Below, one piece after another: positions 1 to 40,958 of a stretch of DNA of 40,958 bases. Within the stretch, counting starts at the first letter, position 1; each line of letters starts with the position of its first letter. The DNA lies in the NCBI RefSeq assembly GCF_902143385.2, contig NZ_CABFUZ020000093.1, forward strand, positions 1-40,958, written 5' to 3'. The DNA is from Methylacidimicrobium cyclopophantes (lineage in GTDB: Bacteria > Verrucomicrobiota > Verrucomicrobiia > Methylacidiphilales > Methylacidiphilaceae). The notes under the pieces are model-generated. The model saw nothing but the letters and a program-made list of their open reading frames with translations. It searched no databases and had not been told where the DNA came from. The position numbers were made by a program, and so were the translations under genes.

Positions 1-2
1 TC

Positions 3-680
3 CCGAACGCCGCCCCCGCCGAGCTCGCCGACTTTCCGGTCCGCTGCGTCCGCGAGGGCTTCCGGTGGGAAGAGCTGCCTCCCGATCCCGCCGCCCTCGA
101 GCTCGGCTGCGCCGTCGGCCGATCCTGCTATGAGCTTTCCCGCCGCTGCCGGCGTGTCGTGGGGCTCGACCGCTCCGAAGCCTTCCTCCGAGCCGCCCGC
201 CTACTCCAAAAAGCCGGCTCGATCCGTTGTCCGGTCCCGCTCGAAGGCGACCGGACCGCCCCATGGGAATTTTCCCTTCCTAGGGGGGTTCGCCCGGAGC
301 GTGTCGAATTTCGATTGGATGACGTCCTCTCGACCGCCCTGGACGAACCGTTCGATCTCCTCCTCGCCGCCAACCTTCTCGACCGGCTTCCCGATCCCGC
401 GGCCCTCCTCCACCGCCTCCCCTCGCTTCTCCGCCCCGGCGGCCAGCTCCTTCTTACCTCCCCCTACACCTGGCTGCCGGAGTACACGCCCCGAGAGCGT
501 TGGCTCGTTCCGGGATCGGAGGCAATCGAGCGGTTGCTCTCTCCCTCCTTTACCCTCCTCCGAAGATGGAATCTCTCCCTAGTTCTCCGCGAGCATGCCC
601 GGAAGTTCCAATGGTGCCTCCCAGAAGCCACCCTCTGGCGCAAAAAGCCGACTGGATTCCGGCCGCCAAAGAAAAGCTGA
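3..680 (+). CDS. Putative 4-mercaptohistidine N1-methyltransferase (OvoA C-terminal type), 5' end cut by window edge
   Basis: The frame is open from base 3 to a TGA at 678-680, so the start lies outside the window. A SAM-binding motif I is visible early (LELGCAVGRSCYELS, then VVGLDRSEAF), followed by LLAANLLDRLPDP, LLRPGGQLLLTSPYTWL and a terminal region rich in basic residues. The GCAVGRS motif, the AANLLDRL block and the SPYTWLPEYTP block are characteristic of the C-terminal methyltransferase domain of OvoA, which N-methylates 5-thiohistidine (4-mercaptohistidine) to ovothiol A. What lies upstream decides whether this is the end of a fused sulfoxide synthase/methyltransferase or a separate methyltransferase; only the methyltransferase part is visible. 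Assignment by recalled family motifs, no search run. Confidence 0.8.
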   Translation, partial: PNAAPAELADFPVRCVREGFRWEELPPDPAALELGCAVGRSCYELSRRCRRVVGLDRSEAFLRAARLLQKAGSIRCPVPLEGDRTAPWEFSLPRGVRPERVEFRLDDVLSTALDEPFDLLLAANLLDRLPDPAALLHRLPSLLRPGGQLLLTSPYTWLPEYTPRERWLVPGSEAIERLLSPSFTLLRRWNLSLVLREHARKFQWCLPEATLWRKKPTGFRPPKKS

Positions 681-722
681 CGGCTGCAAAAAACTTTCTT
701 ATCCTCGAAGTCGGAGCTTCAG

Positions 723-1079
723 ATGAGAACCCTGGCCGGATGGATTGCTCTCTTCCTCTCCCTTCTTCCCCTCTCGCCGGCGGTCGCGAGCAGCGCCCGG
801 TGGGTGACGGTGCAGCGACCTCCCACCCTGGTTCGCACGGGCGCGATCCTTCTCCGGGAGGTGGACGGGCTTCCCGTCTACATCCAAGGAGCCCCTTCCC
901 GCTACCACATCATCGGTGCGGTCTTCATCGACGATGACGATTTCGATGACTCGATCCACGAGCTCGTCGCCAAAGGAGCGGAGCATGGTGCGGAAGGATT
1001 GATCCTCTTTTCCCCAAGCGACAAGCGGGCCAATCCCAAGATCTACACCCGCGGCATCTGGGCTTGGTGCTACCGGTAG
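723..1079 (+). CDS. Small secreted protein of unknown function
   Basis: This is a 118-residue protein starting 42 bases after the methyltransferase stop on the same strand. Residues 1-23 look like a Sec signal peptide: MRT, a hydrophobic core LAGWIALFLSLLPLSP and a cleavage site near AVAS-SA. The mature part of about 95 residues holds an acidic run (DDDDFDD) and ends in a tryptophan/aromatic tail (GIWAWCYR). A block of the form PSRYHIIGAVFI followed by a helix and GAEGLILF resembles small envelope lipoproteins with a P-x-x-Y-x-x-IG pattern and a later GA(D/E)-x-(V/L)I, but I cannot name the family. It has no lipobox. Co-transcription with the upstream gene is possible. Confidence 0.65.
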   Translation: MRTLAGWIALFLSLLPLSPAVASSARWVTVQRPPTLVRTGAILLREVDGLPVYIQGAPSRYHIIGAVFIDDDDFDDSIHELVAKGAEHGAEGLILFSPSDKRANPKIYTRGIWAWCYR

Positions 1080-1126
1080 CCGTTTCTCCGACGCTTGCTC
1101 CCGCAGCACCTCGTCGGGAAGGGCGA

Positions 1127-2467
1127 TCATGGGATCTTCGGCACGACGCGCCGGAAGAGCTGCTCTCCCTTGCGCTCCATCTGCATGGGTAAGCTCTTCT
1201 TGATCGCCCAATCGAGCCTCGGGGTCAGGTCCTCTTGCACATGATCGGTGGTCCCCGAGAGCCGAACCGTCGTCCAGAAATAGCCCCCCGCCCCCAGCTC
1301 AAAGAGTCCGAGATTCACCCGAGGAATCAGCTGAGCGAGCTCGGAGCGCAAGCCGACGTTGAGCACGCCGGAGACCCGCTTCCCCTCAACCTCGGCCCAA
1401 CCGTGGATCACCATCGTCTCCCCGGATTGGATCGCGATGTCGGAAATGCGCATCCGCTCCCCTTTCCCCTCGACGTGGCATTGCGCCCGGCTCAGGGACA
1501 CATCCTGGAGCGCTCGCACCCGCAAAAGGGAGTCGAGTGCGACAAGAAAGGGAATATCGTGGAGAACCCCCTGGTCGAGGAAGAGATCCCCTTTCCACTC
1601 GTAAGGTCCCCCCTCCTCCGCCAACACCTTGCCGAAGCCGCGCACCTCCCCGCTCACCCGCTCCTTCCACGGGCTGGGCAGAACCGTCCAGGTAGGCAGC
1701 GCCTGGATCTGCCAGGAAAGGTCGGTCGGCTCCGACGGCGCAAGGCCGAGCTTTCCGGTCCCCGCAACCAGCGCTTCCGGAGCGTCCTTAGGATGCAATT
1801 CGGCCGCTTCCATGCGAAGGGTCTTCCCCTCCAAAAGCCCATGCGCCTCCGCAAGACGGAGTTCCGGCAGCCCCGCCACGCGAATGCTTCCGCCCTTGGC
1901 ACGCAGCCCCCAACCCTCTTCGCTCCCCTCTCCGCGAAGATCGATTCCCTCAGCCGAACCTCCCCCAGCCATCGTTTCGGGCCATCCGATCCCAAGCGAG
2001 GCGATACGAAACCGCCCCAAAGACCACCGTGCCAACCCCTTCTCCTCCCCAGCCGCAGATGTGCCGGCCGTCCCGGCTTTGTTTTCGACGGACGGCCTTT
2101 GGAGCACCGCCACAAGCTTCCGAATCGAAACCCTTCGTACTTGCAGCGAGAATCGGAGGATCGCCAAGGGATCGAGCTCGATCCGCACATTCTTGGCCGC
2201 GATCGAGGCGAAGTGGGAAGCCGAATTCCCCTTCCCTTGGTAGCCAGCCGTTGCCAGACCGAAACCAGCGAAGGAAAAGGGATCGAATCTTCCCGTGCAG
2301 CCGGTCGCCCGTTCCACGAGCTCTGCCGCGTGGTCGGCAAAACCCTTCCCTTGGACCGTCCTATAGACCCAGAAAGCTCCAACAACTCCCGTAACTACCA
2401 AAAGCAGAGCGGCAGCCAAGCCGGCGATCCGGAGCCATCGAGACAAGTTCTTTTTCGAAATCGTCAT
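1127..2467 (-). CDS. AsmA-like membrane-anchored protein
   Basis: The product has one N-terminal transmembrane helix (about residues 12-35, LRIAGLAAALLLVVTGVVGAFWV), followed by a long beta-rich domain. The opening of the periplasmic domain (FDPFSFAGFGL, then FASIAAKNVRIELDPLAILR and later VRRVSIRKLVAVLQRP) has the look of AsmA/YhdP-type proteins, which span the periplasm and affect outer-membrane lipid homeostasis. The open frame extends 26 codons further upstream, but ATG at 2467 is preferred because GGGAG sits 5 bases before it. That gives 446 residues. The gene converges on the small secreted protein, with 47 bases between their stops. The family call rests on architecture and is moderate; no catalytic residues are expected. 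Confidence 0.6.
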   Translation of the reverse strand: MTISKKNLSRWLRIAGLAAALLLVVTGVVGAFWVYRTVQGKGFADHAAELVERATGCTGRFDPFSFAGFGLATAGYQGKGNSASHFASIAAKNVRIELDPLAILRFSLQVRRVSIRKLVAVLQRPSVENKAGTAGTSAAGEEKGLARWSLGRFRIASLGIGWPETMAGGGSAEGIDLRGEGSEEGWGLRAKGGSIRVAGLPELRLAEAHGLLEGKTLRMEAAELHPKDAPEALVAGTGKLGLAPSEPTDLSWQIQALPTWTVLPSPWKERVSGEVRGFGKVLAEEGGPYEWKGDLFLDQGVLHDIPFLVALDSLLRVRALQDVSLSRAQCHVEGKGERMRISDIAIQSGETMVIHGWAEVEGKRVSGVLNVGLRSELAQLIPRVNLGLFELGAGGYFWTTVRLSGTTDHVQEDLTPRLDWAIKKSLPMQMERKGEQLFRRVVPKIP

Positions 2468-2618
2468 ACCGCTCCCATCGATTTCGCCGAGAGAGCATCC
2501 TCCCAAGGGCCGATGCCTTTTATCCCGCGTCCCACCAAAGAACATTTGACGCTTCTTGCCAAGAGCGGAAAAAACCCTTCCCTTCTTCGAGGGACCGCCA
2601 TAAAACGGGCTCGCCCTG

Positions 2619-2691
2619 GCACCCGTAGCTCAGGGGATAGAGCAGCGGATTTCTAATCCGTTGGTCGCAGGTTCGAATCCTGCCGGGTGCG
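2619..2691 (+). tRNA. tRNA-Arg (anticodon TCT)
   Basis: The 73-nt cloverleaf can be drawn by hand. The acceptor stem GCACCCG (2619-2625) pairs with CGGGTGC (2684-2690) and G2691 is the discriminator. The D arm is GCTC...GAGC, the anticodon loop is TTTCTAA with TCT at 2652-2654, and the T arm contains GGTTCGAATCC. CCA is not encoded. The tRNA reads AGA/AGG arginine codons. It lies just upstream of a 6-kb region full of insertion-sequence remnants, but I found no second copy of its 3' end that would mark an integration site. Confidence 0.96.
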
Positions 2692-3009
2692 GTTGGTAAC
2701 TCCCATTGTCTCTTGATAAATACAGCTGTTATGAGCTTTTGACTCTGGTGATTTCGATTTCTAGCTTGTATTCCCTGATGTTGACTGGATTCCTTGGCCA
2801 ACATTCTCTGGTAGGGCGAACAGTGAAGTCCCTTTCGGAACCCGAAATGCCGTCCTTAAGTGGTCACTGCTCCAGGGAAGCAACCATGCGGTGGCCGGTT
2901 TCCCGTCGTTTCGCCGGCCGAAAACCCACGCCCGAGCACGGAGCGTCGAAGCGGCAAATGGATGATTCGTATGAAGAATTCTCTTCTGCGGGAACGCAAA
3001 AACGACACG
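2692..3009. other. Gap with no recognisable gene
   Basis: This stretch lies between the tRNA and the first transposase remnant. It contains only short open frames in several phases, none with a recognisable motif or convincing ribosome-binding site. It may be outer sequence of the decayed IS1380 element or old intergenic DNA. Confidence 0.5.
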
Positions 3010-3830
3010 TCAAGACCGATCAACCCGACCGTTTCGAGACGAAATCCCGCCCTTGATCCCCGAGAGGGATTGGCGCGGAGATCCGCGGAGTACTTTCTCC
3101 CGAACAAAAGAGCGCCAGGAAGAATCGGCGCGTGCTAGGAGAAAGAGGAAGAACTGTCGCTTGATGCGGTTCCCCATCTCGCCCCGAGCGCAGGAGAACT
3201 TCTCGTAAAGCTCCGAAAGCGGGCCACTCCTCGGCGCCGAGGGAAGTGATGACATAGGGCGGGTCCTCTCCCTTTTCGAGCTACTCGGCTCTCGCGATCA
3301 CCCGGGGTTGCCTCGACCAACTTTTTCGGGTGCGGTAGGGAAACTCGGGGAAGAGGCGAGCGGGTCTGCCGCTCGGGTTCGTGCAGAAGCCGAGCCTCCT
3401 CCATCGACGCCGCAATGGTCCGCTGCAAGCGCTCGTTGCAAGCCAAGCCGAGGAGATAGTCGACTGGACTCCTTTCGCACCAAGTCATGATCTCCTCGCA
3501 GCTGTGCCGGGGTCCGACGTCCGTCAAAGAGAAACGTCGATTTCGGCGAGACGGGGAGAGGAAAGAGCAAGCGAGAGCCCGGGAGAGCCGGAATCGGGCA
3601 GCGCTCGCCACAGGCGCAGCGTCCAAAAAGGACCATCCCAAGATCTCCGCCGTTTCCGACCAGTGGATCCATCCCGCTCAAACCCTCGCAGGGAGATCGC
3701 CCGCTCCTTCCTAACCCGCGATCCTTCCTCTTCGCCGTAGCCGTTGATCTCCCAATCTCAAGAAATCCCGGCTCCCATAACCCAATCGGTTACTTCGCTT
3801 GTTTCCCCATGATTCACTTTTCGTTGACAG
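3010..3830 (-). pseudogene. IS1380-family transposase remnant, copy 1
   Basis: Reading on the minus strand, three pieces of an IS1380-type DDE transposase appear in different frames. An N-terminal piece near 3800 has EVTDWVMGAG. A central piece (about 3530-3370) has CEEIMTWCE, then DYLLGLACNERLQ. A C-terminal piece (about 3225-3120) has LYEKFSCARGEMGNRIK. These match the family blocks for the region around the catalytic core (C-EEI-W, DY-LGLARN-L) and the conserved CARG-ENRIK near the end. The copy has several frameshifts and an internal deletion, so no functional enzyme can be made. The length fits only part of a roughly 450-residue transposase. Family assignment is by recalled motifs. Confidence 0.7.
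3751..3796. repeat. 46-bp repeat shared with 8710-8756 (IS1380 5' coding region)
   Basis: The stretch is nearly identical to 8710-8756: three substitutions and one single-base gap. Both copies lie where the N-terminus of an IS1380-type transposase would be read on the minus strand, with TDWVMGAG here and TAWVPGAG in the other copy. The one-base deletion here throws the frame into an immediate stop. The repeat therefore marks two copies of the same element that have since decayed separately. Confidence 0.8.
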
Positions 3831-3839
3831 ATTTTCGCG

Positions 3840-4324
3840 TTTTGACGTAATCTTAATACTAGGTTTTCATCTGGCGATGCCGCTACCGGAGCCTGCACGG
3901 GGTTCCATGTGACGGTAAATCGGAGGATTCCGATGGTTTTGCCGATGGAGATGCAGGCTTGGGTGGCCGAAGGGGCCTTGGCGCAATCAGCGCGGAGGAG
4001 CATTCGCGCTTGCGGTTCCAACCGATGCGAGGCTGACGGGCGGCTCTTATCTGCAGAAGCCAGCCGTATTCCGGCACCAGCAGAAACCCTCCGGGCGAAC
4101 GGGGAGCGGGGAATCCGGCTTTCCTCTCGGCTTTCTCCCTCGTGGAGCCAGTCCTACTATCCCACTTTTTCCGCATCGGAAGAAAGTCCCCTTCCGCAGC
4201 CGTTGGGTCTCCCCGTCTACAAAAGCTCCCATCCGTCAGCCCAAGGGCTCTTCAGCCTAAATAGAGAAAGCAAGGCAGATTGCACACGAGGAAAAAGAAT
4301 GACTTACGATCCTGGGGAAGAACT
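3840..4324. other. Long upstream region of the adhesin-like gene, no gene seen
   Basis: About 480 bases precede the start of the adhesin-like pseudogene. An open frame at 3909-4328 (+) is present, but its translation is low-complexity, rich in Ser/Arg/Pro, and lacks any motif, so I do not call it a gene. AT-rich sequence near 3825-3865, including TTGACA at 3825 and TAATACT-like elements, could hold an old promoter. The spacing is not good enough to assert one. Confidence 0.35.
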
Positions 4325-6679
4325 ATGACCAACCACAAACCGCGTTTTCGAGGTTTTGTTCCCTTTGCCGCTGCATGCGGATTGACGCTTCCCATGCTTT
4401 CCCCGGCACTTGCTCTACCGATAATGGGTCAGCTTCCCGGCCATGGAGTGGTTGCTAATGGTGCCCACCACGTTTCCTATTCCCTGGCGACTCCACACGA
4501 AGCGCTTCTACAGGTATCGCAACCCACTGCAATCGTCTGGCAAAGCTCGGGAGGATCGTTAAATGTACCTGGTTCCGGGCCGGGCTTTAACGTGGGCACA
4601 CATGCGGAGCTCCTCATTCAGTCCTCCAACTCAGGATACAATCCGGTCTTGAACGTCGATACTTCGGGCAACCCTTCCATGATTTTCGGCATGGTCCAAT
4701 CGACGCCTACCGCTCCATTCATTCTCGCGAACGGAAATGGCATTCTGGTAGGTTCGACCGGAATCATCGCTTCCCCCGCCGGTGTTGGCCTGATTGGATA
4801 CAATCTTCCCCTTTCCGCAGCTCAAAGCTTCACTGGGTATGGATTAGGGATAACCCCTGGTCTGACCGGGAGTTATGTGACGATTCAGTCTGGAGCCTCG
4901 ATTACCTACGGACCGACAAGCATACCACCGCTATCTTATGGAACCCCTGTCGGCAGCGCACTTTTGGTTACCGCCCCACAGATCGATGTTGGGATTGCTT
5001 CCCCAACATTGTTTAATGGAGGAGCGGCCAATCATTTTCTTGATTTTATTTCGGGCTACCAGTTTTTGTTTTCGTTTCGGGTCCTTGGAGATCACAATGG
5101 CTTTCGAATTGCACCCACACCCATTCTCGGTAGTAATGGGTCCATCACGCTTAGCGGACCTGCCTCGGGTAGCCCTTTTGCATTTCCAACGTATTCGTAT
5201 TTACTTTCCTCGAGCATATCACTACCAGCGGCAACTTGATATTACCAGGTGGACCCTTTCTTCAGTGGGGAACAGCTACTCCCCACGTCTGGCAGGGCTG
5301 GCTTTTTAACTACGGCAACATCGCCTTTGCTTAAACATTAGATCCTCAAACACTCTCTACTCGTGGATCCCTTCTCAACCACGGATCTATTTATTCTTAT
5401 CCCAACGCCCCATTTTATAATTCCGAGGGCGCTTTACTTCCCAAACTGGGAGTTACCCCAACGTTAGTTCTTTGGGTTAATGGTTCGATCATCAACGAGC
5501 CACAGGCAGCAATGAATGCAACCTCGACGATAACCGGGATGCCATCGAAAGGAAGCATCGATCTGTGGGCACAGCAAGGAGCGCTTGTCAATTATGGGGC
5601 GATGGTTGGTTATGATTTCATTAATCTTTTTGCGCAGAACCCGGCCCGCTTAAATTCTCAGTTTCCTCTGGGCAGCGTTTATAGCAATGGAACATTAGCG
5701 ATTACGAGCCCGACGGCTTCGACTGATTCTTTTGTTAATCCAGGGAATGGCGCGATTACCGCCTTTGCGCCCTTATATCCTCATCAGCTGACCAATGTCC
5801 CAAACATCAATCTTTGGATAAGCAGCGCGACAGGCAATGTTGGCCTTGCTTTCGGGTCGATTAATATCACCGATCCAAGTGGCATTCATGCCGCCGCGTT
5901 ATCCGCTTCGCAATCTGGTGGGCAATTTACTCTCGATCTGCCGCTGACGTCCCAAATTGTGAGTTTCAAGGGGGGGTGGCTTAACCGGTTCTGGGACCAT
6001 CACTACTGACATTTTTGACCTCACGGTAGCGGGTAACGCAAATCACCGGATCAGCACGAACCCGCTGCTCAACGGCTTCCAGGTGGCGAATGGCACCAGC
6101 GGCAACACGGTGATCACGATTAACGCGGATGGGATCGGCCGTCAGGCCATTAATCTGGCGGTTTCGGGGAATGCGACGATCAACTCGGGCAGCACGGCAA
6201 CTTTCCTGAACAATCCCCTCCCTGGCGTGGATTCCACTCCAGTCGCGAATGCGACGAGCAACTTGCTCGTCCAGGCTAGCGGCAACTTGTCGGTGGCCTC
6301 AAGCGCCTTGCATGTGACAAGCCTGAGTCACGATGCTTTAGGGGTGCAGGGGTTTGTCTTCCCTGGCGGGGTGGTGCTTCTTTCTGGATACACCAACGGG
6401 GTGGTGACCAATCCGTCGGCTCTTCTGACGCTGAACACCGTAGTCGACAACGCCTATGCGTCCAGGGTGGTGGCTGGTCAGGGGATTTTCTTCCAGGCGC
6501 CCACGATCATGACGGCGGCTCCCGCTGTGACGAGTGGCAACGCTTGGGTCAACTTCAGCACCAGACCGTCTACCGTGCCAGGAATTTATGGGGCTGTTTC
6601 GGCTTCTCCACTAACGCCGAGCTTCTTGACGCTGCAGCTGGACCCGACGGCCTATCACGTTCGTCCGTTCGTGCCGTAG
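4325..6679 (+). pseudogene. Large secreted adhesin-like (haemagglutinin/TPS-domain-like) gene, broken by frameshifts and a stop
   Basis: The ATG at 4325 follows GGGGAAG and begins a Sec signal peptide (residues 1-31, core FVPFAAACGLTLPMLSPALA). Then come VWQSSGG (71-77) and LANGNGILVG (about 134-143), which resemble the N-terminal haemagglutination-activity domain of two-partner-secretion exoproteins, with VxWQSFN-like and NPNGILFG-like motifs. The rest is Gly/Ser/Thr/Asn-rich beta-repeat sequence. Reading shifts from frame 2 to frame 1 between 5172 and 5215 (the frame-2 stop is at 5237). It meets an in-frame TAA at 5332, continues to 6009, then needs a shift at a run of seven G (5970-5976) to resume frame 2 and end at 6679. 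Restored, it would be about 780 residues, with no beta-barrel or anchor seen. Base composition is more AT-rich than the neighbours in its first half, which suggests transfer. Confidence 0.7.
5970..5976 (+). repeat. G7 homopolymer at the third break in the adhesin-like gene
   Basis: Seven G residues lie at the exact point where the open frame 1 (through 6009) must switch to frame 2 to continue the protein. With six G residues the reading would be K-G-G-G-L-T-G-S-G and run on to 6679 without a further break. The tract could be a phase-variation site, a fixed mutation or a sequencing indel; the sequence alone does not decide between these. Confidence 0.6.
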
Positions 6680-6920
6680 CCGAGCCTCTGCAAGGCCGTG
6701 ATCTCAGTCATTTTTTATAACGACCTAAAGCGTTCGCTTTGCCTGGTGGGCCAGCTGGCTTCGCCAAGAAGACCGAGCCCCCTCTGGCAAACAAACTCTT
6801 GCTCCTCTCTGCCTTACGCCTCTCAACCCACAAACCATGGCATCTCCCAAAGACGCCGAAATTAACCGATCTTTCGCAGAGGAATGTTGTAAGAGACTGC
6901 AACAGAACGATGATGATTTG

Positions 6921-7450
6921 TTAGCCCCCTCTACCCTGCCCATTGGGCCGATGAGCAAAGAGGGGCAACAGGTCGAATTCTCGGAGCAATGCATTGAGTT
7001 CTGTTGGGATCCGGGAGGAGAGGCCGATCCAGGGCTGCCCGCTTCCGGCGAGTTGGCTCAAAATGGAGCGCTTGAAGGCCGCGAGCACCTTGGGAACTTC
7101 TTCGCGGAAGCCATTCGCAATCCATTCGGTTCCGAGCCGCACACGGATCCAGAAGGCCAAGAAGCGGAGCCGCATAGGGCTGTGGACTCGGGCTCCCCGG
7201 CCGCCAGCGATAGACCGGCCGGACTTCCCGGTAACTCTTGAGCTTGGGATATGGCTGCCGCGACCTCTGCGAGCCTCTTAGTTCGCCTCCAGGATCCCGA
7301 ACCTTCGTCGGACCGTCACCAAAAGCCCCGTCACCGTCGTGCGATCCGCCCGCTCCCCTCGGAGCACCTCCCCATGGATCGGAATCTCTCGGCCATCGGT
7401 GGCGACGGCAAGAAGCAGCTGGGGCCGCTCCTGCCAATACTTCTAGTTCT
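6921..7450 (-). pseudogene. IS1634-like (IS4-superfamily) transposase remnant
   Basis: On the minus strand an open piece reads RPQLLLAVATDGREIPIHG, EVLRGERADRTTVTGLL and VRRRFGI before a stop. This is the block just after the first catalytic Asp in IS1634-type transposases (PQ-LLAL-V--G-P--HEV--GN--D-TT). After a deletion and a frameshift come LKSYREVRPVYRW and LRFLAFWIRVRLGTEW, the conserved end of the catalytic domain, and a short tail ending at 6921. The remnant carries at least two frameshifts and lacks the N-terminal third. Assignment to IS1634 rather than another IS4-like group is tentative; that it is a DDE transposase remnant is more secure. Confidence 0.6.
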
Positions 7451-7465
7451 CAGCCGTCTCTCACG

Positions 7466-7757
7466 TTATTCCTCGTCCTCAACCTCATCCACACCAAATT
7501 TTGGGAGCCTCGGCTCACCGCTCCCGAAAGATGGAATGTGGAAATCTCGGTTCCTTCCGGAGCTTCCGAAGCTGTAACTTCTCAACCCTCCGGAACCTAC
7601 TCGATTGTAATAGAAACCGGAACACGGGGCTATCCCCGGTGAACCCCTGCGTGATCGGGCCGTTGTCCCAGAGAAAGTAAGAACGAGAGCCATGGAATCC
7701 CTGGTAGATTTCCCCTCTTCCTTCCGCCGTCGCCGCAGCTGCCAGCGCCAACCCCAA
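7466..7757 (-). pseudogene. Possible small secreted-protein gene with a frameshift
   Basis: A minus-strand start at 7757 opens with MGLALAAAATAEGRGEIYQG, which could be the end of a signal peptide. It continues FHGSRSYFLWDNGPITQGFT and GDSPVFRF. At about 7615-7630 the adjacent frame continues more plausibly with FYYNRVGSGG, SYSFGSSGR, HIPSFGSGEPRLPKF and an acidic end at 7466. Ser/Gly-rich composition on both sides of the shift suggests one small gene broken by a single indel. I do not recognise a family. It could equally be two chance frames in decaying DNA. Confidence 0.3.
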
Positions 7758-7978
7758 TCTTACGATCCTAATCCAGGTCGTCTTCCGTTGCTCTCTCTTT
7801 ATACCTGCTCCTTATTTTGTCTTTTCTCAGCTGCCTTTAGAGCCGTTCGCTGCGAGTAGGGTTGATTCATGATTCATATGTCGGCGGGATTTCTTCTCCG
7901 CCTGCGCGTCCGTTCACGACGTCGGGAGACGTATTGGCAGGCACATACATGTCTCAGGAGCCTGCGCGGCGGTCCTGA

Positions 7979-8445
7979 TCACAAATAAACACTGAGGCGG
8001 GCGTCAGGGTTGGGGAAGATGCTCGCAATCCGAGTGCGTCGTCGCAACTTCCGGTTGATGCGTTCCAGGTTATCGGTCGTGCACCGCCGCACACGGTGCG
8101 CTTTGGCGTAGTCGAAGAGCCTGCCACTTTCAGGAACGGCGATTTCAATCCAATCGACGAGTCTGGGATCTTCCTTGCACCAGATGTGCAAAGCGGCTCT
8201 GAGTAGGTACTCGGCCTCTCCTTTGTCGAGGGCGCAGAAGGGGCACGCTACCGGGCGGCACCGGTCTTTCCGGCCTCCCGACGGGTGGTACACTGGCCGG
8301 CACGATCGTCGGCAACGATCATGCATCCTTGCAGGCATAGCTTCTCGCAACGGGCATCGAGGAAAGAGATTGGAGGCACTTCGCCCAACAGGCGCTCGCG
8401 CCAGGACTTGAGCCCCTGGTCGAGCTTTTGGTAGCGCTCGCTCGG
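7979..8445 (-). pseudogene. IS256-family (Mutator-type) transposase remnant
   Basis: Two blocks of the IS256 family are readable on the minus strand in different frames. Near 8440-8300 there is YQKLDQGLKSWRERLLGE followed by FLDARCEKL, corresponding to the family region (L---W--RPL-E--YLWLDARYEKVR) with the first catalytic Asp. Near 8200-7980 there is DPRLVDWIEIAVPESG, then HRVRRCTTDNLERINRKLR and RTRIASIFPN, corresponding to the conserved C-terminus (HR-RLRTTN-LER-N-EI-RRTRV--LFPN). The middle is deleted and frameshifted. The N-terminal part is missing and replaced at about 8446 by IS1380 sequence. Confidence 0.75.
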
Positions 8446-8830
8446 ACCCCGTCGACTCCAAGCGGTTGCGCGTGCTCTTGCCGGCCAGGGCTTCCTGGAA
8501 ATCTCTTTTCCCGCTTACGAGGGCAATCAACGGCTCGGAACGTAACCCCTCGTGGTTACGGAGATCGTCGTAGCCTAGCGCAATCCCGAAGATCTGCTGG
8601 GCCAAGAGCGCCCGAGCCGGGTGCGGGATCGGTCCCGAGCAAGCGGTCGCAGGAGGAGCTCCCGCAGCTGCCCGACCGCCATCCCTCCTCGTCGCGATGG
8701 CCGTGGCGGCCCAATCTCAAGAAATCCCCGGCTCCCGGAACCCAAGCGGTTACTTCCCCTATTTTTGCGGCGGTTCCTTCACTTGTTTGCGAGAAAAATG
8801 AGATTTTTGTTGTGGGACGGTAGCTGGCCC
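8446..8830 (-). pseudogene. IS1380-family transposase remnant, copy 2 (N-terminal part)
   Basis: The minus strand gives IGEVTAWVPGAGDFLRLG near 8765-8715. After a frameshift, at 8605-8450, it gives QQIFGIALGYDDLRNHEGL, SEPLIALVSGKRDFQEALAG and KSTRNRLE. These match the IS1380 N-terminal blocks (TAWGG, then Q-V-GIALGYEDLNDHD-LR-DP, GK--LAGKSTLNRLE). The reading stops abruptly where IS256 sequence begins, so the element is truncated by, or fused to, the neighbouring IS. Copy 1 lies at 3010-3830 in the same orientation. Confidence 0.78.
8710..8756. repeat. 47-bp repeat shared with 3751-3796
   Basis: This is the partner of the repeat at 3751-3796 with three substitutions and one extra base. It encodes the N-terminal TAWVPGAGDFLRLG segment of an IS1380-type transposase on the minus strand. 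Here the frame is intact over this stretch, which shows that the copy at 3751 carries the deletion. Confidence 0.8.
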
Positions 8831-8986
8831 AGTAGGATGCAAGGCAACTCTGTAAAGGATCGCTCGCTGCCATCCTTTCTGGAATGGCAGTAACTTTATT
8901 AACTCACCGCCCCGCATGCGCGGGGATTCCTCTTTTGAGCCGTATCCTGGCCCACCAAGGGGATACTACAGAGCCCATTGGATATT

Positions 8987-10300
8987 ATGTCGTCTTCTCT
9001 CTCCTTTCGTAGCTTCCCCTTGGGAACCAAAATTTGGCAGGCGGTCGAAGAGGCGGGTTACACCCAGCCGACTCCGATTCAAGCCGCAGCGATTCCGCTC
9101 ATTCTCGAAGGACGGGACCTGATCGGCATCGCGCAGACGGGCACCGGAAAGACCGCGGCCTTCACCTTGCCGATTCTCGCCAAGCTCTGCCCGGAGGGGA
9201 ACATCCCCGCCCGCAGCGGCACCCGGGCGCTTATCCTTGCGCCCACTCGGGAGCTGGCGGCGCAGATCGAGGAAAACGTGCGAACCTACGGCAAACATCT
9301 GCCCGTGCGGATGGCCACCGTCTACGGAGGAGTGAGAGAACGGCCTCAGGTCGCCGCGCTCCGTTCCGGGGTTGATCTCGTCGTTGCGTGTCCCGGTCGG
9401 CTCTTGGACTTATTGGAGCAGCAGCATGGCAACCTCGCCCGGCTCGAGTTCCTGGTCTTCGATGAGGCGGATCGGATGCTCGACATGGGTTTTATGCCCT
9501 CGATCCAGAAGATCATGAAATGGGTGGCCCGCAAGCGCCAGACGCTGCTCTTTTCCGCCACCTGTTCTCGGGAGATTGAAACGCTCGCCCAGGAGTTTCT
9601 CTGCGCGCCGGAGCTGGTCCAGATTGGACGCCGGGCGAATCCCGCTGAGGCGGTCACCCAATCGGTCTACGAAGTGGCGCGAGAGCGGAAGGCGGAACTG
9701 CTCTGCCATCTCTTGCAAGGTGCGGCACTCCAGAGCGTGCTCGTCTTTTCTCGGACCAAGCACGGGGCAGATCGGATCGGGCGGACATTGGAACGAGCAG
9801 GGATTCGGACGGCCACGATGCATGCCGACCGGTCGCAGGGCCAACGGACTCGCGCCTTAGAGGACTTCAAGGCGGGGGCGGTTCGCGTGCTCGTGGCGAC
9901 CGATATCGCCGCTCGAGGAATCGATGTCGATGGCATCTCGCATGTCATCAATTTCGATTTTCCGGCGACTTCCGATGACTATGTGCACCGGATCGGGCGG
10001 ACTGGACGGGCTCAAGCGACCGGGGACGCGATCAGCTTCGTCACTCGAGAGGAGTTCGGGGCGCTGAGGGCCTTGGAGCGCTTTCTCGGTCGAACGATCG
10101 AGCGGAAGCAGATCGAAGGGTTCGAGCTGGGGGAAGCCTCTCGGGGCGCCTCTTCCGAGGAGCGAGTAAAAAGGCCCGCCTTTTCCCCGGGTCATCCCAC
10201 AGGCAGAAGCCGCCCCGCAGGCGGAAGCCGCTGGGGCCGGCAGCGGAACGAAGGTCGCGGAAGCGGTCGGCGCGAACCGCGATCCTTCCGCTCGGCCTAA
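8987..10300 (+). CDS. DEAD-box ATP-dependent RNA helicase (RhlE-like)
   Basis: The 437-residue enzyme unwinds RNA duplexes using ATP. All core motifs are visible in order: Q motif PTPIQ, motif I AQTGTGKT (about 49-56), Ia PTRELAAQ, GG, Ib CPGR, II DEAD, III SAT, IV VLVFSRT, V ATDIAARGID and VI HRIGRTGRA. The C-terminal 65 residues are Arg/Gly/Ser-rich, as in RhlE-type helicases that bind RNA through a disordered basic tail. The open frame begins three codons earlier with TTG at 8978; ATG 8987 is the conventional choice, although neither has a clear Shine-Dalgarno. A 6-bp inverted repeat around the stop (10291-10306) lacks a T run. It stands alone, just downstream of the IS graveyard. Confidence 0.93.
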   Translation: MSSSLSFRSFPLGTKIWQAVEEAGYTQPTPIQAAAIPLILEGRDLIGIAQTGTGKTAAFTLPILAKLCPEGNIPARSGTRALILAPTRELAAQIEENVRTYGKHLPVRMATVYGGVRERPQVAALRSGVDLVVACPGRLLDLLEQQHGNLARLEFLVFDEADRMLDMGFMPSIQKIMKWVARKRQTLLFSATCSREIETLAQEFLCAPELVQIGRRANPAEAVTQSVYEVARERKAELLCHLLQGAALQSVLVFSRTKHGADRIGRTLERAGIRTATMHADRSQGQRTRALEDFKAGAVRVLVATDIAARGIDVDGISHVINFDFPATSDDYVHRIGRTGRAQATGDAISFVTREEFGALRALERFLGRTIERKQIEGFELGEASRGASSEERVKRPAFSPGHPTGRSRPAGGSRWGRQRNEGRGSGRREPRSFRSA

Positions 10301-10461
10301 GCCGAGTCGGGGCGAACACGAGCGCGTTGCCGCCTCCCGGGACGGATTTGTCGCCGAAAGGCGCGTCGGCCCTTCTCCTTGCTTTCCCTTCTTCGGAGGG
10401 GCTTCCAAGAGGAGCGGGGCCTTCCCTTCTTGGGAACCCGAGGCCTTTCCGGAAGCGCTTT

Positions 10462-12591
<2,130 letters not shown>

Positions 12592-12882
12592 GCGGCCTTC
12601 GGGAGATTCTCGGGTTCTCGATCGCTCCGCAAGCTCTTTTGCCTCTTCCCAAACCTCCCACGCCTCAACATATAAGTAATTCCCGAATAGTCTCTTGTGT
12701 AATAGAGTCGCCTAGTGGACTACGCTAAGGGACAGGGGAAAGACGGAGGAAGAACGCGTTTGCGAGTGGCGGGGTTCGGTCGGCTCCTTCCGCTCGAAGA
12801 ATGAGAAGTCGGATGGCTTCCTTTTCCCTGCGGAATCGGCCCAGTCCTTCTCTTGCACGGGGAAAGATCTGCGCAAAAGGGA

Positions 12883-13509
12883 TCATCGAAGCGGGGAGTA
12901 TGCTCTCTCTTGGAGAAGGGCACGGATATCCTTCGCCACCTGCTCGGGGATCTGCGGGTGCAGGCCGCCATAGTAGCAACGGCGAATCCACCCTTTCTCA
13001 TCGACGAGGTAGAGCCGCGTGGCATGGCGAAAGCGACCGTACTGCGCGCGCTCCTCGGGAGCGGTCTCGGCCACCGGAAGATCGAGCGTTGTCTGCAGGA
13101 AGCGCGTCCCCGGCCCGGTGAGGAAAACCCAGCGCCCGGGGATGGCGTGATGAGCCGCTGCATAGCTCCGAAGAACCTCTGGAGTATCCCGCTCCGGATC
13201 GAGGGTGACGGAGACGAGGACCACGTGCCGAAGAGAGTGAAGCAGCATGGAAAGCCGCTCCAGGCGTAGGGCCTGCAGCCGGCAGGGACCTGGACAATCG
13301 GCATGGAAGAAGTGGAGCAAGAAGATCTTCCCCCGGAGATTCTCGAGTCGAAAAGGCTTTCCCGAAGCGTCGACCAGCGAGAAGCCGTCCACCGCCTGGA
13401 GCATGGGCAGCGACGCCTCCGCTCGCGGATCTCGGGAGGGCTCGAGGACTTCGAGCAGCAGCGCCAGAACGCAGAGACCTCCTAGGGTATTCGTTTTGCT
13501 TTGGTTCAT
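12883..13509 (-). CDS. SCO1/SenC-type copper chaperone
   Basis: The 208-residue protein has an N-terminal hydrophobic anchor or signal (about 9-24, LGGLCVLALLLEVLE) and a thioredoxin-like fold. The SCO metal site is recognisable: a CxxxC motif in FHADCPGPC, and the distal His in FRHATRLYLVD; the typical VSVTLDPERDTPEVLR segment lies between them. SCO proteins deliver copper to the CuA centre of cytochrome c oxidase or act as thiol reductants. The frame extends 104 codons upstream of ATG 13509, but that part is low-complexity and lacks motifs, so the ATG before the hydrophobic segment is chosen. No cytochrome oxidase subunit is nearby. Confidence 0.85.
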   Translation of the reverse strand: MNQSKTNTLGGLCVLALLLEVLEPSRDPRAEASLPMLQAVDGFSLVDASGKPFRLENLRGKIFLLHFFHADCPGPCRLQALRLERLSMLLHSLRHVVLVSVTLDPERDTPEVLRSYAAAHHAIPGRWVFLTGPGTRFLQTTLDLPVAETAPEERAQYGRFRHATRLYLVDEKGWIRRCYYGGLHPQIPEQVAKDIRALLQERAYSPLR

Positions 13510-14676
13510 GCTGTGAAAAATAGAGCCCGGGAGCGTCCGACATTTCCGCCAGGGAAGGATAAGGCCCGTTCCCTCTCCTCTTCTCCGGAACTCGCTTGTT
13601 GCATGATTCCTCGTTTTCCTAGCTGAGCCGCACCGGCCGAACAAACCGGGCCATCCTCCCCACTCCGCTCGTTTTCCAACTCTTGGATCCCTAGCGCCGG
13701 ACCGAAAAGCGCCTTGCAAGAGTGTTTGCCTTTCTTCGCAAGGCCGCCGAAGCGGGCGAACCAAGCGGCTCGCTTCCCAATCCTTCCCGGAAATTACCAC
13801 GAACGAAGGAGGCCCTTGCACAAGAAGAGCCAGGAACTCTCGGAGGCACCGGGAATCCGCATGCGCAACCTATCCCCGTTCGACGCCGCCTTTCGTGGAA
13901 ACGTTCATTCCCAAGCCGAAAGAGCGCATTTTCCGGATCGACTCGGACACGTCCCCTCCCTCGGGAGATCGGGAGGAGTCTCTCCGCTTCGGAACGTGAG
14001 TCCAGCCTCAGGAGCGAATCCGGGAAGATCACAGAAGGAAACCGGGAGCTTCCGCGCTTTTCTTGGCGAACATTCTCCATGCCTCCTTATATGGACTACT
14101 GGAGAGAGCCGCTCGGAGATGCGAACAAAACGGCTCCTGTGGCGCGGACGCGCGGCTCGATCCATGTCGACAGCCCGGCTCCCGCTTCCGACCGACCACG
14201 CATGGATGGAAAAACATCCGTTTCTTTCCCTCTCTTGCGGGAAAAACAGGCTCTCGCAAACTTTTCGGCAAAAGGCCAAAAACGAACGCCCCGTCAGATC
14301 CCGATTTCTTAAGGCGACTCGCGGGACGTCTTCTCGCCGGCCTCGAAAGAGCAGTCGCCTTCCGGCGACGGTCCCGATGGGAGCGGAAACGCCGTTTTGG
14401 GGTAAAAGAAAAAAGCGAGCCATGGATGAGAATATCTCCGGTCCCCGGAAATTTCCCGCTTGGAAAGAGGCGCGCCAAGCCGTCAGCGCATCGGTTGCCA
14501 ACATTCGTCACTCTGCCGCAAAGCCGGTTGAGAAAGAGTTCGTGCCGGGATTCGTCGCCTGATGGAAATAAGCGGGCTCACCCTCTTCAAGCCGTGGCGG
14601 CAAAGGGAGAATCGCCTTGATCTCTCGGGAGAAGATGCTGCAAAAGAGAGACGCCCTCATCGAGGCGGTCCCTCCC
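13510..14676. other. 1.17-kb region without a recognisable gene
   Basis: Several long frames overlap here on both strands (for example 13714-14562 +, 13722-14312 +, 13905-14504 -). High GC makes such frames common. Their translations are Arg/Ser/Pro-rich, without signal peptides, domains or motifs, and none has a convincing ribosome-binding site. I regard the stretch as non-coding or as fully eroded sequence. Promoters for the divergent sco and ppgK genes must lie within it, but I could not place them. Confidence 0.5.
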
Positions 14677-15465
14677 ATGAATCCGAGCAAACCCACTCCT
14701 CCCCGCAAACGAGGCGGATCTCCTTCGGGCCCGGTCGAGAGGGGGGAAATCCCGCGGAAGATTCTCGTTCTCGATGTCGGGGGACAACATGTCAAGGTCT
14801 ATGCCTCCGACCATCCCGAACCGGTGAAAATCCCCACGGGGCCCAAGTTTACCCCAGACCAGCTCGTCGAAAAGGTGCAGGAAGTCGCCGGGAAGTGGGA
14901 TTGGAGCGCGGTCTCGATCGGCTTTCCGGGACCCGTCGTCGACGGGAAGCCCGAGCGAGAGCCGTCGCACTTGGGACCGGGTTGGGTCCACTTTGACTTC
15001 TCCACGCAATTCGGGAAGCCGGTGCGGATCATCAACGACGCCGCGATGCAGGCGCTCGGCAGCTACCGAGGAGGGGATATGCTCTTCCTCGGGCTCGGCA
15101 CGGGTCTCGGCTCCGCCTTGATCGTCGAGGGGATCCTCCAACCGCTCGAGCTCCAGGCTATGCCCTATCGGCATGGTCGGACGGCGGAGGAGTATGTGGG
15201 ACAGGCGGGTCTGGAGCGGCTCGGGCATCAGAAGTGGCGCGCCCATGTCCGGCGGCTGATCAAGCTTTTTCACTTCCTCTTGCAGGTCGATTATCTGGTG
15301 ATCGGCGGAGGGAACGCCCGCTTCCTCAAGAAGCTCCCTCCTTTCTGCTCGCTGGGCGAGAACGAGCTCGCCTTCCCCGGCGGGCTACGGCTCTGGCAAG
15401 GGCTACCCAAGGAGCTCTGCACGAAGACCGTAAGCAAGATCGGCTCGTTTCCACCCTCCCGCTGA
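14677..15465 (+). CDS. ppgK: Polyphosphate glucokinase (ROK family)
   Basis: The enzyme phosphorylates glucose to glucose-6-phosphate using polyphosphate (often also ATP). The ROK-type phosphate-1 motif ILVLDVGGQHVKV comes first. Then come VSIGFPGPVVDG, the conserved HLGPGWVHFDF, the catalytic loop RIINDAAMQALGSY with the catalytic Asp, LFLGLGTGLGSALI and the adenosine-side VIGGGNARFLKKLPP. These blocks are typical of PPGK rather than ATP glucokinase. Start choice is uncertain. ATG 14677 has GAGG 11 bases upstream and gives 262 residues; ATG 14635 and TTG 14617 are alternatives giving Lys/Pro-rich extensions. The stop is 12 bases before the glucosidase start, so the two are probably one operon. 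Confidence 0.88.
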   Translation: MNPSKPTPPRKRGGSPSGPVERGEIPRKILVLDVGGQHVKVYASDHPEPVKIPTGPKFTPDQLVEKVQEVAGKWDWSAVSIGFPGPVVDGKPEREPSHLGPGWVHFDFSTQFGKPVRIINDAAMQALGSYRGGDMLFLGLGTGLGSALIVEGILQPLELQAMPYRHGRTAEEYVGQAGLERLGHQKWRAHVRRLIKLFHFLLQVDYLVIGGGNARFLKKLPPFCSLGENELAFPGGLRLWQGLPKELCTKTVSKIGSFPPSR

Positions 15466-15477
15466 TCTCTTGCACCG

Positions 15478-18309
15478 ATGACCCGAGAAGAGGAAAAACT
15501 CCAGGAAGCCGCCTCGGGCCGTGCTCCCTGGAGGCTCTGGGGTCCTTACCTCAGCGAGCGCCAGTGGGGGACCGTCCGGGAAGATTACAGCGCCAGTGGC
15601 GATGCATGGTCGTTCTTCCCGCACGACCATGCCCGGTCTCGGGCTTACCGTTGGGGAGAGGACGGGTTGGCCGGAATTTGCGACGAGGGCTGTCGGCTCT
15701 GCTTTGCGATCGCGCTTTGGAACCGTTCCGATCCCATCCTTAAGGAGCGACTCTTTGGATTGAGCAACCCCGAGGGGAATCACGGGGAGGATGGGAAGGA
15801 GTACTATTTCTATCTCGATAATACCCCTTCGCATAGCTACCTCAAGTTCCTCTACAAATATCCGCACCGCCCCTTTCCCTACACAGACCTCCTCGATGAA
15901 AACCGAAGGAGGAAGTCCGATCCGTTCCTGCCCGAATACGAACTCCTCGATACTGGCATCTTCGATGACAACCGCTATACCGATGTCTTCGTCGAATATG
16001 CGAAGAACGATCCCAAGGACATCCTGATTCGGATCGAAGTAATCAACCGGAGCTCGGCTTCCTCTTGGATCGATTTGCTGCCCACCCTCTGGTTTCGGAA
16101 CACTTGGTCTTGGCACCCGGATGCCCAGCGACCCCGCTTGTGCGAGCGCAACGCCGGAGGAGAATCCTTCTTCCTGGAAGCGCTCCACCCGGAGTTCGAA
16201 CCAATGGCGCTCTATTTCTCCGGAGCGTCGCAAACTCTCTTCGTCGACAACGAGACCAACTTCGAGCGCTTCGGATGGGGCCCCAATCCCGTGCCCTACC
16301 CCAAGGACGGGATCCACGACTACCTGGTGCATGGCAAGAAGAGCGTCAATCCGGAGAAGTTCGGCACCAAGGCGGCGATCCATTATCCGCTCTTTCTGGA
16401 AGCCGGAGAAAGCCGCACGGTCCGCCTCCGGCTTTCCCGCCATTTCGCGCTGGGAGAGCGATGGGGCGAAGGCTTCGACTCGATCTTCGATCGGGAAAAG
16501 GCGAACGCGGACGACTTCTATCGGTCGATCACCCCTGCCTCGCTCCCCGAAGAGCAACGCCGAATCCAGCGGCAGGCGTTTGCGGGCCTACTCTGGAACA
16601 AACAGTTCTACCACTATATCGTAGAACGGTGGCTCGAGGGCGATCCGGGGTTTCCCTCTCCTCCTCCCTCCCGCTACCGCCTGCCCAATGCGAGTTGGTG
16701 CCATTTCTACGGCAAGGAGGTCCTCTCGATGCCGGACAAATGGGAGTTTCCCTGGTTCGCGAGCTGGGATTCCTGCTTCCAGGCGGTCGTCCTGGCGATG
16801 ATCGATCCAGAATATGCCAAGGAGCAGCTCCTCGTTCTGGCCAGGGAGTGGTATATGCATCCGAACGGCCAAATCCCGGCATGCGAGTGGTCCTTTTCCG
16901 ATGTAAACCCTCCCCTCCACGCCTGGGCTGCCTGGCGGATCTACGAAATCGAAAAAAAACGGAAGGGGAACGGGGATCTCATCTTCCTGGGAAAGATCTT
17001 CCACCGCTGCCTCCTCTCCTTTTCCTGGTGGCTCAATCGGAAGGACATCTATGGGAACAACCTCTTTCAGGGGGGCTTTCTCGGCCTCGACAACATCGGG
17101 CTGCTCGACCGCTCCGCCCTCCCGGAAGGGACGACCATGTATCAGGTGGACGCCTCGAGTTGGATGGGCCTCTTTGCGATCAACATGATCGAGATCGCGA
17201 CCGAGCTGGCGGAGACCGACGCGAAGTTTCAAGATATCGCAGCCGAATTCTTCGTCCATTTCGTCCACATCGCCCGCTCCCTTAACCAGGTCCGCTCGCT
17301 GCCGAAGGAGATCCGGGAGAGGCTCTGGGATCCCCAGGACCGATTCTATTACGACGTCCTTCGGCTCCCTTCCGGGGAGTGGCTGCCCCTCAAGGCGCGC
17401 TCCCTCCAGGGAGTGATGCCGATCTTCGCCGTCGGTTCGGTCTCCAAGGAGCTCTTCTGGAACCGGCAGGGCCATCTTCGGGAACGGATCGGCTGGTTCC
17501 TCCGGAGCCATCCGGAAATCCGCAAACAGATGGCCTTCCCGCCGACGCAGCGCCACGGCAAAACGGGGGATGCCCAAGAGCCGGAGGATTCGGCTCGAGC
17601 CGACCTCTTCCTCCTCTCCTTGGTAAGCAAGGAAAAGCTTCGCGACTTACTCTCCTTCCTCCTCGACGAGAAGGAGTTCCTGAGTCCTCATGGGATCCGC
17701 TCCCTCTCCAAGCATCACGAGGACCACCCCCTCGTCCTCTCCATCGGTGGAAAGGAGTACCGGCTCGACTATGCCCCAGGGGAAGCGACCACCCGGAGAT
17801 TCGGAGGAAACTCGAACTGGCGCGGGCCGATCTGGTTTCCAATCAACCTGCTGCTCATCGAATCGCTCCAAAAGTACCACTATTACTACGGCGACGGGTT
17901 TCGCGTGGAATGCCCGACCGGCTCGGGGAAGCTCCTCAACCTATGGGAGGTTTCCCAGGAAATCTCCCGTCGGCTGGTTTCACTCTTCACCAAGGACGAG
18001 TCGGGCCGCCGGCCGGTCTTTCGAAACGCTCCCCTCTTCGAGGAAGATCCAGCATGGAAGGATTGTTGGCTCTTCTTTGAATATTTCCACGGGGATAGCG
18101 GTGCGGGGCTGGGGGCCTCCCATCAGACCGGCTGGACCGCCCTGGTAGCCAAGCTCATTCAGCAGCTTGCCGAATACAAGGACAAAAAGCCGCTTCTGCG
18201 CAAAAAGGGGTCAGGCAACACGGGGTCCCAGCGGCTGCCGGTCTCCCTCCGGGGCGAGCTCCCTCCCGGCACGGAAGGAAGCATTCTCGAAACCCCTGAC
18301 GAGGACTAA
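15478..18309 (+). CDS. MGH1-like/GH63-type glucosidase
   Basis: This 943-residue cytosolic glycoside hydrolase has an N-terminal beta-sandwich and an (alpha/alpha)6 barrel of the mannosyl-oligosaccharide-glucosidase type. Visible landmarks are the opening WGPYLSERQWGTVREDYS, the SWDSCFQAVV block near residue 428 with the likely acid Asp, PPLHAWAAWRIY, NWRGPIWFPINLL near 780, and the C-terminal YFHGDSGAGLGASHQTGW block near 870-885 that normally carries the base. There is no signal peptide. Bacterial relatives include uncharacterised glucosidases and glucosylglycerate hydrolases; the actual substrate is unknown. Its position directly behind ppgK suggests that the glucose it releases is phosphorylated by polyphosphate. 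Confidence 0.88.
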   Translation: MTREEEKLQEAASGRAPWRLWGPYLSERQWGTVREDYSASGDAWSFFPHDHARSRAYRWGEDGLAGICDEGCRLCFAIALWNRSDPILKERLFGLSNPEGNHGEDGKEYYFYLDNTPSHSYLKFLYKYPHRPFPYTDLLDENRRRKSDPFLPEYELLDTGIFDDNRYTDVFVEYAKNDPKDILIRIEVINRSSASSWIDLLPTLWFRNTWSWHPDAQRPRLCERNAGGESFFLEALHPEFEPMALYFSGASQTLFVDNETNFERFGWGPNPVPYPKDGIHDYLVHGKKSVNPEKFGTKAAIHYPLFLEAGESRTVRLRLSRHFALGERWGEGFDSIFDREKANADDFYRSITPASLPEEQRRIQRQAFAGLLWNKQFYHYIVERWLEGDPGFPSPPPSRYRLPNASWCHFYGKEVLSMPDKWEFPWFASWDSCFQAVVLAMIDPEYAKEQLLVLAREWYMHPNGQIPACEWSFSDVNPPLHAWAAWRIYEIEKKRKGNGDLIFLGKIFHRCLLSFSWWLNRKDIYGNNLFQGGFLGLDNIGLLDRSALPEGTTMYQVDASSWMGLFAINMIEIATELAETDAKFQDIAAEFFVHFVHIARSLNQVRSLPKEIRERLWDPQDRFYYDVLRLPSGEWLPLKARSLQGVMPIFAVGSVSKELFWNRQGHLRERIGWFLRSHPEIRKQMAFPPTQRHGKTGDAQEPEDSARADLFLLSLVSKEKLRDLLSFLLDEKEFLSPHGIRSLSKHHEDHPLVLSIGGKEYRLDYAPGEATTRRFGGNSNWRGPIWFPINLLLIESLQKYHYYYGDGFRVECPTGSGKLLNLWEVSQEISRRLVSLFTKDESGRRPVFRNAPLFEEDPAWKDCWLFFEYFHGDSGAGLGASHQTGWTALVAKLIQQLAEYKDKKPLLRKKGSGNTGSQRLPVSLRGELPPGTEGSILETPDED

Positions 18310-18346
18310 GAGTCACTCGGTTCGTGCTCGATTCGCCTCTTCGTCG

Positions 18347-18361
18347 CTTCGGGCTCCGAAG
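18347..18361. terminator. Possible bidirectional hairpin between convergent genes
   Basis: A perfect 6-bp inverted repeat with a 3-base loop (CTTCGG-GCT-CCGAAG) sits in the 70-base gap between the convergent glucosidase and kinase genes. There is no T run on either side, so intrinsic termination is only a guess from position. Confidence 0.3.
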
Positions 18362-18379
18362 GCCTCCGGAAAGAAGGCT

Positions 18380-19372
18380 TCAGCGAACGGAAGCCAGATT
18401 CTCCACGTAGGCGAGCAGCGGCTCAAGTCCGGGGATCCGGCCGAGAACCTCGGCCAGTAGACGCATCGCCACCGGAATATATCGGAGGAACTCCTTCTTC
18501 CCCCGGACGAGCCCCAGGTAGCCATAGGCGCCGAGCGCCTGCATCAGACGCTGCATGGCCACCGAATCGAAGGCCTCTGTAAGATCCTCCGGCATCGACC
18601 GTCCCGAGGCTTTCCAGAGAGATGCGTAGTACTCCTTCAGCTCGGCGCGCCGGTCGGCCGAAAGGGCAACGTAGGGGTCGAACAAGAGGGAAGCCAAGTC
18701 GTAGGAGGCGAGCCCGGGCCGCATCCCCTGAAAATCGATCAGGTAGACCTCCCCATCTCGCACCAGGACGTTTTGCGATTGGAAGTCTCGATGGACGAGC
18801 CGGCGGGGGAAAAGGGAGAGCCGCTCGGCGATTTCCCGGAGGGCCGGCTCCTTCGCCAGCCGGCGGAGTGTCTGACCCTCTCCTTGGAAGAAACGGCCCA
18901 GGCAATTCTCGAAAAAGTAGGATTGCTCCCACGCATAGAGATCGCAGGTAAAGGGCGGTTGCAGGACGATCCCCTCGACCCGAGGGGGGGCGTTCGCATG
19001 GAGCAAAAAGACTTCGTGGAGAGCGGCAAAATAGAGGCGGCGTCTCTCTTCCCAGGGAAGAGCCCGATAGGCCCAGAGATCTCGATCGCCCAGGTCCTCC
19101 ATCCAAAGAAGGCCACGTTTCGGCTCGTGGCCGTAGATCCGCGGAACTCGAACTCCCAACTTTCGAAGAAATTCCGCCAGAGGGGCGTAGAGGGCGTTTT
19201 CCGGCCGACTCTCCCCATACTCGACGAGGATCAAGGAGTCGCCGTCGCCGATCCGGATGCGGTAGAAGGAGCGGTCCGAACCCCCTTTTTGGAGCTTCGT
19301 AATCGAGGCCCCTTCCGATGCGTAGCGAGGGAAGCGGAGAGCCGTTTCCCGAAGGAGGAGCTCGCAAGACAT
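18380..19372 (-). CDS. Aminoglycoside-phosphotransferase-fold sugar kinase (AmgK-like)
   Basis: The 330-residue protein has the APH/choline-kinase fold. The catalytic loop LVHRDFQSQNVLV and the metal-binding IDFQGMRPGLASYDLASLL are clear, as are the nucleotide-loop GGSDRSFYRI and the hinge WMEDLGDRDLW. The Brenner-type motif with FQ after the DF and the following YDLASLL are typical of AmgK, the anomeric MurNAc/GlcNAc kinase of peptidoglycan recycling, and of its verrucomicrobial/planctomycete relatives. It starts 3 bases after the stop of a nucleotidyltransferase gene, an arrangement matching amgK-murU. The sugar specificity cannot be read from the sequence. Confidence 0.75.
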   Translation of the reverse strand: MSCELLLRETALRFPRYASEGASITKLQKGGSDRSFYRIRIGDGDSLILVEYGESRPENALYAPLAEFLRKLGVRVPRIYGHEPKRGLLWMEDLGDRDLWAYRALPWEERRRLYFAALHEVFLLHANAPPRVEGIVLQPPFTCDLYAWEQSYFFENCLGRFFQGEGQTLRRLAKEPALREIAERLSLFPRRLVHRDFQSQNVLVRDGEVYLIDFQGMRPGLASYDLASLLFDPYVALSADRRAELKEYYASLWKASGRSMPEDLTEAFDSVAMQRLMQALGAYGYLGLVRGKKEFLRYIPVAMRLLAEVLGRIPGLEPLLAYVENLASVR

Positions 19373-19375
19373 GGG

Positions 19376-20329
19376 TTAAATGTCTGAGTCAGCCAGGTTC
19401 CCTTTGGCAAGCCGAGAGTTCCGCACAATGCAATTCTCCAGACGGCTTTGCGCGGCGACCTCCGCCCCTTCCCAGACGATCGAGTTCTTGAGGAGAGCGC
19501 CGGCTCCGATCCAGCAGCGCGCCCCGATGGCCGTCGCGCCTTCCAGAACCGCTCCGGGCTCGATTCGAGCCGTCGGATCGACCCACCGGATCGAGCGGAA
19601 GCTCCCGGGCTCTGCCCAAAGATGGCGGTGGACGGCGAGATAGCTCTGCCGAGTCCCCAGGTCGAACCAGATCCCCTCATCGAGCAGGATGCCGCCGATC
19701 CGGCCGCAAGATTGGAGGATTTCTAGAAAAACCGAAATCAGGGAAACCGGCCCCTCCTTTGGAATCCATGAGAGAATCCCCGGCGAAAGAACCGCAATCC
19801 CCGTGTAGAGGAACTGCCGCATCTGATTGGTCCCAAGTCGGTTCCGGATATCGATCACCCTTCCACTCTCCGGGTCGAAGGCGACGTGAAGGGCCGGTCC
19901 GTTGGAACGGAGCACCAGCGTCGCCAAATCTCCACCGGCGAGATGGCGTTCCACGGCACGATCGATCGGCAGATCGGTCAGGACGTCCCCGTTGTGGATG
20001 AGAAATGGCTGATTTCCGAACAGATCGGCGACATTGCGGACCCCGCCGGCCGTGTCGAGGAGAAGCGGCTCGTGACGGAACTGAATTTCCCGACCCCGAT
20101 AGCGTCCGTCGGGGAAGGCGGACCAAAAGGCCTCCGGAGCGTGATGGGTGTTGACCACGAAGGCCCGGATGCCGATGTCGATCAACCGATCGAAGGCATA
20201 AGTAATGAGCGGCTTGTTTGCCACCGGAATCAGCGGCTTGGGTCTTTCCTCCGTGAGCGGCCGAAGCCGCGTGCCGAGCCCGGCTCCCAGGACGAAGGCA
20301 ACCGGGGCCAAGGAAGGAGAGGGATGCAC
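19376..20329 (-). CDS. Sugar-1-phosphate nucleotidyltransferase (MurU/ManC-like)
   Basis: The 317-residue protein belongs to the NTP-transferase family. The signature GAGLGTRLRPLTEERPKPL (residues about 16-34) ends in the catalytic Lys and is followed by PVANKPLI. DTAGGVRNV and the metal-site HNGDVLTD also match. The C-terminal 80 residues (from about 235) have hexapeptide periodicity (ARIEPGAVLEGATAIGARCW), a left-handed beta-helix domain that true MurU lacks. It could therefore be a MurU-like uridylyltransferase, a mannose-1-phosphate guanylyltransferase or a relative. It is translated upstream of the AmgK-like kinase in a tight pair, so the kinase product is the probable substrate. Confidence 0.8.
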   Translation of the reverse strand: MHPSPSLAPVAFVLGAGLGTRLRPLTEERPKPLIPVANKPLITYAFDRLIDIGIRAFVVNTHHAPEAFWSAFPDGRYRGREIQFRHEPLLLDTAGGVRNVADLFGNQPFLIHNGDVLTDLPIDRAVERHLAGGDLATLVLRSNGPALHVAFDPESGRVIDIRNRLGTNQMRQFLYTGIAVLSPGILSWIPKEGPVSLISVFLEILQSCGRIGGILLDEGIWFDLGTRQSYLAVHRHLWAEPGSFRSIRWVDPTARIEPGAVLEGATAIGARCWIGAGALLKNSIVWEGAEVAAQSRLENCIVRNSRLAKGNLADSDI

Positions 20330-20354
20330 GGTCGGCCCACCTTACGCGCTTCGA

Positions 20355-20405
20355 AGAAAAAAAGATAGAGGCCCTCTTCCCCTCGCCCCGCTCTCGGGGA
20401 AGGCC
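20355..20405 (-). terminator. Rho-independent terminator of merTPA
   Basis: Read on the minus strand just after the merA stop, AGGCC and TTCCCC pair with GGGGAA and GGCCT, with a 3-base bulge. After five bases (CTATC) a run of seven T follows (A7 at 20356-20362 on the plus strand). Its position between merA and the next minus-strand gene fits a true intrinsic terminator closing the mercury operon. Confidence 0.7.
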
Positions 20406-20417
20406 TTCCCATCCGCG

Positions 20418-22377
<1,960 letters not shown>

Positions 22378-22389
22378 AGACATCTCCTT

Positions 22390-22740
22390 TCAGTAAAAAA
22401 ATCGCAGGATGTAGGGAAAGAGGAAGGCCACGAGTACTAGAACAGCGGCGATCCAAAAGAAGAGCTTGTAGGCCGTCCGCGCCCGGGGCACGGCGCAGAT
22501 CTCGCCCGACTTGCATTCCGGCGCCGGCCGAAAGATGCTCCGCCAAGCGAAGAAGAGGGCTACCAACGCGACTCCAAGAAAGAGCGGACGGTACCGCTCG
22601 AGCACGGATAGGTTACCGATCCAGGCACCCGAGAAGCCCAGCGTCACCAGCAAAAGCGGCCCGAGACAGCAACCCGATGCGAGGATGGCTCCAATGACCG
22701 CACCGGCCAAAGCGCCCCGATTCTTCTTGGAGTCCGACAT
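22390..22740 (-). CDS. merT: Mercuric ion transporter MerT
   Basis: The 116-residue inner-membrane protein has three predicted helices. The first contains the vicinal Cys pair ASGCCLGPLLLV, which takes Hg(II) from MerP. The cytoplasmic loop after helix two carries the second pair CKSGEIC. The third helix is FFWIAAVLVLVAFLFPYIL. It is the first gene of the operon, reading away from merR. The ATG at 22740 follows GGAGAA. Confidence 0.95.
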   Translation of the reverse strand: MSDSKKNRGALAGAVIGAILASGCCLGPLLLVTLGFSGAWIGNLSVLERYRPLFLGVALVALFFAWRSIFRPAPECKSGEICAVPRARTAYKLFFWIAAVLVLVAFLFPYILRFFY

Positions 22741-22775
22741 GATCTTCTCCTTCCGAATCTCTCGTCCCTATACTA

Positions 22776-22806
22776 TCTTTACCACCGTACTTACGTACGG
22801 AATCAA
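22776..22806 (-). promoter_or_regulatory. mer operator/promoter with 19-bp spacer
   Basis: On the minus strand a -35 element TTGATT (22806-22801) and a -10 element TAAAGA (22781-22776) are separated by exactly 19 bp. The spacer contains the perfect dyad CCGTAC-N4-GTACGG (22785-22800). This overlong spacer with a central dyad is the hallmark of MerR-controlled promoters, which MerR untwists when it binds Hg(II). The same dyad lies 12 bases before the merR start, so merR is probably self-regulated. Confidence 0.9.
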
Positions 22807-22811
22807 GGGCG

Positions 22812-23288
22812 ATGGGGAGTATTCCGGCAAAACTGACGATCGGAGCCTTCGCCAAGGCGGCGGGGGTCAACGTGGAGACGATCCGCTTCTACCAGCGCAA
22901 GGGCCTCCTCTCCGAACCTCCGAAACCTTACGGTGCCATCCGCCGCTATGGGGAGGAGGATCTCGCGCGGCTCCGGTTCATTAAATCCGCCCAAGGGCTC
23001 GGATTCAGCCTCGCGGAAATCGGGGAGCTGCTCCGGCTGGAGGACGGCACCCAATGCGACGAAGCGAAGAGTTTGGCAGAAAGCAAGCTTCGGGAAGTCC
23101 GCAACAAACGGAGGACGCTGCAAAAGATCGAGGGGGTCCTCTCGGCGTTGGTCTCAGCCTGCCGGAACCGTCCCGCAAAAATCACCTGCCCCCTCATAGC
23201 GTCGTTGCAAGAAGGAGCCGCGCGCAACCGGATCGGAAGAAGCGCTGAAACTTCCGATCGATTCCATCGCCCTCCTTCCGGAGGATGA
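22812..23288 (+). CDS. merR: Mercury-responsive regulator MerR
   Basis: The 158-residue MerR-family activator has an N-terminal winged helix ([20 protein letters not shown], then [16 protein letters not shown]), followed by the dimerisation helix. The three Hg(II)-binding Cys are present: GTQCDEA, SACRNR and ITCPLIASL. This identifies it as mercury-specific rather than ZntR- or CueR-like. It is divergent from merTPA across a 71-base gap that holds the operator. The tail after [10 protein letters not shown] is about 25 residues longer than in Tn501 MerR and of no recognisable kind. Confidence 0.93.
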
Positions 23289-23324
23289 AGAGGTTGCTTT
23301 CCGAGAAGGCTCCCTCCGATGGGA

Positions 23325-24395
23325 TCATGCGCCGCTCTCCCGCCGCGTGTCTCGATTGGATGCGAGATCTTTCGGCGTAGCCCCCATTCGGGAACCCGGG
23401 TAGAGCACCGATCCCAAGACTTGCTGGACGAGATCGTAGAAGACAATCACGAAGATCGCGCGGGGATGATCGAAAAGGACGGAGGAGGCGAGTACCAAGC
23501 CCCCGCCGTTATTGCTCATCCCACTCGCAAAGGCGAGCGATCGGCGTCCCGCCTGTGGAAGTCGGAGCAGAACTCCGATTCCATGGCCCATCCAAAACCG
23601 GAAAAGACAGAACGCAACGGTTCCCACGAGAACCAGCAGGAAGAAGCGGAGGTCTTTTTGTCGCACGATTGTGGGGAGCGCGGCGGTTGCGTTGGAATAG
23701 CAGAGCAGAACGAGCGAACCCATCTCGAAGAGCTCGATCCCCTTGCTCCGCGAGAGGATCCAACCTTGGGCAAACTGGCGCATGAGCACACCGAGAAAGG
23801 TGGGAAGAATCACGCAGACGAAAAGAAAGATCCCGATGCGGTGGAAGGCGACCTTCTGCAGGTCGGCGGCATAGGAACCCGAGACCACCCCTTGGACCCC
23901 CTCCAAGATCCAGGGAGCAAAAAGAGGACTCCCGAGAGTGGAGAGAAAGAGGAGCTTCAGCGAGAGAGCGGGGTTTCCTCCGGCACGCTCGGACCAGATC
24001 GTCGAGAATCCGGCGATCGGCATCGCAATGACGATCGCCAATCCGAGCAGCAAGCTTTCGATTTGATCGCTCTTTGCCCAGGGAGCAAAGAGCAGGCGAA
24101 AGCTCAGAAGGAGAACGAGCGGCAAGAGAAGCGTGGCGAAGAAGCCGGCGAGGATTCGGGTTAAGGGAGTGACCGGATGGAGAATCGGCTCCAGGGAGAC
24201 GACCGTGCCGCTGCAGAACAGGACGATCCAGAGCGGTACCGTCGAGAGCGGGAGCGGCAGGGATTGACCGAAGAGATGGATCTTTCCGAATTCCACCTCT
24301 CTTAGGAAGCGGCCCAACGCCGGGAAGAAGGCGGCCAAGAGGTAGGCGAGGAGCAAAAGCCAAGCGGTCGGATAGCTTCCCAATCGCCGTACCAT
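23325..24395 (-). CDS. Bile acid:sodium symporter family (BASS) transporter
   Basis: The 356-residue membrane protein has about ten hydrophobic segments, starting with AWLLLLAYLLAAFFPALG. Family marks include IVIAMPIAGFSTIW near the middle (normally the crossover region around TM4) and FASGMSNNGGGLVLASSVLF (normally the second crossover, GMRNxG/ALG). BASS proteins carry organic anions with sodium; bacterial members also move pantoate or keto acids, and the substrate here is unknown. A short C-terminal tail is charged. It converges on merR with 36 bases between the stops. ATG 24395 starts directly at the first helix. Confidence 0.75.
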   Translation of the reverse strand: MVRRLGSYPTAWLLLLAYLLAAFFPALGRFLREVEFGKIHLFGQSLPLPLSTVPLWIVLFCSGTVVSLEPILHPVTPLTRILAGFFATLLLPLVLLLSFRLLFAPWAKSDQIESLLLGLAIVIAMPIAGFSTIWSERAGGNPALSLKLLFLSTLGSPLFAPWILEGVQGVVSGSYAADLQKVAFHRIGIFLFVCVILPTFLGVLMRQFAQGWILSRSKGIELFEMGSLVLLCYSNATAALPTIVRQKDLRFFLLVLVGTVAFCLFRFWMGHGIGVLLRLPQAGRRSLAFASGMSNNGGGLVLASSVLFDHPRAIFVIVFYDLVQQVLGSVLYPGSRMGATPKDLASNRDTRRESGA

Positions 24396-24650
24396 GTCGG
24401 CTTCTAGAAGTCCCGCGAAAGCCTCCGGAAGCGACCGAGCCTCGGGAATGGGATCGGCCCCTTGCCCTCGAGCGTCGCCACCGCTCCCCTCTCACCCACA
24501 AAGGGCTCCGGACAGCGCCGTCGCCGCAAAGCGGCCCAGGGCGTTCCGTGCGCGCAACCCGAAAGGGCGAGGGAAAAAGGAGCGCCGCGCGAGGGCCAAG
24601 GAAGCGGGTTCGCGCGGCCCGCCCCGATAACGGCCTTTCGGACCATGGTG

Positions 24651-25685
24651 CTAGGAAGCGCCCGGGCCTTCTTCCGCCTTCTTTTCCAAATGGCCGCCAA
24701 ATTCGTAGCGCATCGCCGAGAGCAGCTTGTTGGCGAACTCCTCGTGCTGGCGCGAGCTGAAGCGGGCGTAGAGGGCCGAGCTGATGACCGGCGCCGGAAC
24801 ACCGAGATCGACGGCCGCCTGAACTGTCCAGCGTCCTTCCCCGGAATCGGAAACCCGTCCGGCAAAGCGCTCCAGCTTCGGATCCTCAAGCATGGCCTTG
24901 GCCACCAGATCGAGCAGCCAAGAGCGAATCACGCTCCCCCGCCGCCAGACCTCGGCCACGTCAGCCAAATCGATGTCGTACTGGTAATGAGCGGGCTCTC
25001 GAAGGGGTGTGGTCTCAGAGTCGATCTCCCGCCCGAGCTTGCCGGCGTTGGCATGGTGGAGAATGTTCAGGCCTTCCACGTAGGAAGCCATGATGCCGTA
25101 CTCGATCCCGTTGTGCACCATCTTCACGAGATGGCCGGCGCCATGCGGGCCGCAGTGCAGGTAGCCCTTTTCTGCCGTTCCCGGCTTCTTCTCCCGTCCG
25201 GGGAGCCGCTCGGCCGCTTCCGCACCCGGAGCCAGCGCCTCAAAAAGCGGATCGAGCCGCTCGACCACCGCCTTCTCCCCGCCGATCATCAAGCAGTATC
25301 CGCATTCCAATCCCCACACCCCGCCGCTCGTCCCGACATCCACGTAGTGGAGCCCGCGGCTCTTCAACTCCCCCGCGCGGCGAATATCGTCGTGATAATA
25401 GGAGTTTCCTCCGTCGATGACGATGTCCCCCGGCTCCAGGTAAGGAGTCAGCTCTCCGAGCATCGAATCGACCGCTCCGGCCGGCACCATCAACCAGAGC
25501 GCACGCGGTTTTCCCAGCTTTCCCGCAAGGTCTTCGAGAGAGGCGGCTCCTACCGCACCCTCACGGCTCAACGCTTCCACGGCCTCCCGATGCAGATCGT
25601 AGACCACGCACCGGTGCCCTTTCCGCTGCCAACGGCGCGTCATGTTCGCTCCCATCCGACCCAATCCGATGACTCCGATTTCCAT
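24651..25685 (-). CDS. gnd: 6-phosphogluconate dehydrogenase, decarboxylating, NAD-type
   Basis: The 344-residue enzyme oxidises 6-phosphogluconate to ribulose-5-phosphate and CO2. The Rossmann motif IGVIGLGRMGANMTRRW (from residue 2) is followed by an acidic residue at the end of strand 2 (VVYDLH), which favours NAD over NADP. The signature GDIVIDGGNSYYHDDIRR and the substrate-site VDVGTSGGVWGLE are clear, as is the catalytic-Lys block GHLVKMVHNGIEYG. The length fits the short GntZ/gnd-related class rather than the 470-residue NADP form. ATG 25685 is preferred over a start 46 codons upstream because GGAGGGGAG precedes it. A 492-base gap separates it from the divergent hydrolase. Confidence 0.92.
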   Translation of the reverse strand: MEIGVIGLGRMGANMTRRWQRKGHRCVVYDLHREAVEALSREGAVGAASLEDLAGKLGKPRALWLMVPAGAVDSMLGELTPYLEPGDIVIDGGNSYYHDDIRRAGELKSRGLHYVDVGTSGGVWGLECGYCLMIGGEKAVVERLDPLFEALAPGAEAAERLPGREKKPGTAEKGYLHCGPHGAGHLVKMVHNGIEYGIMASYVEGLNILHHANAGKLGREIDSETTPLREPAHYQYDIDLADVAEVWRRGSVIRSWLLDLVAKAMLEDPKLERFAGRVSDSGEGRWTVQAAVDLGVPAPVISSALYARFSSRQHEEFANKLLSAMRYEFGGHLEKKAEEGPGAS

Positions 25686-26178
25686 GATTGCTCCCCTCCG
25701 CTTCTTGCCCACAGCCTCCGGCTCTTTTGTTTTCTCGAATTCCGCCCATTCCCTCGTAAGCAAACCGGGCTTGCTCCGGACGGTCCTCTCGGGGCCACTC
25801 GCATGCGCTGCGCGGCGACACAAGCCTAGCCTTCTTTCTCCGGACCGCGCAAAGCCAAATTCTCAGGCCCTTCGAGATCCTATTGCGAAAGGGCCTTTCC
25901 CGAAGGTTTCCTCCGCCGCGCGCAGGCGGGCTTCCCGAACCACGGCCGCGTCCGCGTCCGCATCCTTTTTGATAGCCGCGCTATCGCAGTGGATCGCCTC
26001 CGCTTTTGCGCCCTGCTCGGCGAGATCGGGGGCGGTGAGGCCACCCAAGGTTCTTCGGCTTCGGGGTAGGCTCGGCTGCTTCCCAGCGCTTCGGAGTCGG
26101 CTTCGGAGCTTTCGAGAAGCGAGACCCCGAGCGATCTTCTCGGCAAGGTCCCATCTCTTTTGCTAGAATCGCACCGCC
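25686..26178. other. Divergent intergenic region between gnd and the hydrolase
   Basis: No gene is certain here. A minus-strand frame at 25863-26048 (TTG start, 61 residues, acidic/Ala-rich helix DADADAAVVREARLRAAEE) could be a small gene, but it has no motif and no ribosome-binding site. A stem with one bulged base (AGGCCCTTCG...CGAAAGGGCCT, 25865-25896) lies at the 3' end of that frame but lacks a good T run. A TAGAAT hexamer at 26164-26169 lies 10 bases before the hydrolase ATG and could be a -10 element giving a nearly leaderless mRNA; no -35 is evident. Confidence 0.4.
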
Positions 26179-27009
26179 ATGACCTTTTCCTGCGACGACG
26201 CGACGCTTTACTTCACCACGGTCGGAATGGGTCCCGCCATGGTACTGCTCCATCCGACTCCGGTCGATCATCGCTTCTGGCTGCCGGTAGCCAACCTCCT
26301 GGCTTCGGAGCACCAGGTCGTTCTTCCCGACCTGCGTGGCCATGGACGGTCGACGACTGGCACCGGACCGATCACGGTAGAAAAGCTGGCGGCCGACGTG
26401 GCCCGGCTTCTCGACCATCTCGGAATCGCCAAGGCCTTTTTCGGCGGCTGCTCGATCGGCGGTTACACCCTCTTCGAAATCTGGCGCACGATGCCCGAGC
26501 GGGTTTCCGGCTTGGCTTTCTGCTGCTCTCGGCCGCAGGCCGACACCGAAGCCGTCCTCGCCCGGCGCCGAGCGAACATCGCAAAGATCCGAGAGGGGAA
26601 GGTCAGGGAGTTCCTCGAAGAGCAGCTCCGCACCCTGATCGGAGCCACCGCCCGCGCGCGCCGGCCGCAAATCGTGGCCGAGCTTCGCGAGATGATGGAG
26701 GCGGCTTCGCCCGAAGCCCTCATCGCCGTGCAGCAAGGCCTTGCAACAAGACCCGACTCACGGGCGACCGCCCGCACGATTCGGGTCCCCTGCTGCGTGG
26801 TTGCCGGCGGGGAAGATTCCTCGAGCCCACCGGCCGATATGCGTCTTTTGGTCGGAGAGATCCGAAGTGGCGGGAGCGAGGCGGAGTATATCGAGATCCC
26901 CGACGCGGGCCACTATGCCCCCTTCGAGCAGCCGGAGCGGATCGCCGAAATCCTCCAACGCTGCTGCAAAGCCGCGGACGAAGGTCGGAAGTCGACGAGG
27001 AACGACTAG
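26179..27009 (+). CDS. Alpha/beta-fold hydrolase
   Basis: The 276-residue protein has the alpha/beta hydrolase core: oxyanion-region LLHPTPVDHRFW, DLRGHGRST, the nucleophile elbow GCSIGG with the catalytic Ser, the acid in VAGGEDSSSPP and the His in DAGHYAPFEQPE. The lid segment (about 115-190) is Arg/Glu-rich. It resembles 3-oxoadipate enol-lactonase-like hydrolases in layout, but the substrate cannot be inferred. Cys replaces the usual His in the G-H-S-x-G elbow, which is a common variation. It stands alone, divergent from gnd, and converges on the next gene. Confidence 0.85.
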   Translation: MTFSCDDATLYFTTVGMGPAMVLLHPTPVDHRFWLPVANLLASEHQVVLPDLRGHGRSTTGTGPITVEKLAADVARLLDHLGIAKAFFGGCSIGGYTLFEIWRTMPERVSGLAFCCSRPQADTEAVLARRRANIAKIREGKVREFLEEQLRTLIGATARARRPQIVAELREMMEAASPEALIAVQQGLATRPDSRATARTIRVPCCVVAGGEDSSSPPADMRLLVGEIRSGGSEAEYIEIPDAGHYAPFEQPERIAEILQRCCKAADEGRKSTRND

Positions 27010-27040
27010 CCCGCAAGCTCGGAAAGAACCTCTCTTTCCT

Positions 27041-28915
27041 CTATCTCCCGCCGCGATCGATTCCGCGGTTGCGATCGATCGCCGAATGCTTTTGCCCAGA
27101 GAAAGGAGCCTGCGGCTTTTCGACCGAAACTTCCCATGGGTGCGGGATCTCCGGTATGCGGCAAACGAGCTTCTCGGTCTTTCCTCGGTAGGCCCGATAG
27201 TATGCTTCTTGCTCTCGGCAGCTGGATTCTTCTTCCAAACGCACCGGCAAGCGGGAAACGAGTGCGGCGATTCGCTGCTTTCGTTCGGGATCCCGCTCCA
27301 CAAGCAGAAGACTCCTCAAAGCGGAAGGCTCCGAGGGGAACTCCCGCAGCCGAGCGGAAGCTTTTCCGAGGACCGACTCGGCCGCCCGTCGCAGCACCCC
27401 GAGGGGCTGCTGCCGCAAATCGAGCTTTGTCTCCGCTTGCCGTTTCCGGAGCTCGGCCAGAAAGCGCTCCTGACCTGGCGTGAGGCCGGTTCGAGGCCGC
27501 CCGCGGAGCTCCGCCCCCGCCGCTTCCGGGCTCAAAACCAGGCCTTGCGAGGTGAGCGATTTCTTCGAAGATCCCAGCTGCGCAAAAAGCGATTGGAGGC
27601 CCTCCCGAGTCATCGACACCGGAGGGAGCATCGCCTGATCTCCGGGGCGCTTTTCCGAGGCTGGAGCCTTCGCCTTCTCTCCCGGCTCCTTCGCAGGAGC
27701 CTTCCGCGCTCGCTCCTCCTTCCACTGCTCGATCCGGACTCCCATTTCGTAGATTCGGTCTTCCAAGTCCTCCTTCTCTTGGCCGCAGCGGTAGAGGGAG
27801 ACCTCCGAAAAGCCTCGCCGCTTGAGCTCTTCGGGCAGAGAGGTCTCCCGCTTTTGCAGATCGTAAGGCGAAATCGACCGACCCGAAGGACCGAGGTGAA
27901 AGAGCCCGTTCCAGCTCAGAATCCCAAAGCAGGGGGTCTCCTTTTGGGTCGAGGCGGCAATGCGGGCAATCTCTCCCGCCATGCTGCGGTCTCGAGCATC
28001 CAGGAACTGAGAAGTCGACTGGACTTTGGATGCCAGATGTGGATAGGAGGCTCCCGTTGAATGGATCTCCCTCCAGTAGGTGCTGTTGTCAACCGGTTCT
28101 GTCTTTACCTGGTAGCCTCGTTCTGGATGGGCCGCCCGCGCTGCGGCAATCTGGTCAAGACCGTTGAAGGGAATGCCCTCGGCATTCTTCCCTCCCCGGC
28201 AGAGGAGAGAGACTTGAGCAAAAAAGGCGCTTCGCTCTGCGGAGTTTTGCCCAAAAGAGGGATTTCCCTCCTGTAAGCGGGACAGAAGCCCCTCTCCAAG
28301 CTCCTTCTCCTCCCGCCCCGAGGGCCTCTTCCCTTCCCGTGCCAGCGCTTCGGCCCGGGAAACGTAGCGATCAATCTCTCTTTGACAGCTTTGGGGAAGA
28401 CCTTCTACCCCGTAAAAGCGGTCGCCGTTCTTCCACGCTTCCACTTGCTTTTGGATCGGGACATCGATGCAATGCGGCCGAATCGGCTCCTCGGGATTGC
28501 CCGCATTAATCCAGGCAACCTCCATCAGAATCGATCCCCATTCAAAACCATCTCTCGGATCGACTTGATATCGTTTGATTGCTTGCTCCCAGGTTTTGAC
28601 CCACGACTCGATTACGCTCCTAGCAATGTTCTCATCGCGTCGATGCCCATCTTCATTGCTCTTCCGATCGGGCGCATAGAGAGCCTGCGCCTCCACAAGG
28701 AAATGGTCGACCAGCGGCTGGAAATCCCTCGAAAGCTCCAAAGCTACATCCCGAAAGCCCTGCTCCCGGGCCGTTGCAAGAGAACGCTCCAGATTGCCAA
28801 AATCATGACATCCTGTAAGCGGCATCCCATCGGCAGAGGCATGGATCTCCCCGCCGACGAGGATGGCGACATGGTCGGGATCAGGGGGTCGGGTTGGTTG
28901 AGGATCGCTTGGCAT
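27041..28915 (-). CDS. 624-residue protein with TraB/ChaN/EreA-superfamily-like signatures and a charged C-terminal extension
   Basis: I do not recognise a named family. The N-terminal 350 residues show an ordered set of motifs seen in the EreA/ChaN/TraB/TIKI superfamily: VAILVGGEIH (16-25), DVALELSRDFQPLVDHFL (56-73, close to the ChaN pattern ALEM--RD-QP-LD-FL), DARDRSMAGEIAR (306-318) and GILSWNGLFHLG (331-342). These are the usual places of the GExH, ALE, RD--MA and G--H active-site residues. Residues 400-450 are a Lys/Glu/Ala/Pro-rich linker. Residues 450-624 are helical and highly charged, with no known domain. There is no signal peptide. Its start overlaps the end of the upstream secreted-protein gene by 35 bases, so the two are translationally coupled. 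Confidence 0.55.
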   Translation of the reverse strand: MPSDPQPTRPPDPDHVAILVGGEIHASADGMPLTGCHDFGNLERSLATAREQGFRDVALELSRDFQPLVDHFLVEAQALYAPDRKSNEDGHRRDENIARSVIESWVKTWEQAIKRYQVDPRDGFEWGSILMEVAWINAGNPEEPIRPHCIDVPIQKQVEAWKNGDRFYGVEGLPQSCQREIDRYVSRAEALAREGKRPSGREEKELGEGLLSRLQEGNPSFGQNSAERSAFFAQVSLLCRGGKNAEGIPFNGLDQIAAARAAHPERGYQVKTEPVDNSTYWREIHSTGASYPHLASKVQSTSQFLDARDRSMAGEIARIAASTQKETPCFGILSWNGLFHLGPSGRSISPYDLQKRETSLPEELKRRGFSEVSLYRCGQEKEDLEDRIYEMGVRIEQWKEERARKAPAKEPGEKAKAPASEKRPGDQAMLPPVSMTREGLQSLFAQLGSSKKSLTSQGLVLSPEAAGAELRGRPRTGLTPGQERFLAELRKRQAETKLDLRQQPLGVLRRAAESVLGKASARLREFPSEPSALRSLLLVERDPERKQRIAALVSRLPVRLEEESSCREQEAYYRAYRGKTEKLVCRIPEIPHPWEVSVEKPQAPFSGQKHSAIDRNRGIDRGGR

Positions 28916-29771
28916 TGAGTCGCTGCGCCGCTTCCCGAATCGCCCGCATCAGCCCATTTTCCGGCCGAGGGCCGTGCGGCTTAGGCCTCGGATAGTAGAC
29001 GCATACCTCCAAAGGCACCTCTTCGCTGGATGCGGTGTTAAACTGAAATTCAACATCTCCCGATTCGATGTCGGATCTGAATTCCGCAGGACGATACCAA
29101 ACGTCAGAATAGGGCACATCGCGCCCTTCCGGATCGAGGTGGGAGCGGATGTCGGAGGATCTGGGCTTTCCCCAAGCCCGCACCAGCTCCGCTTCCTTTA
29201 AGGAAACCCTCCCCTTCCGGAAGGCGAGCTTTACGTGGCGAAAGACGCGCGGCCAGAACCGGTCACCTACCCGCACTGCGATCTGGATCGCCAGCACCGC
29301 TCCCTTCTTTTCCGGATGGGGATCGTCCCGCACGGCTCGGAAGATGAGCCAGTTCTTGAGCCAGTTCTCCTCAGGGTGCCAAGCCAGCCAAACCCTTATC
29401 TCCTCCTCATGTAACGGTGGATAGAAGTAATCGGGTCCCCACCGAAGCACAAAGTTATCGCGGCGCTTGCTAGGTCCCAGGAAGTCGCGGAATTCGAGGT
29501 GAAGGGCGTCGGGAAGGCCGTCGAGCTGCTCCGGCGGCCAAGCGATGAGCCCTTTGACCAGCGCAAAGAGCTCTTGGTTGGAAAGGGTGTGCTTCCGGAC
29601 GAGTACGGCTAAATCGATTTTTCCGGAAGGCGGCTCCCCCGAGGGAGTCTCCGCCCGGGAGGGAGAATTCCCCAAGAAGCCAAGAGCCGCTGGAAGGAGA
29701 AAAAGCCATCGGGCGGCTTTGGCTCCGATGCGAAGGTGAGATATCGGAAAATGCTCCCACTGCACCTCCAA
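28881..29771 (-). CDS. Secreted protein of unknown function
   Basis: The 296-residue product has a membrane-targeting N-terminus: basic AKAARWLF, hydrophobic core LLPAALGFLGNS, probable cleavage at SRA-ET. The mature part starts with a Pro/Ser-rich stretch. It continues with a mixed alpha/beta domain rich in Trp and aromatic residues (WGPDYFYPPLHEEEIRVWLA, RFWPRVFRHVKLAFRKG) and ends with a beta-rich part (VEFQFNTASSEEVPLEVCVY). I know no family for it. No ATG is available; the start is TTG 29771 or GTG 29765. The 3' end overlaps the start of the 624-residue gene, implying a shared operon and perhaps a shared process across the membrane. Confidence 0.6.
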   Translation of the reverse strand: MEVQWEHFPISHLRIGAKAARWLFLLPAALGFLGNSPSRAETPSGEPPSGKIDLAVLVRKHTLSNQELFALVKGLIAWPPEQLDGLPDALHLEFRDFLGPSKRRDNFVLRWGPDYFYPPLHEEEIRVWLAWHPEENWLKNWLIFRAVRDDPHPEKKGAVLAIQIAVRVGDRFWPRVFRHVKLAFRKGRVSLKEAELVRAWGKPRSSDIRSHLDPEGRDVPYSDVWYRPAEFRSDIESGDVEFQFNTASSEEVPLEVCVYYPRPKPHGPRPENGLMRAIREAAQRLNAKRSSTNPTP

Positions 29772-29949
29772 GACTTACTACCAAGAACGATAGCCTATGG
29801 CAAGGGCCCCTCTTGCTTTGCCCTGGATGAGAAAGAGGGCTGCAGAAAAGGCGAAGATTCGCGGATCGGGAAGAGACCCAAGATCACGAGAGAAAGCGCC
29901 AGCCGGACCGATCAGTCAAATGCCGCGCGGAGATTTCGACAGATCTTAC

Positions 29950-30920
29950 CGGCATCTCTCGTCGACTGGAAACCTTCGGACAGCATCGAAAAGCGATCCG
30001 CCGGCAGGCTGAGAAAGATCGAGACCCGCAGCCCGGGCAGTTTCGAGGCCGATCGCCGTCTAGTCCACAGCCGCTTCTCCTCAAGCAGCCAACCCCGGGA
30101 AACAACGGTCGCGCAACGGTCCGCTGAAAGGCATCGGTACCCTGAGACCTTCCACCGCCTCTATGAGAAGGCGAATCCTTTTTCCCTGGAGGAGCACGAG
30201 CTCCAGCGGGACCTATGGAGCGATCGACGGGTAAGCGGCCATAGGTATTGTACGGCGGCGCGCAACAAAGGGTGCTTGTGGGCAGCTCCAAATAGGCGCG
30301 ATGATCGATCCCGCCCTTCTCGACCGGCACCAGGGCTTCTCCCAGGGATTCGATGATGGCGGCAAAGAGAAAATTCCCTCTGCGCTTTACCAAGTCGGCC
30401 TGCTCCGGCCGCTCCCCAATGGGAAAGATCGGCCCTCCGATCGGTTCGAGCAGGGGGCGCATCCTCTCCAGGTGCGTAACCTTGCCCCCGACTACCAGGA
30501 TGAGCCTGCCGACCGCCGCTGCGCCGGGACGGCCGAAGAGCGCAATTGCAAGATGGTCCTGCCCGCGCTCCGCATGGAGCCGGGAGGGCTCGGCCGACAG
30601 GGCCACGCGAATCGTGCCGCAGCCGATGTACGTAGCTCCTTCAGGGAGGATCGCGAGCAGCCCATGATCTCCCAAACCTACCGCGCGCATCGCGGCATCA
30701 TCCGAGAGCATGCTGAAAACCACTTCTCGACCCGCGAGCTCCTTGAGATCGCCGGCGACCGCCGCTCCCCTCCGGAGAAAAGGCACCGCCGGGGCGGATC
30801 TCTGATTGAAAAGTTTCAGGTCGATTCCGGCGTCGAGGATGCGGGAGACTATTCCCGCACCCATCTGTCCCAAACCCACAAAGCCGACCTTACTCCTCGC
30901 GGGCTCGAACGGTCCTGCTG
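29950..30920 (-). pseudogene. HIBADH-family NAD(P)-dependent dehydrogenase, frameshifted
   Basis: The N-terminal part reads well on the minus strand from about 30900: VGFVGLGQMGAGIVSRILD (Rossmann motif), VVFSMLSDDAAMRAV, then the substrate region IGCGTI (normally DMST), LILVVGGK and the helix EQADLVKRRGNFLFAAIIES (normally with the catalytic Lys in the GxxxxxK-xNN context). After YNTYG near 30240 the frame is lost. The continuing sequence appears in another frame as IRLLIEAVEGL, DRCATVVSRGW and RSASKLPG, matching the C-terminal domain of 3-hydroxyisobutyrate dehydrogenase-like enzymes. There are at least two indels, and no clean start codon is present at the N-terminus. It is most likely a dead gene. 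Confidence 0.7.
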
Positions 30921-31651
30921 CTTTGCGAGGCCCGTGGATGAGATTGCCGCAAATGTGCCGCTGCGGCGGGAAGACTCGAAGGAGGATTGGCCTTCTTCCT
31001 CAAGGATGCAACATATTCCATCCGAGGAAGATGCCATGCAGGAATCCCCACCGAGGCGGTCGAGGAGGAGTCATTTCACCAAGATCGATTTCTCGGTGTC
31101 GCAACCGCTCCGCTATCTCGAGGAGGGATCATCTTCGTCTCCGTCGCTTTCGAGCCGGAGCGAAAGATCATGACGATGAGCTGGCAGACCGTCATGGAGT
31201 TCGCCCTCCGCTGATCGACTGGGGGATTGCGGAAAGCAACGGTAGTTTGACCCCGGTGAGAAAGAGCTGTGAGTGCGTAATCCGCCTTCCCACGACGGAG
31301 CAAATCGGGGAGGTCGTGGAAATCGGGCAGACGCAGGAGACCAGATCGACAAGCTCGCCACCCTTGGGCTGACGGCGGAGGGGAGCTGCTTGCTGAAGGC
31401 CCCGAGGATCCGCGAATGGTGTGCCCATTTCGAGCGCAAGCTGCTCGAGGATTGCCACGCAAATACACCCCTTTTATTTTCCAGATAGTCTACTCCCGAG
31501 TTGGCCGGTCGCCGAAGCATCCCGAAAACGCTCCACTACACCGGAGACGGCGTTTTTGTAGCGTCAGGGAGGATCCGTCAGTCGGTCATCGAAGTTCCGT
31601 CCGGAGCTCCCCTCGTCGGATCTTCTCCGGACCGAGCGCGGCGGAGGCTCG
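30921..31651. other. Region without a recognisable gene
   Basis: Between the broken dehydrogenase and the response regulator are only short frames on both strands. A minus-strand fragment around 31300-31290 (KADYALTAL) recalls the start of Rrf2-type regulators, but nothing that follows supports this. The stretch is probably eroded coding sequence continuous with the pseudogene next to it. Confidence 0.4.
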
Positions 31652-32977
31652 CTAGCCTGCTTCACCCTCGGAGGAGTCGAACCCGTAGCGGCGTATCTTG
31701 GCATACAGTAGTTGGCGATGGATGCCCAGAACACGAGCCGCCTCGGCGCGGTTACCGCCGCTTCTGACAAGAGCTCGGCGGATCAGCATCTCCTCGAGAC
31801 GGGCGATGGCGGAGGGGAGATCCTCGTCGGGCCAATCGAACGGGCTGGGGCCGGACTCCTCCGAGACCAGGTCGAGATCGGCCGCGGTGATCGTCTTGCC
31901 ACGGACGAGGACGGCCATCCTCTCCATGACGTTGCGCAGTTCGCGGACGTTGCCCGGCCATGGATGACGAACCAACCGTGCCGCGGCATCGGCCGCGAGC
32001 CACTTGCCGGAAGGAGCCAAGAAGTGCTCGGCCAAAGGGAGGATATCGGAAATCCGCTCCCGGAGGGGAGGCAGATGAATCGGCACGACATGGAGACGGT
32101 AGAAGAGGTCCTGACGAAAAGCACCCTCGCGGACCCTCTCGAGCAGATCGCGGTTGGTCGCGGCAACGACGCGAACGTCTACCGGCATCGGCTTTCCTCC
32201 AATCGGAGCGATCACTCGTTCTTGAAGGGCTCGAAGGATCTTCGGTTGCAAGGAAAGAGACATGTCGCCGATCTCGTCGAGGAAGAGGGTCCCCCCATCG
32301 GCCTCGAGAAATGCGCCCCGACGATCGGCGTGGGCGCCGGTGAAAGCCCCCCGAAGATGGCCGAACAGTTCGCTTTCCAAAAGCTCGGCCGGAATCGCGG
32401 CGCAGTTGACGGCCACAAACGGCTTGTCGCGACGCCGACCATGGTCGTGGATCGCCCGGGCGACCAGCTCCTTGCCGGTTCCGGTCTCTCCCTCCACCAG
32501 AACCGTCGCATCGCTGTCGGCGACCATGCCGATGATCTTTTGGATCTTTCGCATCGCTTCGCTGGAACCAACGAACTCGGGCGTGCCGACTTCGGGACGG
32601 TTCCGGAGGCTCCGGGATTTCACCTGCAACATCTCGCCGAGAAGGCGGGCCAAGTCGGCTCGGCCGATCGGCTTCGTTAAATGGTCGAAGGCTCCCAGCC
32701 GCATCGCTTCGATCGTGTTGGCCGCGGTCGCGTGGGCCGTCAAGACAGCAACCGGGGGCGCATCGGCTCGTCGCTGGATGCGCCCCAACAACTCGAGACC
32801 GTCCATTCCCGGCATCCGGAGATCGAGCAGCACCCCATCGACCGCTCTCTCCCCGAGGGCGGCCAGCGCCTCCTCCCCCGACGCGGCGATCCGGGCTCTG
32901 TGGCCGAGGCTGCGCACGGTCTCGGCGAGAGCTTCGGAGAGCGCAAGGTCATCGTCGACGATCAGGATCGTGGCCAT
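31652..32977 (-). CDS. NtrC-family sigma-54-dependent response regulator
   Basis: This 441-residue activator has three domains. The receiver (1-120) carries DDD near residue 8, the phospho-acceptor Asp52 in LLDLRMPG and Lys102. The AAA+ domain shows Walker A GETGTGKE (163-170), GAFTGA (210-215) that contacts sigma-54, Walker B GGTLFLDEIGD and the sensor/arginine region FRQDLFYRL. A Fis-type HTH closes the protein (NRAEAARVLGIHRQLLYAKI). The gene overlaps the end of the histidine kinase gene by 16 bases, so they form one two-component system. Target promoters must be of the -24/-12 type; none was found in the window. Confidence 0.95.
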   Translation of the reverse strand: MATILIVDDDLALSEALAETVRSLGHRARIAASGEEALAALGERAVDGVLLDLRMPGMDGLELLGRIQRRADAPPVAVLTAHATAANTIEAMRLGAFDHLTKPIGRADLARLLGEMLQVKSRSLRNRPEVGTPEFVGSSEAMRKIQKIIGMVADSDATVLVEGETGTGKELVARAIHDHGRRRDKPFVAVNCAAIPAELLESELFGHLRGAFTGAHADRRGAFLEADGGTLFLDEIGDMSLSLQPKILRALQERVIAPIGGKPMPVDVRVVAATNRDLLERVREGAFRQDLFYRLHVVPIHLPPLRERISDILPLAEHFLAPSGKWLAADAAARLVRHPWPGNVRELRNVMERMAVLVRGKTITAADLDLVSEESGPSPFDWPDEDLPSAIARLEEMLIRRALVRSGGNRAEAARVLGIHRQLLYAKIRRYGFDSSEGEAG

Positions 32978-34437
32978 GGAAGAACCATTTCAAAGGTGGT
33001 GCCCGCTCCCCGCTCGGGCTCGAGGAGGCGCACGCTCCCCCCATGCGCCGACGCGATCTCTCGGACGATCGAGAGCCCAAGTCCCGTCCCGCCCGGCCGG
33101 CCGGTCACGAACGGCTCGAAGAGATGCTCTCGGACGTGAGCGGGCGGGCCGTTCCCCGAGTCATGGACCAGGAAGACCAGCCCCTCGAGGGTCTTACGAG
33201 CCCGGATCGAGACCTCCGTCCCCTCTGGTGCGGCTTCGATCGCGTTGCGCAGGAGGTTGTCGACGGCCCGGCGGACCTGCTCCGGATCGAAGCATCCTCC
33301 TTGGGCATCGGCGCGATGGACTAGGGTGAGGTTCTTCGCCTTCGCAAGATCGGTTAGCGTCGCGACGCAGGAGGAGAGAAAGGGCTCGAGCCTGACCGCC
33401 TCGCAGCGGAGCTTTTCACGCTCGGTAACCGAAAGGAGGCGACGGAGGAGCGCATCGAGCCTATCGATTTGGCCCAAAATCATCCTCAGAGCCCCATCCT
33501 TGCTTGGCCCGTCTCCGCTCAAGGCGTTCTCGGCCTTGAGCTGCATCGCCGCAATCGGATTGCGAATTTCATGGGCGATTCCGGCGGAGACTCGCCCGAT
33601 GGCCGCCAGACGTTCGGCCGCGGCCACTTGCCGAGAAAGGTGGTCGGCCCTCTTACGCGCCTCGGAGAGCCGCGATCCGGCGTCGTTCAGCGCGGAGACG
33701 ATCCGATCGAGTTCCCGCTCGCCGGTTGCGGCCAAGGTAGGCAGATCGGTGATGTCGTGCGCCTGCAATGCGCTTTCGATGCGCCGAACGTGCCGGGACC
33801 AGGAGAGGGTGAAGTGGCTCAACAGGACCGCGGCGGCGAGGACCGTCGCGAAGAGGATCGACAAGCCGGCCGTCAAAAGGCGGTAGCTGCGGCCGGCGAA
33901 CGGCAAGACGCGCGTCATCGTCCAAGCGGTCAACCCCGGGATGGGGCCGGGCAGCGGGGAGGCGGTGAGCAGCAGGGTTTGGGAAGGAGTGGCATACCGC
34001 TGCACGACCTGGCGATCGGCTTCCAAGGAGGCATGGTTGACGGCTTCGATCCGCGGGAGCTCCGCCTCCGGTACGTCGGTCTTTGGCCTTTCCCCTGGAT
34101 AGGTAGGATAGGCGTAGGCCAAGGAGCCCTTCCCTTCCCGCCAGATGCCGCCTTCGATGGCCGGCCGGTCCCGCAGGGCCTGGCGGATGACTTCGGCCAG
34201 GCGGAGGCGAGCAGAAGCCTCCGAGCTCTCGAGAGGAGCCATAGGCAGCTTGGCCGCAAAGACCGCGTACCCCTCGGCGATGGCATCGCAGGCGCGGCCA
34301 CTTTCCGCCTGCGCTTGCGCGGCTCGGGCCGAAGCCGATTGGCGGAAGAGGGCCACCATGAGAGCTCCCGCCGAGGCTGTAGCCGCGACAAGCAAAAGCA
34401 AGAGGAGGACGAGCCGTCCCCGCATGGAACGAAACAT
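32962..34437 (-). CDS. Membrane sensor histidine kinase, partner of the NtrC-type regulator
   Basis: The 491-residue protein has TM1 (8-30), a periplasmic sensor of about 150 residues with no recognisable ligand domain, TM2 (187-208) and a HAMP-like linker. The HisKA dimerisation helix follows with the phospho-acceptor His289 in SAGIAHEIRNP. The HATPase domain shows the N box NLLRNAIEAA (Asn394), G1 VHDSGNG and G2 GGTGLGLSIV. The Arg/Ala-rich N-terminus fits an inner-membrane protein. It is the first gene of a two-gene operon with the regulator. The signal it senses is unknown. Confidence 0.94.
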   Translation of the reverse strand: MFRSMRGRLVLLLLLLVAATASAGALMVALFRQSASARAAQAQAESGRACDAIAEGYAVFAAKLPMAPLESSEASARLRLAEVIRQALRDRPAIEGGIWREGKGSLAYAYPTYPGERPKTDVPEAELPRIEAVNHASLEADRQVVQRYATPSQTLLLTASPLPGPIPGLTAWTMTRVLPFAGRSYRLLTAGLSILFATVLAAAVLLSHFTLSWSRHVRRIESALQAHDITDLPTLAATGERELDRIVSALNDAGSRLSEARKRADHLSRQVAAAERLAAIGRVSAGIAHEIRNPIAAMQLKAENALSGDGPSKDGALRMILGQIDRLDALLRRLLSVTEREKLRCEAVRLEPFLSSCVATLTDLAKAKNLTLVHRADAQGGCFDPEQVRRAVDNLLRNAIEAAPEGTEVSIRARKTLEGLVFLVHDSGNGPPAHVREHLFEPFVTGRPGGTGLGLSIVREIASAHGGSVRLLEPERGAGTTFEMVLPWPRS

Positions 34438-34543
34438 TGGATCGCCTCCTTCTCAGCTTACTCAAGGGCAAGGGAAGGAGGCGAGCCCGATTCCGACTCC
34501 GGGAGGGAAGCGATCAGCCTATGCGGGACGCCGCGAATTTCCG

Positions 34544-34696
34544 CTAGCTTTTCTGGTCGAGCGGCTGGTAGGTCGGGGCGGGCGTCTGCTGCGTCGGCTG
34601 CGGCTTGGGCTTTTCCGAGCAGGCGACGATGGCCAAGAGCGAAGCGGCGACCAGGACCTTGCCTACGACCGAGAGGAAAGAAAACGGCGGTTTCAT
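34544..34696 (-). CDS. Tiny lipoprotein
   Basis: A 50-residue frame starts MKPPFSFLSVVGKVLVAAS and continues LLAIVACSEKPKP, a signal peptide with a lipobox (IVAC, Cys26). The mature part is 25 residues, rich in Pro, Gln and Thr (KPKPQPTQQTPAPTYQPL). Such short lipoproteins resemble entericidin-like or other outer-membrane lipopeptides; the function is unknown. It has no clear Shine-Dalgarno. It lies in the 345-base gap between the histidine kinase and the WbqC-like gene, on the same strand as both. Confidence 0.6.
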   Translation of the reverse strand: MKPPFSFLSVVGKVLVAASLLAIVACSEKPKPQPTQQTPAPTYQPLDQKS

Positions 34697-34781
34697 GACT
34701 GGAGAGAATGCCCGATCGTCCTAGGCCCTGCCACTCCATTTCTCCAATCCCGAAGTTTTTATGTTTCTTGAATAAAGTGGG

Positions 34782-35462
34782 TTATGCAAGGAGCTCCCTC
34801 CCTTTCGCTCCGCAGTTGAGAAGAAGGTCCAGAGCGGAAAGGTTGTATCGAAACTCCCCCCAGAGCTGCGGGTAGACCGGCGGGCGGAACGGAAGGAAGA
34901 CCGGCTCGATTCCTCCCGACCGGAATTGGGCGAGATCGAGGAACTTCGCGGCAAAGGGGAAGAGGAGATAGCGCGTCGCATGGAGCTTTTCGCAGAGATC
35001 GACGAGGAGCTCTGTCCCCTTCCCCTCGACGGCCAGCTCGGATTGCCGCAGGAGGGTCGCCGGGATCTTCCACACCTCCCAGAAGAGGCGGAGAAGCGCG
35101 AGGTTGAGATCGACGAGCCTTGCGGTCGTCTGGCCATAGATCGCTTCGACCAAGAGAAGGACTTCCTTACGATAGGGAGCATGGGCGTAGGCCTGTCGGA
35201 GCGAAGAAAGATGCTTTTTTCGCCATGGAAGCCCCTCGCAGATCTCCACCTCACAAATCCGCTGCTTGCCTCTTCCGCTCTTCCTCACGGGGACCGTGAG
35301 CCAGAGCTCTCCCCGCTCGTTCTTGATGCGATTGCGACTGATCCAGCTTCGGCCGAGCGGAAACTGGACCTCGTCGAGGACAACCAAGGCATCGGCGCGG
35401 AACGCCTTGGCAAAGAAACCCGGCCAGGGGAGAAAGAGCGGCGGATGAGTCGCAATCGTCAT
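34782..35462 (-). CDS. WbqC-like family protein
   Basis: The 226-residue protein begins ATHPPLFLPWPGFFAKAFR, followed by DALVVLDEVQFPLGRSWISR, NRIKNERGELWLTVPVRKSG and a middle block with HLSSLRQAYAHAPYRKEV. This matches the WbqC family pattern (hQP-YLPW-GyF-Ki--aD-fv-lDdvQF, nRn-Ik, wLTVPv). The family occurs in surface-glycan clusters and near NRPS-like genes, and its activity is poorly defined. The frame is open for a further 119 codons; ATG 35462 matches the usual N-terminus, with ATG 35531 as an alternative. It is divergent from the next gene. Confidence 0.75.
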   Translation of the reverse strand: MTIATHPPLFLPWPGFFAKAFRADALVVLDEVQFPLGRSWISRNRIKNERGELWLTVPVRKSGRGKQRICEVEICEGLPWRKKHLSSLRQAYAHAPYRKEVLLLVEAIYGQTTARLVDLNLALLRLFWEVWKIPATLLRQSELAVEGKGTELLVDLCEKLHATRYLLFPFAAKFLDLAQFRSGGIEPVFLPFRPPVYPQLWGEFRYNLSALDLLLNCGAKGRELLA

Positions 35463-35575
35463 CGGCGTCCGGATCGGTTCCTTACGGAAAGATAAAGCCT
35501 CTTGGCCGACGGCGCGAACGAGGGATCGCATTCCCGCCTTTCGCTCCCTCCAGGCATGAGGCATTGTAGAAGTCG

Positions 35576-37024
35576 ATGGGCATAGGAAGTTTGCGGGACT
35601 ACTACCGAGAGCCCTCCGTTCGCCGAAGAATCGCCGAGTATTGCGGCGGATCTCCCGAGGATCCGGAAGGATTTTCCTGCGTATACCTCGTTCGTTATGG
35701 GATCGGGGAGAAGGGCGATCCCGCAGTCTCGGAGCCCCACGCCTCGGTCGAGAAGAAGCGCTTCGCGGAAATCCTCGAGGCGGGAGGGGACATCCTCCGG
35801 TCACTCTGGGATCGAGCATCCCTCCTCGGCATCTTGGATATCGAATACGTCAATAGGGATTATCCCGCGGAAATCTTTTTCCAGCCGGCGGAGGTCTTCT
35901 CGAGGATGGAGCCTCTCTATAGGACGATCCGTCGCTCCTTCGGCGCCTATGGGATCGAGCCGCTGACCATTCTGACCGGCCAGGGCTACCATTTCGTCTT
36001 TCGAGTGGGGAAAGATTCCCCCGCATTCTCGCTCCTGGCTGCCTCCGGCTCTGCTTCCGGACGGCTAATCGAATGGGGAAATCGTTTCGCGGAACGTTTC
36101 GGACGCAGCTTCTCTTTTCCGGAAGCGGCGGCCTACGAGACTCTGGGCCGTCTCTTCGAGATCCTCCTCCACCGTATCTTACGGGAATATGACTCTGCTC
36201 CCCTCGAAGGAACTGCGCGCCTTCCAACGGTTCCGACCGATGTGGCCGTCGGGCGCGTCTCCCCGAACGGCCATCGCGAAGCGGTCTCCCTCGACCTCTC
36301 GCTCTTCGGGGATCCACTGCCCCGCAGGGCCACCCGGTGCCCCTTCTCGGTCTACCAGAAGCACCGAGTGCTCTGGGAGAAGTATGGAGAGCGCGCCGGC
36401 AGGGAGCTGCCCCTACCGGTTCTTTTGCCTCGCTGCGCGAAGTCCCTGCTCCAAGAGTTGTTGGCGGCACGCGTAGACTGGAATCGAGCCGTCGTCCTCG
36501 CCCAAGAGAGCTCCGTTGCGATCCCCGACGCATCGCCATCGATCCTCGGCTGGCACAAGGATTACGAAAACTCGCCTTTGGCCCAGGTTCATCGACGGAT
36601 GGAAGAGAATCCCATCCGCCCGAGGCCGAGCCTTGGAGCGCTTCCGCCCTGCGTCCTCCATTGCCTCCGCGAGCCGAATCCCCATCTTTTGAAGCCGACC
36701 AACCTCCAAACGCTGACGCGCGTGCTCTTGGCATGCGGCTGGGAGCCCTCCGAAATCGCAGAGCTCGTTCGCACGCGGTACGAAGAGGATTATGGCTGGG
36801 GCGACCTCTGGGACAAGTACGAAGCGGCTACCCGTGCCCGCTTTTACGTTCGGCTCTTCTCCGGCCTCGTGCTCACGGGGACCGATAGGGAAATCGATCT
36901 CAATTGCATCAGCCACCAGGAAAAAGGATATTGCTGGCAGCCTTTTTGCGGCTTCAACCTCGCGGATTATCGAGGGAAAGGGACAAATGGAACTCGGGCT
37001 CTCGACGGGGGTGCTCTTCTCTAA
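35576..37024 (+). CDS. Unknown protein with a primase-like signature and a Cys-rich end
   Basis: I cannot name this 482-residue family. Two blocks resemble the archaeo-eukaryotic primase/LigD-polymerase active site. One is LGILDIEYVNRDYP with an acidic pair at Asp88/Glu90, in the place of DxD. The other is LTILTGQGYHFVFRV (131-145), in the place of the SGGRGxH motif with His139. A third acidic motif is not obvious. The C-terminal third has HLLKPTNLQTLTRVLL, then EEDYGWGDLWDKYEA and a Cys-rich tail (DLNCISHQEKGYCWQPFC, about 449-466) that could bind zinc or an iron-sulfur cluster. The 3' end overlaps the next gene by 38 bases. The AEP link is weak; the conserved-looking motifs are real. Confidence 0.6.
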   Translation: MGIGSLRDYYREPSVRRRIAEYCGGSPEDPEGFSCVYLVRYGIGEKGDPAVSEPHASVEKKRFAEILEAGGDILRSLWDRASLLGILDIEYVNRDYPAEIFFQPAEVFSRMEPLYRTIRRSFGAYGIEPLTILTGQGYHFVFRVGKDSPAFSLLAASGSASGRLIEWGNRFAERFGRSFSFPEAAAYETLGRLFEILLHRILREYDSAPLEGTARLPTVPTDVAVGRVSPNGHREAVSLDLSLFGDPLPRRATRCPFSVYQKHRVLWEKYGERAGRELPLPVLLPRCAKSLLQELLAARVDWNRAVVLAQESSVAIPDASPSILGWHKDYENSPLAQVHRRMEENPIRPRPSLGALPPCVLHCLREPNPHLLKPTNLQTLTRVLLACGWEPSEIAELVRTRYEEDYGWGDLWDKYEAATRARFYVRLFSGLVLTGTDREIDLNCISHQEKGYCWQPFCGFNLADYRGKGTNGTRALDGGALL

Positions 37025-37835
37025 GCCTGTTCGAGAAGTTCTCCCGCTGATCGCCCGGGCGGGCTTCCGCGCAGCGGAGCTCTGGACCGGGGATCGTCTC
37101 GGTCCGACCCCTTTCGACTGGCGCAATTCCGGAGAGATCGAGGGAGTAAACAGGCTTCTGCGGGAGCTCTCTCTGCGGGTCGCGAGCTTCCATGCTCCCT
37201 ATTCGACCGACCTCGATCCCAGCGATCCCGATCCGGTCCGCCGGAAGCGGACCACCGCGTTGCTCTCGGAAGCGGTCGAGGCCGCTGCCGCCCTAGGTGC
37301 GCCTACCCTCGTCCTCCACGGTTCAGCCGCAGAGCTTTCCCGGATTTCGGAAGCAGCTCGGGCGGACCGGGTGGAAGCCTTGCGAGAGAGCCTCGCCCTT
37401 CTCCACCGGGAGGCCCGCTCTCGCGGCGTCGCGCTCGCCATCGAGACCCTCCTGCCGCATCTTCTGACCGCCGATCCCTCTCTTTTGCTCGAGCTCGTCG
37501 CGCCCTACCCAAAGAACGAGGTGGGGATCTGCTTCGACACGGGCCATTGCTTCCTCTGGCGCCCCTGGCCCTTGCAACAACTCTACGAGATCCTCGCCAG
37601 CCGAGTGATTGCGCTCCATGTCAACGACAATCGCGGGACGGCCGATGACCATCTCCCGCCCGGACGCGGAAAGATCGATTGGGCCCCTTGGCTCACCGCC
37701 TTGCGGCGGGGGAAGTTCGCCGGAGTCTTCCTGCTCGAGGTGGTCCTCTCGCAGGAGACGCCTGAACCGCTGGAGGCCCTGACGGAACTACGGCGCAACG
37801 TCCTCACCCTGCTCGCAAAGGGATCGCCCGGTTGA
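36987..37835 (+). CDS. Xylose-isomerase-like TIM-barrel protein (AP endonuclease family 2 fold)
   Basis: The 282-residue protein begins MELGLSTGVLFSKPVREVLP, typical of the xylose isomerase-like TIM barrel. Candidate metal ligands lie at the usual strand ends: FHAPY, LHG, IETLLPH (Glu), CFDTGHC (Asp/His), HVNDNRG with DDHLPPGRGKIDW, and LLEV (Glu). Members include sugar and inosose isomerases/epimerases and endonuclease IV-like enzymes; the DDHLPPGRG loop is typical of the isomerase group. ATG 36987 follows AAGGGA and overlaps the upstream gene by 38 bases. The PPTase gene starts 6 bases after its end. Confidence 0.8.
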   Translation: MELGLSTGVLFSKPVREVLPLIARAGFRAAELWTGDRLGPTPFDWRNSGEIEGVNRLLRELSLRVASFHAPYSTDLDPSDPDPVRRKRTTALLSEAVEAAAALGAPTLVLHGSAAELSRISEAARADRVEALRESLALLHREARSRGVALAIETLLPHLLTADPSLLLELVAPYPKNEVGICFDTGHCFLWRPWPLQQLYEILASRVIALHVNDNRGTADDHLPPGRGKIDWAPWLTALRRGKFAGVFLLEVVLSQETPEPLEALTELRRNVLTLLAKGSPG

Positions 37836-37840
37836 CGCTG

Positions 37841-38563
37841 ATGGCTCCCCCCTTCCCCGACCCCTCCGCAGTTCATCTCTTTTCCGGGGCTCTTTCGCTC
37901 TTCGATGCGCAAGGGGAAGCCGAACCGAATCTTCCGGGCCGGCTCCGCGCTCTCCGGAGCGAGAGGGCGCTGCGTTCCCTTCTTTCCCGCTACACCGGCC
38001 TCGCTCCCGAAAAGGTCCCTCTCGAGAAGAACCGTTGGGGAAAGCCGCTCCTTCCCGACTCCTTCAGCCTCTGGTTTAACCTTTCCCACTCGGAAAACCG
38101 TTGGATCGCCGCGGTGGCGGCGTTTCCGGTAGGAATCGACCTCGAAGCCCACCTGCCGCGAAAAGACCCCCTTCGGTTCGCCCGACGTTTCTTCTCGCCC
38201 GAGGAAGCGGCCATCGTGGGAGCGGCACCGCCCGAAGAGCGGACGGCCGCTCTCCTCCGGATTTGGACGAAAAAGGAGGCTTTCCTCAAGGGCTGCGGCA
38301 TGGGCCTCCACCGTCCCTTACGCTCGTTTTGGTTCGTCCGACCGGGGCGGCGGAGTCCTTGGGAACTCGTCGCGCCCCCCGAACCGTCCGCTCCACCCTG
38401 GTATGTGCGAGGTTGGCGGGAGGAAGATCGATTTTTCTGCGCGCTGGCGGTCGCCCATCGGCAGCCAGATCGTCTTCTCCTCGCAAGAGAGGAGCTTTTC
38501 CCGCAGGCGAAGAGCCAGCCCGCTGGCAACAACCCCCCTCTTTCCATTGACGGGCTATCTTAG
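37841..38563 (+). CDS. Sfp-type 4'-phosphopantetheinyl transferase
   Basis: The 240-residue enzyme moves the phosphopantetheine arm of CoA to carrier proteins. The Sfp-family motifs are present: NRWGKPLLP near the start, FNLSHSENRWIAAVA, the Mg-binding VGIDLEAH (Asp about 100), and WTKKEAFLKGCGMGL with the second acidic site. The length and the duplicated half-domains fit the Sfp/HetI group rather than AcpS. No PKS, NRPS or fatty acid synthase gene is present in the window, so its carrier substrate lies elsewhere. The frame starts with TTG 37832; ATG 37841 is used here. The stop overlaps the candidate MntR operator. Confidence 0.88.
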   Translation: MAPPFPDPSAVHLFSGALSLFDAQGEAEPNLPGRLRALRSERALRSLLSRYTGLAPEKVPLEKNRWGKPLLPDSFSLWFNLSHSENRWIAAVAAFPVGIDLEAHLPRKDPLRFARRFFSPEEAAIVGAAPPEERTAALLRIWTKKEAFLKGCGMGLHRPLRSFWFVRPGRRSPWELVAPPEPSAPPWYVRGWREEDRFFCALAVAHRQPDRLLLAREELFPQAKSQPAGNNPPLSIDGLS

Positions 38564-38576
38564 GAAAGGCTAACTT
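38547..38576 (+). promoter_or_regulatory. Candidate promoter and DtxR/MntR-type operator of mntR
   Basis: A -35 TTGACG (38547-38552) and a weak -10 TAACTT (38571-38576) are 18 bp apart. Between and over them lies TTAGGAAAGGCTAAC (38560-38574), which resembles one arm pair of the DtxR/IdeR consensus TTAGGTTAGCCTAACC. The start codon is 11 bases behind the -10, so the mRNA would be nearly leaderless. The match is by eye and imperfect. Confidence 0.45.
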
Positions 38577-38586
38577 TTCTTTCGTT

Positions 38587-39348
38587 ATGAAAGAAGGCGC
38601 GGTGCAAGCCAAGAGCTCGGCCGGTTCCTCATCCCTGAGCCACTCCCAACAAGATTACCTAAAGCAGATCCTTCTCTTGGACGAGTCGCCGCGTGGGGCC
38701 ACCACCCAACAACTGGCGGAGCGCATCGGGGTGCGGCCGGCCTCGGTGACTGGAATGCTCAAGAAGCTCGCCGAAGAGGGTCTCGTGGAGCGGGCGCCCT
38801 ACCGAGCGGTCCATTTGACGGAGGCGGGGCGGCGGATCGCCCTAGAACTGGTGCGTCACCACCGACTTCTGGAAGCCTTCCTCTCCCGGATGCTCGGCTA
38901 CCGCTGGGACGAAGTCCATGAAGAGGCCGAGGAGCTGGAGCATGTGATCAGTGAGCGATTCGAGCAGAAGGTGGCCGAACTCCTCTCGCACCCTGAGCGG
39001 GATCCCCACGGGGATCCGATTCCGACCCAGGAGCTCGCTCTCGCAGAAGATCGCCACCTCGTGTCGCTCGGGCGGCTCCCCAAGGGAAGCCGAGGGACGA
39101 TTTGCCGCATCACTCTCCAAGACCAGGATGCTTTGAATCTGGTGGAAAAGCTCGGCCTCCTTCCCGGCACGCCCATCGAAGTTGCCGACAGCCACCCCGA
39201 CGGCGTCGCCCTGCTGGTCCGGGGAAGCCGCTTTCTCGTTCCGTCTCTTTTGGCCGCTCATCTGCTGGTCGATCTTCCGCCCAACCCTGCGGCCGCCGAT
39301 TGGGAGGAGAAGGAGCGAACGAGCGGACGCGCGATAGAGGGCCTCTAA
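38587..39348 (+). CDS. mntR: DtxR/MntR-family metal-dependent regulator
   Basis: The 253-residue protein has an N-terminal winged helix (SHSQQDYLKQILLLDE, then TTQQLAERIGVRPASVTGML, then LVERAPYRAVHLTEAG). The dimerisation/metal domain carries the typical RHHRLLEAFL, Glu/His ligands in WDEVHEEAEELEHVISE, and DPHGDPIPT. A C-terminal FeoA/SH3-like domain spans about 165-230. DtxR-family repressors bind DNA when loaded with Mn(II) or Fe(II). It stands directly upstream of an Nramp transporter, which points to manganese (MntR). A possible operator overlaps its promoter. Confidence 0.9.
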   Translation: MKEGAVQAKSSAGSSSLSHSQQDYLKQILLLDESPRGATTQQLAERIGVRPASVTGMLKKLAEEGLVERAPYRAVHLTEAGRRIALELVRHHRLLEAFLSRMLGYRWDEVHEEAEELEHVISERFEQKVAELLSHPERDPHGDPIPTQELALAEDRHLVSLGRLPKGSRGTICRITLQDQDALNLVEKLGLLPGTPIEVADSHPDGVALLVRGSRFLVPSLLAAHLLVDLPPNPAAADWEEKERTSGRAIEGL

Positions 39349-39382
39349 CGATGCATCCGCCCGCCTTTCGGGAGGAACGCCG

Positions 39383-40702
39383 TTGAAGCCGAATCCCCTT
39401 CGCCCCCCGATTCCCACCGAAGGATGGGATGTCTCGGTCCGCGAACAGGCTGCCGAGGTCCTTTCGGGCAAATGGGCCGGCAATGTGGGCCGATTCGTTC
39501 CCTTCCTGGGACCGGCCTTCATCGCCGCCGTCGCCTATATCGACCCGGGCAATTACGCAACCAACATCGAGAGCGGAACTCGCTACGGTTATCAGCTGCT
39601 CTGGGTCGTACTCTGGTCGAACCTCATCGCGCTCTTTGCGCAGGGTCTCTCGGCCAAGCTGGGAATCGTCACGGGCAAGAATCTTCCCGAGTGCATCCGC
39701 GATTTGCTGCCCCATCCCCTTCTCCGGATCGCCTACTGGCTGCAAGCCGAGCTGATGGCGATCGCGACCGACCTCGCGGAGTTCTTGGGCGCTGCCCTCG
39801 GCTTCCAACTCCTCTTGGGGATTCCCCTCTCGGTCGGCGCCCTGCTGACCGGAGCCGTCTCCTTTCTGATCCTCGGGCTGCGGCCGCGGGGCTTCCGCTA
39901 CCTCGAAGTCCTGCTCACGATCTTCGTCGGCTTTATCGCGGTCTGCTACGCCTTCGAGCTCTTCTGGGTCCATCCCTCGCTCTCGGAGAGCCTCCACGGC
40001 CTCCTCGTGCCCAGCATCCCCAGCGCCGAGGCCGCATATTTGGCCGCCGGGATTATCGGGGCGACGGTGATGCCCCATGCGATCTATCTCCATTCTGCGC
40101 TGACCCAACGGCGCATCCCGGCCCGGCGGCTTGCGGAAAAGCGCAAGCTGATTCGGCTTTCCTTCCTCGACGTCTCTCTGGCGATGGCGATCGCCGGCGT
40201 CATCAATCTCGCCATGCTTGCGGTCTCAGCCGCGGCGTTTGCCGGCGCTCCCCCCGAGAGAGGAGACGGGATCACGCAAGCCTACCGCGCCCTCTCGCCC
40301 ATGCTGGGCAAGCTGGCGGCGGGAGCATTCGCGCTCTCTCTCCTCGCCTCCGGCCTCTCCTCGTCGGCGGTAGGAACCCTCTCCGGCCAAGTCATCATGC
40401 AGGGCTTCGTCGGCTTTGCGATTCCGATCTGGCTGCGACGCTTGGTTACGATGGCACCGGCGATTCTCGTGATCGCTTTGGGTATCGACACAACGAAAAT
40501 TTTGGTCGCCTCGCAGGTCCTGTTGAGCTTCGGAATCGGTTTTGCGCTCGTCCCCCTCCTGCTCTTCACCCAAAGCTCCCGGTGGATGGGGCCGCTCCGC
40601 AACTCTCTTTGGACGAACATCGCGGGATGGCTGATCAGCGCAGCCATCGTCGGGCTCAACGCTTTTCTGCTTGCCCGCCTCCTCCTTCCTCCTTCCCAAT
40701 AG
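39383..40702 (+). CDS. mntH: Nramp-family manganese transporter
   Basis: The 439-residue, 11-helix inner-membrane proton-coupled divalent metal importer carries the Nramp signatures. DPGNYATNIE in TM1 provides the metal-binding Asp and Asn. ATVMPHAIYLHSALTQRR in TM6 provides the Ala/Met metal site and the His. A GQ-type segment GTLSGQVIMQGFVGF occurs late. The start is TTG 39383, supported by GGGAGG 7 bases upstream; no ATG is in frame nearby. It lies 34 bases after mntR, consistent with co-transcription and metal control. Confidence 0.95.
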   Translation: MKPNPLRPPIPTEGWDVSVREQAAEVLSGKWAGNVGRFVPFLGPAFIAAVAYIDPGNYATNIESGTRYGYQLLWVVLWSNLIALFAQGLSAKLGIVTGKNLPECIRDLLPHPLLRIAYWLQAELMAIATDLAEFLGAALGFQLLLGIPLSVGALLTGAVSFLILGLRPRGFRYLEVLLTIFVGFIAVCYAFELFWVHPSLSESLHGLLVPSIPSAEAAYLAAGIIGATVMPHAIYLHSALTQRRIPARRLAEKRKLIRLSFLDVSLAMAIAGVINLAMLAVSAAAFAGAPPERGDGITQAYRALSPMLGKLAAGAFALSLLASGLSSSAVGTLSGQVIMQGFVGFAIPIWLRRLVTMAPAILVIALGIDTTKILVASQVLLSFGIGFALVPLLLFTQSSRWMGPLRNSLWTNIAGWLISAAIVGLNAFLLARLLLPPSQ

Positions 40703-40745
40703 ATGCCTCTTCCGGATCCGAGAAAGCCCGACCCTTCCCGCATCT

Positions 40746-40958
40746 ATGGAAACCTGTACACTGCGTTCCTGGCCTGCCGACGGGAGACGGCGCGCCGTGG
40801 TGAGCCGGATTCTGCCGGAAATCGACGATCCCCGCTTCCCGGTGAAACGGGCGTTGGGGGAAGCGCTTTGCGTCCAGGCCCATGTCTTTTCCGACGGTCA
40901 CGACCGTATCGAAGTTCGCCTCCGCTACCGCCATCAGGGAGACTCTGAGTGGCGGGAG
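40746..40958 (+). CDS. glgE: Alpha-1,4-glucan:maltose-1-phosphate maltosyltransferase GlgE, N-terminal part only
   Basis: The first 71 residues are in the window and the rest is cut off. The segment VVSRILPEIDDPRFPVKRAL, then GEALCVQAHVFSDGHDRIEV and RLRYRHQGDSEWR, matches the N-terminal domain of GlgE (PEIDGGRFPVKRVVGE-V-V-ADVFADGHD), which extends alpha-glucan chains from maltose-1-phosphate. ATG 40746 gives an N-terminus of usual length; GTG codons at 40797/40800 are alternatives, and no strong ribosome-binding site decides. It starts 44 bases after mntH. In known genomes GlgE works with TreS and Pep2, which are not visible here. Confidence 0.75.
   Translation, partial: METCTLRSWPADGRRRAVVSRILPEIDDPRFPVKRALGEALCVQAHVFSDGHDRIEVRLRYRHQGDSEWRE

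What the first reader, a model, noticed from the sequence alone, without database searches (positions are those of the whole stretch)
27041..29771. Overlapping gene pair: secreted unknown protein plus a 624-residue EreA/ChaN/TraB-like protein with a novel charged extension
The larger protein shows four spaced motifs (GGEIH at 22-25, ALE at 58-60, RDRSMA at 308-313, NGLFH near 336-340) in the order used by the TraB/ChaN/EreA/TIKI superfamily. It is nearly twice the usual length and has a 200-residue Lys/Glu-rich tail that matches nothing I know. Its partner is a secreted Trp-rich protein, also unknown, and the genes overlap by 35 bases. Overlap and coupling suggest a two-protein system acting on both sides of the membrane.
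Basis: partly seen in the sequence, partly recalled or inferred. Interest (0 to 1): 0.65.

Follow-up and report, generated by a model that had tools for sequence, protein, structure and literature searches.

The report
Predicted secreted-effector and immunity gene pair
Two overlapping bacterial genes encode an enzyme with the fold of erythromycin esterases and some injected toxins, plus a secreted partner; relatives lie beside a type IV secretion machine, so the pair is probably a weapon-and-antidote (or related cargo) of that machine.

Summary
The pair is real: A (27041-28915, -, 624 aa) and B (28881-29771, -, 296 aa, signal peptide) overlap by 35 bases. A's residues 14-386 have the TIKI/EreA/ChaN fold (EreC Z 12.3, ChaN 12.2, RRSP 11.4, HopBA1 11.2; next unrelated 6.8). 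In its homologues E23, H25, E60, R308, M312 and H340 are invariant, matching the 2His/2Glu site shown essential in RRSP. Homologues were found only in one family (Methylacidiphilaceae): 9 of 13 genomes, 13 copies, 12 with a secreted partner gene adjoining. The pair behaves as a mobile cassette: two relatives have the empty site. Its tail is not unique: it is homologous to the C-terminus of a ~200-aa protein encoded in the family's type IV secretion (T4SS) locus, and in Methylacidiphilum a pair lies 2-210 bp from T4SS-associated genes. Best explanation: A is a T4SS-exported TIKI-fold hydrolase and B its periplasmic immunity protein, laid out like Xanthomonas X-Tfi/X-Tfe pairs. Fold and T4SS linkage are shown; export, toxicity and immunity are inferred.

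The parts
28881..29771 (-). Gene B: 296-aa protein with an N-terminal signal peptide (hydrophobic core, then ...SRA-ET), no lipobox seen; predicted periplasmic partner / immunity protein
   Evidence: ORF; hydrophobic N-terminus in all copies, mean KD 2.0-3.3 against at most 1.5 for A; homologues next to A in G002, G004, G005
27041..28915 (-). Gene A: 624-aa protein without signal peptide or TM segment; TIKI/EreA/ChaN-fold enzyme plus C-terminal tail
   Evidence: ORF; AF2 model; Foldseek/VIA; homologues
27758..28915 (-). A residues 1-386: TIKI/EreA/ChaN catalytic domain (E23, H25, E60, R308, M312, H340)
   Evidence: VIA-align range 14-386; invariant residues
27041..27487 (-). A residues 477-624: C-terminal module (QP[IL]GVLR.AA ... 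DR.R..DRGGR end), shared with the T4SS-locus ~200-aa protein; low predicted order
   Evidence: pLDDT mostly under 60
28881..28915 (-). 35-base overlap of B (3' end) and A (5' end); consistent with coupled translation
   Evidence: overlap also in G002 (4), G004 (22), G005 (56 bases)
26964..30016 (.). Largest possible extent of the inserted cassette: the flanking genes are adjacent (54-55 bp between aligned ends) in G006:C4 and G002:C225, with nothing between

Best explanation
B-A is a mobile effector-immunity cassette of a type IV secretion system. B is made first, exported by Sec and kept in the periplasm. A is made in the cytoplasm without a signal peptide; its C-terminal tail (in the genus of the window) is the recruiting/export signal for the chromosomal T4SS; its N-terminal TIKI/EreA/ChaN-fold domain is a hydrolase (ester or peptide bond; His/Glu water activation) that acts on something in the envelope of a rival or recipient cell, and B neutralises it in the producer. 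Shown by computation: gene order, fold, invariant active site, signal peptides, tail homology, mobility, genomic linkage to T4SS genes. Inferred: export, catalysis, substrate, toxicity, immunity.
For: Fold: EreC, ChaN, BcR135, RRSP/DUF5 and HopBA1 at Z 10-12.3, then a gap to 6.8. The catalytic 2His/2Glu of RRSP (E3900, H3902, E3930, H4030; PMC6254334) are matched by motif by E23, H25, E60, H340, invariant in the homologues. Partner: 12 of 13 copies of A adjoin a gene for a secreted protein; in G012 two copies have an unrelated secreted partner instead, i.e. partner swapping. Tail: hits in other proteins that end at the same place (E 1.2e-5, 2e-4); 26.8, 23.0 and 12.3 bits against a best of 10.7 in about 3000 shuffles each; these proteins are encoded in the T4SS locus. 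The T4SS is real: VirB10/TrbI, TraG/VirB4 P-loop and TraD/VirD4 domains above Pfam cut-offs. Linkage: in G007, G009, G010, G011 and G012 an A copy lies 2-210 bp from the VirB6-like gene that in the window's genus is inside the T4SS locus, or from secreted 'AWYR' genes that in G001 are inside the T4SS locus. All 9 A-bearing genomes have the T4SS; both genomes without it lack A. Cassette behaviour: empty sites, tandem B copies and an A remnant in G004, broken copies, orphan tails. Known precedent has the same layout: signal-peptide immunity gene upstream of the effector, effectors dispersed in the genome, small ORFs holding little but the export domain (PMC6536674).
Against: No experiment. Methylacidiphilum A's lack the 150-aa tail (about 410 aa, different ends), so if the tail is the export signal those must use another. 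Only one effector family was found to carry the tail, unlike the many X-Tfes with XVIPCD. G010 has A with no recognisable partner, odd for a toxin. The B's of the two genera are barely alike (hhalign probability 8%), and in G007 two A copies are 97.4% identical while their B's are 71.7%, so a tight one-to-one fit of B to A is not obvious. B has no lipobox. T4SS/A co-occurrence alone is weak (P about 0.08, not corrected for phylogeny). In the window itself no VirB6-like or AWYR gene is near the pair.
Confidence: 0.5

Rival explanations
1. A and B are T4SS accessory or entry-exclusion/recipient-control factors rather than a toxin and antidote: A trims or modifies T4SS or envelope components, B is a periplasmic regulator, and the pair travels with the T4SS membrane-protein gene and the AWYR secreted proteins.
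For: In Methylacidiphilum the pair lies beside the T4SS-locus polytopic membrane protein and its tandem fragments alternating with secreted AWYR proteins; some conjugative plasmids have eex next to virB6 (own knowledge); the tail is shared with a conserved T4SS-locus protein, not with other effectors.
Against: A-B pairs also lie away from T4SS genes as lone cassettes (window, G002, G004, the G007 tandem pair, two G012 copies); genomes with the T4SS but no A exist (G001, G003).
Confidence: 0.22
2. A is a T4SS effector aimed at eukaryotic predators or hosts (such as amoebae), like RRSP or HopBA1, and B is a secretion or folding helper.
For: Closest folds include effectors acting in eukaryotic cells (PMC6254334).
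Against: A secreted partner gene with every copy but one, and its duplication, point to self-protection; acidic geothermal methanotrophs have no known host (own knowledge).
Confidence: 0.1
3. A is a housekeeping or scavenging enzyme of the TIKI superfamily (ChaN-like haem handling, EreA-like esterase) with a periplasmic companion.
For: EreC and ChaN are the two best structural matches.
Against: Patchy presence (9 of 13 genomes of the family, no match in 282 genomes of the phylum sample), cassette insertion, tandem copies, broken copies and T4SS linkage.
Confidence: 0.12
4. A-B is an intracellular phage-defence or toxin-antitoxin module.
For: In G002 the pair is next to a cas4-cas1 fusion gene, and in G004 close to a CRISPR array and cas4-cas1.
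Against: B is exported; no useful PADLOC match; no CRISPR was seen beside the pair in the other genomes; no such genes in the phage or plasmid collections.
Confidence: 0.06

Closest known systems
EreC / EreA-type erythromycin esterases and BcR135 (PDB 6xcs, 6xcq, 3b55)
   Same: Same fold over A 14-386, Z 11-12; GExH, E and G..H residues
   Different: 11-15% identity; no such tail, no secreted partner gene; substrate of A unknown
ChaN (PF04187, PDB 2g5g)
   Same: Z 12.2; two of nine A-family sequences touch PF04187, best E 0.038
   Different: Below Pfam's threshold; ChaN is shorter; haem ligation not tested
RRSP/DUF5 of MARTX toxins and HopBA1 (PDB 5w6l, 6a7h, 5t09)
   Same: TIKI fold used in a translocated effector, Z 10-11.4; same 2His/2Glu set as RRSP
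   Different: Those act in eukaryotic cells; RRSP has a membrane-targeting lobe; A has a secreted partner gene and a T4SS-linked tail
Xanthomonadales X-Tfi/X-Tfe pairs of bacteria-killing T4SSs
   Same: Signal-peptide immunity gene upstream of a cytoplasmic effector with a C-terminal export domain; pairs dispersed in the genome; small proteins with little but the export domain (PMC6536674, PMC10933484)
   Different: No XVIPCD found; B lacks a lipobox; the T4SS is a divergent Verrucomicrobiota one; toxicity untested

Membership tests
TIKI/TraB/EreA/ChaN superfamily | Core parallel beta-sheet fold shared by EreC, ChaN, RRSP, HopBA1 | tested here: met
   AF2 model, core pLDDT about 90; Z 10-12.3 to five members, gap to 6.8
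TIKI/TraB/EreA/ChaN superfamily | 2His/2Glu active-site residues (GExH, second E, late G..H) and R..M | tested here: met
   E23, H25, E60, H340, R308, M312 invariant in homologues; RRSP residues from PMC6254334
ChaN Pfam family PF04187 (or PF05139, PF01963) | Match above the family's curated score | tested here: not met
   No Pfam match for the window protein at E<=10; best PF04187 E 0.038 in two relatives
TIKI superfamily enzyme | Hydrolytic activity | not testable with these tools
   Needs purified protein
Type IV secretion system in the host genomes | VirB4, VirB10 and VirD4/TraD-type components | tested here: met
   PF19044 81 bits, PF03743 72 bits (G010), PF12696/PF02534 above cut-off (G000 and others)
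X-Tfe effectors | C-terminal XVIPCD domain | tested here: inconclusive
   Pfam and NCBIfam scans list no family for A at E<=10; no dedicated XVIPCD profile was run
X-Tfi/X-Tfe type pairs | Immunity gene upstream, co-directional, with signal peptide when the effector acts in the periplasm | tested here: met
   B precedes A on the same strand in 10 of 13 copies; signal peptides
X-Tfi/X-Tfe type pairs | Lipobox in the periplasmic immunity protein | tested here: not met
   B ends its signal at ...SRAET / ...LRAEE; no lipobox Cys in the N-termini read
T4SS effector | T4SS-dependent secretion, binding to the coupling protein, toxicity neutralised by partner | not testable with these tools
   Bench assays needed

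The most novel reading that the evidence does not exclude
The first TIKI/EreA-fold antibacterial effector: a T4SS-delivered envelope hydrolase with a periplasmic immunity protein in acidophilic Verrucomicrobiota methanotrophs, using an export tail unrelated to XVIPCD, within a T4SS that also carries shuffled cassettes of a VirB6-like membrane protein and secreted exclusion- or immunity-like proteins.
Probability: 0.4. Interest if true: 0.75.

Novelty: new variant of a known kind. Interest (0 to 1): 0.6.

Why it matters
Bacteria-killing T4SSs are described mainly in Xanthomonadales and some Betaproteobacteria, with effectors recognised by one domain (XVIPCD); the authors of the review expect others with unrecognised components (PMC6536674). 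This would be such a system in another phylum, and would extend the TIKI fold, known from Wnt proteases, macrolide esterases and eukaryote-directed toxins, to warfare between bacteria. The small invariant active site makes a clean one-residue test possible.

Tried and rejected
Pfam, NCBIfam and PADLOC scans of A and B: nothing useful. PDB sequence profile search with A: only chance hits. Structure of B: no credible match; best DUF4309 YjgB Z 7.9, at the level typical of unrelated models; the Tsi3 immunity protein at Z 4.4 is noise. DRGGR-stop pattern as a genome-wide search for other effectors: apart from the A genes the hits looked like chance, so the end motif alone was dropped as evidence. 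The idea that the 316-aa neighbour of the 200-aa T4SS protein carries the same tail: profile comparison not convincing (probability 2.6%). A presumed orphan B in G012 turned out to be part of a third complete B-A pair. CRISPR link: only two of nine genomes, judged coincidental. MOB relaxase PF03432: none in 13 genomes; other relaxase families were not searched, so 'no conjugation' is not claimed. VirB6-like protein against PDB sequences: no match, so its name rests on topology and position only.

Full report
OBSERVATION. The two ORFs are at the stated coordinates on the minus strand and overlap by 35 bases. Neither matches Pfam or NCBIfam even at E 10.

WHO HAS IT. The window is contig 93 of a 2.28 Mb genome. 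In 60 relatives and a 288-genome sample of the phylum, homologues of A occur only in its own family: G000, G002, G004, G005 (same genus) and G007, G009, G010, G011, G012 (a second genus). A contig of G009 is a record titled Methylacidiphilum sp. Yel, so the family is Methylacidiphilaceae; that the window's genus is Methylacidimicrobium is my inference. I count 13 copies of A: one each in G000, G002, G004, G005 (frameshifted in the assembly, or broken), G009, G010 and G011, and three each in G007 and G012 (one of G012's broken).

FOLD AND ACTIVE SITE. AlphaFold2 gives a confident core for residues 40-405 and a mostly low-confidence tail. Foldseek's best PDB match is EreC (E 2.2e-4), then ChaN. 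VIA-align gives EreC 12.3, ChaN 12.2, BcR135 11.7, the DUF5/RRSP toxins 11.4-10.0 and HopBA1 11.2, then a drop to 6.8 for unrelated chains. Among nine complete homologues only 18 positions are invariant; they include G22, E23, H25, E60, R308, M312, G337 and H340. RRSP, a TIKI-family endopeptidase, depends on E3900, H3902, E3930 and H4030 (PMC6254334); by motif these are E23, H25, E60 and H340. Membership of the TIKI/EreA/ChaN superfamily is therefore well supported, although no Pfam threshold is reached (best PF04187 E 0.038 in two relatives).

PARTNER. Every copy of A but one (G010) adjoins a co-directional gene for a protein with a Sec-type N-terminus. In the window's genus the genes overlap by 4 to 56 bases. 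G004 has three B copies in tandem, one fused to an N-terminal remnant of A of about 80 residues. The B's of the two genera are hardly alike but share position, signal peptide and an L..L[IV].K start. Two copies in G012 have an unrelated secreted partner (432-435 aa) on the other side, overlapping by 4 bases. In G007 two neighbouring pairs have A's 97.4% and B's 71.7% identical. So a conserved enzyme is combined with fast-changing exported partners.

MOBILITY. The hydrolase and NAD-binding-domain genes that flank the pair in the window are adjacent, with 54-55 bp between the aligned ends, in G006 and G002; G002 carries its own pair elsewhere, beside cas4-cas1. Pairs sit at different places in different genomes, with tandem copies, broken copies and tail-only remnants (G004:C1:1324023, G001:C2:505123).

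THE TAIL AND THE T4SS. A profile of the last ~150 residues of the long A's found, outside A, proteins of about 200 aa in G003 (E 1.2e-5), G002 (2e-4) and, weakly, the window's own genome (0.21), always ending at the same profile position. Profile-profile comparison gives E 3e-5, probability 73%, over 124 columns. The three score 26.8, 23.0 and 12.3 bits against a maximum of 10.7 for about 3000 shuffles of each; in the reverse direction only one of four tails beats all its shuffles. So the homology is good but not overwhelming. In the window's own genome this gene lies in a T4SS locus (contig 109), with a TraD/VirD4-like coupling protein (PF12696, PF02534), a GspE-type ATPase, a six-TM VirB6-like protein (no Pfam match; named from topology and position) and a VirB5-like secreted protein. 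The same locus in G010 has VirB10/TrbI (PF03743, 72 bits, cut-off 35), a TraG/VirB4 P-loop ATPase (PF19044, 81 bits, cut-off 26) and VirB2-like pilins below cut-off. Orthologues of the 200-aa protein keep their place in G007 and G010.

GENOMIC LINKAGE. In the second genus a pair is found at T4SS-associated genes in all five genomes: A lies about 50 bp from a secreted 'AWYR' gene in G009, G011 and G007, 2 bp from one in G012, and 210 bp from the VirB6-like gene in G010; VirB6-like genes or fragments alternate with AWYR genes there. In G001 four AWYR genes are inside the T4SS locus, and two lie downstream of A in G005. In G010 no VirB6-like gene was found in about 50 kb around the main T4SS locus, so the A locus may supply it. 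A coupling-protein gene is present in 11 of 13 genomes; the two without it (G006, G008) lack A, and all nine with A have it. That count alone is weak (P 0.08); the adjacency is the stronger evidence.

MECHANISM. The layout equals that of Xanthomonadales T4SS toxins: immunity gene usually upstream, signal peptide where the effector acts on the periplasm, effectors dispersed in the genome with a ~120-residue C-terminal domain that binds VirD4, and small ORFs with little but that domain (PMC6536674; PMC10933484). I therefore judge A to be a T4SS-exported TIKI-fold hydrolase and B its periplasmic antidote (0.5). Firm: genes, fold, active-site conservation, secreted partner, mobility, T4SS linkage. 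Likely: A is a T4SS substrate. Uncertain: antibacterial action and B as immunity. Main doubts: the second genus lacks the long tail; G010 lacks a partner; B has no lipobox; B diverges between nearly identical A copies; an accessory or exclusion role is open.

NOVELTY. Searches of the paper library found no antibacterial or T4SS effector with a TIKI fold beyond the eukaryote-directed ones and no account of this T4SS; absence from a partial library is not proof. I rate it a new variant of a known kind.

Noticed in passing
L030:1-6981 and L087:7215-10971 (G007, G012): Tandem units, each a 3' fragment of the T4SS VirB6-like membrane-protein gene with a secreted protein ending in W.AWYR; looks like a recombination store of VirB6 C-termini with matching exclusion- or immunity-like proteins.
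   Followed up: partly
L069:16308-17891 (G000 contig 109): Two conserved T4SS-locus proteins of unknown family (202 and 316 aa), syntenic in both genera next to the GspE-type ATPase; the 202-aa one shares the A tail, the 316-aa one is Gly/Ala-rich and ends RSRERGLGR.
   Followed up: partly
L069:12329-14658: In the window genome's T4SS locus a 345-aa protein with a Pro/Ser-rich N-terminus overlaps a gene for a secreted protein made of two copies of one domain; another candidate effector/partner pair.
   Followed up: no
window 29884-30879 (-): NAD-binding (6PGDH-like, PF03446) gene beside the cassette; its C-terminal half looks frameshifted relative to the intact 297-aa copy in G002 (L082:2353-3246).
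   Followed up: partly
L026:8376-10532 and L024:12542-15523 (G002, G004): cas4-cas1 fusion genes, and in G004 a CRISPR array, close to the pair in two genomes only.
   Followed up: partly
L028:8231-9529 and L027:4165-5472 (G012): 432-435-aa secreted protein of unknown family that replaces B as the overlapping partner of a variant A.
   Followed up: partly
L088:13251-14879 (G010): ParB-like gene inside the T4SS region, suggesting that the T4SS came in on an integrative element or plasmid; no PF03432 relaxase in any of 13 genomes.
   Followed up: partly
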